A DNA stretch of 64,000 bases, taken from assembly GCF_004768785.1 (NCBI RefSeq), contig NZ_SRMQ01000001.1, positions 248,001 to 312,000 on the forward strand. The letters run 5' to 3'. The notes beneath the pieces are model-generated. The model saw only the letters and a list, made by a program, of their open reading frames with translations, was not told where the DNA came from and did no database searches. Every line of letters starts with the position of its first letter. Positions within the stretch are counted from its first letter, which is position 1. The translations under genes were made by a program, and so were the position numbers. Origin of the DNA: Caproiciproducens galactitolivorans (lineage in GTDB: Bacteria; Bacillota; Clostridia; Oscillospirales; Acutalibacteraceae). Below are positions 1-64,000 of this stretch, one piece after another.

Positions 1-2130
1 GTTGCAAAGCTGGTTCCGATGGAACCGAACATGACGCTTCAAAAAGCGCTGAATTCTTCCACGGAGCTGAAACTGCGCTACGATACCGACCCGCAGATTC
101 ATGAACTGATTGATATGGCGCTCAAGCTGGAGGGAATGCCCCGGAACGCTTCCACCCATGCCGCCGGCGTAGTCATTACGGACAAGCCCGTTGCCGAGTA
201 CGTGCCGCTTGCGAAAAACAACGATGCCGTCGTTACCCAGTACACTATGACGACGCTGGAAGAGCTGGGCCTTTTGAAAATGGATTTTCTCGGGCTTCGC
301 AACCTCTCTGTAATCCGCGACGCGCAGAATATGATCCGGAAAAAACAGCCGGAATTTCAAATTGAGAATATACCGCTGGACGATAAAAAAGTATACGCAA
401 TGCTGGCAGCCGGTGCAACGGACGGCATATTCCAGTTCGAGTCCAGCGGCATGCGCAGCGTGCTGATGCAGCTGAAGCCGGAATTTATTGAAGACCTGAT
501 CGCGGTTAATTCGCTGTATCGCCCCGGCCCAATGGAATACATCCCGCGCTATATTGAAAACCGCCATCATCCGGAAAAAATCACATACCGTCACCCGCTT
601 TTAAAGAACATTCTTGACGTTACGTACGGCTGTATTGTGTATCAGGAGCAGGTTATGCAGATTTTCCGAACGCTCGCCGGCTATTCGCTCGGTCGTGCAG
701 ACATTGTGCGCCGGGCAATGAGCAAGAAAAAAGCCGACGTAATGGAGCGTGAAAAGCAGATCTTTATATACGGCCTGAAGAACGAAAAGGGCGAAGTGGA
801 GGTGGAAGGCTGTATCCACCGCGGCGTGGACGAAGCGACGGCTAAAGCGATTTACGGCGAAATGGCAAGCTTTGCTTCCTATGCCTTTAACAAATCGCAT
901 GCCGCGGCCTATGCATTGTTAAGCTACCAGACGGCGTGGCTCAAATGCTATTATCCGCATGAATATATGGCCGCCCTTCTGACCAGCGTTTTGGACAACA
1001 ACAATAAGCTTTCGGCCTATATTGCCGAATGCATGCGCCTTGGAATCTGCGTTCTTCCCCCACATGTGAACCAGAGCTGCATTGGTTTTACCGTTTCCGG
1101 TAAGGACATCCGGTTCGGCCTGTTGGCGATACGCAATCTTGGGCGCGGGTTCATTTTGAACCTTCTGCATGAACGCGAAGCAAACGGTCCGTTTACCAGT
1201 TTTTACGGCTTTTGTAAACGCATGTACGGCGATTTGAACCGCCGTTCCCTAGAGAACCTGATTAAGTGCGGCGCGCTGGACGGCCTTGGGGCAAACCGCA
1301 GGCAAATGCTTACGAACGTTTCCAACATTATGGATTATCTTGATGATGATAAAAAGCGCAATGTGGACGGGCAGATGGGCTTTTTCGACAGCGTAAAAAA
1401 CGATGAGCACGAATATGCCATTGCGCCGATGCCAGATTATAGCCTTTCGGACAAGTTGGCTATGGAAAAAGAATCCGCCGGTATGTATCTTTCCGGCCAT
1501 CCAATGGCAGAATATATTTATACCTATGATACAATTCATGCGGTCCGGATCGGAGAAATTCTGGATGATGCAAGGGAGCAGGGCGGCCGTTTTCACGACG
1601 GTGACACCGTTACGCTTCTGGGGATTATTGTCGGTGTGAAAATGAAGGTTACAAAAAACAACAGTACCATGGCCTTTGTCACAATAGAGGATATGTACGG
1701 GTCGATGGAAGTGTTCGTTTTCCCGAAAGTCCTTTCGCAGTTCGCGGAATGGATCGCCGAGGGGAAAATTGTAAAGATTTTTGGCAGGATCAGTATGCGC
1801 GAGGACGAGGATGCAAAATTGATTTGCGAATCGGTTGGTCCCGCCCCGCCGCCCGCCGGGAAAAAGAAAGCCGCCCGGTCCGGAAAATCCGCGCGCCCAG
1901 GGCTGTATATTAAGGTGCCCGGCGAAAATTCCGAACAGTATAACCGGGCAAAGAAATATTTGGCAATTTTTGACGGTAGCACGCCGCTTTATATCTATTT
2001 TGTTGATTCCAAAAAGCTTATGCGCGCCCCCTTGTCAATGTTTGTAAGCGTGAATGATATATTGATTCGAGAATTAAAAAAACTTTTGGGAGACAAGAAT
2101 GTGGCTTATATTGAACAAATGCAACAATAA
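1..2130 (+). CDS. dnaE: DNA polymerase III alpha subunit, C-terminal part
   Basis: Catalytic subunit of the replicative DNA polymerase. The frame is open from base 1, so the start and the PHP and palm regions lie outside; about 709 residues remain of a family length near 1,150. Visible family blocks are SLYRPGPM and VYQEQVMQIFRTLAGYSLGR in the fingers region, KSHAAAYALLSYQTAW, a helix-hairpin-helix segment around IKCGALDGLG, and a C-terminal OB fold (VTLLGIIVGVKMKVTKNN) followed by a basic linker. The absence of an internal exonuclease domain marks it as DnaE rather than PolC. pfkA follows on the same strand, a pairing common in Firmicutes. Confidence 0.96.
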   Translation, partial: VAKLVPMEPNMTLQKALNSSTELKLRYDTDPQIHELIDMALKLEGMPRNASTHAAGVVITDKPVAEYVPLAKNNDAVVTQYTMTTLEELGLLKMDFLGLRNLSVIRDAQNMIRKKQPEFQIENIPLDDKKVYAMLAAGATDGIFQFESSGMRSVLMQLKPEFIEDLIAVNSLYRPGPMEYIPRYIENRHHPEKITYRHPLLKNILDVTYGCIVYQEQVMQIFRTLAGYSLGRADIVRRAMSKKKADVMEREKQIFIYGLKNEKGEVEVEGCIHRGVDEATAKAIYGEMASFASYAFNKSHAAAYALLSYQTAWLKCYYPHEYMAALLTSVLDNNNKLSAYIAECMRLGICVLPPHVNQSCIGFTVSGKDIRFGLLAIRNLGRGFILNLLHEREANGPFTSFYGFCKRMYGDLNRRSLENLIKCGALDGLGANRRQMLTNVSNIMDYLDDDKKRNVDGQMGFFDSVKNDEHEYAIAPMPDYSLSDKLAMEKESAGMYLSGHPMAEYIYTYDTIHAVRIGEILDDAREQGGRFHDGDTVTLLGIIVGVKMKVTKNNSTMAFVTIEDMYGSMEVFVFPKVLSQFAEWIAEGKIVKIFGRISMREDEDAKLICESVGPAPPPAGKKKAARSGKSARPGLYIKVPGENSEQYNRAKKYLAIFDGSTPLYIYFVDSKKLMRAPLSMFVSVNDILIRELKKLLGDKNVAYIEQMQQ

Positions 2131-2165
2131 TCCATATAGGTGATACTTTTATCCATATTTTGCGG

Positions 2166-2195
2166 TTGATTCCGTACGACAGAATAGACTATAAT
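2166..2195 (+). promoter_or_regulatory. Sigma-A type promoter for pfkA
   Basis: TTGATT (2166-2171) and TATAAT (2190-2195) are 18 bases apart, about 40 bases before the pfkA ATG and after the dnaE stop. pfkA therefore probably has its own promoter in addition to any read-through. Confidence 0.6.
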
Positions 2196-2232
2196 CTATG
2201 GTGAGAGTAAAGCAAAATTAGGGGGTACAAGT

Positions 2233-3201
2233 ATGAATACGAAAACGATTGCTGTTTTGACGAGTGGCGGCGACGCACCCGGAATGAACGCAGCCGTACG
2301 CGCCGTTACGAGGACGGGGATTTCATCCGGTATGCGGGTAATGGGAGTCCGCAGAGGATACAACGGCCTTTTGAATCGTGATGTGTTTGAAATGAATCTG
2401 CGTAGTGTTTCTGATATTATCAATGACGGCGGCACAGCGCTGTTTACCGCACGCAGCCCGGAGTTTAATACGCCGGAGGGCGTAAAGGAAGCTGCGGATA
2501 ATTGCCGCGATATGGGCATTGAGGGGGTTGTCGTCATCGGCGGGGACGGTTCTTTCCGCGGGGCAAGGGACTTAACCAAAGCGGGGATTCCCTGCGTGTG
2601 CGTTCCGGGAACCATTGATAACGATATTGCCTCAACAGAATATACAATCGGCTTCGACACCGCTATGAACACGGCTGTGGAAATGGTTGACCGTCTGCGT
2701 GATACAACCGAATCCCACGACCGCTGTAGTGTTGTGGAGGTTATGGGCAGACGCTGCGGTGACCTGGCCTTGCAGACCGGAATTGCCGTAGGCGCCACGA
2801 GCATTTTGGTACCGGAAGTTCCCTTTGACTTCCAAAGGGATATCATCGACCGTATGATGTTTACGCAGAAAACCGGCAAAAAGCATTTCATTATTGTCGT
2901 TGCCGAGGGCGTAGGCGGTGTAGACAAGCTAGCAAAAGATATAGAAGCCAAAACCGGTATCGAGACCAGGGCGACCGTCCTTGGACATGTGCAGCGCGGT
3001 GGTTCGCCGACGCTGAGGGATCGTGTTGTCGGCACGGTAATGGGATACTATGCGGCAGATCTGCTTTACCGCGGAAAGGGCAACCGCGTTGTCGTTATGC
3101 ACGATGGTAAGATTACGGACGTTGATCTTAACGAGGCTCTGAATATGACCCGCACATTTGACAAGCAGCTTTATGATATCGCTCATCGGGTTTCCATATA
3201 A
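2233..3201 (+). CDS. pfkA: ATP-dependent 6-phosphofructokinase
   Basis: Phosphorylates fructose 6-phosphate to fructose 1,6-bisphosphate, the committed step of glycolysis, in the cytoplasm. The 322-residue length is usual for bacterial PfkA. It starts with TSGGDAPGMNAAVRA (nucleotide loop), then GGDGSFRGA, and PGTIDNDI holding the catalytic Asp. Glycine follows Asp in GGDG, and Gly rather than Lys precedes TIDND, which is the ATP-dependent and not the pyrophosphate-dependent pattern. EVMGRRCGDLA binds the sugar phosphate. A GGGGGT ribosome site lies just upstream. A terminator follows, so the gene is probably monocistronic or the last of its unit. Confidence 0.97.
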   Translation: MNTKTIAVLTSGGDAPGMNAAVRAVTRTGISSGMRVMGVRRGYNGLLNRDVFEMNLRSVSDIINDGGTALFTARSPEFNTPEGVKEAADNCRDMGIEGVVVIGGDGSFRGARDLTKAGIPCVCVPGTIDNDIASTEYTIGFDTAMNTAVEMVDRLRDTTESHDRCSVVEVMGRRCGDLALQTGIAVGATSILVPEVPFDFQRDIIDRMMFTQKTGKKHFIIVVAEGVGGVDKLAKDIEAKTGIETRATVLGHVQRGGSPTLRDRVVGTVMGYYAADLLYRGKGNRVVVMHDGKITDVDLNEALNMTRTFDKQLYDIAHRVSI

Positions 3202-3212
3202 TTCTATATAAT

Positions 3213-3247
3213 AAAGGGGTCCCTTTTCTGGGGCTCCTTTTTTATTT
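3213..3247 (+). terminator. Terminator after pfkA
   Basis: An 11-bp stem (AAAGGGGTCCC with GGGGCTCCTTT, two G-U pairs) and a 7-base loop are followed by a T-rich tract, 12 bases after the pfkA stop. Confidence 0.8.
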
Positions 3248-3264
3248 TGAGTTTTCATTAACTA

Positions 3265-3292
3265 TTGACATTTTCCTTCAATTGTGTTATTT
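3265..3292 (+). promoter_or_regulatory. Promoter of the riboflavin operon
   Basis: A consensus TTGACA (3265-3270) is followed 16 bases later by a weak TTATTT. It lies about 30 bases before the FMN aptamer, which is where the leader should begin. Confidence 0.5.
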
Positions 3293-3321
3293 TGTTAACA
3301 AATAAAATAAAAAGAATAAAT

Positions 3322-3427
3322 CTTCAGGGCAGGGTGAAATTCCCTACCGGCGGTAAAGCCCGCGAGCCGTAAGGCAGATTCGGTGAAACTCCGAGGCCGA
3401 CAGTACAGTCTGGATGGAAGAAGATTG
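3322..3427 (+). promoter_or_regulatory. FMN riboswitch (RFN element)
   Basis: The sequence shows the conserved RFN blocks in order: TCTTCAGGGCAGGGTGAAAT, TCCCTACCGGCGGTAAAGCC, CGCGAGCC, GATTCGGTGAAACTCCGAGG, CCGACAGT, and TGGATGGAAGAAGA closing the P1 stem with the 5' end. In this class FMN binding turns off riboflavin synthesis. A terminator hairpin follows about 50 bases downstream, consistent with control by premature termination. Confidence 0.97.
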
Positions 3428-3478
3428 AAAGCGCGAAAAGCATTGGCAGTTTGCCAGGCTGTTTTTCTTGCATGATTC

Positions 3479-3508
3479 GCCCTGAGAATTTATTCTCAGG
3501 GCTTTCTT
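3479..3508 (+). terminator. Riboswitch-controlled terminator
   Basis: An 11-bp perfect stem, GCCCTGAGAAT with ATTCTCAGGGC, precedes TTTCTTT. It sits between the FMN aptamer and the ribD ribosome binding site, so it is the likely expression platform that stops the rib operon when FMN is bound. Confidence 0.85.
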
Positions 3509-3530
3509 TATGCCGAGAAAGGAGGAAAGA

Positions 3531-4652
3531 ATGGATATCAAATATATGCACAGGGCGCTGCGCCTTGCAAAGCGGGGCGCAGGCTACACAAACCCGAATC
3601 CGCTTGTCGGTGCGGTCCTTGTTCGGGACGACCGGATCATCGGCGAGGGATACCATGAAGCTTACGGGGCAAACCACGCGGAAATAAATGCTATCCTGCA
3701 CGCCACGGAAGAGGTAAGCGGAGCGGATCTGTATGTTACTTTGGAGCCCTGCTCCCATTACGGGAAAACGCCTCCCTGTGCGCAGACGATTCTGGAAAAA
3801 GGCATTAAGCGGGTAATCGTCGCGGCGGAGGATCCGAATCCGCTGGTATCCGGCAGGGGGATTGCCATGCTTCGGGAAAATGGGGTGGAGGTTATTACGG
3901 GCGTGCTGGAAAAAGAGAGCCGGAAGTTGAATGAAATCTTTTTTAAATACATAACAACCGGAAAGCCTTTCTGCATTCTGAAAGCAGCGATGTCGCTGGA
4001 TGGAAAGATTGCAACCCGAACTGGCGATTCCCAATGGATTACAGGGGAATGCGCACGCAGACAGGTGCATTTGCTTCGGCACCGGGTGGCCTGCGTAATG
4101 ACGGGAATCGGAACCGTTCTATCCGACGACCCGCAGCTTACCACACGCCTTCCCGATAAAAAGGGAAAAGATGCGGTAAGAGTCATTGTGGACAGCAGCG
4201 CAAGAATCCCGCTCTCCGCAAAGGTGTTGAATGTGGATTCGGACGCGCCTGCAATTGTCGCCGTAACGGAAAAAGCACAGGATAAGAAAATAAGGGAGCT
4301 GGAGCGAATGGGCGCAAAGGTTATCTGCATGCCCCAAACGGGAAACGGGGTGGATTTGGCTTTTCTGATGAAAAAGTTGGGAGAGGAAGGCCTGGATAGT
4401 GTTCTGCTGGAGGGCGGAAGCACGTTGAACGAATCCGCGCTTCGCCAGGGAATTGTCGACAAAGTGAATTTTTTTATCGGACCAATTCTAATCGGCGGGG
4501 ATACCGCGAAAACAGCGGTTGGCGGTAGAGGGGTTGCTTCCTTAAAAGATGCATATCGCCTGCGAAATCTGTGCACGCAATTTTTTGGCCGCGGCATTAT
4601 GATCGAAGGTTACCTTGGAACCGGGGAGGAAGCGCCATGTTCACAGGATTGA
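3531..4652 (+). CDS. ribD: Bifunctional diaminohydroxyphosphoribosylaminopyrimidine deaminase/reductase
   Basis: Carries out the second and third steps of riboflavin synthesis from the GTP cyclohydrolase II product: deamination of the pyrimidine ring, then reduction of the ribosyl side chain. The N-terminal cytidine-deaminase fold (about 1-145) has the zinc signature HAEINAI and PCSHYGKTPPC. The C-terminal reductase (about 147-373) begins KPFCILKAAMSLDGKIA and contains LLEGGSTLNES. I start it at 3531, preceded by GAAAGGAGG. An in-frame ATG at 3510 lies inside the terminator tail and is unlikely. The length is 373 aa. It is the first gene of the rib operon and its end overlaps ribE. Confidence 0.96.
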   Translation: MDIKYMHRALRLAKRGAGYTNPNPLVGAVLVRDDRIIGEGYHEAYGANHAEINAILHATEEVSGADLYVTLEPCSHYGKTPPCAQTILEKGIKRVIVAAEDPNPLVSGRGIAMLRENGVEVITGVLEKESRKLNEIFFKYITTGKPFCILKAAMSLDGKIATRTGDSQWITGECARRQVHLLRHRVACVMTGIGTVLSDDPQLTTRLPDKKGKDAVRVIVDSSARIPLSAKVLNVDSDAPAIVAVTEKAQDKKIRELERMGAKVICMPQTGNGVDLAFLMKKLGEEGLDSVLLEGGSTLNESALRQGIVDKVNFFIGPILIGGDTAKTAVGGRGVASLKDAYRLRNLCTQFFGRGIMIEGYLGTGEEAPCSQD

Positions 4653-5275
4653 TTGAAGAAATGGGAACTGTTGAGGCGCTGAACAAGTCGGCTCAGTCCG
4701 CGCAGATTACCATTCGGGCAGAGAAAGTGCTGCATGGCTTGCGCATAGGGGACAGCATCGCGGTCAACGGCGTATGCCTTACGGTAATATCCTTCGATGC
4801 GCATCGGTTCACCGTGGATGCTATGGCGGAAACGTTGCGCCGGACAAATGAGAAGAGCTTTTTACCGGGCGTACGGGTCAACCTGGAACGCGCCATGCGG
4901 CTGGGGGATCGGCTGGGCGGACATATTGTAAGCGGCCATGTCGACGGAACCGGCGTGGTCCGGTCTGTGAAGCGGGAAGACAACGCGGTATCAATCGACA
5001 TAGTGGCGCCGGAAAATATTTTAAAGTATGTTGTAGAAAAGGGCTCCATCGCGGTGGACGGTGTAAGCCTTACGGTGGCCCGGGCGGGCGACCGGCTGTT
5101 TCGGATTTGCGTCATTCCTCATACACAGCAGGAAACGACGCTGCTCCAAAGGAAACCCGGAGACACTGTGAATCTGGAATGCGACCTGATTGCCAAATAC
5201 ACCGAAAAGCTGCTGAGGGAAAATTCCCAATTCGCCGGGATCACCATAGAATTTTTACAGCAGCATGGATTTTAA
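4637..5275 (+). CDS. ribE: Riboflavin synthase alpha chain
   Basis: Dismutates two 6,7-dimethyl-8-ribityllumazine molecules to riboflavin, the last step of the pathway. The 212 residues contain two lumazine-binding repeats: [10 protein letters not shown] at the start of the first and [13 protein letters not shown] at the start of the second, which is followed by [11 protein letters not shown], mirroring [11 protein letters not shown] of the first. The start at 4637 has GGGGAGGA upstream and overlaps ribD by 16 bases, indicating translational coupling. Called ribE in Bacillus terminology and ribC in some others. Confidence 0.96.
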
Positions 5276-5288
5276 GGAGGTTTTCGTA

Positions 5289-6494
5289 ATGAACTACAAT
5301 ACGATTCCGGAAGCGCTGGATGCTTTGCGCGCAGGAAAAATTATTCTTGTCGCGGACGACAAAAACCGGGAGAACGAAGGCGACCTGATTTGTGCGGCGC
5401 AATATGCAACCTGTGAAAACGTGAATTTTATGGCAACATATGCAAAAGGGCTGATTTGCATGCCAATGGATAGTAAGTTGGGCCATAAATTGGGGCTTGC
5501 GCAGATGGTTGCGGAAAATACAGACAATCATACCACCGCCTTTACGGTTTCCATTGACCATGTGGATACTACAACCGGCATTTCCGCCGCGGAACGGTCG
5601 CTGACGGCGCTGAAATGTGTCGAGCTTGGCGCCAAACCCGAGGATTTCCGCCGGCCGGGGCATATGTTTCCGCTTGTTGCTAGGCGGGGCGGCGTTCTGG
5701 TGCGCGGCGGCCATACGGAAGCGACCGTTGACCTTATGCGGCTGGCGGGGCTGAGGGAATGCGGGCTCTGCTGTGAAGTAATGGCGGAGGACGGGCATAT
5801 GATGCGTACGCTCCAGCTTTGGGAATTTGCGCGACAGCATGGGCTCGTTTTCATCACTATTCATGATCTGCAAGATTATTGCAGGCGCCATGACAAGCAT
5901 GTTGTCCATATGGCCAGCGCCAAATTGCCCACCGCTTATGGCGACTTTCAGATTCATGGTTATGTCAATGACTTAACCGGAGAGCATCATGTTGCCCTGG
6001 TAAAGGGGGATATCGGCGACGGCGAGAATCTTTTGTGCAGGGTGCATTCGGAATGCCTGACAGGGGATGTGTTCGGTTCCCTGCGCTGTGACTGCGGGCA
6101 GCAGCTTGCGGCGGCGATGCGCCAAATTGAAAAAGAAGGGCGCGGGATTCTTCTTTACATGAGCCAGGAGGGGCGCGGAATCGGGCTTATCAATAAACTG
6201 AAGGCATACGAATTGCAGGAAAAAGGCCGCGATACCGTAGAAGCTAATCTGGAATTGGGTTTTGCGCCCGATTTGCGGGAATACTGGATCGGCGCCCAGA
6301 TCCTGCAGGACTTAGGCGCTCGAAAAATTCGCCTGTTGACGAATAACCCAAGCAAGATTTACGGGCTGGACGGATTTGGAGTGGAAATTATTGAAAGAGT
6401 TCCGATCGAGATTGCTCCCTGTAAAGAAGATGCCTTCTACCTGAAAACAAAAGAGGAAAAAATGGGGCATTTGTTTTCCCATATCCCATCTTAA
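5289..6494 (+). CDS. ribBA: Bifunctional 3,4-dihydroxy-2-butanone-4-phosphate synthase/GTP cyclohydrolase II
   Basis: Supplies both precursors of riboflavin: the four-carbon unit from ribulose 5-phosphate (RibB, about 1-200) and the pyrimidine from GTP (RibA, about 205-401). The RibB half has [11 protein letters not shown] and RRPGHMFPL. The RibA half has [18 protein letters not shown] with the zinc cysteines and [10 protein letters not shown] with the catalytic Arg. The start at 5289 follows AAGGAGG at 5274-5280, which overlaps the ribE stop. A longer frame beginning at 5265 is less likely. Third gene of the operon, 401 aa, normal fused length. Confidence 0.97.
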
Positions 6495-6516
6495 GCATGA
6501 AAAGGAGCGAGTTCAC

Positions 6517-6984
6517 ATGAGAGTAATGGAAGGACAACTGGTTGCGGAAAAACTGAAATTCGGGATCGTCGTTTCCCGGTTTAATGAGTTTATTTCAAGC
6601 CGCCTTTTGAGCGGCGCGCTGGACACTTTGAAACGCCACGGCGCGAAGGAAGAAGAAATCGAAGTCGCCTGGGTTCCGGGCGCATTTGAAATCCCGCTTG
6701 CCGCAAAGAAAATGGCAAAATCCGGGAAATATGACGCGGTTATCTGCCTTGGCGCGGTTATCCGCGGTTCAACGCCGCATTTTGATTATGTAAGCAATGA
6801 GGTTTCCAAAGGAATCGCCAGCGTTTCGCTGGAAACGGAAACGCCGGTCGCTTTCGGCGTTTTAACGACGGATAACATTGAACAGGCCATTGAACGCGCC
6901 GGTACAAAGTCCGGAAATAAGGGCAGCGACGCGGCGCTTACCACCATTGAAATGGCAAATCTGCTCAGGAAACTTTCAAATTAG
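6517..6984 (+). CDS. ribH: 6,7-dimethyl-8-ribityllumazine synthase
   Basis: Condenses the RibD product with dihydroxybutanone phosphate to give the lumazine substrate of riboflavin synthase; members form 60-subunit capsids in many bacteria. 155 aa, normal length. Motifs are [29 protein letters not shown] with the active-site His, and [17 protein letters not shown]. An AAAGGAG site lies 11 bases upstream, and only 22 bases separate it from ribBA. Last gene of the rib operon. No clear terminator directly follows. Confidence 0.97.
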
Positions 6985-7084
6985 GAAATATATAAAATAT
7001 AACAGTATAAAGCCTTTTTCTAAGCACAGCATCCGCTAATTCCACATAAAATGGGATACGAAAGCAACAGAAAAAGGTGACATT

Positions 7085-7666
7085 ATGCTCAATTCTGCGG
7101 GGCCGAACATCATTCGGTATAGTTATGATCAAAGCGTAAACATTCCGATCGAATTGTACGAATCCTTGAACGGCAATTATTTTATGGGTTATGGGGATAA
7201 TTTAAGCCTTGGAAATGGAACCAGCGCCTGGGCCCGGCTATACAATCCGCCGAATTCCGGCGTCAATTTATATGTGAATGTTTGGACGGTAACCGATATA
7301 TCGGATTCGCCCTTCCGCGCCCAATTCTGGTTTAACGCAACCCCGCCCAAGGGCTCGTTCGAATCCGTTCCGGTAACCCCGTCCAATACAGCGATTCGCC
7401 CCGTTCCGCATCCTCGTGTTCAATTGCAGGTAGCATCGAATGTATCCGGCGAACCGACCGGCGGGGTTAAAGCGTTTGTGCGCAGGGGAGAATCGGGAAC
7501 AACTGTGGTGGATACCGAAAACGGGAAATTGATTTTTCCGCCCGGGGGTTCATTCCTTGTTTTCTTGTCGGTGACGGAGGATGTTTCAGCTGCGGCGGGG
7601 AGAATTGCCTTCGGTTGGTGGGAAGAAAAAATATCCTGTTTTGCATTTTATACGCAAAAGAACTGA
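7085..7666 (+). CDS. Hypothetical protein, possibly DUF6143-like
   Basis: 193 residues with an AAAAAGGTGA ribosome site just before the ATG. The central block ARLYNPPNSGVNLYVNVWTV, with many aromatic and beta-branched residues, suggests an all-beta fold. It resembles what I remember of the clostridial family DUF6143, but I cannot confirm this. There is no signal peptide or membrane segment. A run of prolines around 107-120 (SVPVTPSNTAIRPVPHPRV) may link two halves. It stands alone after the rib operon with about 100 bases of AT-rich leader. Function unknown. Confidence 0.7.
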   Translation: MLNSAGPNIIRYSYDQSVNIPIELYESLNGNYFMGYGDNLSLGNGTSAWARLYNPPNSGVNLYVNVWTVTDISDSPFRAQFWFNATPPKGSFESVPVTPSNTAIRPVPHPRVQLQVASNVSGEPTGGVKAFVRRGESGTTVVDTENGKLIFPPGGSFLVFLSVTEDVSAAAGRIAFGWWEEKISCFAFYTQKN

Positions 7667-7722
7667 GCGCAGGACAAGAAGCTATTATTTATAAAGAAGC
7701 AAGGTGCTTTCAAGGTACCTTG

Positions 7723-7785
7723 CTCAGACTGTCGAAGAACCCATCCGACGCGTTAAGCGAAGGATGGGTTCTTCGACAGTCTGAG
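7723..7785. repeat. Perfect 24-bp palindromic repeat, full copy
   Basis: Left arm 7723-7746 and right arm 7762-7785 are perfect reverse complements around a 15-base loop. There is no T-run after either arm, so it is not a typical terminator. The right arm with flanking bases recurs at 52778-52804, next to a transposase fragment, pointing to a dispersed, possibly mobile, repeat family. Confidence 0.8.
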
Positions 7786-7877
7786 AGGCATTGAATTTTA
7801 CTTCAAAATTTTTCCGGGGTGAAATCCGGAGAAAATGGAAAGATGAAATTCACAGCGCTTGTAGCAGCAGTGTGAAA

Positions 7878-7913
7878 ATAGAAAAGAGGAAATCTGTAAA
7901 AAGATTTCCTCTT
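7878..7913 (-). terminator. Terminator of tRNA-Ala
   Basis: A 12-bp perfect stem (AAGAGGAAATCT and its complement, loop of 6) lies just beyond the 3' end of the minus-strand tRNA and is followed on that strand by TTCTATTTT. Confidence 0.75.
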
Positions 7914-7916
7914 GCA

Positions 7917-7992
7917 TGGTGGACCTGGAGGGATTTGAACCCTTGACCTCTCGGATGCGAACCGAACGCTCTCCCAGCTGAGCTACAGGCCC
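7917..7992 (-). tRNA. tRNA-Ala (anticodon CGC)
   Basis: Read on the minus strand it forms a full cloverleaf. The acceptor GGGCCTG pairs with CAGGTCC and includes the G3-U70 wobble that identifies alanine tRNAs. The D arm is GCTCAGCTGGGAGAGC, the anticodon loop is TTCGCAT, and the T loop is TTCAAAT. CCA is encoded. The anticodon CGC reads GCG codons. Confidence 0.93.
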
Positions 7993-8057
7993 ATATTTCC
8001 GCGCTTCTCCCGCGCGACGAAAATAATTATATCACGTTGGCACGGCAATTTCAACTA

Positions 8058-8708
8058 TTATTTTAATTTTTCCGACAACTTTTCTTTTCCAAATTTGCAG
8101 ATGTCTTTTAGACAGCATTCTTCGCATTGCGGATTCCGGGCGGTACAAACCTTCCGGCCATGCAGAACGAGCCTGTGGCAGAAGTCGTTTGACTCGTCCA
8201 TAGGCAGTACTTCGCGAAGCTGTTTTTCCACCTTAAATGGGTTCTTGCCCTCGCTCAGGCCGATTCTTCCGCAAATACGGATACAGTGTGTGTCTGTGAC
8301 AACCGCCGGTTTGTGATAAATATCGCCGACCACCAGATTGGCGGTTTTTCTGCCCACGCCCGGCAGACGGGTCAATTCTTCGATTGTGTCCGGCACCACG
8401 CCACCGTATTCCTCCTTCAGCATTTTGGACATGGCAAGAATATCCCGTGCCTTTGTCTTGTAAAGCCCGCAGGTACGGATTAATTCTTCAATTTCTTCGA
8501 CTGTTCCTTTCGTAAAGGCATCCACGTCGGGGAACCTTTCAAAGAGGGCAGGGGTAACAAGGTTTACCCTTGCGTCCGTACACTGTGCGGACAGGCGGGT
8601 TGCGACCAGCAGTTGAAAGGCGTCGGTATAGGTAAGGGAACAGATGGCGTCCGGATATTCTTTTTTTAAAGCTTCCACCGCCAAAGCCGCGCGCTGTTTC
8701 CGGGTCAT
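8058..8708 (-). CDS. nth: Endonuclease III
   Basis: Bifunctional DNA glycosylase/AP lyase that removes oxidised pyrimidines in base-excision repair. 216 aa, usual size. The helix-hairpin-helix LPGVGRKTANLVVGD carries the catalytic Lys. The catalytic Asp lies in VTDTHCIRI. The C-terminal iron-sulfur loop is complete, with Cys spacing 6-2-5 (CTARNPQCEECCLKDIC). I start it at 8708, where AGGAGGG sits seven bases upstream; a longer version from 8726 would place the ribosome site inside the gene. It lies just upstream of tRNA-Ala on the same strand. Confidence 0.95.
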   Translation of the reverse strand: MTRKQRAALAVEALKKEYPDAICSLTYTDAFQLLVATRLSAQCTDARVNLVTPALFERFPDVDAFTKGTVEEIEELIRTCGLYKTKARDILAMSKMLKEEYGGVVPDTIEELTRLPGVGRKTANLVVGDIYHKPAVVTDTHCIRICGRIGLSEGKNPFKVEKQLREVLPMDESNDFCHRLVLHGRKVCTARNPQCEECCLKDICKFGKEKLSEKLK

Positions 8709-8840
8709 AACCATTCCCTCCTGCAAAATGTTGATGTATTGTTATTTTATCTTAGATTTCACAAAAGTACAAGTTGACAGGGAAAAGTTTATCAAATATC
8801 ATATTGGTAAATACATCAAAAAATGGAAGCTGGGGAAAAT

Positions 8841-9494
8841 ATGACCAGGGCGCAGATAAAAATTCTTGCAATTGTTACTATGCTGATCGATCACATCGGA
8901 GCCATATTTTTCCCGCAGATTCCGTTGTTCCGTATAATTGGCAGGCTTTCTTTCCCGCTCTTTTGCTTCTTTATCGCGCAGGGGGTCCTTTATACTTCCA
9001 ATGTACGGGCCTATCTCGGACGCCTGTTTCTGTTTGCGCTGCTGTCCGAAATACCGTATGATCTTGCATTTTACAGTACGATTTGGAATCCTCAAAAACA
9101 GAATGTGTTTTTTACCCTTTTCTTTGGGCTGGCGGCGATTTCCTTTCTCCGGACATTTCTGGAAACAAAGCCCTTTCTAGCGTGTACTCTCGCGGTCATT
9201 CCTGTCTTAACGGCAGAGGTGCTCCACACGGACTATGGGTGGTTCGGCGTAACGCTCGTTATCCTCTTTTATTGCTTACGGGATGTAAAAACCAAAGGGG
9301 TTCTCCTGTTTGTTCTGTTTAATACGGGTTACAGTTTCTTAACGGGAACGATAAAATTGTATGCCGCGGCGGCCGGCGTTCCAATCCTGTTTTATAGTGG
9401 GAAGAAGGGAAAGCCGGACTGGAAATACTTTTTTTACGTATTTTATCCAGCGCATTTGTTACTGCTGTATTTTGTACGTATAGTTGCCTTTTAG
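8841..9494 (+). CDS. TraX-family integral membrane protein
   Basis: About 217 residues, mostly hydrophobic, with roughly six to seven membrane segments. The N-terminus MTRAQIKILAIVTMLIDHIG, followed by FRIIGRLSFPLFCFFIAQG, is typical of the TraX family (Pfam TraX). That family includes the F-plasmid pilin acetylase, but chromosomal Firmicute members have no established role; they may be acyltransferase-like. The start at 8841 has TGGGGA just upstream; an ATG at 8823 has no ribosome site. It is unlinked to conjugation genes here, so transfer function should not be assumed. Confidence 0.85.
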   Translation: MTRAQIKILAIVTMLIDHIGAIFFPQIPLFRIIGRLSFPLFCFFIAQGVLYTSNVRAYLGRLFLFALLSEIPYDLAFYSTIWNPQKQNVFFTLFFGLAAISFLRTFLETKPFLACTLAVIPVLTAEVLHTDYGWFGVTLVILFYCLRDVKTKGVLLFVLFNTGYSFLTGTIKLYAAAAGVPILFYSGKKGKPDWKYFFYVFYPAHLLLLYFVRIVAF

Positions 9495-9512
9495 CACATG
9501 ATCGTGTATAAT
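9484..9512 (+). promoter_or_regulatory. Promoter of glyA
   Basis: TTGCCT (9484-9489) and TATAAT (9507-9512) are 17 bases apart, 28 bases before the glyA start and overlapping the end of the TraX-like gene. Confidence 0.65.
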
Positions 9513-9539
9513 TATCAATAAATAATTCAGGGAAAGGGA

Positions 9540-10802
9540 ATGATAAAATTGTACAGCGATATGATGGATACCATAGGCTTTATTTCTCAATCGGATCCCG
9601 CAGTCGGAGCGGCGATGAAGGAAGAATTAAAGCGCCAGCAGCGCAATCTGGAGATGATTGCCTCCGAAAACCTTGTTTCCCCCGCCGTCATGGCCGCTAT
9701 GGGCAGCGTACTGACGAATAAATATGCGGAAGGTTACCCGGCAAAACGGTATTACGGCGGATGCCAGTATGTTGATGCCGTCGAAAATCTTGCGCGAGAT
9801 CGAGCCTGTGAGCTTTTCCACGCGGAGCATGCCAATGTACAGCCGCATTCCGGCGCGCAAGCCAATATTGCGGTTTATTTTGCCCTTTTGAATCCCGGAG
9901 ACACCGTAATGGGGATGAGCCTTTCGGAAGGCGGCCACCTTACACACGGTTCCCCGGTGAACATTTCAGGCAAATATTTTCATTTCATTCCCTATGGAGT
10001 AGACCCCGAAACAGGACGGATTGATTACGATAAAGTCTATGAAACCGCCATGAAGGAAAAACCGAAAATGATCGTTGCGGGCGCGAGCGCGTATCCGCGA
10101 ATCATTGACTTCAAACGGTTCCGTGAAATCTGCGATGCGTGCGGCGCATATCTGATGGTGGATATGGCGCATATTGCCGGGCTTGTCGCTGCCGGTGAGC
10201 ACCCCAACCCGGTTGAATGGGCGGATGTGGTTACTTCCACTACGCACAAGACCCTTCGCGGGCCCCGCGGCGGTTTGATCCTTTGCCGTGAGGAATATGC
10301 AAAAGCCATAGATAAAGCAATTTTTCCCGGCACGCAGGGTGGGCCGCTGATGCATATTATTGCAGGCAAGGCGGTATGCTTCGGCGAAGCGCTGAAGCCG
10401 GAGTTTAAGGATTACGGCCATCGCATAGTCGAGAATGCCGCGGCCCTTGCGGACGGACTGATGAAACGTGGCGTAAGGCTGGTCAGCGGAGGTACGGATA
10501 ATCACCTGATGCTGATCGACCTGAGCGGGATGGAGCTGACCGGAAAAGAGCTTGAACAGCGCCTTGACGCGGTTTATATTACCGCAAATAAAAACACCGT
10601 GCCGAATGAGCAGCGCAGCCCGTTCATTACCAGCGGCGTCCGTTTGGGCACCCCCGCAATTACAACCCGCGGCCTGAATACACAGGATATGGATAAGATT
10701 GCCGAATGCATTAGCTTTGTTATCAATGATTTTAATGCAAGAAAAGAAGAAATTCGTGCGATGGTTACAGAAATCTGCAGCCACTATCCTTTATATGAAT
10801 AA
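9540..10802 (+). CDS. glyA: Serine hydroxymethyltransferase
   Basis: PLP enzyme converting serine and tetrahydrofolate to glycine and methylene-tetrahydrofolate, the main one-carbon entry. 420 aa. Family motifs are [49 protein letters not shown] and [13 protein letters not shown] with the PLP lysine. The ATG at 9540 is almost touching GGGAAAGGG; a TTG at 9549 would have better spacing (about nine bases), so the true start may be three codons later. rarA follows closely on the same strand. Confidence 0.97.
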
Positions 10803-10826
10803 CGAAAACAGGGTGGTGTGGTGACC

Positions 10827-12098
10827 ATGGCGGCACCTTTAGCAGACCGGCTGCGCCCACAGAGTCTGGACGACATTGTCGGCCAGCATCATCTTCTTGA
10901 TCCGGACAAGGCTCTGCGACGGATTATTGATTCCGGTGTTATTCCGAATATGATTTTTTACGGGCCGTCCGGAATTGGAAAAACCACGCTAGCTTCCATC
11001 ATTGCAAAGAAAACCAACCGCAGCCTGTATAAACTGAACGGAACGACGGCGTCAACCGCGGATATCCGTTCGGTGGTGGATCAGCTTGACACCTTTGCCG
11101 CGCCGAACGGCATCCTACTTTACCTTGATGAAATCCAGTATTTCAATAAGAAGCAGCAGCAAACCTTGCTGGAGTTTATTGAGAACGGACAGATTACGCT
11201 GATTGCTTCGACAACGGAGAATCCGTATTTTTATATTTATAACGCGATTCTCAGCCGGGCTACGGTTTTTGAGTTCAAGCCTGTGGAAAAAGAAGATGTC
11301 CTGCTGGCGGTACAGCGTGCTTTCCGTTTCATGGAGCAGGAGCAGAACCGGAAAATCCAGGTGGAGGACGGCGCGGCCGAGGTGATTGCTTCTGCTTGCA
11401 GCGGGGACGTGCGCAAGGCGATGAATGCGGTGGAACTTTGCGTGCTTTCCGGCGACGAGAAAGACGGCTCTTGCTTTGTAACGCTGGAAAAAGCAAAGGA
11501 GCTGACTCAGCGCAGCGCCCTGCGGTATGACCGTGCAGGGGACGAGCATTACGATATCCTTTCTGCGTTTCAAAAGTCGATGCGCGGTTCGGACCCTGAT
11601 GCCGCGCTTCACTATCTGGCGCGTTTGATTGTGGCCGGGGACCTGCCTTCCATTTGCCGGCGGCTGATGGTCTGTGCATGCGAGGATGTAGGCCTTGCCT
11701 ACCCGCAGATTATCCCGATTGTGAAAGCGGCAGTAGATGCCGCGATGCAGGTCGGCTTTCCGGAAGCGCGTATTCCGCTGGCCGATGCGGTGGTACTGGT
11801 ATGCAATGCCCCGAAATCCAATTCGGCGTACTGCGCAATCAACGCCGCAATTGCCGATATTCAAAAGGGAAGAATCGGGAATATTCCCCGTCAGCTTCAA
11901 AATAAACATTATGATGGGGAAGACAACCCCAATAAAGGGCAGTTTTATAAATACCCCCATGATTATCCGGACAAATGGGTGGAACAGCAGTATCTGCCGT
12001 ATGAATTGAAAGACGTCCGGTATTATAAATATGGGCAGAATAAGACGGAGCAGGCGTATCAGGCTTATTGGAGCAGGATTAAAGGGGAAAATAAATGA
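10827..12098 (+). CDS. rarA: Replication-associated recombination protein A (MgsA/RarA)
   Basis: AAA+ ATPase that acts at stalled replication forks. About 423 aa. Order: N-terminal [17 protein letters not shown], Walker [10 protein letters not shown], Walker [11 protein letters not shown], sensor region [18 protein letters not shown], then the C-terminal tetramerisation domain ([23 protein letters not shown]-like block). The N-terminus Met-Ala-Ala-Pro-Leu-Ala-Asp fits an ATG start at 10827, with AGGGTGG ten bases upstream. GTG codons at 10818 and 10821 are in-frame alternatives. Probably co-transcribed with glyA (24-base gap). Confidence 0.93.
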
Positions 12099-12136
12099 AA
12101 TTTATTTTAATTTTTTAAAATTTTTGTATTATCGTC

Positions 12137-12165
12137 TTGTGCGTAGTGCACCGGAGTGCTATCAT
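12137..12165 (+). promoter_or_regulatory. Promoter of the flavin reductase-rubredoxin gene
   Basis: TTGTGC (12137-12142) and TATCAT (12160-12165) are 17 bases apart, with an extended TGC before the -10 element. It is 25 bases upstream of the ATG. Confidence 0.55.
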
Positions 12166-12189
12166 GGATATAAATGGGAGGTGAACGTT

Positions 12190-12843
12190 ATGAAAAACGA
12201 AATTCTCTTTAATTTGACATACGGCATGTATGCGATTGGTGTGAAGGATGATAAGAAAGCTTCCGCCTGTATCGTAAATACGGTTGCTCAGGTTTGCAAC
12301 GACCCGAATATGATAGCGGTAAGCATGAACCACAATAATTATAGCCATGAATGCATTGTAGAAAACGGCATTTTTACCGTTTCCGTTTTGTCGGAGGATA
12401 CCTCCGGCGCAGTAATCGGCGCATTAGGTTTTAATTCCGGCCGCGATATCGATAAGCTCAGCAATGTCCGCCATAAGATTTTGGCAGAGGGCGTCCCGGT
12501 TCTGAAAGAGAACATCTGCTGCTGGCTGCTCTGCCGCGTAGTGAATAGTGTGGAAACACCTACGCATACCATCTTTATTGCGGAAGTCGTTGCCGGAAGC
12601 GACGAAGCAAAGGGCAAGCCCATGACGTACGATTACTATCATAAGGTAATTAAGGGCAAGGCGCCGAAAAATGCGCCGACCTATCAGGCTGAACAGCCGG
12701 AAGAAGAACTGGATGGGAACAGTTGGGTCTGCACGGTTTGCGGTTATGTTTACAATGATCCCGATGTTCCTTTCGAGGATTTGCCGGATGATTGGGTCTG
12801 TCCGATCTGTGGCGCTCCGAAATCCGCTTTTAAACGTAAATAA
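12190..12843 (+). CDS. hrb: High-molecular-weight rubredoxin (flavin reductase-rubredoxin fusion)
   Basis: 217 residues. The N-terminal 155 or so form a flavin reductase-like split barrel that binds FMN ([28 protein letters not shown]). The C-terminus is a rubredoxin, with paired [10 protein letters not shown] and [14 protein letters not shown] giving the four iron cysteines. In acetogenic clostridia this fusion (Hrb) passes electrons from NADH to the flavodiiron protein FprA for nitric oxide or oxygen reduction. No flavodiiron gene lies beside it here, so the partner is unknown. GGGAGGTGAA precedes the ATG at 12190; an upstream in-frame extension is non-coding leader. It marks an anaerobic lifestyle. 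Confidence 0.9.
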
Positions 12844-12907
12844 AAGAGCTGCCGGTTTAAATGCCCCCAAACGTTGGGAGAGTATTAAAAGAAAGCAAAA
12901 CCCGGAG

Positions 12908-12949
12908 AAGGCTTGCTGCCTGTGAAGAACAGGCGGCAAGCCCTTTTCT
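12908..12949 (+). terminator. Terminator after hrb
   Basis: A 14-bp stem (GGCTTGCTGCCTGT with ACAGGCGGCAAGCC, one G-U) is followed by CTTTTCTATGCTTTT. A second GC-rich hairpin at 12962-12990 lies between it and the convergent galM end and is followed by TTTTT on the plus strand. Confidence 0.75.
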
Positions 12950-12997
12950 ATGCTTTTCAGAAAGGAAGGGCAGCCTGCGTAAGCGGGCCGCCCTTTT

Positions 12998-14053
12998 TCA
13001 TCGAACTGTAAATTTGTAAATGGTTGTGTGCTCGTATTTTTCACCCGGTTTCAGGTTTTGATACGGGAAATTTTCATGGTGCATGGAATCGGGGAAAAAC
13101 TGTGTTTCCAGGCAGATCGCGTGGTGCGACCGATATTTTATGCCGCCCTTTCCCGTATCAACGGTAATACCGTTTGCAGTATAAACTTGTATGCCGGGCA
13201 TATCGGTAAAAACGGACATTACCCGTCCGCTCACCTGGTCGTAAAGCTCGCCGGCTTTTTTCATCCCGTCCCCGCCTTTCAGCACGAAATTATGGTCATA
13301 GCCGCCGAAGCTTTTTAATAAGCTGTCGTTTGCCCGGATATCCTGCCCGATGGTTTTGGGCTTATTGAAATCATAGGCTGTACCCGCGACCGGCAGCAGC
13401 TCGCCAGTCGGAATTAAATCGGGACCGACCGCCGTGATATAATCGGCATTTATTTGCAGTTCCTGTGATAAAATATCTTTTTTGGCGTTTCCGCTGATAT
13501 TGAAATATGAGTGGTTTGTAAGGTTAACCGGCGTTTCGTGGTCGGTTTTTGCGGTATATTCTATGATTAAGGCGTTATCGGTGGAAAGGGAATAGGTAAC
13601 CGTAATATCAAGGTTACCGGGAAATCCGCATTCACCGTCCTTACTGCAATAGGAAAAAGTAGCGGAAGGCGCGTCGTCGTCATGATTGCTGCATTTCAAT
13701 CTCCAGACGCGGTCCTGAATTCCACCGGGGGCGCTGTGCAGGGAATTCCTGCCGTTATTGGCGGTAAGAGCATAGCGCTTGCCGTCGATTGTAAATTCCG
13801 CTCCGCCGATGCGGTTTGCAAAGCGGCCCACAACAGCGCCGAAAACGTCTCCCTGTGCCAAATAATCCTCTAGCTTGTCATGCCCCAGCACCACGTCGCC
13901 GAAATTTCCCCGTTTGTCCGGTACAAGCAATTTCACAATCCGGCAGCCGTACGTGATGATTTGCGCGGTCATTCCGCCGGTGTTTTTAAGGATGTAGCTT
14001 TCAACTTCCGTACCGTCCGGCAGAATCCCGAAAATCGATTTATCAAGACTCAT
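12998..14053 (-). CDS. galM: Aldose 1-epimerase (mutarotase)
   Basis: Interconverts alpha and beta anomers of glucose or galactose. 351 aa, usual length. Motifs: LGHDKLEDYL, FGAVVGRFANRIGGAEF, NNGRNSLH, VNLTNHSYFNISG with the catalytic His, and CLETQFFPDSMHHENFP with the catalytic Glu. There is no signal peptide, so it acts in the cytoplasm. It lies 31 bases downstream of the glucokinase gene on the minus strand, suggesting a small sugar-entry operon that prepares glucose for glycolysis. Confidence 0.95.
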   Translation of the reverse strand: MSLDKSIFGILPDGTEVESYILKNTGGMTAQIITYGCRIVKLLVPDKRGNFGDVVLGHDKLEDYLAQGDVFGAVVGRFANRIGGAEFTIDGKRYALTANNGRNSLHSAPGGIQDRVWRLKCSNHDDDAPSATFSYCSKDGECGFPGNLDITVTYSLSTDNALIIEYTAKTDHETPVNLTNHSYFNISGNAKKDILSQELQINADYITAVGPDLIPTGELLPVAGTAYDFNKPKTIGQDIRANDSLLKSFGGYDHNFVLKGGDGMKKAGELYDQVSGRVMSVFTDMPGIQVYTANGITVDTGKGGIKYRSHHAICLETQFFPDSMHHENFPYQNLKPGEKYEHTTIYKFTVR

Positions 14054-14084
14054 TTTGTTCTCCTCTTTATATTATGGAATAAAA

Positions 14085-15038
14085 TTATTTTCCAAGTAAA
14101 GCGGCGCCGATGATTCCGGCGTCATTGCCGAGCATTGCCCTGCAGAGCTTTGTCCGCTTGTCCTCGCTGATGGTATAAGCCTGACTGGCAACATATTCGC
14201 GCAGGGGCTTCAGAAGGGTTTCTCCTTCATTGCAGATGCCGCCGCCGATGCAGAGGACATCCGGTTGGAATGTGTTAATGCAGTTCACCAGGCCGCATCC
14301 AAGGTAGGCTATGTATTCATCTACAACCGCTTTTCCGGTGGGGTCGCCTGCGCGCATTGCGTCAAAAGCGGTACGGCCGTCTACGTTGTTCAGGTCATTA
14401 TTGACCAGTTTCCAGATCGGCGCGTTGTGATCGTTTACTTTTTCCATGGCTTCCTTTGTTGAACGGATCAAACCGGTGGCGGAAGCATAGGTTTCCCAGC
14501 ATCCGTCGCGGCCGCAGGTGCAGTGGCGCCCATTATACGCAATAACCGTGTGCCCCATTTCACCGGCGCCGAAATTAGAACCGGCGTAGATTTTACCGTC
14601 AATAATAATACCGCTGCCAATGCCCGTCCCTAGCGTAATGGCAAGGGCGTTTTTGGTTCCTTTCAAAGCGCCTGCCTGATATTCGCCGTATGCGGCGGCG
14701 TTGGCGTCGTTTTCAACGATAACCCTCTTGTTCATTCTGGCTTCCAGCAGTTTTTTTAGCTCAAAATGCTTGAAATGCAGGTTGTTTGAAAATTCCACCA
14801 CACCGGTGTCGCGGTTTATCGTACCGGGAGTTCCGATTCCAACCCATGGAACATCATCAATGGATATTCCGGCGTTTTCCAGCGCCTCGTAAGCAGTACT
14901 GGCAAGTTGTTCGCACATTTCGTCCGACGAACAGGGTACGCGGGTCTTTTTTTTCGCAGTCGCGATGATCCGGTTATTTTCATCAACCACACCAACTTTG
15001 ATGTTTGTCCCGCCCAGATCAATACCAAGATAATACAT
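14085..15038 (-). CDS. glk: ROK-family glucokinase
   Basis: Phosphorylates glucose with ATP. About 317 aa. The N-terminal phosphate loop is LGIDLGGTNIKVG. The catalytic Asp lies in VENDANAAAYGE. The ROK zinc site is CTCGRDGCWE, and GGGICNEGE is near the C-terminus. There is no N-terminal DNA-binding domain, so it is a kinase and not a ROK repressor. I chose the ATG at 15038, where AAAGGGGAT has good spacing; an ATG at 15044 is an alternative. The much longer open frame to 15119 runs through the promoter and is rejected. Confidence 0.94.
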   Translation of the reverse strand: MYYLGIDLGGTNIKVGVVDENNRIIATAKKKTRVPCSSDEMCEQLASTAYEALENAGISIDDVPWVGIGTPGTINRDTGVVEFSNNLHFKHFELKKLLEARMNKRVIVENDANAAAYGEYQAGALKGTKNALAITLGTGIGSGIIIDGKIYAGSNFGAGEMGHTVIAYNGRHCTCGRDGCWETYASATGLIRSTKEAMEKVNDHNAPIWKLVNNDLNNVDGRTAFDAMRAGDPTGKAVVDEYIAYLGCGLVNCINTFQPDVLCIGGGICNEGETLLKPLREYVASQAYTISEDKRTKLCRAMLGNDAGIIGAALLGK

Positions 15039-15079
15039 TACCATATCCCCTTTATTCGCTGTTTCGCAATATTGCTTAT

Positions 15080-15109
15080 AGTATAACATTTCGACGCATG
15101 AAATGTAAA
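15080..15109 (-). promoter_or_regulatory. Promoter of glk-galM
   Basis: On the minus strand TTTACA and TATACT are 18 bases apart with a TG just before the -10 box, about 45 bases upstream of the glk start. Confidence 0.6.
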
Positions 15110-15135
15110 CATATTGCATAAGGAATGTGGTAAAT

Positions 15136-15165
15136 TTGTTATCGGACTCAAAAATGTGCTATAAT
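15136..15165 (+). promoter_or_regulatory. Promoter of the sugar transferase gene
   Basis: TATAAT at 15160-15165 is preceded by an extended TGC and a weak TTGTTA 18 bases upstream. It lies 31 bases before the GTG start and is divergent from the glk promoter. Confidence 0.55.
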
Positions 15166-15196
15166 ACTACAAACAAATCAGAATGGAGAGCGTATT

Positions 15197-15874
15197 GTGA
15201 TTTTCGAAACCCTGCCAGAAAGTATGAAAAACGAATATACAAAAGAATATGTCGAAATACTGAATAAACGAAAATTTTCCCTTTTCTTAAAGCGGGTGTA
15301 TGACGTCGTTGTATCCCTTATTATTTTAACTTTGCTGTCTCCTTTTTTTCTCCTGTTGGCGATTGCAATCAAACTGGATTCCAAAGGCCCGGTTTTTTAC
15401 CGTCAGACCCGTGTCGGCCGCTATAATACGGATTTTAAGATTTTTAAGTTCAGAACCATGGTTCTGGATGCCGATAAGATCGGCCCGCCGCTTACGGTTG
15501 GGGACGACCCGCGCATTACCAGAATGGGCCGTATTATCCGCAAATTAAGGCTGGATGAATTTTCCCAGTTATTAAATGTATTGAACGGCAGCATGAGCCT
15601 GGTCGGTCCCCGTCCGGAGGTGCGGAAATATGTGGAAGCCTATACGCCGGAGTATATGGCGACACTTTTAATCCGTCCCGGAATAACCGCAACCTCAAGC
15701 ATTGCCTTTAAGGACGAAGATCGCCTTTTAAATGCGGCGGAAAATCCGGAACAGGTTTATATTGAGCAGATTCTGCCTCCTAAGATGGCGTATAATCTGG
15801 AATACATGAAAAACATCACGCTTTTCAATGATATAAAAATTATGTTCCAGACGGTTGGGGCCGTTCTCAAATAA
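15197..15874 (+). CDS. Undecaprenyl-phosphate sugar-1-phosphate transferase
   Basis: Member of the bacterial sugar transferase family that moves a sugar 1-phosphate from a nucleotide sugar onto undecaprenyl phosphate, starting exopolysaccharide or glycan synthesis at the membrane. 225 aa: one N-terminal membrane helix (about 33-58, VVVSLIILTLLSPFFLLLAI), then the cytoplasmic catalytic core with FYRQTRVGR, FKIFKFRTM, LRLDEFSQLLNVL and MSLVGPRPE. GTG start with TGGAGAG upstream. It stands alone without glycosyltransferase neighbours, so the glycan made is unknown; flagellin glycosylation or capsule are both possible. Confidence 0.9.
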   Translation: MIFETLPESMKNEYTKEYVEILNKRKFSLFLKRVYDVVVSLIILTLLSPFFLLLAIAIKLDSKGPVFYRQTRVGRYNTDFKIFKFRTMVLDADKIGPPLTVGDDPRITRMGRIIRKLRLDEFSQLLNVLNGSMSLVGPRPEVRKYVEAYTPEYMATLLIRPGITATSSIAFKDEDRLLNAAENPEQVYIEQILPPKMAYNLEYMKNITLFNDIKIMFQTVGAVLK

Positions 15875-15936
15875 AAGTTCGTAATGCATTCATAATTTTC
15901 CCGTTGCCGCTCATAATAAGGGAGAGGTGAAAATCT

Positions 15937-16107
15937 ATGGATGCAGACCGCAAACAACGTTGTGAGAGGAAAGAAGGAAAGGCTTACAAGATGGCTTCAA
16001 CGCTTCCGAATATGGGCAGGGGCGATATCCCGTCCGATATACTGGGAAGTTATACGGGAACGTCCCAGGACGGGCAAAAACCGGATCAGGATGCAGATGA
16101 TCTTTAA
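15937..16107 (+). CDS. Small acidic-tailed conserved protein (56 aa)
   Basis: A 56-residue open frame with a strong AAGGGAGAGGTGAAAA ribosome site. The N-terminal half is basic and the C-terminal half has DILGSYTGTSQDG and ends QDADDL. I recall similar short clostridial proteins sharing a GSYTGT core and a (Q)DADDL tail, but I cannot check this and no function is known. It sits between the sugar transferase and the M23 peptidase and may be co-transcribed with them. It is too short for many gene callers. Confidence 0.65.
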   Translation: MDADRKQRCERKEGKAYKMASTLPNMGRGDIPSDILGSYTGTSQDGQKPDQDADDL

Positions 16108-16166
16108 TTTTTGAGCTATATTTTTCTCATTGTCATCATAATAATTGTAGGACAGTAGGTGATCGC

Positions 16167-17171
16167 TTGTTTTACAATTGTATGAAAATGAAAAAAATAA
16201 TAGCTCTTTTTCTTTTGCTCGTTGCTGCAGTTGTTTTTGCCTCCTCCAGCTGCTTTAATCGAAGCGCGCCTGCCGTTGCCGAGACACAGGCTTCGGCAGG
16301 CGACTACATAAAATATGTTGAGTTTAATGTTCCCTATATCGCATTGAAAAAAGCAATGAACCTCGATATTTCTTCACATGACAAGGAGATAAAATATAAT
16401 TGGATTGAACTGCTTGCTTATCTTGCGGCGAAGTACGGCGGGAATTTCTCCCATTATAAGAGCAATGATATGGATATCCTTGTCGAAAAGCTGCAAACGC
16501 AGAGCATCGATGAACTAACGAAGAATATGAAACATTATACGTATTATCATAAAGCATACACAGCCGTTTTGGGAGGCTTGCTGGGCAGTTACAAAATCAA
16601 CGGCGAGGAAAAATACGGCCTGATCGGCTTTTCGCCAATTGCCAAATCGTTTCCCTATCATGATTACGATGATTTTGGAGCCGCGCGAACCTACGGTTAT
16701 AAGCGGCAGCATTTAGGTCATGATATGATTGCGGCGACCGGAACGCCTGTCATTGCGGTGGAGTCCGGCGTGGTGGAAGCGCTTGGCTGGAACCAATACG
16801 GGGGATGGCGCATCGGGATTCGCAGCTTTGATAAGATGCGGTATTACTATTATGCCCATTTAAGGCAAAATCGCCCGTATGCGGCGGATTTGGCGGTTGG
16901 GCAGACAGTTACCGCGGGCGACGTAATTGGATATGTGGGCCATACGGGCTACAGCACAAAGGAGAATGTCAATAACATTAATCTAAGCCATTTGCATTTT
17001 GGGCTTCAGCTTATTTTTGATGAGAGCCAAAAGGAATGCAACAATGAAATCTGGGTGGATGTTTATCAGCTCACAAAGCTGCTGCGCCAAAACCAGTCAG
17101 CGGTTGTCCGTAACCCAACGACCAAAGAATACTGCAGGAAAATTCCAATCGAAATCCAATATGAGCAGTAA
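16167..17171 (+). CDS. Exported M23-family metallopeptidase
   Basis: 334 aa. An N-terminal hydrophobic segment (KKIIALFLLLVAAVVFASSS) serves as signal peptide or anchor; the Cys soon after might even be lipidated, though the lipobox is poor. The C-terminal LytM domain has HLGHDMIAATGTPV (first metal His and Asp), then HLRQNRPYAADLAVGQTV and SHLHFGLQL with the final HxH. All zinc ligands are present, so it is probably an active peptidoglycan endopeptidase. The central 120 residues are not recognised. The TTG start at 16167 is chosen because AGGTGAT lies just upstream; ATG at 16182 has no ribosome site. Confidence 0.87.
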   Translation: MFYNCMKMKKIIALFLLLVAAVVFASSSCFNRSAPAVAETQASAGDYIKYVEFNVPYIALKKAMNLDISSHDKEIKYNWIELLAYLAAKYGGNFSHYKSNDMDILVEKLQTQSIDELTKNMKHYTYYHKAYTAVLGGLLGSYKINGEEKYGLIGFSPIAKSFPYHDYDDFGAARTYGYKRQHLGHDMIAATGTPVIAVESGVVEALGWNQYGGWRIGIRSFDKMRYYYYAHLRQNRPYAADLAVGQTVTAGDVIGYVGHTGYSTKENVNNINLSHLHFGLQLIFDESQKECNNEIWVDVYQLTKLLRQNQSAVVRNPTTKEYCRKIPIEIQYEQ

Positions 17172-17212
17172 ATTTTTCATTGATTTTTCCGCCACACTAT
17201 GCTATAATAGCA

Positions 17213-17218
17213 AACGTT
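17213..17218 (+). promoter_or_regulatory. -10 element of tRNA-Leu(UAA)
   Basis: TATAAT preceded by TGC (extended -10), 26 bases before the tRNA. No good -35 box is seen. Confidence 0.5.
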
Positions 17219-17243
17219 GAACCGCCAATTTGACAGTTTGCAC

Positions 17244-17330
17244 GCTGGTGTGGCGGAATCGGCAGACGCAAGGGACTTAAAATCCCTCGGTGGCAACACC
17301 GTGCCAGTTCAAGTCTGGCCACCAGCACCA
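17244..17330 (+). tRNA. tRNA-Leu (anticodon UAA)
   Basis: Class II cloverleaf with a long variable arm. The acceptor GCTGGTG pairs fully with CACCAGC. The anticodon stem AGGGA/TCCCT holds loop CTTAAAA, giving UAA for UUA codons. The T loop is TTCAAGT and CCA is encoded. A terminator follows directly. Confidence 0.95.
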
Positions 17331-17371
17331 AAAAGCAGTCCAGCCCTTATGGGTCGGGCTGCTTTTTCACG
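17331..17371 (+). terminator. Terminator of tRNA-Leu(UAA)
   Basis: A stem of AGCAG...CCAGCCC with GGGTCGGGCTGCT is followed by TTTTT directly after the tRNA. Confidence 0.75.
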
Positions 17372-17750
17372 TTGACGGATTCATAATGCGAACTGCGGTG
17401 CAGGTGGTGGGGGAAGCAGCAGAAAGGCGAATCATTTCGGAAAATGTGGGTACTCGCGGAACGCGGGCACAGTATGCAAAAAAAACACCGCAGCTTTTCA
17501 GCTACGGTGTTTTTGGCATATCTGAAGGATTCTATTTTTATATTATTTCTTTTGATCGCATCCCAGTTGTGTACCGGTGTTTCGTTCCCGATTTTGAAAA
17601 GAGCGGAACAGTTGGAAATGCAGAGTAGGATCGGACTGTAAAACATAGGAAATGAATTCGTTGGCACAATCACCTAAGTTTAACACGTTAAAATTGGTAA
17701 AAACAGAAAAATGGCGTTGATTATTGGTAAGTTTTTATACAAAAAAAGAG
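17372..17750. other. Non-coding interval with one bidirectional hairpin
   Basis: No credible gene on either strand. At 17477-17516 an 11-bp stem (ACACCGCAGCT with AGCTACGGTGT, one mismatch) is flanked by A8 on the left and T5 on the right, so it could terminate transcription both ways. Nothing else is recognised. Confidence 0.5.
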
Positions 17751-17779
17751 TTGACTTTTGTCAAATATTAAATTATTCT
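17751..17779 (+). promoter_or_regulatory. Promoter with overlapping inverted repeat
   Basis: TTGACT (17751-17756) is followed about 17 bases later by a TTATTC-like -10. The -35 forms part of TTGACTTTTGTCAA, a short inverted repeat that could be an operator. It precedes the 72-aa gene at 17803. Confidence 0.4.
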
Positions 17780-17802
17780 TTATGAAGAAAGGGAGTGGTG
17801 AA

Positions 17803-18021
17803 ATGAAAATCGATAAAGTTGTCGTGATTGCCAATAAAACCTTTGAGGGAATCAGCGTAATTAACATTGAGCTTTACAATGAGAGCGGAAGACGATGCGC
17901 GCAGCCTACAAAGCATTTTATAGACAGCATCAATAAACTCCCTACGCTGGACGAGAAGAAAATTAAGACGGTAATCGCAAGGCAATATCAGATTCCCGCA
18001 GATATGATTTCCTTCTTTTAA
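17803..18021 (+). CDS. Hypothetical 72-aa protein
   Basis: A strong AAAGGGAGTGG ribosome site precedes the ATG at 17803. The first 30 residues alternate hydrophobic and polar residues (beta strands), and the C-terminal half looks helical with basic residues. No known motif. It has its own promoter and terminator, so it is a real single-gene unit of unknown function. Confidence 0.65.
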   Translation: MKIDKVVVIANKTFEGISVINIELYNESGRRCAQPTKHFIDSINKLPTLDEKKIKTVIARQYQIPADMISFF

Positions 18022-18038
18022 AATGGAAATTGATGATA

Positions 18039-18073
18039 AAGCATCCGTTGTTTGACGACGGATGCTTTTTTTC
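18039..18073 (+). terminator. Terminator of the 72-aa gene
   Basis: A stem of AGCATCCGTTG with CGACGGATGCT (one G-U-type position near the loop) and loop TTTGA is followed by T7. Confidence 0.85.
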
Positions 18074-18263
18074 ATAAGGACGATGCTTGCTGTTCGCCTT
18101 AAACCACATATTTTTATTATTAAATAAATTATTTTTATAAACTTTATTACTTTAATGGTTTTACTGGCTAAATTATGATATAATCGGACAGAAGGAAAAA
18201 ATAAAATCACATCATACTGAGATTCCCCTTCATCTCAAATTGAAAGAAGAAAGTTGATGTAAA

Positions 18264-19898
18264 ATGGCAATTACAGATTTTCTTGAAAGAAACGCGAAGC
18301 TCTACCCCACGGAAATCAGTCTGGTCGAGATCAATCCGGCGAACCAGCCGGATCGTGCGGTTACATGGCGGGAATATAATTTAATTGAGTCCAGTTCTTC
18401 CGAGAAATATCGCCGTGAAATGACTTGGAGGGAATTCGATATAAAAGCGAACCGGTTTGCGAATCTCCTTCTTACCCGCGGTGTTCAAAAGGGGGATAGG
18501 GTGGCAATCCTCCTGATGAACTGCCTGGAATGGCTTCCGATTTATTTTGGAATCTTAAAGACTGGGGCGCTTGCGGTTCCGATGAATTACCGTTATACAG
18601 CCGAAGAAATCAAATACTGTCTGGAACTGGCAGAGGCGAATACGCTTGTGTTCGGTCCGGAGTTTATCGGACGTGTGGAGCAGATATTCGACCATCTGCA
18701 TGGCGTGAAGACCTTTTTCTATGTGGGAGAAAACAAGCCGACCTTTGCTGACAGTTACGACAAACTTGTTGCGTATTGTTCATCTACCGCGCCGGCGGTT
18801 GATCTGAAGGACGACGATGACGCGGCGATCTATTTTTCTTCCGGTACGACTGGTTTTCCCAAGGCGATTCTTCATTCGCACAAGGCGTTGATTTCCTCCT
18901 GCCTTACCGAGCAGAATCATCATTCGCAAACGCATGAGGATGTCTTCTTGTGTATTCCTCCGCTTTACCACACCGGTGCGAAAATGCACTGGTTTGGCAG
19001 CCTTTTGACGGGCGGAAAAGCGGTGCTCCTTCGCGGGGTGAAACCGGAGTGGATTTTACAGGCGGTTTCCGAAGAAAAAGTCACGATTGTTTGGCTGCTG
19101 GTTCCCTGGGCGCAGGATATTCTGGACGCTATAGAGCATGGGGACATCCGGCTCCAGGATTACCGTCTGGATCAGTGGCGGCTGATGCACATTGGCGCCC
19201 AGCCCGTTCCGCCCAGCCTAATCCGTCGCTGGAAAAAGGTCTTTCCGCAGCATCTTTATGATACGAACTACGGGCTCAGCGAATCCATCGGTCCGGGCTG
19301 CGTGCATCTTGGCGTTGAAAATATACATAAAGTAGGCGCAATCGGCAAAGCGGGGTACCTTTGGGAGGCCGCGATTGTCGACGATCAGGGCCAAAAGGTT
19401 TGCCCGGGCGAAGTGGGCGAGCTGATTGTGAAAGGTCCAGGCGTTATGAAATGCTACTTCAACAATCCGGAAGCAACTGCGGAAACGCTGAAAAACGGAT
19501 GGCTTTTTACCGGCGATATGGCGCGTATGGACGAAGACGGTTTCATTTATCTGGTCGACCGCAAAAAGGATGTTATTATCAGCGGGGGAGAGAATCTCTA
19601 TCCCGTACAGATTGAGGACTTTTTGCGCGCACATCCGGCGATAAAGGACGTCGCGGTTATTGGGCTTCCGGACGACCGTTTGGGCGAAATCGCCGCTGCG
19701 ATCATCGAATTGAAACCGGATGTTTCCTGTACGGAAGAGGATATACGGGAGTTCTGCATGAATCTCCCGCGCTATAAAAGGCCGCGCAGGATAATTTTTG
19801 CGGACGTGCCGAGAAATCCGACCGGGAAAATTGAAAAACCCCGTCTGCGCGAAATTTACTGCGGCGAGCGTTTGGTCGAAGCCGAAACGACAAAATAA
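18264..19898 (+). CDS. Acyl-CoA synthetase (AMP-forming), class I adenylating enzyme
   Basis: 544 aa. Adenylates a carboxylic acid and transfers it to CoA. The P-loop is YFSSGTTGFPKA. A5 is YDTNYGLSE, the hinge region is WLFTGDMARMDEDGF, and A10 is RNPTGKIEKPRLRE with the catalytic Lys. The substrate cannot be read from sequence. Relatives include medium-chain and aromatic acid ligases. The N-terminus contains TWRE twice, at residues 34-37 and 54-57, suggesting a 20-residue insertion or duplication. A TetR regulator follows at 106 bases on the same strand and may control it. A TATAAT lies at 18179-18184. Confidence 0.88.
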   Translation: MAITDFLERNAKLYPTEISLVEINPANQPDRAVTWREYNLIESSSSEKYRREMTWREFDIKANRFANLLLTRGVQKGDRVAILLMNCLEWLPIYFGILKTGALAVPMNYRYTAEEIKYCLELAEANTLVFGPEFIGRVEQIFDHLHGVKTFFYVGENKPTFADSYDKLVAYCSSTAPAVDLKDDDDAAIYFSSGTTGFPKAILHSHKALISSCLTEQNHHSQTHEDVFLCIPPLYHTGAKMHWFGSLLTGGKAVLLRGVKPEWILQAVSEEKVTIVWLLVPWAQDILDAIEHGDIRLQDYRLDQWRLMHIGAQPVPPSLIRRWKKVFPQHLYDTNYGLSESIGPGCVHLGVENIHKVGAIGKAGYLWEAAIVDDQGQKVCPGEVGELIVKGPGVMKCYFNNPEATAETLKNGWLFTGDMARMDEDGFIYLVDRKKDVIISGGENLYPVQIEDFLRAHPAIKDVAVIGLPDDRLGEIAAAIIELKPDVSCTEEDIREFCMNLPRYKRPRRIIFADVPRNPTGKIEKPRLREIYCGERLVEAETTK

Positions 19899-20003
19899 AA
19901 CCGAAGCGCAGCCTTCGCGTTCTGTTGTAAAAGAATCATAACTGTGTTACCATAATACATACGAATAAATGATACATCCATTTTCGAAGCGAGGGGCTTA
20001 ACT

Positions 20004-20567
20004 ATGTCTTCGGTAACAAAAAGAGCATTGGCAGCTTCCCTGAAAAAACTGATGGAGAAAACGCCGCTTGATAAAATAACCGTCGTCGATGTGGTAACGG
20101 AATGCGGGGTAAACCGTCAGACATTTTATTATCATTTTCAGGATATCTACGACCTTTTGGGTTGGATTTACCGTACGGAAGCGATTGACGGAATTGCCGG
20201 TTATCGAACTTACAGCACGTGGCCGCAGGGGTTTTTGATGATATTCCAGTATGTTATGGACAATAAAGCGTTTTGCAAGAATACGTTTCATTCGATTGGG
20301 CGCGAACATCTGGACCATTTTTTGCACGAGGTTACATATGATTTAATGATGGGGGTCATTAATGAAGTTGCCAACGGGAAGAACGTTTCCGACCGTGAGA
20401 AAGATTTCATGGCGAATTTTTATTCTTACGCTTTCATTGGCATTTTGGCGCAATGGATTTTGGAAGATATGCAGGAGGATCCGAAGCGTATCGTTGATAG
20501 CCTGTGCAAACTCATCGAAGGGGATATTCCCCGCGCAATAGAAAAATACGCAAAGGATTCCGTTTGA
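20004..20567 (+). CDS. TetR/AcrR-family regulator, DhaS-like
   Basis: 187 aa. The N-terminal helix-turn-helix (about 8-55) has KITVVDVVTECGVNRQTFYY followed by HFQDIYDLLGWIY. The C-terminal ligand domain resembles the TetR_C_8 group typified by DhaS, the dihydroxyacetone kinase activator of lactic acid bacteria. No dha genes are nearby. The neighbour is an acyl-CoA synthetase, so an acyl or acyl-CoA effector is an inference only. Confidence 0.87.
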   Translation: MSSVTKRALAASLKKLMEKTPLDKITVVDVVTECGVNRQTFYYHFQDIYDLLGWIYRTEAIDGIAGYRTYSTWPQGFLMIFQYVMDNKAFCKNTFHSIGREHLDHFLHEVTYDLMMGVINEVANGKNVSDREKDFMANFYSYAFIGILAQWILEDMQEDPKRIVDSLCKLIEGDIPRAIEKYAKDSV

Positions 20568-20578
20568 TTCCAGAAATG

Positions 20579-20634
20579 ACAAGCCCATGCAAGAACCCTC
20601 TAAAGATCGGAAAGGCTTCCTGCACGGGCTTTCT
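20579..20634 (+). terminator. Terminator after the TetR gene
   Basis: A long imperfect stem (AAGCCC-A-TGCA-A-GAA with TTC-C-TGCA-C-GGGCTT, two mismatches) with a large loop is followed by TCTAAAT; it is weakly T-rich. Confidence 0.45.
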
Positions 20635-20687
20635 AAATATAATTAGAAAAAAATTATGTATTTTGTGTGCCTCAAAAGAAAACGTGC

Positions 20688-20693
20688 TATAAT
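20688..20693 (+). promoter_or_regulatory. -10 element of the cysteine hydrolase gene
   Basis: TATAAT with an extended TGC, 36 bases before the ATG at 20729. The -35 is weak (TTGTGT, 19 bases upstream). Confidence 0.45.
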
Positions 20694-20728
20694 GGATAAA
20701 AAGAAAATCCGTGAAAAGGGATGTTGCT

Positions 20729-21256
20729 ATGAAGAAGATATTGATTATCGTGGATTACCAAAATGATTTTGTTTCCGGAAGCCTGGGTTTTCAAGATGCG
20801 GTTTTGCTGGAGGACCAGATTGCAGAAAAAATAAAAGACTATCGAAAGAATGGCTGGGAAGTAGCCTTTACTTATGACACACATGAATCCAATTATCTGA
20901 ATACACAGGAGGGAAGGAAGCTTCCCGTACCGCATTGCCTGAAAAACACCGAGGGCTGGAGGTTGTACGGAAAAATAGCCGCTCTCTGCCGTACCGAAGA
21001 TAAATGCTTCGAAAAGCCGGCCTTTGGTTCCATGCAGCTTGCCGAATATCTCGCGGACAAGCAGTATGACTGCGTTGAGTTTGCTGGTGTTGTTTCCAAT
21101 ATCTGCGTCCTCTCAAATGCCGTGCTGGCAAAGGCGGCGCTTCCGGAAGCGGAAATCCGTGTGGATGCCGCCTGTACAGCCAGTAACGACGCGCGCTTGA
21201 ATCAGGAGGCGCTTGATATTATGAAGGAATTACAGATTGAGATTATAAACGGATGA
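20729..21256 (+). CDS. Isochorismatase-superfamily cysteine hydrolase, nicotinamidase-like
   Basis: 175 aa. The catalytic triad of the superfamily is visible: Asp in IIVDYQNDF, Lys in FEKPAFGS and Cys in GVVSNICVLSNA. TYDTHESNYL and LPVPHC resemble the metal-binding Asp-x-His and the following His of nicotinamidases, so hydrolysis of nicotinamide or a similar amide is plausible, but the substrate is not proven. The ATG at 20729 has AAAGGG eight bases upstream. Single gene with its own promoter and terminator. The nad genes are 22 kb away. Confidence 0.82.
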   Translation: MKKILIIVDYQNDFVSGSLGFQDAVLLEDQIAEKIKDYRKNGWEVAFTYDTHESNYLNTQEGRKLPVPHCLKNTEGWRLYGKIAALCRTEDKCFEKPAFGSMQLAEYLADKQYDCVEFAGVVSNICVLSNAVLAKAALPEAEIRVDAACTASNDARLNQEALDIMKELQIEIING

Positions 21257-21257
21257 A

Positions 21258-21290
21258 AAAACACCCCGTGATTCCACGGGGTGTTTGCAA
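21258..21290. terminator. Bidirectional terminator between the hydrolase and chemoreceptor genes
   Basis: The stem AAACACCCCGTG with CACGGGGTGTTT (loop ATTC) lies between convergent genes, with A and T runs on the two sides. Confidence 0.85.
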
Positions 21291-21291
21291 T

Positions 21292-22575
21292 TTAGGCGCG
21301 AAGTTTTACTTTTTCGGCTTCGGACCTTAAAATTTTTGCCTGTGCGGAAAGTTCCTCGCTTGCGGCCGCGCTTTCCTCCGCTGTTGCGGAGTTTGTCTGG
21401 ACGACTGCGGAAACCTGTTCGATTCCCTTGGTTATTTCCGAGATGGCCGTTGCCTGTGCGGTGGAGGCCTGTTCTATTTTCCGTATGGTGTCCTGCACAT
21501 TTGCCATTTGCTCGGCTGCCATGTTCAATGCCTGCGCGGTGCTGTCGGCAATCTGTGTTCCATCTGTAACCTTTTCAATGGAGTTTTCAATTAACTGGGT
21601 TGTCTGTTTCGCTGCGTCAGCGGATTTGCTTGCAAGATTGCGTACCTCGTCGGCAACAACGGAGAAGCCTTTCCCTGCCGCTCCGGCTCTGGCGGCTTCA
21701 ACGGCGGCGTTCAAAGCCAGAATATTGGTTTGGAATGCAATATTATCAATTACCTTGATGATTTTACTGATTTCGTTGGAAGAGATATTGATGTTATTCA
21801 TCGCTTCAAGCATTTGCTGCATTTGCTGGTTACTGTGCTGCACCTGTTTTGTGGTTTCCTCTATGTAAGACGTTGCCTCGGTGACGTGCTCGGTGTTCTC
21901 TTTTACCCGCTGGGAAACGTCGGATATGGTTGCGGAAAGTTCCTGGATGGCGCTGGCCTGTTCCGTGGCTCCCTGTGCCAGGTTTTGCGCTCCGCTGGCT
22001 ACCTGGTTTGAGCCGTTGCTGATCTGTTCGGAGGAGGTTAGAACATTTTTAAATGTCCCATTTAATGAATCTAAGATGGTATTTACCGCTGTTGCAATCG
22101 GAGCGTAATCGCCCGCATAACCCTTTAGCGGCTTTAAGGAAAGATCGCCTTCTGCAATTTTTACAAGTTTATTCGTTATTTCATTAATCGCGTAGCGTAG
22201 GCTTTGCATAGCAAAGCGGAAGGCGTCGGCAAGCTGGCCCAATTCATTTTGAGACCGGAAGGTAATGTTAACGTCCAAATTTCCCTCGGCGAACTGTGTA
22301 GCTGCCTCGATCAGCTCTTCTACTGGCTTGCTAATTGTTTTCACAATCGAGAAATATATGGATATTAAAGAAAGGATTCCTACGATCGTGATCAGAATTA
22401 AGACAATAGCGAAAGAGTTCAATGAACCGCTGCTGCTTAAAATTCCCAAGATGCCTAAACCACCGCATAGGGCGATAAAGATTGCTCCGATAATAAATCC
22501 AAGCAGCAGCCTTTTTTGGATTTTCATATCGGAAAGTTTTAAACGGGGCAGTTTCAAATCTTTTAAATTTTTCAT
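21292..22575 (-). CDS. Methyl-accepting chemotaxis protein without an external sensor domain
   Basis: 427 aa. Two membrane helices (about 22-45 and 53-78) are separated by under ten residues, so there is no periplasmic ligand domain. A HAMP domain ([20 protein letters not shown]) and a long coiled-coil signalling domain follow. The signalling tip holds [20 protein letters not shown] and [15 protein letters not shown]. It should signal to CheA/CheW, sensing either within the membrane or in the cytoplasm. Start ATG with AAGGAGG ten bases upstream. Single gene, convergent with the hydrolase. It fits the flagellar genes at the far end of the window. Confidence 0.94.
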
Positions 22576-22690
22576 TTGGTTTTAACCTCCTTGGAATGAT
22601 TACTAGATAGAAATATTGGATTTAGAAGTAAAAAGTACGACCATCAATCGCCCCTTTCAGTCAAATGCGGTAAGAAGATAAATTATTCCT

Positions 22691-22719
22691 ATAAAATATA
22701 TTTTAACAGAATAAGTCAA
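22691..22719 (-). promoter_or_regulatory. Candidate promoter of the chemoreceptor gene
   Basis: On the minus strand TTGACT and TTTTAT are 17 bases apart, giving a leader of about 110 bases. The rest of the 420-base interval to speE is AT-rich with no recognised gene. Confidence 0.4.
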
Positions 22720-22923
22720 TTTATTCTATTTTATAATGAATTATAACGAATTTTTTACAGAAAATAACCAAAAAAATTCCCATAATTCTACTTCATAATC
22801 AAATTTAAGGATTTTAAATAAAGGAAAAGATCAATCGCCAGAATTCGACAATTTTTCTTATTCAGCGTGAAAACAGCAGTAAAAAGATTATGATAAATTA
22901 AAAATGATTGGAAAAAATAGTAA

Positions 22924-22952
22924 TTGAAATTGGAAGGGCAGTATGCTATTAT
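22924..22952 (+). promoter_or_regulatory. Promoter of the speE cluster
   Basis: TTGAAA (22924-22929) and TATTAT (22947-22952) are 17 bases apart, with TGC before the -10, 44 bases before speE. Confidence 0.6.
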
Positions 22953-22995
22953 AATTTACAATTTGATCAATTTTAAATGAAAAGGAGAGCAAAGG

Positions 22996-23910
22996 ATGGA
23001 GAATCCTCTTGTTGATATTCTGTACACGCAAAACTGGGACAGTAGCACAAAATTTTCGATTAAGGTAACAAAACCGCTTCATACGGAGGTAACGCCTTAC
23101 CAGAGAATCGATTTTTTCGATTCGGAAACGTATGGCCGCTTCTTTACACTAGACGGTCTGATGATGGTTACACAGAAAGATGAATTTGCTTACCATGATA
23201 TGATCGCCCATGTGCCTATGGCGACAAACCCGGATATCAAGCGCGTTTTGATTATCGGCGGCGGCGACGGGGGAACATCGCGTGAAATATGCCGTTATAA
23301 ACATATTGAAAGTGTTGATCTTGTGGAAATCGATGAGCGGGTTGTGCGGCTTTGCCAGCAGTATCTTCCGCAGACAGCGGGCCATATTGCAAATGAACCG
23401 CGCCTCCATCTGCACTTTGAAGACGGCCTAAATTATGTAAAGAACAAGCCGGATGCTTCCTATGACTTGATCCTTGTGGATTCCACAGACCCGATCGGTT
23501 CCGGCGAGGGGCTGTTCACCACGGAATTTTACCGTCAGTGCTTCCGTGTCCTTTCAGACGAAGGCATTCTGATTAACCAGCACGAATCTCCTTATTATTC
23601 GTTCCATGTAAAGGAAATGCGCAAGGCGCACCGGAAAATCAAAGACGTGTTTCCGATCGTAAGGGTATACCAGTACAATATCGCTACGTATCCGTCCGGT
23701 CACTGGCTGTTCGGTTTTGCTTCCAAAAAATATGACCCGGTGCGTGACCATCAGGCAGAGCGCTGGGAAGCGTTCGGCCTGAAAACCATGTATTATAATT
23801 CCCAAATCCATGAAGGCGCATTTGCCCTTCCTACCTTTGTAAATGAAATGCTGGCTGGAACGGACCCGAATACGCTCCCGATTTTTCCCCATAAAGATTA
23901 TGTCGAATAA
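22996..23910 (+). CDS. speE: Polyamine aminopropyltransferase (spermidine synthase)
   Basis: Transfers the aminopropyl group of decarboxylated S-adenosylmethionine to putrescine to form spermidine. 304 aa, a little longer than many bacterial SpeE. Motifs: VLIIGGGDGGTSREI (nucleoside-binding loop), VDLVEIDERVV (acidic ribose contact) and YDLILVDSTDPIG (catalytic Asp region). AAAGGAGAG precedes the ATG. First of a three-gene polyamine cluster with an M20 peptidase and aguA. No speD is in the window. Confidence 0.96.
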   Translation: MENPLVDILYTQNWDSSTKFSIKVTKPLHTEVTPYQRIDFFDSETYGRFFTLDGLMMVTQKDEFAYHDMIAHVPMATNPDIKRVLIIGGGDGGTSREICRYKHIESVDLVEIDERVVRLCQQYLPQTAGHIANEPRLHLHFEDGLNYVKNKPDASYDLILVDSTDPIGSGEGLFTTEFYRQCFRVLSDEGILINQHESPYYSFHVKEMRKAHRKIKDVFPIVRVYQYNIATYPSGHWLFGFASKKYDPVRDHQAERWEAFGLKTMYYNSQIHEGAFALPTFVNEMLAGTDPNTLPIFPHKDYVE

Positions 23911-23975
23911 ATTCAAAATAATGGGCCGGCGCGAAAACCGGTCCATTCATTTTATCGGAAAAGGAGAGATGCAGG

Positions 23976-25589
23976 TTGCGCCGGAAGGAATTGGATTCGG
24001 AAGAGATGCTCCGCTTTTTATTGGACTTTTGCGCGGTGAACACCATAAACGGGCGAGAGGGCTGCGAAAACAACGGAACAAAGTTCTTGTATGAAAGCCT
24101 GAAAACAATACCGTATTTTCAGGAAAATCCGGAATGCCTATTTTTACAGATGGTTGAGGGCGATCCTTTAAAAAGAAAAAATCTGGTAGCTTTTTTGAAG
24201 GCAAATCCCACTACGAAAAAGACCATAATTCTCAGCGGCCACATTGATACGGTCGATACCGAAGCGTGCGGCCCGTTGAAGGATTTGGCGTTTCAGCCGC
24301 TCCAATATACACAAGCGCTTTCAAAAGCGGATATCCGCGAAGAAATCCGCAGCGAGCTCCAAAGCGGCGAGTATCTCGCCGGCAGGGGGGTGGCGGATAT
24401 GAAATCCGGGCTGGCGGCCCAGTGGGCGGTTATGAAATATTATGCCCTGCATATGGAAAAACTGAGAGTCAATCTGCTTTGGATACCGGTTGTCGATGAA
24501 GAGAACAATGCGAACGGGATTCATCAGGCGGTAGAATATTTCTGTTCCCTGCGGGATGAAAAATACGAATTCCTCTGCTGTATTGACAGCGAACCGACCA
24601 TTACTCCGGAAAGCAAGGAATGCGGACGGATTTATCTTGGCACAATCGGAATGGTTACTCCCTTTGTGCTGGCTGTGGGGAAGGAAAGCCATGTGGGCGA
24701 ATATTTTGAAGGGATCAGCGCCGCGCTGATGGCATTTCACTTGGGAATAGCGATTGAGAATAATCCGGAATTTACGGAAATTTATATGGAAAAAAAATAT
24801 CCGCCCATTTGCTGCCTGAGGACAATGGATTTTCGAAAGAGCTATTCCGTAACGGTTCCAAACCGCTTCGCTATGTATTTTAATTATCTGTTTGTAAGGA
24901 AAAGGCCGGGGGATATCCTTCATTTGATCCGACAACTTGCTGTTTCCTCTGCAAAAAATGCGCTGGAACAGGCCAACACGGGAAAAAAGGCTGTTAAAAT
25001 ACGGACTTTTGAAGAGCTTTGTACGGAATACGAGCAGAAATCGGGACGCAGCCATGAGGAAGGCTTAAAGGCATTTATCCGCCGGTGTCCGCAGGATATG
25101 GATATTCAGGACTGCTGTTTGCACTTTGTGAATGAACTTTGCGGAGAAGTCCAATTGGAGGGGCCGGCGTTTGTCATCGGTTTTCTGCCGCCATACTGCC
25201 CTTCCCGCGTGAATCTACGGATCAGCGAGAAAGAGCGGAAAGTGGAAGCTATCGCAGAGCAGTTGATCGAAGCCCGCAAAGAAGAAGGAATTGACATTCG
25301 GCTGTCCGAAGTGTATGAGGGCATATCGGATTTGAGCGAGCTTGGGTTCCAAGGCGACGACGAGGACATTTCCCTTTTGCGGAAAAACCTTGTGGGGCTG
25401 AATGTCGGTACGCCGTATCCGCTTGAAAAAATGCAGCAGCTTGATATCCCAGTTATCAATATCGGCCCCATCGGCAAAGATGCGCACAAAAGGGGGGAAA
25501 GGCTGTATCTTCCGTATTTTCAGGATGTGCTTCCGGGGCTTTTACTGGATTTCATTGAGAAAATGCAGAGCGATGAAGGCAAGTCTTAA
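23976..25589 (+). CDS. M20-family metallopeptidase, RocB-like
   Basis: 537 aa, like RocB, the arginine-utilisation protein of Bacillus whose reaction is unproven. The M20 metal and catalytic residues are visible in ILSGHIDTVDTE (His and Asp), RGVADMKSG (bridging Asp) and PVVDEENNANG (catalytic and metal Glu pair). The C-terminal third has PPYCPSRVNL and VGTPYPLEKM. The TTG start at 23976 is supported by AAAAGGAGAG about nine bases upstream; the nearby ATG at 23969 is in another frame. It sits between speE and agmatine deiminase, suggesting a role on an arginine- or polyamine-derived amide; this is inference. Confidence 0.85.
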   Translation: MRRKELDSEEMLRFLLDFCAVNTINGREGCENNGTKFLYESLKTIPYFQENPECLFLQMVEGDPLKRKNLVAFLKANPTTKKTIILSGHIDTVDTEACGPLKDLAFQPLQYTQALSKADIREEIRSELQSGEYLAGRGVADMKSGLAAQWAVMKYYALHMEKLRVNLLWIPVVDEENNANGIHQAVEYFCSLRDEKYEFLCCIDSEPTITPESKECGRIYLGTIGMVTPFVLAVGKESHVGEYFEGISAALMAFHLGIAIENNPEFTEIYMEKKYPPICCLRTMDFRKSYSVTVPNRFAMYFNYLFVRKRPGDILHLIRQLAVSSAKNALEQANTGKKAVKIRTFEELCTEYEQKSGRSHEEGLKAFIRRCPQDMDIQDCCLHFVNELCGEVQLEGPAFVIGFLPPYCPSRVNLRISEKERKVEAIAEQLIEARKEEGIDIRLSEVYEGISDLSELGFQGDDEDISLLRKNLVGLNVGTPYPLEKMQQLDIPVINIGPIGKDAHKRGERLYLPYFQDVLPGLLLDFIEKMQSDEGKS

Positions 25590-25663
25590 AGGGCATAGAT
25601 CCCTCTTAGAAAGAATGCCTGATTGGTCCGACCGACGTAACACATGCAGAAAGGAGAGCAGCT

Positions 25664-26791
25664 GTGAAAGTAATCTATCAAGAAGATTCAACACCCCGAA
25701 AAGACGGCTACCGAATGCCCGGGGAGTTTGAAAATCATACGGGCACATGGATGCTTTGGCCGCAGAGACCGGACAACTGGCGCAATGGCGGAAAGCCGGC
25801 GCAGGAGGTTTTTTGCAATGTTGCAAGGGCAATTGCGCAGTTCGAGCAGGTTACCATGTGCGTTAGCCCGGATCAATATGAAAACGCAAGCGCCATGCTG
25901 AAGGACAGCGGGCAAATCCGCGTAGTGGAAATGACCAGCAACGACGCGTGGATTCGGGACTGCGGACCGACTTTTGTTGTCAATGACAGGGGAGACGTCC
26001 GGGCGGTTGACTGGGATTTCAACGCGTGGGGCGGCCTTTATGACGGTTTGTATTTTCCATGGGATCAGGACGCGCTTGTTGCGGCCAAGATCTGTGAAAT
26101 CGAACGAATTACCCGCTACAAGCCCGATCGTTTCGTTTTAGAGGGCGGTTCCATTCACGTTGACGGCGAAGGCACAGTTCTGGTTACGGAATCCTGTCTA
26201 CTGAGTCCCGGTAGGAATCCGGGGTTTACAAAGGAACAGATTGAGGCAAATCTGCGCGAGTACTTAAACATAGAAAAGGTTGTGTGGGTAAAAGAGGGAA
26301 TTGACCCGGACGAAACCAACGGACATATCGACGATGTCGCCTGCTTCGTGCGTCCGGGCGTTGTTGCCTGCATTTGGACGGATGATAGGGATGATCCGTT
26401 CTATCGGATTGCACATGATGCTTACGATTTGCTGTCCAACACCATTGACGCCAAGGGACGCAGGCTGAAGGTCTGCAAGCTCTGCCTGCCGAAAAAACCG
26501 GTTCGCATCACCCATGAAGAGTCCAAAGGCGTTGATATGGTAGAAGGAACCCGCCCGAGAATGGAGGGGGATCTCTGCCCGGGCTCTTATATGAATTTCC
26601 TGATTGTCAACGGCGGCGTAATTGTTCCCCAGTACGGCGATGAAAACGATGCGCTTGCTCTTGAGCAGATACGGGAGATGTTTCCGGAACGGAAAGTGGT
26701 GGGCGTTTTGACCCGCGAAATTCTTTTGGGCGGGGGAAATATCCACTGCATTACGCAGCAGCAGCCAAGCGGCAAAGAATGCACAGAATAA
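25664..26791 (+). CDS. aguA: Agmatine deiminase
   Basis: Hydrolyses agmatine to N-carbamoylputrescine and ammonia. 375 aa, usual length. Guanidine-modifying fold: TSNDAWIRDCGPTF (substrate Asp contacts), DWDFNAWGG, ETNGHIDDVACFV with the catalytic His, and LLGGGNIHCITQQQP with the nucleophilic Cys. GTG start at 25664, with AAAGGAG upstream. The next enzyme of this route, N-carbamoylputrescine amidase (AguB), is not beside it. The putrescine made could feed speE two genes upstream. Confidence 0.96.
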   Translation: MKVIYQEDSTPRKDGYRMPGEFENHTGTWMLWPQRPDNWRNGGKPAQEVFCNVARAIAQFEQVTMCVSPDQYENASAMLKDSGQIRVVEMTSNDAWIRDCGPTFVVNDRGDVRAVDWDFNAWGGLYDGLYFPWDQDALVAAKICEIERITRYKPDRFVLEGGSIHVDGEGTVLVTESCLLSPGRNPGFTKEQIEANLREYLNIEKVVWVKEGIDPDETNGHIDDVACFVRPGVVACIWTDDRDDPFYRIAHDAYDLLSNTIDAKGRRLKVCKLCLPKKPVRITHEESKGVDMVEGTRPRMEGDLCPGSYMNFLIVNGGVIVPQYGDENDALALEQIREMFPERKVVGVLTREILLGGGNIHCITQQQPSGKECTE

Positions 26792-26840
26792 GCCTTTACG
26801 GTTGGAGGCCTATCGTTTGATCGGAAACTGCGGTTCCGGA

Positions 26841-26869
26841 TTGATAATCTTTATCAATTCAATTATACT
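26841..26869 (+). promoter_or_regulatory. Promoter of the NYN-domain gene
   Basis: TTGATA (26841-26846) and TATACT (26864-26869) are 17 bases apart, 40 bases before the ATG. Confidence 0.7.
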
Positions 26870-26908
26870 AGTAAAATAGAGGTATAAAAAATAAAGTGAG
26901 GTCTTGGT

Positions 26909-27688
26909 ATGCCCAATGACAATCGGATAGCCGTACTGATCGACGCAGATAATGTTTCGGAAAAGTTTATCAAGTTTATTTTGGATGAGGTATCGAACGA
27001 TGGCGTGGCGACTTACAAACGGATTTATGGCGACTGGACGAAGCCTGCGCTTAGTACATGGAAAAACGTACTGCTGGAATATTCTATCACGCCGATTCAG
27101 CAATACAGCTACACAACTGGAAAAAATGCAACGGATTCCGCTATGATTATCGACGCGATGGATATTTTGTATTCCGGGAACGTAGAGGGGTTCTGTATTG
27201 TTTCAAGTGATAGTGATTTCACCCGCCTTGCTGTCCGCCTGCGCGAATCCGGCATGTATGTTGTTGGAATGGGGGAAAAGAAAACTCCGCAGGCTTTTAT
27301 CTCGGCCTGCAATAAATTTCGCTATTTAGAGGTTCTTGCGCAGACAACCGCTCAGGGTGAAGAAACCCAAACCGGGGAAGAAGAAGCCGTAACAGTAGAA
27401 ACAACGCCGCTTGAGGTTATTAAAAATACCGTTCAGACCATTGTACAGGAAATATCGGATGATGATGGACGAGCATTTGTGGGTGAAATCGGAAACATGC
27501 TGCTGCGCCGTTATCCAGACTTTGACGTTCGCAATTATGGATTTAAAAAGCTTACCCCGCTCCTTCAATCCTTTAAAATTTTTGATATCTATTCAGAAAA
27601 AAACAGCGATGGGTATAACCGTCTTGTATATGTAAAAGAGAAAAATCCTTCGTCTTCTCAAAACAATAATAAAAAATCCCGTAAATAG
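26909..27688 (+). CDS. NYN-domain putative nuclease with C-terminal OST-HTH/LOTUS domain
   Basis: 259 aa. The N-terminal 150 residues form a PIN-like NYN domain: AVLIDADNVS and then KNATDSAMIIDAMD and CIVSSDSDFTRLA supply the conserved acidic residues expected to bind metal for RNA cleavage. A Glu-rich linker (about 155-175) leads to an OST-HTH-like domain (VVGEIGNMLL-type strand-helix, YPDFDVRNYGFKKLTPLLQS), proposed to bind RNA. The tail is Lys/Ser/Asn-rich. The family is known as LabA/DUF88-like. Its target is unknown. Single gene with its own promoter. Confidence 0.87.
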   Translation: MPNDNRIAVLIDADNVSEKFIKFILDEVSNDGVATYKRIYGDWTKPALSTWKNVLLEYSITPIQQYSYTTGKNATDSAMIIDAMDILYSGNVEGFCIVSSDSDFTRLAVRLRESGMYVVGMGEKKTPQAFISACNKFRYLEVLAQTTAQGEETQTGEEEAVTVETTPLEVIKNTVQTIVQEISDDDGRAFVGEIGNMLLRRYPDFDVRNYGFKKLTPLLQSFKIFDIYSEKNSDGYNRLVYVKEKNPSSSQNNNKKSRK

Positions 27689-27705
27689 GAAATTTTCTTG
27701 AAGGC

Positions 27706-27743
27706 AGCGAGATAGGGCAGCGGCTTAGCCGCTGCCTCTCGCT
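27706..27743. repeat. GC-rich inverted repeat
   Basis: Inner stem GGCAGCGGC/GCCGCTGCC with a 3-base loop, and outer stem AGCGAGA/TCTCGCT with a 3-base bulge. No T-run follows on either strand. It may be a factor-independent RNA 3' end or a repeat. The rest of 27744-28020 shows no credible gene. Confidence 0.6.
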
Positions 27744-28023
27744 ATTAGATTGTATTGGCGAACCGTATTTTTATTCAGATTGTATCGCTTTATTTGAAGC
27801 GCCGGAAAAGATGAAAATGGGATGGCTTTGACTGAAATACATGTCTTTCCGGATATAGACTTATAGTCACATTTTTCATGAGTAGTATTTAAAGTTGTAT
27901 AAAACAGACAACCAAAAAGCATTTCCGACCGATAAAGGGCGCCTGTCTCAGTATACTGTAAATGTTTGCGCCGCACCAGTACGGCTTTCATACCGTGAGG
28001 ATCCATTTCAGCGTGCTTTTTGG

Positions 28024-28066
28024 AAAAAGAAAAAGAGCGGACGCAACCGCGCGTTCGCTCTTTCTT
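28024..28066 (-). terminator. Terminator of rpsF-ssb-rpsR
   Basis: Stem AAAGAGCG...CGC with GCG...CGCTCTTT, followed on the minus strand by CTTTTTC and further T residues, 24 bases past the rpsR stop. Confidence 0.75.
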
Positions 28067-28089
28067 GTTAAGTTGCAGGAATGTGAATA

Positions 28090-28344
28090 TCAGTCGCTGC
28101 TGAAAGGGAGCAATGCGAGGTGACGCGCACGCTTAATAGCGACGGTCAATTCGCGCTGATGATGTGCACATGTTCCGGTTACTCTGCGGGGAAGAATCTT
28201 CGCCCTTTCAGAAATAAAACGGCGGAGCTTTGCAACATCCTTGTAATCAATCGAATCTACCTTGTCAACACAAAAACCGCAAACCTTTTTGCGGGACTTA
28301 CGCCCGCCGGGGCGGCGGTCTTGCTTATCGTTTTTATCAGCCAT
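28090..28344 (-). CDS. rpsR: 30S ribosomal protein S18
   Basis: 84 aa small-subunit protein that pairs with S6 on the ribosome platform. Contains [19 protein letters not shown], then [20 protein letters not shown] and [20 protein letters not shown]. Both Cys of the CxxC pair are kept, as in zinc-type S18. Third gene of the standard rpsF-ssb-rpsR operon on the minus strand. Confidence 0.98.
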
Positions 28345-28384
28345 GGCAAAAGCCTCCTTTTCTCATCATAATTTAAAGAGGAAA

Positions 28385-28840
28385 TCAGAACGGCAAATCG
28401 TCGTCCAATGGAATTTCCTCAAAATCGCCTGTGTCTCCACTTGCATAAGCAGGAGCAGACTGCTCAAGGGCGGTATCTGGTTTCGAATGATAATTGCTGC
28501 CCTGCGTTCCGGTACTGTCGCGTTTTGATTCCGCAAAATGGACGTTATCGGCTACAACTTCAAACGCTTTGCGCTTGTTACCTTCTTTGTCTGTATAGGT
28601 TCTTGTTTGAATGGAACCCTGCACCGCAACCAACTGCCCTTTGTGAAAATATTTGCACACAAAGTCAGCTGTGCTGCGCCATGCGACAACGTCGATAAAG
28701 TCCGCCTGACGCTCCGCTCCGGCTTTTACATAGGAACGGTCTACCGCTAGTGTAAAGCTTGTTACCGAAATATCATTCGGCGTATGCCGAAGCTCCGGAT
28801 CGGCAACAAGTCTGCCCATTAAAACAGCGACATTGAGCAT
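28385..28840 (-). CDS. ssb: Single-stranded DNA-binding protein
   Basis: 151 aa. The OB fold occupies about 1-105 (MGRLVADPELRHTPNDISVT, AWRSTADFVCKYFHKGQLV, AVQGSIQTRTYTDKEGNKR). A flexible Ser/Thr/Gln-rich linker leads to the acidic tip EIPLDDDLPF, which recruits partner proteins. Binds and protects single-stranded DNA in replication and repair. Middle gene of the rpsF-ssb-rpsR operon. Confidence 0.98.
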   Translation of the reverse strand: MLNVAVLMGRLVADPELRHTPNDISVTSFTLAVDRSYVKAGAERQADFIDVVAWRSTADFVCKYFHKGQLVAVQGSIQTRTYTDKEGNKRKAFEVVADNVHFAESKRDSTGTQGSNYHSKPDTALEQSAPAYASGDTGDFEEIPLDDDLPF

Positions 28841-28858
28841 TCAAATCACTCTTCCTTC

Positions 28859-29155
28859 TTAGCTATCTTTCCGGATGATGAGAGAACGAAGGACACCATC
28901 GGTAATCTTAAAGATTCTGTCGAGTTCCGCGGTGAATTCAGGCGCGCTCGTGAAGCTGATTAAAGTGTAGTAGCCTTCTTCCTGCTTCTGAATCGGGTAC
29001 GCAAGTCTGCGCTTGCCCCATTCGTCAACGGTGTCGATGGTACCGTGTGCTTCAATCAGATCCTTGAATTTCTGCACCAGCGAAGCGATTGCGTCCTCAC
29101 CAAGCTTAGTAGAAAGGATAAATACGGTTTCATAGGAATTTTTTACTCCAGACAT
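28859..29155 (-). CDS. rpsF: 30S ribosomal protein S6
   Basis: 98 aa. Motifs YETVFILSTKLGED and DEWGKRRLAYPIQKQEEGYY are typical of S6. First gene of the operon; AAAGGAGG lies seven bases before the ATG. S6 and S18 bind as a heterodimer, and in several bacteria the dimer represses its own mRNA leader; a candidate hairpin is noted separately. Confidence 0.97.
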   Translation of the reverse strand: MSGVKNSYETVFILSTKLGEDAIASLVQKFKDLIEAHGTIDTVDEWGKRRLAYPIQKQEEGYYTLISFTSAPEFTAELDRIFKITDGVLRSLIIRKDS

Positions 29156-29179
29156 AATTGCACCTCCTTTTGGACTTTG

Positions 29180-29200
29180 GCCCCGGAATCAATCCGGAGC
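29180..29200 (-). promoter_or_regulatory. Hairpin in the rpsF leader, candidate S6:S18 target
   Basis: On the minus strand, GCTCCGGA pairs with TCCGGGGC around a 5-base loop, between the promoter and the rpsF ribosome site. Published S6:S18-responsive leaders carry CCG-rich hairpins near this position. Similarity here is by eye only. Confidence 0.35.
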
Positions 29201-29236
29201 AAGGATAAAAGCCGAAAATTGCGGCTTAACAGAATA

Positions 29237-29265
29237 ATTATATCAGTCTGTTTCTACGAAGTCAA
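29237..29265 (-). promoter_or_regulatory. Promoter of rpsF-ssb-rpsR
   Basis: On the minus strand TTGACT and a consensus TATAAT are exactly 17 bases apart, directly after the galU stop at 29273. It gives an rpsF leader of about 75 bases. Confidence 0.75.
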
Positions 29266-29272
29266 TAAAAAT

Positions 29273-30148
29273 TTATATTTCCTTGCACAGTTCCTTCAGG
29301 TAGGCTTTGAATTCCGCCCCGATTTCCGGGTGCTTGAGCGCGGCTTCCACCTGAGCCTGCATAATTCCGAGCTTGTTCCCCATATCGTAGCGTTTTCCAG
29401 TGTATTCAACCGCAATCATGCCGACGGAGCGCGCCAGCGTGCGCATTGCGTCGGTCAGCTGGATTTCACCGCCCGCGCCCGGTTCCGTTTTATCCAGAAT
29501 ATCAAAAATATCCGGCGTGAGAATGCAACGGCCAAGGATGGAATACAGGGACATAATCTTATCCGGAGACGGTTTTTCAATCATATCTGTGCATTTGAAA
29601 TAATTGTCGTGAATATTTTCAACCTTCAGGGAGCTGTATTTCGTAATGGCTTCGGCGGAAACCTGCTTTACTCCTAAAACGCCTTTGCCGAATTCCTCAT
29701 ACGCGCGTATCAGCTGGGCACAGGCGGGGTCTTCTCCCATAATGACATCGTCGCCGTACAAAACCGCAAACGGCTCGTTACCGACAAAAGATCTTGCGCA
29801 GTTTACCGCGTGGCCGAGGCCGCGCGTTTCCTTTTGGCGCACAAAGTAAATATTTGCTTGATGGGCAATATCGATGATTTCCTTTAAAATTTTCTCTTTT
29901 TCCGGCCCGCTGCTGGTCAGGCGCGCTTCCAGTTCAGGGACGCGGTCAAAATGATCTTCAATCAGGCCTTTGCCGCGGTTTGTAATGATCAGGATATCTT
30001 TGATGCCGGAACGGACAGCTTCCTCAACAATGTATTGGATTGCTGGCTTGTCCACGATGGGCAGCATTTCTTTCGGCATAGATTTTGTCGCAGGCAGAAC
30101 GCGGGTTCCCAGTCCTGCGGCAGGAATGACAGCTTTGGTTACTTTCAT
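29273..30148 (-). CDS. galU: UTP-glucose-1-phosphate uridylyltransferase
   Basis: Makes UDP-glucose, the precursor for cell-envelope glycans and glycolipids. 291 aa. Nucleotide-binding signature IPAAGLGTRVLPATKSMPKE; VDKPAIQYIVEEAV; RQKETRGLGHAVNCA; VLYGDDVI with the metal-binding Asp; GAGGEIQLTDAM. Also called gtaB in Bacillus. It is 25 bases downstream of the zinc-ribbon membrane protein gene on the minus strand, so the two are probably co-transcribed. Confidence 0.97.
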   Translation of the reverse strand: MKVTKAVIPAAGLGTRVLPATKSMPKEMLPIVDKPAIQYIVEEAVRSGIKDILIITNRGKGLIEDHFDRVPELEARLTSSGPEKEKILKEIIDIAHQANIYFVRQKETRGLGHAVNCARSFVGNEPFAVLYGDDVIMGEDPACAQLIRAYEEFGKGVLGVKQVSAEAITKYSSLKVENIHDNYFKCTDMIEKPSPDKIMSLYSILGRCILTPDIFDILDKTEPGAGGEIQLTDAMRTLARSVGMIAVEYTGKRYDMGNKLGIMQAQVEAALKHPEIGAEFKAYLKELCKEI

Positions 30149-30173
30149 GAATTAACAACTCCTAAATATACAA

Positions 30174-31211
30174 TTATAAGATTTGAGGAAGATACATTAC
30201 AATCAGATAGCAGATTAAAAGACAGATTGCAAGTGCCGTGTTTACGCCGCCTTGTTCCTGGTACTGAATTGCAGCGTGGGTAGCATCCGGCGCCTCCTGG
30301 CGGATTTGCTTCACCTTACTCACGCAGTGCTTCAAATACCATTTATTTCCGTTAAATCCGACAATCAGCATAATAATAAACTGAATTACGGCGATAATGG
30401 TCGGCAGGCAGAATAAAAACACTTGTTGATCCGGCTGCTGGGAAAGCTGGGCAAGAACCTGCATCATCTGTGCATAAGTTACATTCGAGGAATCCAAGGA
30501 GAGTCCCTCTTTTTGAAACATGGCCTGCAGCAAAGGAGTGGCAAAATGAATCGATACGTATGTGGAGATCAGATACAGAACCGTCATGACGGCGGTTACA
30601 ATGGAACCGGTTTTATACTGCTTCCGGTACAGCATCCAGCCCCCTGAAAACAGAAATGCGCTAAAATTGAACCGGTTTTTCCCAAAGCGTTTTAAATTCA
30701 TAAAAACAGGTAGATAATAAGGGGTGTTGCTTTGCACCAGCCTGGAAATATCCCCGGCGGAAACATCGTCGATTTGCTCGTTTGGGTTTACCCCGCCCAT
30801 TGGATCAAATAGAAAGGGAACCGGCCCTTGTTGAAAAGGAGCGCCGTACGGCGGGAAGCCGTTCTGCGGATTCGACGGATTTTGCTGGAATCCCGGTGTA
30901 TCCTGCTGATTTATTGTAAGGGACTGCCCGCAACGGTCGCAGAACATCGCGTTTTGCGAATTCATGTTTCCACAGCGCGGACAGCGCTTTGTTTTACATT
31001 CTGCCCGATTCACAGGTTCCTTTTGGGCTTCCTGCTTTGGCGGCGCCCATGCGGTATTAGTGCCGTGTTTGTCGGAGAAAACACATTTGCCTTCACTGGC
31101 GTAACACGCGCGGTGATAAGGAGCGCCGCATTCCGGGCAAACCACAATATCATCGTCGCGGGCAAAAGGCTTTCCGCAAACAGGGCAGTGTAAACCTGTA
31201 TAATCAATCAT
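30174..31211 (-). CDS. RING-finger-like and zinc-ribbon membrane protein
   Basis: 345 aa. Residues 1-55 carry a RING/B-box-like cysteine and His set (HCPVCGKPF, VVCPECGAPYHRACY). A second zinc ribbon follows at about 77-97 (RCPRCGNMNSQNAMFCDRCG). A Gln/Pro/Asn/Gly-rich linker leads to a DUF2628-like membrane part with about four helices from residue 185 on (FNFSAFLFSGGWMLYRKQY is the characteristic block). Function unknown. Prokaryotic RING-finger proteins of this build are widespread in clostridia; ubiquitin-ligase activity is not implied. Upstream of galU in the same unit. Confidence 0.83.
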   Translation of the reverse strand: MIDYTGLHCPVCGKPFARDDDIVVCPECGAPYHRACYASEGKCVFSDKHGTNTAWAPPKQEAQKEPVNRAECKTKRCPRCGNMNSQNAMFCDRCGQSLTINQQDTPGFQQNPSNPQNGFPPYGAPFQQGPVPFLFDPMGGVNPNEQIDDVSAGDISRLVQSNTPYYLPVFMNLKRFGKNRFNFSAFLFSGGWMLYRKQYKTGSIVTAVMTVLYLISTYVSIHFATPLLQAMFQKEGLSLDSSNVTYAQMMQVLAQLSQQPDQQVFLFCLPTIIAVIQFIIMLIVGFNGNKWYLKHCVSKVKQIRQEAPDATHAAIQYQEQGGVNTALAICLLICYLIVMYLPQIL

Positions 31212-31253
31212 TCTTTAACCTCCTGTAGAAAATATAAAGCGGCTTATTACCCT

Positions 31254-31282
31254 ATTGTATATAATTTCCGTTAAAACTGCAA
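31254..31282 (-). promoter_or_regulatory. Promoter of the zinc-ribbon protein-galU unit
   Basis: On the minus strand TTGCAG and TACAAT are 17 bases apart, 43 bases upstream of the start. Confidence 0.55.
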
Positions 31283-31372
31283 CAATTTATCCGTAAATTT
31301 TCATCTCATTCACAATTCACCGCCGTTTATGGCTTCGAAGCATCTCTTGGCACCCACCTTCGGCAAATGTCC

Positions 31373-31401
31373 TTTACATTGTATATAAAATACTTTATAA
31401 T
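31373..31401 (+). promoter_or_regulatory. Promoter of prfB
   Basis: TTTACA (31373-31378) and TATAAT (31396-31401) are 17 bases apart, 75 bases before prfB. Confidence 0.7.
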
Positions 31402-31475
31402 ATTTTCGTTATAGCACAGTTAAATCGTGAATTTTTTGTAAATCTACTATTAGATGAGATTAGAAGGATGGTTTT

Positions 31476-32603
31476 ATGCTTCAGTTTGAAGAAATGAAGC
31501 TCGCTTTACAGGAGTTGGAGCCGGATCTAAAGGATTTGGCGGAGGCGCTCGGGCTTGAAAGCATGCGCGAAGAAATCGAAAAGTTGGACGCGAAAGCTGC
31601 CCAGCCCGGTTTTTGGGACGATATGGAGACTTCGCAGAAGGTTTTGCAGCGTTCAAGCATGCTGAAAAACAAAATGGCCGCTTACGAACGATTAAAAAGC
31701 GCCTACGGGGACACGATGGCGTTGATTGAGCTTGCTGATGAGGAGGGCGATCTTTCCTTACTGCCGGAAGCGCAGGAAGAGATGAAAAAATTCCAGTCGG
31801 AATTGGAATCACAGCGCCTGTCAACGCTCCTGAACGGAGAATACGACAGCAAAAATGCCATTTTGACGTTCCATGCGGGCGCGGGCGGAACCGAAGCGCA
31901 GGATTGGGCGGAAATGCTTTACCGGATGTACTGCCGCTGGGGCGAGCGTCATGGTTATAAGGTGGAAACGCTCGATTATCTTGACGGCGAAGAGGCAGGT
32001 TTAAAAAGCGCGACCGTATTAATTAGCGGCGAAAATGCGTACGGATTTTTGAAAAGCGAGGTCGGGGTGCACCGGCTTGTCCGTGTTTCGCCTTTTGACG
32101 CGTCCGGAAGGCGGCATACTTCTTTTGCTTCGCTGGAAGTTATGCCGGAAATTGACGACGACGTTGAAGTGCAGATCAACCCGGATGATATAAAAATGGA
32201 TGTGTACCGTGCTAGCGGCGCGGGTGGGCAGAAGGTTAACAAAACATCGTCCGCCGTCCGCCTGACGCATATCCCGACCGGAATCGTTGTTTCCTGCCAG
32301 GTGGAGCGAAGCCAGTACCAAAACCGCGATGTCGCTATGCGTATGCTGAAATCCAAACTCATGGAAATTAAAGAGCGCGAACATTTGGAGCGCATAGAGG
32401 ACATTAAGGGCGTGCAGAAAGAAATCGCGTGGGGGTCTCAGATTCGGTCCTACGTTTTTATGCCGTATACCCTTGTAAAAGACCACCGCACAGGCTATGA
32501 ATCCGGCAATATTAATGCGGTGATGGACGGCGACCTGGACGGATTTATCAATGCGTATCTGAAAGCGCAAAGCTTGAACGCGCTTGGGGAAAATGTCGAT
32601 TAA
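31476..32603 (+). CDS. prfB: Peptide chain release factor 2, no programmed frameshift
   Basis: Terminates translation at UGA and UAA. 375 aa. SPF, the stop-codon recognition tripeptide of RF2, is in VSPFDASGRRHTSF. The GGQ loop that triggers peptide release is in ASGAGGQKVNKT. Most bacterial prfB genes need a +1 frameshift at a CTT-TGA site near codon 25. Here the frame is continuous: codons 26-28 read GGG CTT GAA (31551-31559), as if one T had been lost from the slippery site, so autoregulation by frameshifting is absent. Start ATG with AGAAGGATGG upstream. Confidence 0.96.
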   Translation: MLQFEEMKLALQELEPDLKDLAEALGLESMREEIEKLDAKAAQPGFWDDMETSQKVLQRSSMLKNKMAAYERLKSAYGDTMALIELADEEGDLSLLPEAQEEMKKFQSELESQRLSTLLNGEYDSKNAILTFHAGAGGTEAQDWAEMLYRMYCRWGERHGYKVETLDYLDGEEAGLKSATVLISGENAYGFLKSEVGVHRLVRVSPFDASGRRHTSFASLEVMPEIDDDVEVQINPDDIKMDVYRASGAGGQKVNKTSSAVRLTHIPTGIVVSCQVERSQYQNRDVAMRMLKSKLMEIKEREHLERIEDIKGVQKEIAWGSQIRSYVFMPYTLVKDHRTGYESGNINAVMDGDLDGFINAYLKAQSLNALGENVD

Positions 32604-32651
32604 TAATGTAAAAAGTTACAATTTTGGAATGGAAGGTTTCAAAAGTTATCC

Positions 32652-32680
32652 TTTATATTTTAGAATAGAAAGAATATAAT
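32652..32680 (+). promoter_or_regulatory. Candidate promoter of the beta-propeller gene
   Basis: A weak TTTATA and a consensus TATAAT (32675-32680) are 17 bases apart, 48 bases before the start. Confidence 0.5.
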
Positions 32681-32727
32681 AGGGAATCGAACGAAATGAT
32701 GGTTTTCATTGCAGTATCAGAAAGGTT

Positions 32728-33849
32728 ATGATTCCCTTGAAATCTCGTTTGCAAAAATCCGTAATCACATGTATCTGTGTTTTTGTATGTTTGGCTCTTT
32801 TACTTTTATCTTATAGTGGTCGCCAGCCGGAATCTATATCTAAGGCAAAAAAACCTATGCAACATGTACCGGCTAAGCTCTTTACGCAGACTTTCCCTTC
32901 TTTCACTAAAAAAGTAGGATACCCCAAAAAAGTTCCTCTGGCTTTCTATGAGTTGCAGAAGAAATACAATCTGGTTGCGGTTCCGACTTATGACGGCTCC
33001 TTTCAGCTTACCCACCCCAAGGTGCTGTATTTTGCAAAAGGCTGGAACGGATATAAGTACTGGATGTCCATGACGCCTTATCCGTATGGAAATGATGATT
33101 ACGAAAATCCGTCTATTGTTGTTTCGAACGACGGGAAAAACTGGAGCGCGCCCGAAGGACTGAAAAATCCTGTTTCCGGGTTACCTCCGGATGTAAAAAC
33201 GGGCGGGCATTATTCAGACCCGCAGCTTGTGATGCGCGGAAAAACGATGGAACTCTGGTACCGTTACAATCCGCAGAAACATGGAAGCCGCTATCCGGAT
33301 AACGGAATAAATATCTATTATAGAAAGCAAACGCAGGATGGCATTCATTGGTCGGCTGCACAAAAGCTCCTGCAAAGCCGCGACGGTTATTTGAGCCTGT
33401 GCGTGCTTTATGAAAATGGGATGTACCGCACTTGGTATGCGTCTTACGGCGGCGATTTATGCTATACGGAAAGTCGTGACGCGTTAACATGGTCGACTCC
33501 CATATGCTGTAAAGTACCCCTTCCCGCCGGACTGCAGTGTTATCATCAGGATGTCATTAAAAACGGCTCGGATTATTATCTGCTACAAACGGCTGAAAGA
33601 GCATCCAATTATTCATTTCGGCTTTTCCTCCTTAAGTCACAGGACGGAATTCATTTTACAATGCTTCAGCCGATTATTCCAACGAAAGATACGGCGCTTT
33701 GGAAAAATATTTCTTTTTACCGCAGTACCGTTTTTGTAAAGGATAATAAAATGGATTTTTATATTTCTATCATTATTCGTAAGAGAAAATGGTATATGAC
33801 ACAAATGGAGATGCCGATGCCGAAAGTATTGCCGGGTGTTCAGTTATAA
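32728..33849 (+). CDS. Exported protein with a glycosidase-like beta-propeller
   Basis: 373 aa. A hydrophobic segment (about 10-28, VITCICVFVCLALLLLSY) is a signal peptide or membrane anchor. The rest repeats a blade-like motif of the form Ser/Gln-x-Asp-Gly-x-x-Trp/Phe: SNDGKNWSAP, TQDGIHWSA, SRDALTWSTP, SQDGIHFT. This is typical of five-bladed propellers of the GH32/GH43/sialidase type. HYSDPQLV could hold one catalytic Asp, but I cannot assign the full set. The ATG at 32728 is only two bases after AAAGG; TTG at 32737 is an alternative start. Single gene. Confidence 0.75.
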   Translation: MIPLKSRLQKSVITCICVFVCLALLLLSYSGRQPESISKAKKPMQHVPAKLFTQTFPSFTKKVGYPKKVPLAFYELQKKYNLVAVPTYDGSFQLTHPKVLYFAKGWNGYKYWMSMTPYPYGNDDYENPSIVVSNDGKNWSAPEGLKNPVSGLPPDVKTGGHYSDPQLVMRGKTMELWYRYNPQKHGSRYPDNGINIYYRKQTQDGIHWSAAQKLLQSRDGYLSLCVLYENGMYRTWYASYGGDLCYTESRDALTWSTPICCKVPLPAGLQCYHQDVIKNGSDYYLLQTAERASNYSFRLFLLKSQDGIHFTMLQPIIPTKDTALWKNISFYRSTVFVKDNKMDFYISIIIRKRKWYMTQMEMPMPKVLPGVQL

Positions 33850-33867
33850 AAATAAAAGATTAGAATC

Positions 33868-33902
33868 AACAAAAGGACCGCAAACTGCGGCCCTTTTGTT
33901 AT
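33868..33902 (+). terminator. Terminator after the beta-propeller gene
   Basis: AAAGG-A-CCGCA pairs with TGCGG-C-CCTTT around AAC, with one mismatch, followed by TTGTT. Confidence 0.65.
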
Positions 33903-33924
33903 CCGGTAAATTCTATAGGGAAGA

Positions 33925-34215
33925 CTATGTATTATCCGAATCAAAATCATCGTGGTGTGGATTTTCACTAACCAGTTTTGCTCCTTGAAACAAAACGTTG
34001 AGCATATCTGTTTCGTATTGAATGGATAGCGTATCCAATTTACTGAAAACGGTTCCCTTTGTAGTAACAACATATTTTTGGGGAAGCCGGTTTAAAGCAT
34101 AAGAAGCGATATCCATTCGGCATTTTTCACATTTGCAGCACCCCAGCGAATCAATTACTTCGTCTAATTTTAATTGGACCAGGGTTTCCATTAGGTTTGT
34201 CAGTTTAACCTCCAT
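33925..34215 (-). CDS. comFB: ComFB-family protein
   Basis: About 96 aa. The family block is clear: CCKCEKCRMDIASYALNRLP followed by QKYVVTTKG. The Cys-rich CxCxxC may bind zinc. In Bacillus comFB lies in the late competence comF operon but is dispensable; in cyanobacteria ComFB proteins bind cyclic nucleotides such as c-di-GMP. The tandem HD-GYP gene 1.5 kb away makes a nucleotide link tempting, but this is inference. The start is the second of two adjacent ATGs, seven bases after GGAG; 34218 is equally possible. Confidence 0.87.
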   Translation of the reverse strand: MEVKLTNLMETLVQLKLDEVIDSLGCCKCEKCRMDIASYALNRLPQKYVVTTKGTVFSKLDTLSIQYETDMLNVLFQGAKLVSENPHHDDFDSDNT

Positions 34216-34328
34216 CATATTACTCCTTCCGGTCACATCATAACAATTACTAAATATTATCATAATTTTTCTAATTTGTAAATGCGCAATTCGAAAGAAT
34301 TTTACCGACTGCTTTGCTTTACGCTTTT

Positions 34329-34826
34329 TTAGTCTGGAACATGTTTCCGATACCCTAGAATATGTAAGCAGCGTATCTTTTTGTAAATATAGCTGCTTAA
34401 CGGCCGCATATAAGAATCGTAAGTATGGGCTGCTACAAAGATATCCTCATCCGTTTTACCGACAACGACGGGGGAGTGGTAAAAATGCTCCAGTTCATCT
34501 CCCAGTTGAAGAATGTCGCCGATTTCCAGATTGTCCGTGTCGGATACCTCCGCGTAAGGCCCGGTTCCTTTATTTGTTGTAAGGAAGTTGTATAAATACT
34601 GTACGCCGCTCCAGGAGGGTGTTCGGTCGCTGCTGCTTTTATAATACCAGCCGAAGACAGGCGTGTAATTCATAACTTTGCAGCCGGCATAAATACATTG
34701 GGAAGCAAAATTCGTACAATCTCCGCCCATTTTGTCAAAATTTATAAAGGCCGGATTCCGTTGAAAAGCCCATATTTTCGCATATTCGAATGCATTTTCG
34801 CGGTTATACGGAAATTCAGCCAGCAT
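34329..34826 (-). CDS. Amidase_6-domain (papain-like) protein
   Basis: About 165 aa. FPYNRENAFEYAKIWAFQRN opens the putative amidase domain (Pfam Amidase_6). GGDCTNFASQCIYAGC holds the catalytic Cys, and FYHSPVVVG plus VAAHTYDS supply His and Asp candidates. There is no signal peptide, so it may act in the cytoplasm or be released otherwise. I start it at 34826, after GGGGTG; an in-frame ATG at 34892 lacks a ribosome site. It follows a four-helix membrane protein gene on the same strand. Confidence 0.8.
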   Translation of the reverse strand: MLAEFPYNRENAFEYAKIWAFQRNPAFINFDKMGGDCTNFASQCIYAGCKVMNYTPVFGWYYKSSSDRTPSWSGVQYLYNFLTTNKGTGPYAEVSDTDNLEIGDILQLGDELEHFYHSPVVVGKTDEDIFVAAHTYDSYMRPLSSYIYKKIRCLHILGYRKHVPD

Positions 34827-34895
34827 AGTACGCACCCCGCATTCTATTTCATACTTATAGATAGTATGAGGGAAAAACGGTCGCAATTCCATTCT

Positions 34896-35309
34896 TTAAA
34901 AATTTTTTTGCTTAGCGGAGCCATCCTTACGGCGGGATCTGATTTTAAGCAAAAAGCGAAGAATTTGTACTGCCGCACCGGCGCATAACCCGATTGTCAT
35001 CCAGGTAAATAAGGTGATCAGTCCCACAAGGTCTTCCCAGCCGCTGACATTGTTCAGAAAGGTCAATGCCATTTCAAAAAAGCCGATCCCAAGCCCTGCA
35101 AGGAAAATCCAGAGCATGATCCGCAGGTTCAGCAGATATAGGGTGGATGTTACTGCTCCGAAAGTCAGGGACAAAACAAGGTAGGCAATCATATTTTGAA
35201 TCGTGACGGGGTTGCCGAGCAGATAACCCACTTCAAAATAGAAGAGAACAAAACAAACGGCCGTTACCGTGAACCAGATAACCCAGAAGTACAGGCTCCG
35301 ATTTTTCAT
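34896..35309 (-). CDS. Hypothetical four-helix membrane protein
   Basis: 137 aa with four predicted membrane helices (about 5-27, 37-60, 62-80, 93-117) and a basic cytoplasmic tail RSRRKDGSAKQ. The ribosome site AAAAGGAAG precedes the ATG. No family recognised. It is directly upstream of the amidase-like gene on the minus strand and may form a two-gene unit with it. Confidence 0.7.
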   Translation of the reverse strand: MKNRSLYFWVIWFTVTAVCFVLFYFEVGYLLGNPVTIQNMIAYLVLSLTFGAVTSTLYLLNLRIMLWIFLAGLGIGFFEMALTFLNNVSGWEDLVGLITLFTWMTIGLCAGAAVQILRFLLKIRSRRKDGSAKQKNF

Positions 35310-35372
35310 AGCAATACTTCCTTTTTGTAAATGAATATGGAATATTATGCCCTTTCGTCCAGGAGCTTAGAC

Positions 35373-35403
35373 AAAAAAGGAGCGCAGCGAAAAGCTACGC
35401 CCC
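35373..35403 (-). terminator. Terminator of the 58-aa gene
   Basis: On the minus strand GGGGCGTAGC pairs fully with GCTGCGCTCC (G-U allowed) and is followed by T6. The stem overlaps the stop codon of the gene at 35395. Confidence 0.75.
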
Positions 35404-35571
35404 GCGGTAGGAGTCATCCTGCATAAATGTTTCAGCAAAAAGATGCAGTGCGTCCGCGGTGGATATTTCCGCCGCCTTTTTTTTCGCCGCCTCTCTTGCA
35501 TACTGGGGGAGGGACTCGTAATATTCCTTTGCTTTCGCATCCGATCGCAGAAGGTCGTTTAAATCTGCCAT
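35395..35571 (-). CDS. Small conserved clostridial protein (58 aa)
   Basis: A 58-residue frame with the very strong AAAGGAGAGGTGATGAA ribosome site. The sequence starts MADLNDLLRSDAKAKEYYES and is helical and Lys/Ala-rich. Similar short proteins with LP-x-Y-(V/A)-(Q/R)-E are common in clostridia, by memory only. No function is known. It has its own terminator. Too short for most ORF lists, but ribosome site and terminator support it. Confidence 0.7.
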   Translation of the reverse strand: MADLNDLLRSDAKAKEYYESLPQYAREAAKKKAAEISTADALHLFAETFMQDDSYRGA

Positions 35572-35647
35572 TTCATCACCTCTCCTTTAGTTTTGACGAA
35601 TTACAAGTAATTAGACAGGAATTTTTTTCCATTCAATCGGCTGTTCA

Positions 35648-35676
35648 TTGATTTTTCTTCCAAAAAATGATACAAT
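35648..35676 (+). promoter_or_regulatory. Promoter of the HD-GYP gene
   Basis: TTGATT (35648-35653) and TACAAT (35671-35676) are 17 bases apart, with TGA just before the -10, 31 bases upstream of the ATG. Confidence 0.65.
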
Positions 35677-35706
35677 TTTACAATCGACTTACATGGAGAT
35701 ACGGAT

Positions 35707-36903
35707 ATGGATTTTAATATCAATCAGCTTTTAAACTCTCTATCTTATACCTTGGATTTTGTAGAAAAGGACTTAATAAAAAACGTGACAAATCATGGCA
35801 GGCGTGTGGCCTATATTGCGGCGCGGATAGGGAAAAAAATAGAAATGGGCGATACCGATTTATTCGATTTAATATCTTACTCGCTTCTGCACGACAACGG
35901 CGTAACAAAATCATTAATTCAGTCAAAGGAATCAAAGAATTACATAAGGGTGGAACTAAATGTGCTTCACTGTGTGGAAGGGGAAAGAAATATTGCTTAC
36001 TTTCCCTTTTTTCACAGTATTCCAAATGTAATTCTTTACCATCATGAGCATTACGACGGCAGCGGCTTTTTTGGTGTTACGGGGAAGGATATCCCCGAAT
36101 TTTCACGTATAATCGCTTTGGCGGATTTCATCGCCATTGCATTTTCGGAAGGGAAAAGTGCGGAAGACATTCTTTCCTCTATAAGAAATTCAAACCATTT
36201 TGACTTGGAATATTGCCAAGTTTTTTATGAATTGAGCAGAAATGTTGAGTTTTGGCTGAATATGGATGATAACTTTGTATTCGACGCGCTGAATTCCCTT
36301 ATGCCAAGCGTTCAAAGAGAGTTTTCCTATAAGGATATGCGCATGGTTTCCCGTATTTTCAGTAATATTATTGATGCGAAATCCCCTTTTACCGGTTCCC
36401 ATTCAAGGGGAATAAGCAGGAAAACCGGTATTCTCTGCAAATACTATGACTTTGATGAAGAAGTATCCTGGAAAATGCGTATAGCGGCGGACTTGCACGA
36501 TCTTGGAAAGCTAATGATTCCGAATGAAATATTAGACAAGCCGGGTAAATTGAGCCGGCAGGAAATTACTATAATCCAATCCCATCCGTTTTATACCCGT
36601 AAAACGCTGGAGGGGATCGCCGGATTCGAAGAAATTGCTGAATGGGCTTCCAATCATCATGAAAAGCTGAACGGCAACGGCTATCCGTTCGGCCTGGATG
36701 CGGATAAGCTGGATTTCAACTCCCGCCTTTTATGCTGTGTGGATATTTATCAGGCACTGACGGAAAACCGGCCGTATCGCAAAGCCTTGTCCCATGAAAG
36801 TGCAATTGCATTAATGCGTTCCATGGTGAGTAATAAGCTGATTGACGCTTCCATTGTAGAAGATATCCATTCCGTCTTTCATGCTCTGCCAGAAAATTTG
36901 TGA
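35707..36903 (+). CDS. Tandem HD / HD-GYP phosphohydrolase
   Basis: 398 aa with two HD-type halves. The N-terminal half (about 25-165) has NHGRRVAYIA, YSLLHDNGV and HHEHYDGSGFFG. The C-terminal half (about 210-390) has GSHSRGIS, DLHDLGKLMIPNEILDKPGK and HHEKLNGNGYPFGL, the HD-GYP form with GNGYP in place of GDGYP. Such proteins hydrolyse c-di-GMP or related nucleotides. In the first half LLHDNGV keeps HD but lacks the GK of the second, so it may be regulatory. No membrane segment. Single gene. Confidence 0.88.
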   Translation: MDFNINQLLNSLSYTLDFVEKDLIKNVTNHGRRVAYIAARIGKKIEMGDTDLFDLISYSLLHDNGVTKSLIQSKESKNYIRVELNVLHCVEGERNIAYFPFFHSIPNVILYHHEHYDGSGFFGVTGKDIPEFSRIIALADFIAIAFSEGKSAEDILSSIRNSNHFDLEYCQVFYELSRNVEFWLNMDDNFVFDALNSLMPSVQREFSYKDMRMVSRIFSNIIDAKSPFTGSHSRGISRKTGILCKYYDFDEEVSWKMRIAADLHDLGKLMIPNEILDKPGKLSRQEITIIQSHPFYTRKTLEGIAGFEEIAEWASNHHEKLNGNGYPFGLDADKLDFNSRLLCCVDIYQALTENRPYRKALSHESAIALMRSMVSNKLIDASIVEDIHSVFHALPENL

Positions 36904-36905
36904 AA

Positions 36906-36938
36906 TCAAAAAGACCCAAGCCTTCGCTTGAGCCTTTG
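36906..36938 (-). terminator. Terminator of the 51-aa gene
   Basis: On the minus strand AAGGCTCAAGC pairs with GCTTGGGTCTT (three G-U pairs, loop GAAG) and continues into TTT. It also lies just past the HD-GYP stop and could act for that gene. Confidence 0.7.
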
Positions 36939-37094
36939 TCATGAATCCGAATTTTCGATCTGTTCCTGGAGTTCGTCAATGAAAGTTTCGATTTGCTCCA
37001 TGCGCTTCTGATCCTTTTTCCGTTCTGCATGCTGGTAATACACCTTGTATACCGTTAGTTTGCTTTGCAGTACTGCCTTTTGCTTGGTATTCAT
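36939..37094 (-). CDS. Hypothetical 51-aa coiled-coil protein
   Basis: AAGGAGG precedes the ATG at 37094. The product is highly charged and helical (MNTKQKAVLQSKLTVYKVYY, ending in a Glu/Gln-rich helix). The size recalls Spo0E-like phosphatases, but their Ser-x-x-x-Asp signature is missing, so I do not assign it. A longer upstream frame to 37223 has no ribosome site. Confidence 0.6.
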   Translation of the reverse strand: MNTKQKAVLQSKLTVYKVYYQHAERKKDQKRMEQIETFIDELQEQIENSDS

Positions 37095-37386
37095 GAAAGC
37101 GCCTCCTTGTATATTACTATTATATAACATAAAGTTATAACTTTTAATGTAAAGCGGGAAATGGCTGATATTGTAAAAAAGTACGCCGGAAAAAGGGCGT
37201 ACTTCATTTACCGCAATTTTCATTCTCTTTGCTTGGAAAAGCCTTAAACAATCGATATGCCTCGTTTTTAAAATATGCCTGACTTGCAGTCAGGCTTTTT
37301 TTATTATATATGAAATTTTATTGTTTGTCAAATTTTTCTAAAATATTTCTTTTTAAAAATTTCTATAATGTTTACAGATTTGTTCA
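37095..37386. other. Intergenic interval with two hairpins
   Basis: 37180-37205: GTACGCC...GGGCGTAC stem flanked by A6 on the left, which would terminate a minus-strand RNA. 37276-37303: GCCTGACT/AGTCAGGC stem followed by T7, which would terminate a plus-strand RNA. No gene is seen for either, so a small RNA between them is possible. Confidence 0.5.
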
Positions 37387-37415
37387 TTGTTTTCCGAATC
37401 GACATATTTTATAAT
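37387..37415 (+). promoter_or_regulatory. Promoter of the ABC cassette
   Basis: TTGTTT (37387-37392) and TATAAT (37410-37415) are 17 bases apart, 46 bases before the ATPase start. Confidence 0.6.
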
Positions 37416-37461
37416 AAGAAAAGAATTAGAAAATATTTCCTTTACATCGTTCGGAGGATTT

Positions 37462-38190
37462 ATGAGCCTGATTTGCTTGAAAGACATTCGCAAGGTTTAT
37501 CATATGGATGAAGAAAAAATAGTTGCGCTCGGGCGGATCAATCTCCGCATTGAGCAAGGGGAAATCTGCTGTATTCTGGGAACGTCCGGCTCGGGAAAAT
37601 CAACGCTTTTAAATATTATGGCCGGACTGGAAAAGCCGACAAAAGGAAGCATTGAAATCGACGGCGTAAATGTGACCGATTTTTCTGAAAAGCAATGGGC
37701 GCTGTTTCGTCAGAAATACATCGGTTTTGTTTTTCAGTCCTACAACCTTTTGCCTACTTTGACAGCGATTCAAAATGTGGCGGTTCCGTTGATGTTTAAG
37801 GGAATCAAGAAGAAGGAACGCACCAAAAGCGCGGTTCATATGCTGAAAATGGTTCATTTGGGAAACCGCCTGACGCATATGCCAACCCAAATGAGCGGCG
37901 GGCAGCAACAGCGCGTGGGGATTGCGCGGGCTTTTGTTGCACGGCCGCCCATTGTTTTTGCCGATGAACCTACGGGAAATCTGGACAGTAAAACAAGCCG
38001 GGAGGTCATGGGGCTGATGGTTACCATGGCGAAAAAATATAAAGAAACGCTCATCCTCGTTACCCACGATACGGAAATTGCAAAATACGCCGATCGTATT
38101 ATTACGATACACGACGGCAGCATTCTGAACGACCAAAGCAATGAATCGATTCTGAAAAACCCGGAAAACTTGGAGGAAAAAGTTGTATGA
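37462..38190 (+). CDS. ABC transporter ATP-binding protein, MacB/LolD type
   Basis: 242 aa. Walker [15 protein letters not shown]-loop [18 protein letters not shown], signature [15 protein letters not shown], Walker [18 protein letters not shown], switch His in LVTHD. This subfamily powers mechanotransmission complexes rather than classical uptake. GGAGG precedes the ATG at 37462. The stop overlaps the next gene's start by four bases (ATGA), so the two are translationally coupled. First gene of a three-gene cassette with an exported protein and a MacB-like permease. Confidence 0.94.
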
Positions 38191-39986
38191 GACTGGAAAA
38201 AAGACGCTTGGCTTCCCTTTTCCTGACCTTTTTGATGGCGGTCGCATTTTGTATGGGGTATCCGCCTGCAAAGGCATCCAATACTGCAGACCCGGAAATT
38301 TACAGCGAAAAACAAACGGTTTTAAAAGGCAGTCCGTTTCAGGCTGTGTTTTATTTTAAACATGCCTATTACAGTAGCACATATGATATTGTAATTGACG
38401 TTAATAATACAAACGGGGCCATTTCTTTAGGGGAAAAGACATTTTCCTCGAAAAAAGGTGAAATTGATAAAGAAACCGGTGAAGTAAATACTGATTCGAG
38501 CAAGAGTTCGGATGATGACGACAGCTATTATAAATATGATTATAAACTTGTTATTCCCGAGAAATATATGAAGCGCGTCGGGGATGGGGCGGGTACTTTG
38601 AAATTTACCATCCGCTATTACGATAGCAACGGGGCAAAGCTGGGAACCTATTTGGTACAAAAGACCGTTTTTGACCCTACAGGGACGAATTCAACCGAGG
38701 AAAACGGCCGGCTTCAGCTGCAATCCTACCGTATGGACCATTCGCCCGTGAAAGAGGGGGAGAAATTCAACCTTATTTTAACCCTTAAGAATAACGGGCC
38801 CTCCGCCTGTAATAATGTAATGTCTGTTTTGGATCCGTCCAGCGCTGAGGGAATCAGTATCCATGGGATTTCCGATACACAGTACATAGACTCCATCGCG
38901 CCGGGGCAGTCCGTAAACATTACCTATCCGATGACATGCCTGTCCAAAATGGTTACGGGTAATTATACGGTGAGCGTGATCCTTTCGGCAGATGAACTGA
39001 GCAAATCCCTTACTTCCAAGATTTTTATTCCGGTAATCGGGACAAAAGCGGATAAGGATGCCGTAAGCAACATCAACGAAAGTAAGCCGCTGATCATTAT
39101 TGAAAGCTACGATTACGGCGGGAAGCCGGTGATGGGCGGAAAAGAATTCAACCTTGCAATGCATTTCAGAAACACGAATACTACCACACAAATTGAGAAT
39201 CTGAAAATTACGGTCTCTTCCGTTGCGGGTACGGATGATAAATCCGCTGCCGGTGCGTTTACACCGGCAAAATCCTCGAATACCTTCTTTATTTCCAAAG
39301 TTGCGCCCGGTTCTTCTTTTACAGAACAGATCGCCCTGATACCGAAAGCAGACGCCACGCCGAATTCCTACGGTGTTACGGTTGCTTTTACCTATGAAGC
39401 TGTTCTGGACGGCAAGCGGGAGGCTATTGAGGCGAATGAAATCATTTCCATTCCCCTTGTCCAGTCCGACCGCTTTGAAGCGAATGGGGCGGAATTGCAG
39501 GGGCCTATTTCCATGGGGGATGCCGGTCAGCTCAACATCAGTTATGTAAATAAGGGAAAAAGTAAGATATTCAACCTTTCGGTGAAACTGGAGGGGAACT
39601 TTTCTACAGAATCGCCGAACACCTATATCGGGAATGTGGAATCCGGCTCCGGGGATACTTTTCAAGCGTCCTTGAGTCCATTGGAGGAAGGAACGTTAAC
39701 CGGAAAGGCGATCTTTAGCTATGAGGACGCCAACGGAAATGTGAAAACTCTTGTCAAAAATTTTTCCTGCCAGGTAATCGCCCCGCAGGAAAACGGGGAG
39801 GAGCTTGGCTCCGAACCCGGTTCTTCGCTGGACGCTTCGAAAAAACCGCCCCTCTGGATGATTTTAACGGGAGCGGGCGTTGTGATCGTTGCGGCGGTTG
39901 TTTTGTTTCTTGTCATTCGGAAGAAGAGAAAAGCGAAGAAGCAGAAAATGTTGGAAGAAAGCGATGATTATGATGAAGCGTCGTAG
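38187..39986 (+). CDS. Exported CARDB-like multi-domain protein anchored by a C-terminal helix
   Basis: 599 aa. N-terminal signal peptide ([20 protein letters not shown]), then repeated immunoglobulin-like beta domains: segments opening with [38 protein letters not shown] and [18 protein letters not shown] share the pattern of CARDB/COG1361 S-layer-type domains. A single C-terminal helix ([20 protein letters not shown]) is followed by a very basic then acidic tail. It is sandwiched between the ATPase and permease genes, so it is likely the extracellular partner of that transporter. Ligand unknown. Confidence 0.82.
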
Positions 39987-39998
39987 GGTGATGGGATA

Positions 39999-41351
39999 AT
40001 GAGAATTCAAGATATGCTTTCCATGGCCTTTGGAAATCTCTTTAAACGCAAGGTGCGGACTTTGCTGACAGTAACCGGCGTTATCATCGGTACCTGCGCA
40101 ATTGTTGTCATGATGTCTTTGGGGATCGGCATTAAGCAGTCCATGCAAGATACGTTGAAAAACATGGGGGATTTAACGGTTATTACGGTGAATAGTACTT
40201 CGCAGTCCCCGGATGCCGCGGCTCTTGATGATAAAATGCTGAAGAAAATGAAAAAAATGGAACATGTTGCCGCCTTGACGCCGATTTTAAGCCTGGATTC
40301 ATCAATGATCAGCATACAAAGTAAGAAGTACAAGTTTCAAGGGATGATATACGGTGTTTATCTGGATACCCTGAAAGATTTCGGATACAAAACGGAGAAC
40401 GGCGAACTTCCTTCCGCCGGCGCAGACAAAACAACGATTTTGTTCGGGAAAGACGCGGAATATGATTTTATAGACATCCGTAAGTCGAGCAACAATATGA
40501 TTTATCCGCAGCCGGATAAGAATGGCAAGATGCCAGATCCGTATGTCCGCCCGATGAAGGATAAGTTTCAGGTAACCGTAACCCTGCCGGAAGATTCGAC
40601 AGCGACCGTCAAGCCCCTAAAGCTTCGGTGTGTTGGCACCCTTTCCGAAGATGGGGGAAAAAATCCGTATCCGAGCCATTCGATCTTTATGGATGTGACC
40701 TATGCGAAGGAATTGCAGGCAAAATACAATAAACTGAACAACGTAAAAAAGACCTCAAAAAAAGAAAGTTATGAAAGCGCAAGTGTAAAAGTGGATTCGA
40801 TAGCAAATGTGCCGAAGGTGGAAAAAGCGATTAAAGAGCTGGGCTTCACAACGTACAGCATGGAAAATATTCGCAAGCCCATGGAGGAGCAGATGAGAAC
40901 CATCCAGATGATTCTGGGCGGGCTGGGCGGCATTTCGCTTTTTGTCGCAGCGCTGGGGATTACGAATACAATGATCATGTCCATTTACGAGAGAACGCGC
41001 GAAATTGGAATTATGAAGGTTCTTGGCTGCGTTGTAAGGAATATCCGGACCATATTCTTAATTGAATCGGGCGCAATCGGCTTTATTGGCGGCGTAATCG
41101 GGCTGGCGCAAAGCTATGCCATATCGTTTGCCATCAATACGCTGTATGCCACAAGTGGTGATCAAGGAGGCGGTGCAGCCGGAATGATAATGGAAGGCAC
41201 CGCGGGCGCGGCGGGCCAAATATCGATTATCCCTCTATGGCTCGCGCTTGGGGCGTTGCTCTTTTCAACGATGGTTGGTTTGCTTTCCGGCTTTTATCCT
41301 GCGAACCGCGCGGTTAAAGTCAGCGCGCTGACGGCGATAAAACAGGAATAA
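39999..41351 (+). CDS. ABC transporter permease, MacB/FtsX type
   Basis: 450 aa. One N-terminal helix (RTLLTVTGVIIGTCAIVVMM), a large extracellular domain (about 50-295), and a C-terminal FtsX domain with three helices; the block MSIYERTREIGIMKVLGC is characteristic. Between the second and third C-terminal helices is a Gly/Ala-rich loop (GGGAAGMIMEGTAGAAGQ). With the ATPase it should form a MacB-like complex that transmits force across the membrane or exports peptides. The extra exported gene in between distinguishes this cassette. Confidence 0.92.
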   Translation: MRIQDMLSMAFGNLFKRKVRTLLTVTGVIIGTCAIVVMMSLGIGIKQSMQDTLKNMGDLTVITVNSTSQSPDAAALDDKMLKKMKKMEHVAALTPILSLDSSMISIQSKKYKFQGMIYGVYLDTLKDFGYKTENGELPSAGADKTTILFGKDAEYDFIDIRKSSNNMIYPQPDKNGKMPDPYVRPMKDKFQVTVTLPEDSTATVKPLKLRCVGTLSEDGGKNPYPSHSIFMDVTYAKELQAKYNKLNNVKKTSKKESYESASVKVDSIANVPKVEKAIKELGFTTYSMENIRKPMEEQMRTIQMILGGLGGISLFVAALGITNTMIMSIYERTREIGIMKVLGCVVRNIRTIFLIESGAIGFIGGVIGLAQSYAISFAINTLYATSGDQGGGAAGMIMEGTAGAAGQISIIPLWLALGALLFSTMVGLLSGFYPANRAVKVSALTAIKQE

Positions 41352-41412
41352 TTCTTTTCAGAAACTGGCAGAGCGGTTTCGAAAAAAATTAAAAATTTTT
41401 TATCGATAAATG

Positions 41413-41441
41413 TTGACAAGAGTTTGCCTTTTCAGTATAAT
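41413..41441 (+). promoter_or_regulatory. Strong promoter of tRNA-Asp/tRNA-Thr
   Basis: Full consensus TTGACA (41413-41418) and TATAAT (41436-41441), 17 bases apart, 23 bases before tRNA-Asp. Confidence 0.9.
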
Positions 41442-41464
41442 AGTACACGTTGCTCATGGCAAAT

Positions 41465-41541
41465 GGCTCGGTAGTTCAGCTGGTTAGAACGCTAGCCTGT
41501 CACGCTAGAGGTCGTCGGTTCGATCCCGATCCGAGTCGCCA
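41465..41541 (+). tRNA. tRNA-Asp (anticodon GUC)
   Basis: Cloverleaf with acceptor GGCTCGG/CCGAGTC, anticodon stem CTAGC/GCTAG and loop CTGTCAC, T loop TTCGATC, and encoded CCA. The discriminator is G, as expected for Asp. Confidence 0.96.
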
Positions 41542-41544
41542 TTT

Positions 41545-41620
41545 GCTGCTATGGCTCAGTTGGCAGAGCACATCCTTGGTAAGGATGAGGTCACGCGTTC
41601 GAATCGCGTTAGCAGCTCCA
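41545..41620 (+). tRNA. tRNA-Thr (anticodon GGU)
   Basis: Acceptor GCTGCTA/TAGCAGC, anticodon stem CATCC/GGATG with loop TTGGTAA, T loop TTCGAAT, encoded CCA. Three bases after tRNA-Asp, so both are cut from one transcript. Confidence 0.96.
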
Positions 41621-41658
41621 AAACCACCGCTAGATGTAGGTTTAGCGGTGGTTTTTTA
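41620..41658 (+). terminator. Terminator of the tRNA pair
   Basis: AAAACCACCGCTA pairs with TAGCGGTGGTTTT and is followed by further T residues. Confidence 0.85.
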
Positions 41659-41810
41659 TGCATTTTAATTTTATAAGAAAATCAGCCGTTTTTACAAATA
41701 ACAATGGCTGCGAATTGCGCCAAGTTGCTGACGGTTGTATACACGTTGCTTACAATTTGCTGCTTTAAAGCCTTATGAAACACAACTGGCTATCCTTAAT
41801 TTTTATAATT

Positions 41811-41970
41811 CCGTTCCGTACACTTGCGGAAGTTGTTCGGGTTTTTCTTTTTGCCCACGCCGCAAATGAAAAGGCTCCTACCTTAACCGGTAAGAGCCGC
41901 CGCAGAGTAAGTAATTTTAGGAGTCTACCTCACCTCCAAATCTCATAGCACGAATTCTATTTTACAGAGT
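41811..41970 (-). pseudogene. Probable remnant of a holin-like (type I) toxin locus
   Basis: On the minus strand a GGAGGTGAGG site is followed by ACTCCTAAAATTACTTACTC, which resembles the opening codons (Thr-Pro-Lys-x-Leu-Leu-Thr-Leu) of Firmicute holin-like toxin peptides. The reading then breaks off and jumps to GGCTCTTACC...GGTAGGAGCC, a 10-bp hairpin followed by TTTT, which I recall lying downstream of such toxins. The hydrophobic core is missing. The match is from memory and the gene is dead if this reading is right. Confidence 0.35.
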
Positions 41971-42163
41971 TAATGAATCCAATTGATGAAGAAATTTTTA
42001 AGAATTTGAAAATAAGGCATGTTCAAGGAAAACTTACTGTGGAAAGAATGAAAAACTCCGAAACCTTTTCGCTTGCGCTAACCGAAACCGCTGTTGAATC
42101 CTGGGGAAAAAGAGGGGTCGATCTTTTTCTTCAAAATTCAACAAATTTTTTGAAACTTTTGTC

Positions 42164-42192
42164 TTGACATAGAATACATGTTATGCTAATAT
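42164..42192 (+). promoter_or_regulatory. Promoter of tRNA-Leu(CAG)
   Basis: TTGACA (42164-42169) with TAATAT at 42187-42192, 17 bases apart and preceded by TGC; an overlapping TATAAT is at 42190-42195. Confidence 0.75.
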
Positions 42193-42206
42193 AATAAGGT
42201 CGTCAT

Positions 42207-42293
42207 GCGAGAGTGGCGGAATTGGCAGACGCGCATGGTTCAGGTCCATGTGAAAGCAATTTCATGGGGGTTCAAGTCCCCCCCCTCGCACCA
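42207..42293 (+). tRNA. tRNA-Leu (anticodon CAG)
   Basis: Class II tRNA with a long variable arm. Anticodon stem CATGG/CCATG, loop TTCAGGT, T stem GGGGG/CCCCC with loop TTCAAGT, encoded CCA. The acceptor GCGAGAG against CCCTCGC leaves an A6-C67 mismatch, unlike the fully paired tRNA-Leu(UAA) at 17244. Confidence 0.92.
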
Positions 42294-42300
42294 TTATTAT

Positions 42301-42337
42301 CAGGGTCGTCGATTTGACGGCTCTGATTTCTTTTTCC
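42301..42337 (+). terminator. Terminator of tRNA-Leu(CAG)
   Basis: CAGGGTCGTC pairs with GACGGCTCTG (two G-U) around GATTT, followed by a TTTCTTTTT tract. Confidence 0.8.
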
Positions 42338-42386
42338 CGTATTTTCTTCTTAGCGTTTTGCTTTGCAGTTATTTACAAATCACACA

Positions 42387-42434
42387 ATGAAAAATCCATG
42401 CGCCCGGTCTGTACCGGCACATGGATTTTTTTGT
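42387..42434. terminator. Second hairpin, bidirectional
   Basis: AAAAATCCATG...GCCCGGT pairs with ACCGGC...CATGGATTTTT, with T7 on the plus side and A5 on the other. No gene is seen between it and the preceding terminator; it may be a back-up terminator or the end of an unseen small RNA. Confidence 0.6.
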
Positions 42435-42568
42435 GCTTTTTTCGGGCCTCAGAGAACCTGTTTTTTCTATATGGGGCAAGAGATAGGGTAAGCGGCGCTT
42501 TTGTATAGGCAGGCCATAGTCGGGAATCCGATACCTCATAAAATTTATAAATAAATCGAATTTTGACC

Positions 42569-42597
42569 TTGCGTTTCGTTCTTTTTAGTGCTATAGT
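42569..42597 (+). promoter_or_regulatory. Promoter of nadABC
   Basis: TTGCGT (42569-42574) and TATAGT (42592-42597), 17 bases apart, with TGC before the -10. Just downstream, GACAAGACACATGT (42612-42625) resembles half of the NiaR (YrxA) nicotinate-responsive operators known upstream of nad genes in Bacillus; this is a weak match by eye. Confidence 0.5.
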
Positions 42598-42658
42598 ATT
42601 TTATAAATTATGACAAGACACATGTATATACATATAAAGTAGAGGCTGAGAATTCGAA

Positions 42659-43570
42659 ATGACGGAGAGCATTCAAAATAGAATTCGGTTATTAAAAACC
42701 GAAAAAAATGCAATTATACTTGCGCATTACTATCAAAGCCCGGAAGTGCAGGAGATAGCGGATGCAGTTGGCGATTCTTATGCTTTAAGCAAGCTTGCAA
42801 AAGAGTGCAGCGAGGATGTGATCGTCTTTTGCGGCGTCAGGTTTATGGCTGAAAGTGCGAAAATATTATCGCCCGATAAAACGGTGATTCTGCCCGTAAT
42901 TGACGCCGGATGCCCCATGGCGGAGATGGCCGGCGCCGCGGAAGTAAAGGCAATGAAAGCGCTTCATCCGAAAGCCGGGGTCGTCTGCTATATTAATTCC
43001 ACCGCGGAGGTGAAAGCGGAGTCGGATGTGTGCTGTACATCCTCTAATGCTGTGGATATTGTGCGGAAAATGGAGCAGGAGGAAATCCTGTTCCTTCCCG
43101 ACCGGAATTTAGGGAACTTTGTACAGGAAAAGGTGCCGGAGAAAAAAATAATACTGTGGGATGGCTTTTGTATAACGCATAAAAAAGTAAAAGCTGAAGT
43201 AATTGAAAAGGCAAAAGCAACCCATCCTGGCATTCAGGTATTGGCGCATCCGGAATGTGACAGGGCTGTCTGGGAACTGGCGGATTTTGTAGGCAGCACC
43301 GGAGAAATCATAAAATATGCCGCAGCGAGTGCTTCGGAAAAATATCTGATTGTAACGGAACAGGGCGTACTGTATGAGCTTCAGAAAAGAAACTCCAATA
43401 AGAAATTTTATACTCCGTATGGTTCTATGACATGCGTGGACATGAAGAAAACCAGGCTGGAAGATGTATATAACTGCCTGCAGAATATGCGGTATGCGAT
43501 AACGGTTGAGGAAGAAATAAGGCTGAAAGCCTATAAAGCTTTGGCCAATATGCATATTTTGGGAAGGTGA
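42659..43570 (+). CDS. nadA: Quinolinate synthase
   Basis: Condenses iminoaspartate with dihydroxyacetone phosphate to quinolinate using a [4Fe-4S] cluster. 303 aa. The three cluster cysteines are recognisable in FCGVRFMAESAKIL, WDGFCITHKK and GSMTCVDMK. LAHYYQSPEVQEIAD is the N-terminal substrate-binding block, and HPECDRAV is also conserved. First gene of nadA-nadB-nadC, the complete de novo route from aspartate to nicotinate mononucleotide; nadB starts five bases after the stop. Confidence 0.97.
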   Translation: MTESIQNRIRLLKTEKNAIILAHYYQSPEVQEIADAVGDSYALSKLAKECSEDVIVFCGVRFMAESAKILSPDKTVILPVIDAGCPMAEMAGAAEVKAMKALHPKAGVVCYINSTAEVKAESDVCCTSSNAVDIVRKMEQEEILFLPDRNLGNFVQEKVPEKKIILWDGFCITHKKVKAEVIEKAKATHPGIQVLAHPECDRAVWELADFVGSTGEIIKYAAASASEKYLIVTEQGVLYELQKRNSNKKFYTPYGSMTCVDMKKTRLEDVYNCLQNMRYAITVEEEIRLKAYKALANMHILGR

Positions 43571-43574
43571 TTCT

Positions 43575-44876
43575 TTGAATGTGTATTTTGATGTACTGAT
43601 TGTCGGAACCGGGGCCGCGGGAATGTACGCCGCTTTAAACCTAAGACAGGATTTAAAGGTGTTGTTAATTACAAAAGCGGAAGCGGCAGAATGCAACAGC
43701 TATCTTGCCCAGGGCGGCATTGCCGTGGCAAGGGATGAAAACGACCTGGATTCCTTTGTGGAAGATACCTTAAAGGCTGGAAAATATGAAAATAATGTTG
43801 AGGCTGTAAAGGTTCTGGCAAGAGAATCAAGAGAGAATATTAACCAGCTCATCCGATACGGTGTGGAATTTGACAGGGAACATGGGGATTTACAATATAC
43901 AAGAGAAGGCGCCCACCGCATTAACCGCATCGTACATTGTAAAGACCAAACCGGAAAAAAGGTCACGGAAGCCCTTTATAAGGAGGTAAAGAGAAGGAGG
44001 AATATTACGGTTTTTGAAGGCACCTGCCTGATTGATATCCTCCGGGTGGGAAATACCTGTTGCGGAGGAATCGCTGTCAAAAACGGGGAAGTCTTTTTCA
44101 TCCATTCGAAATTTGTCCTATTGGCCTCCGGAGGAATAGGCGGTTTATTTAAAAACTCCACGAATTATTGCAGCGTAACCGGCGACGGAATTGCTATAGC
44201 GTTGAAGAACGGGATAAAAGTAAAAAATCTAAATTACATTCAAATACATCCTACCGCCTTTTATGAGGAAGCGCCGAACGGAAGAAGGTTCCTGATATCC
44301 GAGGCTGTCCGCGGAGAAGGGGGAAAACTGATTAACAAAAATAAGGAAAGGTTTGTGGACGAGCTTTTGCCGAGGGATGTGGTTTCAAAAAAAATCTTTG
44401 AAGAGGAAGAGAAAACGCATATGCCCTATGTGGGGCTGGACATCACATTTAAACCGGCCGCCTATCTTGTGAAAAGGTTTCCGGGAATCTATCGAGAATG
44501 CCTGAAAAAAGGAGTGGATATTACGCGCAATGTGATACCGGTAACACCTGCGCAGCACTATTTTATGGGCGGAATCGAAGTCGATTTGTATGCCCAGACA
44601 TCCATGAAGAACCTTTTCGCCTGCGGCGAGGTAAGCTGTACCGGGGTTCACGGGGCGAACAGGCTTGCGAGCAATTCTCTGCTCGAGGCTTTGGTGTTTT
44701 CCAGAAGGGCGGCTAAGCTTATCAACAGTACGATTGATTTTGTGAATAGGCTTGATGCGAAAGCGCCCGACATCCCTCTAAATCCGGATATAGAACAGAA
44801 AAGGAATCGGGAAATTGCCATTCAGAAATTCAAGGAAGTAATTGGGGGATTAAAAAGTGAATTGGTTTCTTGTTGA
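43575..44876 (+). CDS. nadB: L-aspartate oxidase, short form
   Basis: FAD enzyme oxidising aspartate to iminoaspartate for NadA. Dinucleotide motif LIVGTGAAGMYAAL; LAQGGIAVARDENDLDSFVE; HRINRIVHCKDQTG; ISEAVRGEGGKL; NRLASNSLLEALVF. At 433 aa it lacks most of the C-terminal helical domain of the E. coli enzyme (about 540 aa); short NadB forms occur in other clostridia. In anaerobes fumarate rather than oxygen is the likely electron acceptor. The TTG start has AAGGTGATTC just upstream. The end overlaps nadC by 20 bases. Confidence 0.95.
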   Translation: MNVYFDVLIVGTGAAGMYAALNLRQDLKVLLITKAEAAECNSYLAQGGIAVARDENDLDSFVEDTLKAGKYENNVEAVKVLARESRENINQLIRYGVEFDREHGDLQYTREGAHRINRIVHCKDQTGKKVTEALYKEVKRRRNITVFEGTCLIDILRVGNTCCGGIAVKNGEVFFIHSKFVLLASGGIGGLFKNSTNYCSVTGDGIAIALKNGIKVKNLNYIQIHPTAFYEEAPNGRRFLISEAVRGEGGKLINKNKERFVDELLPRDVVSKKIFEEEEKTHMPYVGLDITFKPAAYLVKRFPGIYRECLKKGVDITRNVIPVTPAQHYFMGGIEVDLYAQTSMKNLFACGEVSCTGVHGANRLASNSLLEALVFSRRAAKLINSTIDFVNRLDAKAPDIPLNPDIEQKRNREIAIQKFKEVIGGLKSELVSC

Positions 44877-45693
44877 TTCGATAATCAAAAATGCTCTTCT
44901 GGAGGATATTCCAAACGAAGATATTACCACGGTAAATACGATAAGCACGGACAGCAGATCCTCAGTTGACCTGATCGCAAAGGAAAACGGTATCATTGCA
45001 GGACTGGAAGTTTTCAAGCGTGTGTTCCGTTTATTGGGGGACGTCTGCGTGGAATGTAATGTTTCCGATGGGGACCGGGTTACGGAAGGACAGATTCTTG
45101 GAAAAATTACCGGGAATACAAGGGCCATATTAAGCGGAGAGAGGACGGCACTGAATTTTTTACAGAGGATGAGCGGCATTGCTACCCTTACGAATCAATT
45201 TGCCGCAAAGCTGGCGGGTACCCATACCAAGCTTTTGGATACCAGAAAAACTACGCCGAATTTAAGGATTCTGGAAAAGTATGCTGTTAAAGTCGGGGGA
45301 GGGTGCAACCACCGATTCAACCTTTCCGACGGCGTATTGTTAAAGGACAATCATATCAGCGCCGCGGGTGGAATCAGGAACGCCATCAATCTCGTGAGGG
45401 CAAATGCCTCATTTGTCAGAAAAATTGAAGTGGAAACCGAAACGATTGAACAGGTGCAAGAGGCTTTGGAAGCCGGAGCGGATATCATCATGCTTGATAA
45501 TACGGATCTGAAAACAATGAAAGAAGCGGTAAACATGATCAATAAAAGAGCTGTGACAGAGGCATCTGGGAACATAACGCTTGACAATATTGCGGATGTC
45601 GCCGCGTGCGGAGTCGATTATATCTCTACCGGCGCTGTAACCCATTCCTTTAAAGTATTGGATATCAGCATGAAAAATCTCAAGAACATTTAA
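44857..45693 (+). CDS. nadC: Nicotinate-nucleotide pyrophosphorylase (carboxylating)
   Basis: Quinolinate phosphoribosyltransferase giving nicotinate mononucleotide. 278 aa. Motifs: NALLEDIPNEDITT, SGERTALNFLQRMSGIAT, LLDTRKTTPNLRILEKYAV, GGGCNHRFNLSDGVLLKDNH, and EVETETIEQVQEAL near the active-site floor. The GTG start is preceded by GGGGGA within the nadB end. Last gene of the operon; a terminator follows. Confidence 0.97.
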   Translation: MNWFLVDSIIKNALLEDIPNEDITTVNTISTDSRSSVDLIAKENGIIAGLEVFKRVFRLLGDVCVECNVSDGDRVTEGQILGKITGNTRAILSGERTALNFLQRMSGIATLTNQFAAKLAGTHTKLLDTRKTTPNLRILEKYAVKVGGGCNHRFNLSDGVLLKDNHISAAGGIRNAINLVRANASFVRKIEVETETIEQVQEALEAGADIIMLDNTDLKTMKEAVNMINKRAVTEASGNITLDNIADVAACGVDYISTGAVTHSFKVLDISMKNLKNI

Positions 45694-45754
45694 ACAGAGT
45701 TTTACGATTCAAGTCCGTTTGCCATATGGAAGATTCCGTTTTATATCCTCATGC

Positions 45755-45796
45755 AAAAAACACCTTCAGCCCATCCAGCTGAAGGTGTTTTTTGCG
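45755..45796. terminator. Bidirectional terminator between nadC and xpt
   Basis: AAAAAACACCTTCAGC pairs with GCTGAAGGTGTTTTTT around CCATCCA, between convergent genes. Confidence 0.9.
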
Positions 45797-45812
45797 TTAC
45801 TTTCTTTCCAAG

Positions 45813-46400
45813 TTATTCCTGAGGGCTTTCTTCCCGAAACGTTACCACACCGTTTTCCATACGGTCAATAATAGCGAGGCTTTGTAAGTTGTACCCCTCG
45901 GCGCGAAGCCTATCCCCGCCGCCCTGGAATCCTTTTTCAATTACAATGCCGATTCCCGCGACAGAAGCGCCGGATTGGCGGGCAATATCCAGAAGCCCCC
46001 GCTGTGCCTTTCCCGTCGCCAGAAAGTCGTCCAGAATCAGTATACGGTCATTTGGGGACACAAAGCGTTTTTCCAGCATGGCGGTGTACTCGTTTCCATG
46101 CGTATAGCTCATGATTTTTGACGTGTAAATATCCCCGTCGATATTTTTGCTTTCTGTCTTTTTGGCGAAAACAACCGGTACACCGAAGTACTGCGCTGCA
46201 ATGCAGGCAATCGCGATTCCGCTTGCTTCTATCGTGATGATTTTTGTGATTTTTTCCTTGCTGAATAAACGCTTGAATTCTTTCCCAATTTCATTCAGAA
46301 GGGCAATATCAATCTGATGATTCAAGAAGCTGTCCACTTTCAGAACATTGCCTTCTTTTACTTTCCCATCCCTGCGGATTCGTTCCTTTAATAATTCCAT
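45813..46400 (-). CDS. xpt: Xanthine phosphoribosyltransferase
   Basis: Salvages xanthine to XMP with PRPP. 195 aa. The PRPP loop is ILILDDFLATGKAQRGL. MELLKERIRRDGKVKEGNVL and DSFLNHQIDIALLNEIGKEF form the family N-terminus; VVFAKKTESKNI is also conserved. No purine riboswitch core is seen in its leader, unlike Bacillus xpt. It lies downstream of its own promoter and is convergent with nadC. Confidence 0.96.
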   Translation of the reverse strand: MELLKERIRRDGKVKEGNVLKVDSFLNHQIDIALLNEIGKEFKRLFSKEKITKIITIEASGIAIACIAAQYFGVPVVFAKKTESKNIDGDIYTSKIMSYTHGNEYTAMLEKRFVSPNDRILILDDFLATGKAQRGLLDIARQSGASVAGIGIVIEKGFQGGGDRLRAEGYNLQSLAIIDRMENGVVTFREESPQE

Positions 46401-46441
46401 ATTTCTTCCTCACGCTGCTTTAATTGTTTGATATTCCTTAC

Positions 46442-46470
46442 ATTTTACCCGATTTTCAGGTGAACTGCAA
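46442..46470 (-). promoter_or_regulatory. Promoter of xpt
   Basis: On the minus strand TTGCAG and TAAAAT are 17 bases apart, 42 bases upstream of the xpt start. Confidence 0.55.
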
Positions 46471-46668
46471 GGAAGTTTCGACACGAAAGGCAGGCGGCAA
46501 ATTGGGCGTATGTACCTTCCTTTTATTGGAGCGAAGCTGTTTAGGGAGTTTTGCATTTCATTGGGATTGTGGCGCAGAGAAAATATGGAGAAAATGGAGC
46601 AGTACGCAAACAGGTGTAAGCACAATATTGTACTGTTTTAGCGCATTGCGAATGGGATTCTGCGGTTA

Positions 46669-48138
46669 TCACGACTGCTCGGATGATGGCATGTTGGCCC
46701 CGGCAGATTCCACTTTTGGTTCCTTGCGGCGGTTGTACAGGCGGACTGCCGTAATGATAACGCCGACCATGCAGACGGTAGCGCCTGCAATATAGGCTAA
46801 GCGCATGCCGAAAATAAACGCATCATTGCGCCCCGGAACATATCCGGTTACGTGTTTTCCGATTTTCCAGCTCATTCCGGCGTACAGAATTGCGGTGGAC
46901 ATGGCGATGCCTATGGTAAATCCGACATTGCGCACCAGCGCGTTCACGCTTCCGCCAATACCGAGCTTTTCCGGGGGAAGCATGGACATAACAAGGGAAT
47001 TGTTCGGGGACTGGAACAGTCCGTTCCCAAAAGACATAATGCCGATATATAACCCCAGTATCCAGTAAACGGGATGCTCATTCAGGGTCGCTATCAGGTA
47101 CAGGCCCGTGCTGGTAAGCAGAAGGCCGATCAGCGTTAAGACTTCAGAGCCGATTTTGTCGGAAAGATATCCGCTGGCGGGCGCGACCAACGCGAGGATT
47201 ACCGGGTAGATCGTCATATAAAGCCCGGCTTTGCCTGGGGACATATTCAGCGCGTTTTGCAGGTAAAACGGCAGGATGATATTGGAGCACGAAATTGCCA
47301 CGAAAGAGGTAAAAGCGCAAAAGATACTTACGGTAAACCATTTGTTTTCGAAAATATGAAGGTCCAGCAGGGGAGCTTTTGCTTTCTGTTCAACCATATA
47401 GAATGCGGCAAAGGACACAACCGCCACGGCAAAAAAGAGAAGAATCAGCCAGTGCGTATAGCCTATGGTTTGTCCATACTCCAATGCGATAAACAGCGGG
47501 GCAATTGCAAAAATAAACAGGAAGCTTCCCCATAAATCCAGCTTTTCGTCAGATACGGTGTCCTCTGGCCCTGAAAATTTCAGGTTTGCAAAGTAAGCCA
47601 GCAAACCAATCGGTACGTTTACCCAGAACAGATACTCCCAGCTTGCAAAGGAAATGATCAGCCCGCCCAAAGCAGGGCCGACCATTGTTCCTAGGGCGAC
47701 AAAGGTACCGTTGATTCCAAGCGCCCGCCCGCGTTCTTCCGGAGGGAACGTTCTGGCAATAATGCCTTGGCTGTTTGCCATGCTTGCCGAAGCGCCGACC
47801 GCCTGAATTGCGCGTGCCAACAGGATCAAAGGTAAAGTGCGCATCAAGCCGCACAAAAACGAGCCGATTGTAAAAATTAAAAGGCCGAAGCGGAAAATTT
47901 TGCCCTGCCCTTTTAAGTCGCCCAAACGGCCGAATATTAAAATACAGAAGGTAATTACAATTAAATAGGCGCTTACGACCCAGGTGATTAATCCGGTTCC
48001 TACATTCAGCGCTTTTGCCATGGAGGGCAGAGCCACGTTCACAATACTGCCGTCTAAAGTGTTCATAAAAGTGGATATGACGGTTATCATTAACACAATC
48101 CACTTGTTTCGATCATTTTCTGTTGCTTTCGTTTCCAC
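46669..48138 (-). CDS. DHA2-family MFS efflux transporter (EmrB/QacA type)
   Basis: 489 aa with about 14 membrane helices. Motif FMNTLDGSIVNVALPSMAKAL (21-residue region, Asp in helix 1), GRLGDLKGQGKIFRFG (motif A) and ALGTMVGPALGGLI (antiporter motif C) place it in the 14-helix drug/proton antiporters. The substrate is unknown. No regulator or membrane-fusion partner lies next to it, as expected for a Gram-positive single-component pump. The C-terminal tail is short and acidic. Confidence 0.92.
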   Translation of the reverse strand: METKATENDRNKWIVLMITVISTFMNTLDGSIVNVALPSMAKALNVGTGLITWVVSAYLIVITFCILIFGRLGDLKGQGKIFRFGLLIFTIGSFLCGLMRTLPLILLARAIQAVGASASMANSQGIIARTFPPEERGRALGINGTFVALGTMVGPALGGLIISFASWEYLFWVNVPIGLLAYFANLKFSGPEDTVSDEKLDLWGSFLFIFAIAPLFIALEYGQTIGYTHWLILLFFAVAVVSFAAFYMVEQKAKAPLLDLHIFENKWFTVSIFCAFTSFVAISCSNIILPFYLQNALNMSPGKAGLYMTIYPVILALVAPASGYLSDKIGSEVLTLIGLLLTSTGLYLIATLNEHPVYWILGLYIGIMSFGNGLFQSPNNSLVMSMLPPEKLGIGGSVNALVRNVGFTIGIAMSTAILYAGMSWKIGKHVTGYVPGRNDAFIFGMRLAYIAGATVCMVGVIITAVRLYNRRKEPKVESAGANMPSSEQS

Positions 48139-48328
48139 TATAACTTATCCGTCCTCTTATTTTCAGAATTGTTAAGCCGGTTTCCTTGTTTCATCTATAT
48201 TGGAAATTTTGTCCAGCTTTTATGATACAACAAAAATTTTGTAATTACAACCGGTACTGCCGCCAAAACAGTCGGAATAATGTGAAAATTTAAACAACTG
48301 ATTTTACTGAATAAATGTCGATTTACAT

Positions 48329-48368
48329 AAAAAGCCTGCGGGGGAGAAATCACCCTGCGGGCTTTTCA
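48329..48368 (-). terminator. Terminator of the 101-aa membrane protein gene
   Basis: AAAAGCCTGCGGGG pairs with CCCTGCGGGCTTTT with one or two wobbles; T-rich on both flanks. It lies between the 48408 gene and the MFS gene. Confidence 0.7.
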
Positions 48369-48407
48369 GATGTAGTTTTAAACTTATGTTTAGCAGAGTG
48401 CAGAAAA

Positions 48408-48713
48408 TTATACCATTCTGTGCGGGCCTTTTTGACGGCTGTGCTGCGAACAAAGCTCCAGCCGGTCGCATTTTTCCTGGAGACATCGTATCTGATTTTT
48501 TAATTCGTCCAGGTCGCAACCGTTTGCTTTTTCGGAAGACTTCTCCTGCTGATCCAGTTGCGCGGCCCAGGATAATAACAAACCGCCCACAGCAACGATG
48601 AAATTGCCAAGAACGTTCAGCTCGCCGGCATCCAGATTGTCAGATAGTAAAAAAGCCAATACAGTTGCAAGAATCACCAGTTCACAGGGCTCTAAGGAAG
48701 TCAGGTTTTCCAT
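48408..48713 (-). CDS. Hypothetical membrane-associated protein (101 aa)
   Basis: An N-terminal helix-rich segment (CELVILATVLAFLLSDNLDA then LNVLGNFIVAVGGLLLSWAA) is followed by a charged coiled coil rich in Glu, Lys and Cys. Short clostridial proteins with a similar hydrophobic start (a pattern like ALGNFLxxxGQ) are common but uncharacterised. Ribosome site GGTGATG just before the start. Confidence 0.65.
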   Translation of the reverse strand: MENLTSLEPCELVILATVLAFLLSDNLDAGELNVLGNFIVAVGGLLLSWAAQLDQQEKSSEKANGCDLDELKNQIRCLQEKCDRLELCSQHSRQKGPHRMV

Positions 48714-49035
48714 AAATCATCACCAGTTTATTTTATGCTGGCTCGGTCGATATTGTATTTTGGATTCAAGCGAAAAAACGAAAAAATGGCTGCCCGCGAC
48801 AGACTCTTTCGGCGGCGAATTTGCCAAATTGTATAATTTTATTTTCGGTGTTCTGATTATCCCTTTTTAAATAGTGAATGTGTGCGATTTATTTTTGCAC
48901 ATCAGAAATAAGATGGTGGCCGGCATTATAGAATTCAACAGCGTATGAAGACTGCATTAAGAAGGGAAAACATAAAAGGGACAATCGCATTTCCAAATTG
49001 ACAGGAATACTATAGTACTAGGAATGGGGGATGTT
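48714..49035. other. Intergenic interval
   Basis: No credible gene. It contains the leaders of two divergent genes and a TTGACA at 48998-49003 without a well-spaced -10. Confidence 0.4.
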
Positions 49036-49197
49036 ATGCAGAAGGTAATGATTCGTTTTTTTAATAAAGAACTTGGCTATGAAGCGGCAAAATTTTTAAA
49101 AAATCTGGGTTATCAGGTAAGTACGGTTGGTAAGACGTATTGGATCGATAAATACCCGATTATTTCATGCCTGATTCTTGAAGTTGAGTACGAATAA
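49036..49197 (+). CDS. Hypothetical 53-aa protein
   Basis: A short frame with GGGGGA before the ATG. The sequence (MQKVMIRFFNKELGYEAAKF, LKNLGYQVSTVGKTYWIDKY) predicts a beta-alpha-beta unit, like a small ferredoxin-type or putative Se/S-like fold, but no family is recognised. It has a terminal EVEYE strand. The coding potential is good for its size. Function unknown. Confidence 0.55.
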   Translation: MQKVMIRFFNKELGYEAAKFLKNLGYQVSTVGKTYWIDKYPIISCLILEVEYE

Positions 49198-49352
49198 CAG
49201 GCTTCGAATCTTAGTGGAAAATGTTAACAAATGGCATTTGCGCTTGCTTCTTACTACATTTTGGTTTATAATCGAACCAGAATTTTGTATTGTTTATAGA
49301 AAGAAAACGGAATCAAATATACAATTTTTATTAATAAATTGGAGTGGTAGGA

Positions 49353-52076
49353 TTGAAGCACAAAACAAAGCGCATTGTTGCGGCAGCGATTTCCTTTGCA
49401 TGCACCGCCGCGGTTACGGTGAGCCTTGTGCCCACGATTGCGGTTACGGCTGCTGTCACGGCTAAAACAACGGATTATTTAAATCTTCGCGAAGGCGCGG
49501 GTATAGATAAAAAAGTGATTTTAACCCTCAGCAAGGGGGTTGCGGTCACAATCCTTGATAATTCCAATGCAACATGGGCGAAGGTACAAACCGCAAGCGG
49601 AAAACAAGGGTATTGCAGCAAGCAATATCTGAGTATCCCCGGTTCCGGGGCTACGAATTCCCCTTCTGTTTCGGGAACGGCTTCCACAGCGGTCACGACA
49701 GATCGTGTAAATCTTCGGGCGGGAGCGGGAACCTCGACAAAAATCATGGCAACGCTCCCAATTGGTACAAGCTTAAAAGTAATGGACGCTTCCAATCCTG
49801 CATGGGTTAAAGTCCAGACTTCCGATGGAAGGCAGGGTTATTGCAGCACACAATACATACGCATATTGGCTGCTTCTTCCGGCGGGGTCGCCTCTGGGAA
49901 TACTTCCTCAGGGAGTTCTTCCTCCGCTTCTATAACGGCGGTTACGACGGACTATCTGAATCTGCGTCAGGGTGCCGGTACGAATTTTAAGGTGCTGGTT
50001 ACAATCAGCAAAGGAACGGCGCTTACGGTTTTGGATAATTCCAATCCATCTTGGGCCAAGGTACAGACTCCGGATGGAAAACAGGGATATTGCAGCAAGC
50101 AATATTTAACATTTAAAAATAACAGTTCATCCGGAAGTTCATCCGGAACGCCGTCCAATTCCGGCTCTTCCTCAAATTCAAGCACATCCGGTTCGGTTAC
50201 GGCGAAAACAACTTCAAATCTAAATGTAAGAAGCGGCGCGGGAACGAGTTTCGGGATTGTTATGACGCTGCTCAACGGCACGTCTGTTACCGTTCTGGAT
50301 AATTCGAATGCGCAGTGGGTCAAAATTAAAACCAGCGATGGAAAAACAGGATATTGCAGTAAGGAATTTCTGCAGATAACAGATACTGGCTCCAATACAA
50401 ATCCAAATCCGGATCCGGGTACAGGTACGGGTGCGGATACTGGTACTGATACGCCCCCGGACGTTGATACCGGCTCAGACAACGGTTCGGATTCCCATAC
50501 CATCACGGGTGCCAGCGTTACTGCGGACATGCTCCGCTTGCGCCAGGATCCGAGTACGAGCGCAAAGATCCTTGCCAACCTACCGCGTGGAACTAGCTTG
50601 AAGGTTCTCGATACTTCGAATTCTTCCTGGACCAAGGTACAGACTTCCAGCGGGTTGACCGGTTACGTCAGCTCGGAATATATTCAGATTCATTATTCGG
50701 ATGATCCCTCCAATGCCTCATCGCTTTCCCTGTCAACTACTTCCTCAAAAATTCCGGCGGGAAAGACACTGTACATAAAAGCCAATGTTTCACCAAGTGG
50801 AACCTATATTAACTGGACAAGCAGCAATAATAATGTGGCGACCGTTTCAAACGGGTACGTATCTGCCGTTTCCACCGGGACAGCCGTTATTACGGCGAGT
50901 TCGGGCTCTTACAAAGCAACCTGCAATATTACCGTTACAAGTGCGGAGCCGGTGAGAACCGCCTTTGCTTCGCCGAATATTGCCAGCACAGGGGCGGCGG
51001 TTACGCTGACTGCTGTTACCGATACCAGCCGGGATGCGGTTCAGTTTGTCATCCAGAGTCCGGATGGAACAAAGCAAACCGTCAATGCGGATTCCTGTAC
51101 GAATGAATCCTGCCAGAATGTAACGACAAAAAAGTGGACCGCTACGACGACTTTCTATTCGCCGGGAACCTATACATTCACCGCGTACTCCTCCCAGAAT
51201 GGGAATATGAGTACAACCGGTTTTACGTCGAACGCATATGTATCCTCTCAGCAGGATTTTTCGACTACCACGAGCGAAGAGCGCCGCGTCAGCGACCAGA
51301 TGATCGCCCTGATTGCCAAATGGGAGGGCTACAGCCCCACCGTTTACGCCGATCAGCTTACCGCCAATCAGGTGCCAACCATTGGCTACGGCTGTACCTT
51401 CGGAGCGAACGCAGTCTTTTACAACAATTTGACCGAAACGGAAGCCTGGTCGCTCCTAGTCAATAAAATCAATAATTCCTCATATACTACGGAACTAAAT
51501 AAAATGATTAAGAACAACCATTTTCTGATGAATCAGAATCAGGCCGACTGTCTGATCAGCTTTGCCTATAATGTAGGCGCGGGCTATTTCAACACCAGTT
51601 CTCAGGTCGATTTCCGGACGATTATGAGGAATGCGGTCGTACCGCCGACGATTTCCGGCTCTTTGGCGGCAACTGTGACAAAAGATACGGTCGTTCGCAG
51701 CGAACCAAGCATTAACGGTTCCGAGGTTTGCAGTATATCCAACGGAGCCTCGATAGATGTTACCGATACCAACTTTTCGAATCCGAAAGACGGCTGGTAC
51801 AAAGTACGGGCTTCCAACGGCAGCGAAGGCTGGGTAAACTCAGGCTATGTGTGCCTTTCGAATGCCGATTCCCTTACGCATGACCTGAACTATACCAACG
51901 CCTACGCTATGGGAACGGAAATGCTCCGCTGGAGTCAGGCGGGCGGCAAATTCTATACCGGCCTTTTCTACCGGAGGCTTGGGGAAGTTAATGTCTACAA
52001 TTACGGCGATTATGACGCCGTACGGTATAACAAATACAGCTACACCTATCCCAGCGGTGCGGCCGGTTTAAGTTAA
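49353..52076 (+). CDS. Secreted multi-SH3b GH24 lysozyme with an SH3 domain nested in the catalytic fold
   Basis: 907 aa. Signal peptide 1-35 (KRIVAAAISFACTAAVTVSL). Five bacterial SH3 domains start near 36, 113, 195, 283 and 389, each opening like TAKTTDYLNLREGAG, joined by Ser/Thr/Gly/Pro linkers. A Big_2-like domain (about 456-527) and a second beta domain (530-625) follow. The GH24 phage-type lysozyme starts near 640: Glu658, Asp667 and Thr676 match the T4-lysozyme triad. After FAYNVGAGYF the fold is interrupted by a sixth SH3b (about 767-836) and resumes at RWSQAGGKFYTGLFYRR. Probably a cell-wall hydrolase. The TTG start has GGAG eight bases upstream. Confidence 0.88.
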   Translation: MKHKTKRIVAAAISFACTAAVTVSLVPTIAVTAAVTAKTTDYLNLREGAGIDKKVILTLSKGVAVTILDNSNATWAKVQTASGKQGYCSKQYLSIPGSGATNSPSVSGTASTAVTTDRVNLRAGAGTSTKIMATLPIGTSLKVMDASNPAWVKVQTSDGRQGYCSTQYIRILAASSGGVASGNTSSGSSSSASITAVTTDYLNLRQGAGTNFKVLVTISKGTALTVLDNSNPSWAKVQTPDGKQGYCSKQYLTFKNNSSSGSSSGTPSNSGSSSNSSTSGSVTAKTTSNLNVRSGAGTSFGIVMTLLNGTSVTVLDNSNAQWVKIKTSDGKTGYCSKEFLQITDTGSNTNPNPDPGTGTGADTGTDTPPDVDTGSDNGSDSHTITGASVTADMLRLRQDPSTSAKILANLPRGTSLKVLDTSNSSWTKVQTSSGLTGYVSSEYIQIHYSDDPSNASSLSLSTTSSKIPAGKTLYIKANVSPSGTYINWTSSNNNVATVSNGYVSAVSTGTAVITASSGSYKATCNITVTSAEPVRTAFASPNIASTGAAVTLTAVTDTSRDAVQFVIQSPDGTKQTVNADSCTNESCQNVTTKKWTATTTFYSPGTYTFTAYSSQNGNMSTTGFTSNAYVSSQQDFSTTTSEERRVSDQMIALIAKWEGYSPTVYADQLTANQVPTIGYGCTFGANAVFYNNLTETEAWSLLVNKINNSSYTTELNKMIKNNHFLMNQNQADCLISFAYNVGAGYFNTSSQVDFRTIMRNAVVPPTISGSLAATVTKDTVVRSEPSINGSEVCSISNGASIDVTDTNFSNPKDGWYKVRASNGSEGWVNSGYVCLSNADSLTHDLNYTNAYAMGTEMLRWSQAGGKFYTGLFYRRLGEVNVYNYGDYDAVRYNKYSYTYPSGAAGLS

Positions 52077-52092
52077 ACAAAACCGAATCGTT

Positions 52093-52131
52093 TAACGCCT
52101 TCTGTCTGCCTGTCAGAGGGCGTTTTGCTAT
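52093..52131 (+). terminator. Terminator of the lysozyme gene
   Basis: AACGCC-T-TCTG pairs with CAGA-G-GGCGTT around a short loop, followed by TTGC; moderate. Confidence 0.6.
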
Positions 52132-52154
52132 ATCCGGATGATTTTATTGCACCT

Positions 52155-52404
52155 AAGGAAATACTGATTAATTGAATATAATATCCACCAATACAACTTT
52201 TACATCATTTATCTGTGTTGAAAACTTAAGCTTTTATAGCCTTTAATCAAGCAAATTGTTGAAAACTTCTGCTTTTAGGCGCACCTGTGCCACGAATTAT
52301 GCTGGCTGTTTTTGCCAACCACCGCTTCGTGCACACATCAGGAGGTTTGCGCTTGCTGCAAGCAGGTACAATCTGTTCAGATTTTTAGGGAACCTCTGAA
52401 TAAA
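52155..52404. mobile_element. Two IS5-type end-like sequences and a decayed interval
   Basis: AAGGAAATACTGATTAATTG (52155) and AGGGAACCTCTGAATAAATG (52387) share the form GGAA-x-x-x-CTGA-x-TAA in the same orientation, as seen at IS5-group ends. Between them GTTGAAAACTT is repeated at 52217 and 52259, with no gene. Together they suggest two overlapping insertion remnants. Confidence 0.35.
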
Positions 52405-52533
52405 TGGCCAATATCTTCAATTTCACTCAGGTCTGAGCCAAGTTTGCTGAATTTCCCCCAAAAATGGTGTTTTTCCGCCGTTTCAACTTCATTTTCTCTT
52501 GTGCGCCCGTCAAAAAGGCGCACTATGCCCTTG

Positions 52534-52765
52534 TCAGGTTTCACGGAGACTTCGCCCGGCTAGTGCGAGAGCATACAGATTGGCGCAGGCAAACATGGCA
52601 TACAGCCGGTTTTTATTCTTTTTCAATCCGCGGTACCGGGTCTTTTGATACCCAAACTGACATTTGATAATGCGGAAAGCATGTTCCACTTTGCAACGTA
52701 CAGAAGATTTGCGATGTTCGATCATACGCTCCCAGTCCAGAAAAGGCTCGCGATCCGGAGATGTA
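52534..52765 (-). pseudogene. IS5-family transposase, C-terminal fragment
   Basis: On the minus strand about 70 residues match the end of an IS5-group DDE transposase. The signature Arg-(3)-Glu-(6)-Lys is intact in RCKVEHAFRIIK, where Glu is the last catalytic acid. RYRGLKKNKNRLYAMFACAN follows. The N-terminal two thirds, with both catalytic Asp, are gone. The open frame upstream reads into the palindromic repeat at 52778-52804, so the 5' break coincides with that repeat. Not functional. Confidence 0.85.
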
Positions 52766-52777
52766 CTAAACGAAGAA

Positions 52778-52804
52778 AGGATGGGTTCTTCGACAGTCTG
52801 AGAG
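52778..52804 (+). repeat. Half copy of the palindromic repeat
   Basis: 27 bases identical to 7761-7787, the right arm of the 24-bp palindrome and two flanking bases. The left arm is absent. It abuts the truncated transposase. Confidence 0.85.
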
Positions 52805-52865
52805 CCCAACAGGTACCGCCTGTGGGACTCTTTTTATAATGGGACAAAAAATTCTTTAAATTTTC

Positions 52866-52892
52866 TAAACTTTTCAGAAATTGTACCGACAT
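52866..52892 (+). promoter_or_regulatory. Sigma-28 promoter of fliC
   Basis: TAAA (52866-52869), 15 bases, then ACCGACAT (52885-52892), close to the flagellar sigma-28/sigma-D consensus TAAA-N15-GCCGATAT. It gives a leader of about 145 bases. Confidence 0.85.
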
Positions 52893-52955
52893 ATATAAAT
52901 GTAAGTAACTTACAGTAAAAGTGTTTTCACTTCCTCTTTGATGGGCCCGTCAAGA

Positions 52956-53038
52956 GGGGAAATGGAATCCCCAATAAGGAACAGGGAAGTTCTTTAAAAC
53001 GCACACAGTTATACAACTGTGAACAAAAATTCAGGAGG
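52956..53038 (+). promoter_or_regulatory. fliC leader with CsrA-type hairpins
   Basis: Hairpin 1: GGGGA/TCCCC (52956-52972) with loop AATGGAA. Hairpin 2: AAGGAAC/GTTCTTT (52976-52995, one G-U) with loop AGGGAA. Both show GGA in the loop, the CsrA recognition form. Hairpin 3: CACAGTT/AACTGTG (53004-53021). The Shine-Dalgarno AGGAGG (53033-53038) also has GGA. This matches the two-site repression known for Bacillus hag. Confidence 0.7.
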
Positions 53039-53045
53039 AATTATT

Positions 53046-54281
53046 ATGCGTATACAACACAATATATCTGCTTTAAATGCAAACAGAATGCTGGGCATTA
53101 ATAACGATAAGGTCAGCAAGAACCTTGAGAAACTGTCTTCCGGTTACAAGATTAACCGCGCTGGCGACGACGCTGCAGGCCTTGCGATTTCCGAAAAAAT
53201 GCGCGGCCAGATCCGCGGCCTTGACCAGGCGACCAACAACGCGAACGACGGTATCTCCCTTGTACAGACTGCTGAAGGCGCTCTGAATGAGACTGCTTCC
53301 ATTCTGCAAAGAATGAAAGAACTGGCAACACAGTCTTCCAACGGTACCTATCAGAATGCTGTTGACCGTGAAAATATCAGCAAAGAAGTCGAATCTCTGA
53401 AGAGTGAAATTACCAGAATCGCTACATCGACGAACTTCAACAAGATTAACCTGTTGGATGGCTCTTTGGATTTAGGATCAACAGCTACAGCTACTATTGG
53501 GACAACGAAAGTTACTCTCAATGGTGTGGCGAAATTATCAACAACAACTCCTGTTACAGGAGCAAGTGCTGCAGCTACAGTAACATTTGCAGATGGTAAG
53601 GACAACGCTTCCGGTTCCATTACGGCGGCTTTCAACGATGCAACAGGCGGACTCACCATTACGCTTGGTACAAAAGACACGGAAGCTTCCTTTACCGCAG
53701 AACAGATTACAGCTGCCGTTCGTGCAGCAGCTGCTGCTTATGCAAATGGAGGTACAACAAATGCTCTTGAAATCTCCAAAGCATATAGCAGCTTTGAAGT
53801 TAAATTTGAAGGCACAATTACAGGTACTGCAGGTTCTTCATTAACTGCGGCTGCGGCTACGATGGCTGCAAGTACAGGTAATAACGGACTCACTCTGCAA
53901 ATTGGGGCAAGTTATTCAGCGGATCAGCAGGTAAACCTGAAGATCGGAAATATGTCGACAGCAGGTTTAGGTCTTACTAGTGTCAAAGTCGATACACAGG
54001 AAAATGCGTTAGCTGCTATTTCTACAATTGACGCAGCAATCAACATAGTTTCTGGCACAAGAGCTGACCTTGGTGCTCTGCAGAACAGACTTGAGCACAC
54101 CGTTAGCAACCTCGGCGTAACAAGTGAGAACTTGACCTCCGCTGAGAGCCGTATCCGCGATGTTGACATGGCAAAGGAAATGATGGACATGACCAAGAAC
54201 AATGTTCTTGCTCAGGCCGCTCAGTCCATGCTCGCTCAGGCGAATCAGCAGCCGCAGAATGTTCTCAAGCTCTTACAGTAA
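53046..54281 (+). CDS. fliC: Flagellin
   Basis: 411 aa filament subunit exported by the flagellar type III system. The conserved N-terminal D0/D1 begins MRIQHNISALNANRML and has NRAGDDAAGLAISEKMRGQI. The C-terminal D1/D0 ends QSMLAQANQQPQNVLKLLQ. The middle (about 140-310) is Thr/Ala-rich and variable, the surface-exposed part. AGGAGGAATTATT precedes the ATG at 53046; an upstream in-frame start at 53019 lies in the leader. Driven by sigma-28 and probably repressed by CsrA, with FliW as antagonist; both are encoded convergently downstream. Confidence 0.97.
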   Translation: MRIQHNISALNANRMLGINNDKVSKNLEKLSSGYKINRAGDDAAGLAISEKMRGQIRGLDQATNNANDGISLVQTAEGALNETASILQRMKELATQSSNGTYQNAVDRENISKEVESLKSEITRIATSTNFNKINLLDGSLDLGSTATATIGTTKVTLNGVAKLSTTTPVTGASAAATVTFADGKDNASGSITAAFNDATGGLTITLGTKDTEASFTAEQITAAVRAAAAAYANGGTTNALEISKAYSSFEVKFEGTITGTAGSSLTAAAATMAASTGNNGLTLQIGASYSADQQVNLKIGNMSTAGLGLTSVKVDTQENALAAISTIDAAINIVSGTRADLGALQNRLEHTVSNLGVTSENLTSAESRIRDVDMAKEMMDMTKNNVLAQAAQSMLAQANQQPQNVLKLLQ

Positions 54282-54312
54282 TTTGTTTTCAGTTTCAAAC
54301 TGTATTTTTCGA

Positions 54313-54349
54313 AAGCCCATGCAGGGATTCCCTGTATGGGCTTTCCTTA
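54313..54349 (+). terminator. Terminator of fliC
   Basis: AAAGCCCAT-GCAGGGA pairs with TCCCTGTATGGGCTTT with near-perfect complementarity and is followed by CCTTATT. Confidence 0.85.
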
Positions 54350-54354
54350 TTGTA

Positions 54355-54386
54355 TAACAAAAACTCCCGGCACAGCCGGGAGTTCC
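54355..54386 (-). terminator. Minus-strand terminator facing fliC
   Basis: AACTCCCGGC/GCCGGGAGTT with loop ACA (54362-54385); on the minus strand it is followed by TTTTTGTTAT. It is about 350 bases past the csrA stop. Confidence 0.8.
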
Positions 54387-54733
54387 GAAGAGCATTAGCG
54401 CTGACCAAAATGCGGATTAAATCTTACCCACAATCCCGCTGTTTCGCTTTTGAAGAGAAGCTAGGCGGCATTCGAGAAACGGATAGAGCTTGGCAAGGGG
54501 AGGGGGGCGCAGCCCCTTCCCGTATTGGCCGACTTCCGCACCGAAATGCTCTCGTTTTTTCACCTTGCTTTCGTGTGCAGAAAAGGACAAGGGGAGTAGA
54601 CCGCGTCGCAAGCGTAGGAAAAAAGCCCCCGAGCTACTTGAAGCGTTCCAGTAAGAACGCAAGGGATTTTAGCGCATAGAAAGCCCCGGTTGTGCCGGGA
54701 GCAACGATTGGAGAATGTAAAAAAACAAAGGAG
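54387..54733. other. GC-rich non-coding interval between fliC and csrA
   Basis: No convincing protein: open frames on both strands are short, basic and lack ribosome sites. The interval is flanked by two related GC hairpins (CCCGGC-type at 54362 and 54683) and is richer in GC than its neighbours. The plus strand has many GGA triplets, several as AGGGGA. It may be the csrA 3' untranslated region or a small RNA. Confidence 0.45.
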
Positions 54734-54958
54734 TTATTTTAATAGCTTCTTCAGCTTGTCGAGGGTCTGTTTTTGCGGGATAACGCTTGCTTCTTCGTTC
54801 AGATTACGCGTTTCCACAAGCTCTTTGCGGAGAATTGGGACTTCCTTTGGCGCTTTTATGCAGATTTTTGCACGGTCGCCGCTGATTTCGGACAGCATAA
54901 TTTCTATATTGTCCCCGATAAGAATAGATTCGGAGACTTTTCGGCTGATTACTAACAC
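54734..54958 (-). CDS. csrA: Carbon storage regulator / translational repressor CsrA
   Basis: 74 aa RNA-binding dimer. MLVISRKVSESILIGDNIEI is the family start with the RNA-contacting first strand; the last strand region AKICIKAPKEVPILRKEL carries the second set of contacts. It binds GGA motifs in the fliC leader. The C-terminus (NLNEEASVIPQKQTLDKLKK) is longer than in E. coli, like Bacillus CsrA, whose C-terminal extension is contacted by FliW. GTG start with GGGGGGA upstream. Fourteen bases downstream of fliW. Confidence 0.97.
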   Translation of the reverse strand: MLVISRKVSESILIGDNIEIMLSEISGDRAKICIKAPKEVPILRKELVETRNLNEEASVIPQKQTLDKLKKLLK

Positions 54959-54972
54959 CGGAAATTCCCCCC

Positions 54973-55401
54973 CTATTCTTTATCTTCTTGATCTTGAAAT
55001 AATTTATAACGGATCGGATAATCTGAGTTTTCCAGAATGATCTGCTTTGCTTTTTTCGTATTTACGTCGATAATAATCGGCGCTTTTAGGTTGATTACGG
55101 AATCCTTTAGATTCGGTTTAATGACAGCCACAACCAGTACACATAGGTTGTTGGTGTCTGTTTCGCCGAAATAGCGCAAGTCATCCGGCGTAAGTTCCGG
55201 GCTGTAATTACTGACAATCGGATACGGGTCAATCACAACAAAGGATGGAATTTCGGAATTTGCGGCCTGCAGATTCCAGATAACGCCGTCATCGTCTTCG
55301 TGATAAAGAAGATAGTCCTTAATATCTTCAAAACCTGGAATACCTTCGTCAAAATGGATGATATTTTGTTTTGAAGTCTGATTTTCAATTTGATTATCCA
55401 T
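54973..55401 (-). CDS. fliW: Flagellar assembly factor FliW
   Basis: 142 aa protein that binds flagellin and, when free, binds CsrA to relieve fliC repression. Family blocks: IIHFDEGIPGFEDIKDYLL, FVVIDPYPIVSNYSPELT, NLKAPIIIDVNTKKAKQIIL. Strong AGGAGG site upstream. It precedes csrA by 14 bases on the minus strand. A terminator lies between yviE and fliW, so fliW-csrA may use read-through or a promoter not recognised here. Confidence 0.96.
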   Translation of the reverse strand: MDNQIENQTSKQNIIHFDEGIPGFEDIKDYLLYHEDDDGVIWNLQAANSEIPSFVVIDPYPIVSNYSPELTPDDLRYFGETDTNNLCVLVVAVIKPNLKDSVINLKAPIIIDVNTKKAKQIILENSDYPIRYKLFQDQEDKE

Positions 55402-55436
55402 TTAGAAACCTCCTCCATGAAGTTAGCGTTCTTGTA

Positions 55437-55470
55437 AAAAACGCAGCCTCCGAAAGGGGGCTGCGTTATT
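55437..55470 (-). terminator. Terminator between yviE and fliW
   Basis: AACGCAGCC-T-CC pairs with GG-G-GGCTGCGTT; on the minus strand T6 follows. It would separate fliW-csrA from the flgM operon unless read through. Confidence 0.8.
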
Positions 55471-55473
55471 GTT

Positions 55474-56094
55474 TCAGGCTGTGGCATCCAGCTTCGGCGG
55501 TTCGTAATCCGGACTTGCTGAAGGCGGAATATATTGCGGCTTGCCAAGATATTTAAATTCCACATGGGCATAGCCTTTGATAACATATTCTATACTGGCC
55601 GGGATAAACTTCAGCTTTGCCTTATTTTGTGTCAACCAGTCGAAAGTCTGCCTGTCGGATTCATACTGATTTGAAACCTGTTGTGAATCCCAATGAAAAT
55701 CGGTGGGGTAAGAGGGAATACCAATTGCACTTTGCAGGGTTGGCTGCACATGCTGAATCGCAAGGTCGACCAGAGAACTGGTTTTTTCCTGCGCACTCAT
55801 GAGCAAACTTCCTTTCCATGTATAATCCGCAATATCTGTCATAGACGATAGAATTTGATATTCATTTGCATAGGTTGCATATTGGTAAGAGTCCGCTTCC
55901 GTCTTCGTTTTAACCTTATTTTTGTAACCGTTTGTTTCGATAAAAAGATGGTCGCTATAAGGTATCAGATAATTGGAATCCATCGGGTCTGGCTGTGAGG
56001 GTTGAAAAGACGTATCAACCTCAAACTTTGCACGATGGACAATCATCTCAATGGAAATCGGAACGACTTTCATATCCAGCAATGGTTCCATCAT
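55474..56094 (-). CDS. yviE: YviE-like protein (DUF6470 type)
   Basis: 206 aa, function unknown. In Bacillus the gene between flgL and fliW is yviE, and this one has the same position. By memory it fits the DUF6470 family: MDLRVVPISIEMIVHRA-type start, MSAQEKTSSLVDLAIQHVQP in the middle, and a C-terminal SIEYVIKGYAHVEFKYLGKP strand pair. No signal peptide or membrane helix. AGAGGTGAATC precedes two adjacent ATGs. Fifth gene of the late flagellar operon. Confidence 0.8.
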   Translation of the reverse strand: MMEPLLDMKVVPISIEMIVHRAKFEVDTSFQPSQPDPMDSNYLIPYSDHLFIETNGYKNKVKTKTEADSYQYATYANEYQILSSMTDIADYTWKGSLLMSAQEKTSSLVDLAIQHVQPTLQSAIGIPSYPTDFHWDSQQVSNQYESDRQTFDWLTQNKAKLKFIPASIEYVIKGYAHVEFKYLGKPQYIPPSASPDYEPPKLDATA

Positions 56095-56115
56095 GATTCA
56101 CCTCTTACAGGAATC

Positions 56116-57468
56116 TTATTTCATGAAATCAAGGAATGTTGGTTGCAAAATTTGGTTGCCGATTTTCAAAGCAGCATTATAAGCGAATGCCTGCATACTA
56201 TAATTGATCCAAGCATCTGTAAAATCAATAAATTCCGTATTGTCGTCTTTTTCCAATATCCGGTCGCCAAGATCCTCCAAATTTGTTTGTGTTGTTGTCA
56301 GGAAAGTGAAGCTGCAGTCGGTTTCCGTCATTTTTGAAATGACCTTATTTTGTTGCTGTGTAAATTGATCAAGATAAGGCTGTATCGTGTCTATAGAATA
56401 GGTGTATCCATTTTTTCCCTCTAATTGATCGGCAATTTGCCCCATTAGGTTATAGATATTGTTTGACATTCCCGTTCCGGATCCATCTACGGTTCCAAAG
56501 CCAATTACAGAAATACCGGGAACGGCAATATTGAAGACGCTTTGCTCAGTAATTGCACTTTCATTCGCGCCTGCCCCTGTATTTACCCTTAACCCTAATC
56601 CGATGTTGGAAAAGACCTGTTCATCAGCAAGCTTTTGTAGCCCATCAAGACCGATGGTGTCCGTTGCGGTTTCTGTCTGAACTCCGGTATCAACCGGACG
56701 GTTTTGGTCGCCGGAAAGGGAAACTTTCGAAAGATTATAGGTAACTGTACCATCCGTGCTGGTTAGGGAGGGATTTGCTTTCAGCGCGGCAAGTACGTCG
56801 CTGTTTTTCGCTCCGGTTGGAAGATTTACGGTCAGGATTTTATTGGTTGCGTCTGCTGAAATGGAAGGGGTTACTCCATCAGCGGTTGTAACTTGGATCT
56901 TATAGCCGTTGAAATTGCTGTCGCTCAATGTGATTTGTGCGCCGTTGTAGCTTAAAGTAGATCCGGCTTCAATTTTTCCTGTGTTCACATCAATACCGCG
57001 GTAAAGTAAATTACCGTTCGCACCGACGCTGAAGGGGGGATTTTCCGTCTCGGCTCCTCCGAAGATATATTTATCACCAAATTTCGTATTTAAAGAAGTT
57101 AAAATAGTTTTTTGCAATCCGCGAATCTTTTCTGCATATATTTTGCGGTCGTCTGCGTTGTTCGTACCGTTTATTGCCCCAAGGCAGCTTCCGGACGATG
57201 CTTCCGAAAGTACTTTAACAATCGATTGGATGGTGCTGTGCACGGTATCCATCTGATCTTTTGCATCGCCGACTTCACTTTGGTAACTGTTGTTATATGC
57301 ATATTCCATTCTGAGCCGTGCGGCTTTTGCTGCGGAAAACGGATCTTCGGAAGCTGTATCGTATCTACGCTGGCTTATTTCCCGGTCGCTTGCCTTGTTT
57401 AGCTCATCGAGCGAACTGTTTAAGCTGGTCGCGTATTTTTTCATAATCATGGACATTGTGATTCTCAT
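56116..57468 (-). CDS. flgL: Flagellar hook-associated protein 3
   Basis: 450 aa hook-filament junction protein. N-terminal MRITMSMIMKKYATSLNSSL; KYIFGGAETENPPF is the FlgL hallmark block; the C-terminal part ends in a flagellin-like amphipathic helix (YNAALKIGNQILQPTFLDFM). AAGGAGG lies upstream. It is longer than B. subtilis FlgL (about 300 aa), the extra residues being Thr/Ser/Gly-rich in the middle. Operon partner of flgK. Confidence 0.94.
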   Translation of the reverse strand: MRITMSMIMKKYATSLNSSLDELNKASDREISQRRYDTASEDPFSAAKAARLRMEYAYNNSYQSEVGDAKDQMDTVHSTIQSIVKVLSEASSGSCLGAINGTNNADDRKIYAEKIRGLQKTILTSLNTKFGDKYIFGGAETENPPFSVGANGNLLYRGIDVNTGKIEAGSTLSYNGAQITLSDSNFNGYKIQVTTADGVTPSISADATNKILTVNLPTGAKNSDVLAALKANPSLTSTDGTVTYNLSKVSLSGDQNRPVDTGVQTETATDTIGLDGLQKLADEQVFSNIGLGLRVNTGAGANESAITEQSVFNIAVPGISVIGFGTVDGSGTGMSNNIYNLMGQIADQLEGKNGYTYSIDTIQPYLDQFTQQQNKVISKMTETDCSFTFLTTTQTNLEDLGDRILEKDDNTEFIDFTDAWINYSMQAFAYNAALKIGNQILQPTFLDFMK

Positions 57469-57494
57469 TTTCCAATTACCTCCTTCTTATTAAA

Positions 57495-59063
57495 TTATCT
57501 TCCGACGATGCCCATTCTGTTAATAATGGTATCTATTGCTTCATCTAAAGTAGTCATAAAGCGGGAAGAAGCAGTTAAAGCCTGATTATACATAATCAAA
57601 TTAATTCCTTCTTCATTTACATCAACGGACGATGTAGCCGCACGTTTTGTATCAATTTCGTTCAGAGTGGCGTTACATGTAGCGTCGCGGCGATTAACAT
57701 CCGCTTTTTGAAGAGCCAAGATCGAAACGGAAATATCCGAAACAAAAGATTGAATGGAAGAGGTTAAGAGGGTGTTCCCTCCAACGTTGTTGTCATTGGT
57801 TGTAAAGGTTTTTGTCTCGGCAAGTTTGCTTACCATTAATAAAATATTATCTTTTGAAGTGGTAGTATCCCCGCTGGAAGAAGTTTGTTTCGTAGGAGTT
57901 AAGTAATTGCTTGTTGCTTTATACCAGGCATTGGAAAGGGAAATGTTTGCAGCGGTGATTCCGGTTGTTGTCGTCCCGTCGGCCTGGGTGAAAAGAGGTT
58001 TATTGTCTCCTTCCGGATTTGTGCTGTTTAGCGCATTCATTGTGTCTGCAAAATAAGCGGCTAATTTATCTAAAACCTTTTCGTAGTAACCGATGCCGCG
58101 CTCTGCTCCGCCTGCGGAATCATATTCTCCGCTCTCGTTTAGCATGGACAAATAGGCAGAAAATGATCCTTGCGTAATATCTTTATTACTTATGGCGTCG
58201 GTTCCGTCCGTCACATCTGCTCCGGTGGAATCCTTGAGCGTCAGATTGATTGTGCCGTCCGCTTCGGTCGTTGTGCCGAAAGTACTGTAATTGTTGTTTG
58301 AAACCAAGTTGAACTTTTTGCTGCCGGATACGAGATCAATCTGTAATTCGGAAACCGTGCGGTTTGATCCGACAGACACGGTTTTAGTTGAAACCTCAAT
58401 ATTTACGTATTGGGACAATTCGTCGATCGCCGTATTGCGCTGATCCATTAGTTCCAGAGCAGGGGTGCCGGAAATATCCGCGCTCTTAATTTCTTCATTT
58501 AAATGCGCAATTGTCTGCAGAAGCTGATTCGCTTTCTTAATGGAATCATTTTGAAATTCCTCTGTTACTGTTTTGCGTATGGTTGACAACTGCTGCGATG
58601 CAGTATTAAAAGCATGCGCCAGGAGACGCGCGGAACTTTTAAGGGAATTTTCATCCATTGTACTGGAGGAAGCCAGTGAATTGAGCTGCTTTAGAAAATC
58701 GGTAAAATTTGTAGTGATACCATCTTTTTTGGTTTCATCAAAGATATTTTCCAGCTCGCCTAATATATTCGCTTCCGTACCGGTTTTTCCAGTCAATGCA
58801 CGTTCGGTCCGGTAACGAATATCCAGATACGGGTCACGGATTTGGCTCACTCTGTCACAGCTAACGCCTCCGCCAATCCCGATTTCACCGCTTGCATAAC
58901 GCATGTTGCTTGAGTTTGGCCCAACCGTTGAACAATCCACACGCTGCCTTGTATAGCCGGTAGTGTTCACGTTTGTCATGTTTTGGCCGGTTATCTGTAA
59001 ACTTGCGCGAGCGGCCTGGATACCGCTTTTAGCAACATAATATCCCGAGAAAGTTGATGACAT
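57495..59063 (-). CDS. flgK: Flagellar hook-associated protein 1
   Basis: 522 aa junction protein between hook and FlgL. N-terminal YVAKSGIQAARASLQITGQN, then MTNVNTTGYTRQRVD, the rod/hook-family motif. C-terminal VDVNEEGINLIMYNQALTAS and FMTTLDEAIDTIINRMGIVG are typical for FlgK. Gene order flgN-flgK-flgL is standard. AGGGGGA upstream of the ATG. Confidence 0.96.
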   Translation of the reverse strand: MSSTFSGYYVAKSGIQAARASLQITGQNMTNVNTTGYTRQRVDCSTVGPNSSNMRYASGEIGIGGGVSCDRVSQIRDPYLDIRYRTERALTGKTGTEANILGELENIFDETKKDGITTNFTDFLKQLNSLASSSTMDENSLKSSARLLAHAFNTASQQLSTIRKTVTEEFQNDSIKKANQLLQTIAHLNEEIKSADISGTPALELMDQRNTAIDELSQYVNIEVSTKTVSVGSNRTVSELQIDLVSGSKKFNLVSNNNYSTFGTTTEADGTINLTLKDSTGADVTDGTDAISNKDITQGSFSAYLSMLNESGEYDSAGGAERGIGYYEKVLDKLAAYFADTMNALNSTNPEGDNKPLFTQADGTTTTGITAANISLSNAWYKATSNYLTPTKQTSSSGDTTTSKDNILLMVSKLAETKTFTTNDNNVGGNTLLTSSIQSFVSDISVSILALQKADVNRRDATCNATLNEIDTKRAATSSVDVNEEGINLIMYNQALTASSRFMTTLDEAIDTIINRMGIVGR

Positions 59064-59078
59064 TTTGTAAGTTCCCCC

Positions 59079-59561
59079 TTAAATTTTCATTGAAAGGACA
59101 CTTGGAGGGATTTTTCCTTCCTTGGCTTTTGCGTTGTACATATTTTGCAGTTCCGGGTTGTTTTTTATCTTATTAAGAGTTACCTCAACGTTATGCAATT
59201 TAATTTCCGTAAGGTAATTGCAGCGGCGGTTCATTTCTCTTAGATCCAGCAGCACATTGGAAAGCTCATCATATATTGCTTTTATTTCTTTACGGTATGG
59301 TTCGTCAAACAGAGGGATTAGCTGGCGGAAGGTCGTTTTCGGGTCGCCTGTTTTTCCGACCAGCTTCTCGCGTTCTATTTCCAACCCTCTTAATTTTAAC
59401 AAATAGGCTTGTTCCTGCTTAACCCGATCATCTAACGAACGAAGGTTATTGCGGGATAAATCTTCAAATTTTTCTGCCTCGATTGAAAGAAACTCTTTAT
59501 AAAACAGAAGATAGTTCTGAAAAAAATGAAGAAGCTGTTCTGAAAGTTGTCCATTTATCAT
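59079..59561 (-). CDS. flgN: FlgN-type flagellar export chaperone
   Basis: 160 aa, almost wholly helical (FEDLSRNNLRSLDDRVKQEQ, REKLVGKTGDPKTTFRQLIP). FlgN chaperones FlgK and FlgL for export. Family similarity is limited at sequence level, but size, helix pattern and position between flgM and flgK support it. Fifteen bases before flgK. Confidence 0.87.
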   Translation of the reverse strand: MINGQLSEQLLHFFQNYLLFYKEFLSIEAEKFEDLSRNNLRSLDDRVKQEQAYLLKLRGLEIEREKLVGKTGDPKTTFRQLIPLFDEPYRKEIKAIYDELSNVLLDLREMNRRCNYLTEIKLHNVEVTLNKIKNNPELQNMYNAKAKEGKIPPSVLSMKI

Positions 59562-59624
59562 AAGATTTCCACTTCCAATTGCAATTTATCATTAAAAAAG
59601 TACATCTGCATGCTATAATTATTT

Positions 59625-59975
59625 TCAATTATTTTCTGTACCATTTATAAGCATTGTTTTTGCCAATTCAAATGGATTTAAATCGTACTGATTGCTGCTA
59701 ATTTGTACCTTCAGATACTCGAGATATTTCGGATCTTTATCGGTTTTTAAATCGGAAATAATTTTATCGCGTGTATCCGATAAGGAAGGAATATTTGCCG
59801 TTTTGCGTTTCGAGAGGTTTATTGTATCTACTTTATGGGCATTTGTAGCCTTGTTTAATTCATTGCTGAAAGACGAATTTATACTGCTTTGAAGGGCGTC
59901 TGCCTTCTCCGTTTTTTTACCGATATAAGGACTGGATATATAATTTAATTTCGAATTTACATTCTTAATAACCAT
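59625..59975 (-). CDS. flgM: Anti-sigma-28 factor FlgM
   Basis: 116 aa. The C-terminal half KVDTINLSKRKTANI, then DTRDKIISDLK and LKVQISSNQYDLNPFELAKT, is the sigma-28-binding region of FlgM. The N-terminus is disordered-looking. It holds sigma-28 inactive until the hook is complete and FlgM is exported. First gene of the minus-strand late operon, itself behind a sigma-28 promoter, giving feedback. AGGTGAATTAGGT precedes the ATG. Confidence 0.92.
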   Translation of the reverse strand: MVIKNVNSKLNYISSPYIGKKTEKADALQSSINSSFSNELNKATNAHKVDTINLSKRKTANIPSLSDTRDKIISDLKTDKDPKYLEYLKVQISSNQYDLNPFELAKTMLINGTENN

Positions 59976-59996
59976 ACCTAATTCACCTCGAATAAT

Positions 59997-60023
59997 ATAT
60001 CGGCAACTGATAGAAAATCTTTA
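59997..60023 (-). promoter_or_regulatory. Sigma-28 promoter of flgM-flgN-flgK-flgL-yviE
   Basis: On the minus strand TAAA, 15 bases, GCCGATAT: an exact match to the sigma-28/sigma-D consensus, 22 bases before flgM. Confidence 0.92.
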
Positions 60024-60093
60024 GTTCCCAATTTTAAAATTGAGTTTATTAATTATTTTTTTTTAAAAAAATGTTGAAATATATATTTTTTTA

Positions 60094-60121
60094 TTGACAT
60101 TTGACTTAATTTGTATAATAA
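60094..60121 (+). promoter_or_regulatory. Candidate sigma-A promoter of the flgB operon
   Basis: TTGACA (60094-60099) with TAATAA at 60116-60121 (16 bases) or TATAAT at 60114-60119 (14 bases). It gives a leader of about 135 bases to flgB. The divergent interval is otherwise AT-rich. Confidence 0.5.
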
Positions 60122-60261
60122 TTATGTAAATATTACTAAACAATATATAAATTGTGACTCATTTTTTACCGGTCATAAAAACAATGTTTAGTAGATTTCA
60201 ATAACAAAATAGCGAGAAAAGTAAGACTATAATTACACATTGAGAAAAAAGGTGTTAGAAC

Positions 60262-60645
60262 ATGGATTGGTTAAACAACGTAACCTCCAGCTTATTAAGC
60301 AAAGATTTGGATGGGCTTTGGGTGAGGCAAAAGGAGATTTCAAATAATTTGTCAAATCTCGAAACCCCGGGCTATAAAAGCCGTACCGTCAGCTTTGAAG
60401 ATCAACTGCAATCGCTTATGTCGAATTCCGATAAAACCGACATGGAGCAGATAAACGAAATTAACAAGGTTCAGCCGCGGACAACCATATCCGACGACCT
60501 ATCGATGCGATTGGATGGCAATAATGTGGATGTGGAAAAGGAAAATATAGAGCTGGCTAGAACGCAAATCAATTATTGGTATTCTTTAAGAACACTTTCC
60601 GATTATTTTGCACGTCTTAAAACAGCGATTGACAGTAAAACTTAA
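60262..60645 (+). CDS. flgB: Flagellar basal-body rod protein FlgB
   Basis: 127 aa proximal rod protein. The rod motif ISNNLSNLETPGYKSRTVSFEDQL (part) is near the N-terminus, and DGNNVDVEKENIELARTQIN is the C-terminal consensus. AAAAAAGGTG precedes the ATG. First gene of the basal-body operon flgB-flgC-fliE-fliF-fliG, which continues past the window end. Confidence 0.95.
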   Translation: MDWLNNVTSSLLSKDLDGLWVRQKEISNNLSNLETPGYKSRTVSFEDQLQSLMSNSDKTDMEQINEINKVQPRTTISDDLSMRLDGNNVDVEKENIELARTQINYWYSLRTLSDYFARLKTAIDSKT

Positions 60646-60682
60646 GCTGTTTTACTGATGAATATAATAAGGAGGAATATGA

Positions 60683-61123
60683 GTGTCTTTTCTAAGTTCA
60701 TTGAACATCAGCGGATCCGGTCTTACCGCGAGCAGATTGAGAATGGATGTCATTTCTGAAAACATTTCCAATGCTACCACCACCAGAACAGAGAATGGTG
60801 GGCCTTACCGCAGGAAGATGGTTATTTATGAACCTGCAGAGCAATCGCCTTTTCAGCGTATATTTGCGTCAAAGCTGCAGCAGAGCGGGGAACAGCGAGG
60901 GGTAAAGGTTACACAAATCGCAGAAGATCAAAGTGATTTTGTCCCTGTATATGACCCCAGCCATCCGGATGCGAATGCGCAGGGTTATGTGATGATGCCG
61001 AATGTCGATCCCATTAAGGAAACCATCGATATGATGTCGGCAACAAGGGCTTATGATGCAAACCTGACTGCTTTTAATGCCGTAAAGGGCATGGCTGTTA
61101 AGGCATTAGAATTAGGGAGGTAA
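60683..61123 (+). CDS. flgC: Flagellar basal-body rod protein FlgC
   Basis: 146 aa rod protein. MDVISENISNATTTRTENGG is the rod motif, YDPSHPDANAQGYVMMPNVD the FlgC hallmark, and MMSATRAYDANLTAFNAVK the C-terminal block. The start is a GTG at 60683 after AAGGAGG; an ATG four bases earlier is in another frame. Confidence 0.96.
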   Translation: MSFLSSLNISGSGLTASRLRMDVISENISNATTTRTENGGPYRRKMVIYEPAEQSPFQRIFASKLQQSGEQRGVKVTQIAEDQSDFVPVYDPSHPDANAQGYVMMPNVDPIKETIDMMSATRAYDANLTAFNAVKGMAVKALELGR

Positions 61124-61129
61124 CAGAAA

Positions 61130-61432
61130 TTGACGATTACACCGATTGAAAGTGTAAATTCCATTGCAAAGCTAAATGATTCCGATAAAGTATCCTCGTC
61201 CCAGTCATCCGGTCTACCGTTTCAATCGCTTTTTCAGGATGCTATCCAGAATGTGAAGGATACAGATTCTGTTTTAGATCAAGAACTAGTCAAGTTAACA
61301 ACCGGGCAGTCCGATAATTTGCATGACATTATCATTGCTTCAACAAAGGCCAGTCTTTCCGTCCAAATGCTTGTTCAGCTTCGCAATAAAGCGTTAGATG
61401 CTTACAATGAGGTTATGAGGATGGGCGTATAG
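61130..61432 (+). CDS. fliE: Flagellar hook-basal body complex protein FliE
   Basis: 100 aa, links the MS ring to the rod. LPFQSLFQDAIQNVKDTDSV and TGQSDNLHDIIIASTKASLS then MLVQLRNKALDAYNEVMRM are the conserved C-terminal two thirds. The start is TTG at 61130, seven bases after GGGAGG. Six bases downstream of flgC. Confidence 0.94.
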   Translation: MTITPIESVNSIAKLNDSDKVSSSQSSGLPFQSLFQDAIQNVKDTDSVLDQELVKLTTGQSDNLHDIIIASTKASLSVQMLVQLRNKALDAYNEVMRMGV

Positions 61433-61471
61433 CCTCCAGCAGAAAGAAAAGGGTGATTGCGGGTTGAACGA

Positions 61472-63106
61472 ATGAATATTCAAATTAATAAATACATAGA
61501 ACCGGTTAAAAACTATTGGGGTTCTTTGACGAAGAAGAAAAAAATAATATCATGCAGCATTCTTGGCGGAATTGTCCTTGTTTCGGTTATTGCTGGAATT
61601 TTATTAAATAGACAGCCTTATGTGATCCTTTATCCGGGTTTGGACCACTCGGAAGCCGTAGAAGTGATGAACGAACTCAAGGAACGGAATGTAAGCTTTA
61701 AGGAAGACAATGGAACGATTTATGTACCGAAGGATCAGGAAAATGCGTTAAGAATGGATCTTTCGAATGAAGGGCACCCGAAAACAGCGCCGAATTACGA
61801 TTTCTTCACGAAAAATATCGGAATCATGACAACCGATTATGAAAAGAAAATCATTGAGCAATATCAACTTAATCAGCGTTTGGAAGCGGTTATCAAAACG
61901 ATTGATACCATTAAAAATGCAAATGTAACAATTAGTATCCCCGACAGCAGCGGATACGCTTTGGATGATAACGCGGAAAAGCCGACTGCTTCTGTCACCG
62001 TAACTTTAGACAATGGAAAGACCCTGTCGTCCTCACAGGTAAATGGAATTAAGCAATTGGTTTCGAAAAGTGTGCCGAACATGAAAGCAGAGGATGTTGC
62101 CGTTATTGACACGGCTACAGGAGATGAATTAAGCGGTAATTCAGAAAATGGAACGCAGATTAATATAACCCAGTTTAAGCTCCAAATTGAAAAAGAATAT
62201 GAAAAAGATGTTGAAAAAAATATACTTAAAGTATTAACACCTGTTTTTGGAACAAACAATGTAAAAGTTACCGTAAAAAGCATAATGGATGTTGATAAAA
62301 AAGTACAAGAGATCATCACCTATAATCCATCGAAGGATAGCTCCGGAAATCCAACGGATAAAGGTGTGCTAAGCGATTCACATACGATAAAGGAACAGGA
62401 AACAAGCGGTAAAACGGCAGGAGGAGCGGCCGGAACCCAATCCAACGCCCAGACGACGACGTATCCCGGCGTTACTGTTAACGGAGATGTGATTTACACA
62501 AAGGATGATCAGACATACAAATATCTGGTCAGCCAGGTTAAGCAGCAGATTCAGGGCGATGCAGCTAGTGTGCAGGATATGACGATCTCAGTCGTAATAA
62601 ATAAAGATATGATCGCCGACAGCCAAAAACAGCAGATTGCACAGCTAGTGGCCAATGCTGCAGCGGTTAAGCCGGAGAAGGTCGCTATTTATAATGGTAC
62701 TTTTGCTACTTCAACACAGCCTACCAATGCACAGGCGTCCGGAACTCTGCCTTTGAATACGATTGTAATCATTGGAGGAGTTGTACTGCTTACATTATTT
62801 ATTGTGGGGCTGATTATTTTCTTAGTGGCACGAGCAAAGAAAAAGAAAGAATTTGCCATGGGTTTGGCGGAACAGGAATTCCAGGAAGACGGTACGCCTT
62901 TGAAAGACCGTCTGCAGAATGAATTTTCTGAAGAAGAGCCCGAAAAGGAGAAAGTTGTTATCCCTGCAATAGAAGATGCCCGTGCGCAAAAGGCGACGAA
63001 GGAAGAAGCATTAACAAAGGAAATACAAGAATTCACTTCCCAAAATCCAGAAATCGCAGCTCAACTGATCCGATCCTGGCTGAAAGGAGAAGACAACGAT
63101 GGCTAA
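61472..63106 (+). CDS. fliF: Flagellar M-ring protein FliF
   Basis: About 544 aa, forms the MS ring in the membrane. An N-terminal helix (IISCSILGGIVLVSVIAGIL) is followed by RBM domains with VILYPGLDHSEA and NEGHPKTAPNYDFF, a Gly/Thr-rich loop (about 320-345), a second helix (TIVIIGGVVLLTLFIVGLII) and a C-terminal cytoplasmic tail that ends IAAQLIRSWLKGE, the FliG-binding region. The start is uncertain: ATG 61472 fits the family, but TTG at 61457, close behind AAGGG, is possible. The end overlaps fliG by eight bases. Confidence 0.96.
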   Translation: MNIQINKYIEPVKNYWGSLTKKKKIISCSILGGIVLVSVIAGILLNRQPYVILYPGLDHSEAVEVMNELKERNVSFKEDNGTIYVPKDQENALRMDLSNEGHPKTAPNYDFFTKNIGIMTTDYEKKIIEQYQLNQRLEAVIKTIDTIKNANVTISIPDSSGYALDDNAEKPTASVTVTLDNGKTLSSSQVNGIKQLVSKSVPNMKAEDVAVIDTATGDELSGNSENGTQINITQFKLQIEKEYEKDVEKNILKVLTPVFGTNNVKVTVKSIMDVDKKVQEIITYNPSKDSSGNPTDKGVLSDSHTIKEQETSGKTAGGAAGTQSNAQTTTYPGVTVNGDVIYTKDDQTYKYLVSQVKQQIQGDAASVQDMTISVVINKDMIADSQKQQIAQLVANAAAVKPEKVAIYNGTFATSTQPTNAQASGTLPLNTIVIIGGVVLLTLFIVGLIIFLVARAKKKKEFAMGLAEQEFQEDGTPLKDRLQNEFSEEEPEKEKVVIPAIEDARAQKATKEEALTKEIQEFTSQNPEIAAQLIRSWLKGEDNDG

Positions 63107-64000
63107 AAATCAACTGAGCGGCCAGCAGAAAGCCGCTGCGGTTATTATATCCATTGGAGCTGAGACCGCTTCCAAGATTTATAAATATTTAAAGGAAGAC
63201 GAAGTCGAACAGTTAACCTATGAAATAGCAAGAATGTCGCATATGTCTACCGAGCAGCAGGAAGAAATTCTGGAAAACTTCTATCAGATATGCCTGACGC
63301 AGAAGGTTATCACGGAAGGCGGCATAGAATATGCGAGAAATGTTCTTGAAAAAGCGTATGGCGCCCAAACGGCGGCTTCACTTCTTGAACGTGTTACGAA
63401 GTCGCTTCGAACCAAGGCATTTGAGTTTATCCGTAAGACGGACTATAAAAACCTCATGACGATGATTCAAAACGAACATCCGCAGACCATCGCGCTGATT
63501 TTGTCTTATGCAAGGGCGGATCAGGCGGCCATGATCATTGCGGAACTGCCGAAGGAAATCCGGCTTGAGGTAGTCGAGCGGATTGCAAATATGGACAGAA
63601 CCTCTCCCGAAATTATTCATATTGTGGAAAGCAATCTGGAGAACAAATTCTCGTCCCTCATGTCTTTGGACTTCATGGAATTTGGCGGCGTAAACTACAT
63701 TGCGGATATTATGAACAACATGGATCGTTCGAACGAGAAATATATCTTCGACGAACTCGCCCGCAAGGACGCAGAGCTTTGCGACGAGATCAAAAAGAGA
63801 ATGTTTGTCTTCGAAGATATCACCTGTCTGGACGATATGTCCATCCAGCGCTTCCTGCGCGAGGTCGACTCCAAGGATCTGGTTTTCGCGCTCAAAGGCG
63901 CAAACAAGGAAGTTGCCGATGTTATCTTCAAGAATATGTCCAACCGTACAATGGAAACCATCAAATCCGATCTCGAATTTACGCATAATGTCCGTCTTAG
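63099..64000 (+). CDS. fliG: Flagellar motor switch protein FliG (partial)
   Basis: The first 300 residues of about 335; the frame runs off the window end. Rotor protein that couples the stator to the MS ring. N-terminal LSGQQKAAAVIISIGAETAS; EHPQTIALILSYARADQAA in the middle domain; MFVFEDITCLDDMSIQRFLR opens the C-terminal domain with charged residues that face MotA. Ribosome site AAAGGAGAAG within the fliF end. Confidence 0.97.
   Translation, partial: MAKNQLSGQQKAAAVIISIGAETASKIYKYLKEDEVEQLTYEIARMSHMSTEQQEEILENFYQICLTQKVITEGGIEYARNVLEKAYGAQTAASLLERVTKSLRTKAFEFIRKTDYKNLMTMIQNEHPQTIALILSYARADQAAMIIAELPKEIRLEVVERIANMDRTSPEIIHIVESNLENKFSSLMSLDFMEFGGVNYIADIMNNMDRSNEKYIFDELARKDAELCDEIKKRMFVFEDITCLDDMSIQRFLREVDSKDLVFALKGANKEVADVIFKNMSNRTMETIKSDLEFTHNVRL

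Follow-up and report, generated by a model that had tools for sequence, protein, structure and literature searches.

An SH3b domain nested in a predicted GH24 lysozyme fold in a probable secreted muramidase of Caproiciproducens galactitolivorans

The usual picture of a wall-lytic enzyme is one of discrete catalytic and binding modules joined by flexible linkers. In the endolysin of the Clostridium perfringens phage phiSM101, the SH3 domain is a separate domain that lies beside the catalytic one, not inside it. The catalytic role of the Glu/Asp/Thr triad of these lysozymes is known from T4 lysozyme. The GH24 muramidase of Trichophaea saccata (PDB 8b2s) joins a GH24 domain to an SH3-like wall-binding domain, and excerpts of its description put forward the hypothesis that the SH3-like domain assists in leading peptidoglycan to the active site (PMC10394673). 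Binding modules nested within a catalytic domain have been described elsewhere, i.e., CBM4s in the GH10 xylanase Pm25 and CBM58 in the GH13 amylase SusG; in the portions of that report consulted, the GH10 authors argue that CBM function is relatively independent of the catalytic domain, and their discussion of the nested CBMs in both enzymes leans to substrate binding with such a relatively independent function (PMC7848910).

Here, we identify a putative muramidase gene of Caproiciproducens galactitolivorans in which an SH3b domain is predicted to interrupt a GH24 domain. The gene lies in a stretch of 64,000 nucleotides (the window; positions 248,001 to 312,000 of contig NZ_SRMQ01000001.1, assembly GCF_004768785.1) and runs on the forward strand, as do all features of the gene given below, from a TTG at 49353, counted as residue 1, to a stop codon ending at 52076. 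An in-frame GTG at 49344 overlaps a likely Shine-Dalgarno sequence, GGAG (49341-49344), so that the TTG, which this GGAG suits, is the better start. A likely sigma-70-type promoter, TTGCTT-17-TATAAT, is found at 49244-49272; TTGCTT or TTGATA followed by 17 bases and TATAAT also lies upstream in four congener loci (L032-L035). The promoter is closely preceded by the TGTTAACA palindrome (49222-49229, within 49219-49235), and TGTTAACA is present upstream in the same four loci; AAATGTTAACAWWTGGC occurs once in the C. galactitolivorans genome with up to one mismatch allowed. A sigma-28 promoter was considered and rejected, the corresponding pattern having 17 matches in the window versus 10.4 expected and none just upstream of the muramidase gene.

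The protein starts with a signal-peptide-like N-terminus (approximately residues 1-34; 49353-49454), which was judged by eye from the sequence rather than with a signal-peptide predictor. A crude pattern of Lys/Arg plus a hydrophobic stretch within the first 90 residues is present in 68 of the 70 homologous ORFs with a complete 5' end among the best 80 of 342 relatives. Five tandem SH3b domains follow (49452-49637, 49686-49871, 49935-50120, 50196-50381, and 50511-50696), recognized by Pfam and by a profile made from the tandem SH3b domains. Because Pfam matches SH3_3 in six stretches of the protein, the five N-terminal and one nested SH3b domains counted in an earlier note on this DNA are borne out. 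The same note had listed two Ig-like domains. The second (residues 532-640; 50946-51272) lies directly before GH24 here and in the aligned homologues and is supported by its modelled fold, with Ig folds matching model residues 1-102 at a best Z of 11.4, although it has no match in a Pfam search of the protein; the first (residues 489-529; 50817-50939) is a weak, Big-like candidate below the curated threshold (PF22359, E 1.2e-4, 22.7 bits versus 27).

The GH24 domain is in two pieces. The first (residues 645-759; 51285-51629; PF00959; model helices H117-127 to H222-228) contains the residues E658 (51324), D667 (51351), and T676 (51378) of the predicted catalytic triad (51324-51380), which is conserved in nested relatives, and the motif FAYNVGAGYF, which starts at residue 737; the earlier note had numbered the three residues correctly. 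In the model, one tether (residues 760-770; 51630-51662) leads into the nested SH3b domain (residues 771-835; 51663-51857; model strands E240 to E304), and another (residues 836-849; 51858-51899) leads out of it to the closing piece of GH24 (residues 850-885; 51900-52007; model helices H319-330 and H338-353). The closing piece has the motif RW..AGG....GL..RR..E, with RWSQAGG starting at residue 859 and GLFYRR at residue 870. PF00959 (Phage_lysozyme) is matched in two stretches at 71.7 bits versus a cut-off of 22.3, and the nested domain matches SH3_3 at E 2.1e-10 (41 bits versus 27), a score obtained from the 376-residue C-terminal part of the protein, in which it is the sole SH3b domain.

Several lines of evidence support a true domain insertion in GH24: the predicted fold is a single one, homologues are nested in the same way, and relatives in the same family lack the insert. 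First, we modelled residues 532-907 with AlphaFold2 from an alignment of the window protein and 52 relatives (model numbering plus 531 gives protein numbering). In this confident model (mean pLDDT 94.6, pTM 0.91), GH24 helices occupy residues 648-759, SH3b strands residues 771-835, and the closing helices residues 850-861 and 869-884. With VIA-align, model residues 107-358 superimpose on the uninterrupted phage endolysin 7m5i_A over 154 of its 160 residues (2.3 Å, Z 13.1), and the model superimposes on P22 lysozyme (2anv) over 143 of 146 residues (2.9 Å) and on the SpmX muramidase domain (6h9d) over 143 of 147 (2.4 Å). Thus, the two pieces are predicted to form a complete lysozyme fold that includes the closing helices. 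In a Foldseek search against the PDB, the endolysin 8hp8 came first, followed by Ig-like proteins. A second model, of a relative from Ruminococcus bromii with ∼35% identity (L063; pLDDT 90.6, pTM 0.81), superimposes on 7m5i over 154 of 160 residues (2.5 Å, Z 15.1), and its nested part matches the SH3 domain of the phiSM101 endolysin (4krt_B; Z 10.4, 2.1 Å). No SH3 chain is among the VIA-align matches listed for the window model; the nested copy is thus predicted to have an SH3b fold by its strands in the window model and by the 4krt match of the R. bromii copy. Because AlphaFold2 is inclined to well-packed multidomain models, as said of the related SH3-muramidase in excerpts of PMC10394673, the placement of the SH3b domain in these models may be over-confident.

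The earlier note had read RWSQAGGKF...GLFYRR as the closing part of GH24 and had proposed a structure prediction as the check. The two GH24 pieces do pack as one lysozyme in the model, with the SH3b domain as an excursion, and the opposite outcome, in which the part after the SH3b domain leaves the fold incomplete, was not seen. The note had also placed the SH3b domain directly after FAYNVGAGYF. The domain is indeed found there, but a short helix (residues 753-759) comes first, so that the insert occupies the loop which joins this helix to the final pair of helices.

Second, a search for the same layout in other clostridial proteins, which the earlier note had proposed as well, found homologues with the same arrangement. 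The C. galactitolivorans genome contains one copy of the nested muramidase; a single further match (L002) has the look of a flagellar rod protein, and we took it as spurious. Among 60 relatives, the full nested module is present in nine of the ten congeners and in one other family member (L013), and its presence in the nine congeners rules out an oddity of the assembly or of a single genome. Among 53 aligned relatives, PF00959 is matched in all 53 (E 0.01) and SH3_3 in 52, one having no SH3_3 match. In a sample of 200 genomes of the family, 57 match at 1e-20, 50 of them (own genome included) as one full-length piece. Of 295 genomes of the order, 180 had no match; among the matches listed for the others, in which the own family is represented by at least 26 genomes, at least 16 genomes (own genome included) have full-length matches, all within the family and none outside it. 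Of 398 genomes of the phylum, just two match at 1e-15, namely the own genome and that of another family member. The carriers among the best 80 of 342 relatives include Caproiciproducens, Caproicibacter, Neglectibacter, Anaeromassilibacillus, Acutalibacter, and R. bromii. NCBI assigns C. galactitolivorans to Acutalibacteraceae but labels some of these carriers Oscillospiraceae; we take R. bromii to be in the same family as the window organism according to GTDB. The nested layout is retained by some members of a single bacterial family, and R. bromii has it as well.

Third, seven partial matches from the 200-genome family sample reveal variation in the slot itself. Five of these relatives (L150-L154) have an Ig-like domain of the same kind and a GH24 domain in which a slot of 3-10 residues is without SH3b, while the other two (L148 and L149) have two SH3b domains in tandem within the slot. 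Slot lengths are 77-92 residues with one insert and 146 and 159 residues with two, by one of two counts, the other giving one residue more. A more distant GH24 protein (L017) also has no SH3b domain in the slot. Because the five relatives keep GH24 without the insert, the insert is dispensable for the fold. The slot marks a GH24 loop that tolerates whole domains. The slot tree is unrooted, leaves out L098, and has long branches on the rows that bear on gain versus loss of the insert.

Conservation was assessed in a set of 84 proteins, i.e., the window protein, the best 80 of 342 relatives, L013, and the two proteins with two inserts, which were added because they are double. A nested SH3b domain is found in 84 of 84 with a profile that had been refined on this set, a count that is not a frequency because the 80 loci were ranked by similarity to a nested query; the better estimate is the 50 of 200 family genomes with one full-length match, plus the two doubles. 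A profile built solely from the five tandem SH3b domains of the window protein finds nested copies in 70 of 81 proteins (the window protein and the best 80 of 342 relatives), and the closing-motif pattern is present in 80 of these 81, being missed in L101. In the 84-protein set, equivalents of E658 and D667 and of R874, R875, and E878 are invariant (84/84). T676 is conserved in 82; both exceptions are the double-insert proteins, in which the Thr is replaced, and the uninserted L151 likewise lacks the catalytic Thr as read from its sequence.

Altogether, we consider it probable that this gene encodes a secreted, wall-anchored GH24 muramidase, probably an autolysin, in which a doubly tethered nested SH3b domain positions peptidoglycan beside the catalytic domain. 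The gene, its domain order, the continuous fold with its SH3b excursion, the conservation, and the presence of none, one, or two inserts come from sequence or prediction, whereas we infer that the protein is secreted, binds the wall, is active as an enzyme, and acts as an autolysin, and that the nested domain has a positioning role. The muramidase would be exported and function in wall turnover or cell separation, and the N-terminal tandem SH3b domains would hold it to the wall. The two GH24 pieces are predicted to make up a single lysozyme whose triad is intact. The nested SH3b domain, in turn, would bind peptidoglycan at a fixed place by the catalytic domain and present or orient the strand for cleavage; the place would be fixed because the domain is held by two short tethers and not by one flexible linker. 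In L013, L072, L148, and L149, all with complete 5' ends, no tandem SH3b domains were found, and the nested SH3b domains are therefore the sole candidate SH3-type wall binders in these proteins.

The main alternative to positioning, and a serious rival although we regard it as considerably less probable, is that the nested SH3b domain is one more wall-binding repeat in a permissive loop and contributes avidity only, without a special geometry. The varying number of SH3b domains in the slot (none, one, or two) fits with such a passive repeat, as does the similarly permissive loop of a GH10 xylanase family, which holds one to three CBMs according to the portions of PMC7848910 consulted. Sequence identity, calculated without L098, bears on both sides. 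In 15 near loci, the nested SH3b domain has a mean identity of 52% versus 76% for each GH24 piece, as might be expected for a passive repeat, but the tethers, at 66% (tether 1) and 72% (tether 2), exceed the SH3b domain. Over all 80 single-insert relatives, the GH24 pieces have mean identities of 48% and 45%, tether 2 of 44%, tether 1 of 34%, and the SH3b domain of 31%, so that tether 1 does not stand out at this distance. Against a passive repeat, 82 of the 84 proteins have a single nested SH3b domain, whereas tandem domains number from 0 to 9; however, the window protein and loci found with one-insert queries (the best 80 of 342) make up 81 of the 84, the doubles were added as doubles, and the tandem counts are lower bounds in ten of the 80 loci because these are 5'-incomplete. 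Moreover, nested SH3b domains group with nested ones in a domain tree, with 8 label changes versus a shuffled mean of 48, in a tree of 194 rows after near-copy removal that has only 56 columns and many unresolved forks. Although the tree is poorly resolved, we rejected recent copying of a tandem SH3b domain into the slot on the basis of this clustering.

Two readings give the nested domain a regulatory part, and we regard both as unlikely. In the first, the lysozyme has a design specific to the family, with the nested SH3b domain as an allosteric sensor: a wall ligand would open or order the cleft, and the enzyme would cut only where that wall feature is present. If so, the variable slot with none, one, or two SH3b domains would be a natural tuning series. 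In the second, which we consider still less likely, the nested SH3b domain gates the active site by covering or closing the cleft until the wall ligand is met. The loop that holds the insert precedes the last two helices of GH24, and around the insert the window model is confident. In T4 lysozyme, the corresponding region is near the mouth of the cleft. However, there is no sign of two states, and confidence in the tethers is lower in the R. bromii model, which has pLDDT blocks of 76 and 79 before the SH3b domain and 78 after it. Positioning fits with the two tethers and the confident window model, and we infer that it is to be preferred over gating.

We regard it as very improbable that the muramidase is a phage endolysin or a prophage remnant. 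GH24 is best known from phages, and a transposase remnant (52534-52809) lies just downstream of the gene. However, the surroundings are not those of a phage lysis cassette: an MFS transporter gene lies upstream, and the transposase remnant is followed by flagellin and then by genes that we presume from their reading to be FliW, FlgL, and FlgK. These downstream flagellar-side genes are kept in the four congener loci L032-L035 among the best 80 of 342 relatives, with flagellin on the opposite strand in L033-L035. Ruminococcus-type loci have other neighbours, i.e., among the same 80, a DUF5685-type gene (37/80) and a J-domain-like gene (31/80) upstream and a proC-type gene (37/80) and a SpoIIM-family gene (19/80) downstream, with these families checked on one example (L058) and the J-domain assigned by eye. 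Because of the neighbours kept in the congeners and in the Ruminococcus-type loci, the muramidase gene looks chromosomal and inherited within the family rather than of phage origin; as different branches have different neighbours, its surroundings point to no single pathway. The signal-peptide-like start and the nested layout in nine of ten congeners also argue against a phage gene, as does a comparison with viral GH24 proteins. A scan with fixed motifs covered 116 viral loci, of which 112 had an ORF with YNxG, 109 also the earlier motifs (E..D..T), and 106 the closing motif. In these 106 measurable proteins, YNxG and GLxxRRxxE are 32-42 residues apart, versus 127 residues in the window protein, so that none has an insert, and the ORFs scanned gave no SH3 match. 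No phage or plasmid record that covers 80% of the module was found, and a viral structure library contained many plain lysozymes but gave as its top match a poorly aligned protein of 237 residues (A0A8S5NUM4; rmsd 11.9).

Least probable of all is a truncated or dead GH24 in which the RWSQAGGKF...GLFYRR block is part of another domain. The best PF00959 stretch (residues 656-751) does cover only profile positions 2-88 of 125, and solved GH24 structures are matched weakly by the block on its own (6.8-8.6 bits), but the block aligns with the end of the uninserted family member G034 (44%, E 1.9e-8), both pieces align together to one lysozyme, the triad is conserved, and the five uninserted relatives have the block across a slot of 3-10 residues without SH3b, which rules out a truncated GH24 followed by an unrelated C-terminal block.

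Among described systems, the T. saccata muramidase, which is also the best sequence match among solved structures, is likewise composed of GH24 and an SH3-like wall-binding domain; however, as given in excerpts of its description, the SH3-like domain is N-terminal and joined by a flexible linker (G73-SSSGGG-S80), whereas the SH3b domain of the window protein is nested and held by two tethers (PMC10394673). The phage-type GH24 endolysins (7m5i, 8hp8, and P22 lysozyme 2anv) and SpmX (6h9d) share the GH24 fold, with 143-157 residues aligned in the two models. By contrast to the GH24 domain of the window protein, which belongs to a long cellular protein that is probably secreted, the phage-type GH24 proteins are without an insert. 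The phiSM101 endolysin (4krt) has the SH3_3 family in common with the nested domain of the window protein and the fold in common with the R. bromii copy. Pm25 and SusG share with the window muramidase a binding module in a loop of the catalytic domain, and Pm25 homologues have one to three CBMs where none to two SH3b domains are found here; they differ in having other catalytic folds, other substrates, and modules that are not SH3 domains, as far as the portions of PMC7848910 consulted describe them. In the window and R. bromii models, a binding-type module is likewise predicted to lie within a catalytic domain without breaking up its single fold. Thus, nested binding modules are already known in other glycoside hydrolases, and an SH3b domain nested in GH24 is apparently, on the limited basis of a search of open-licence PMC full text that found no earlier report, unreported in that literature. 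Because relatives have none, one, or two copies in one slot, they provide a natural test of an enzyme-embedded binding module, and this series makes it testable whether a rigid internal binding domain alters where or how a lysozyme cuts. Instead of being strung on a linker, the binding module of this muramidase is predicted to be built into the catalytic fold.

The Ig-like domain that precedes GH24 in the muramidase (window 50946-51272) is kept across aligned homologues, both those with and those without the SH3b insert, and in the window protein it gave no match in Pfam. This domain perhaps represents an unnamed domain family. In two same-family relatives, encoded at L148 325-2721 (genome G786) and L149 978-2582 (genome G797), the interior of GH24 holds a tandem pair of SH3b domains. 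The catalytic Thr is replaced by N and D in these two proteins (L148 and L149), and no N-terminal SH3b domain was found in either.

Immediately 5′ of the promoter-like site of the muramidase gene lies a TGTTAACA palindrome (window 49219-49272 for palindrome and promoter-like site together). The extended TGTTAACA motif has a single occurrence in its own genome, with at most one mismatch allowed, and TGTTAACA is likewise present upstream in four congener loci (L032-L035). The palindrome is a possible regulator site. On the other side of the gene, a DDE transposase remnant is located on the reverse strand (window 52534-52809), between the muramidase gene and flagellin.

In Ruminococcus-type loci, exemplified by L058 (5657-7197), the nested muramidase gene has characteristic neighbours on its 3′ side: among the best 80 of 342 loci, a proC-type gene lies there in 37 and a SpoIIM-family gene in 19, the latter call being based on PF01944 as checked in one example locus. 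The next gene in the double-insert locus L148 is also proC-like, as judged by eye. It is conceivable that the nested muramidase of these loci is tied to wall remodelling during sporulation.
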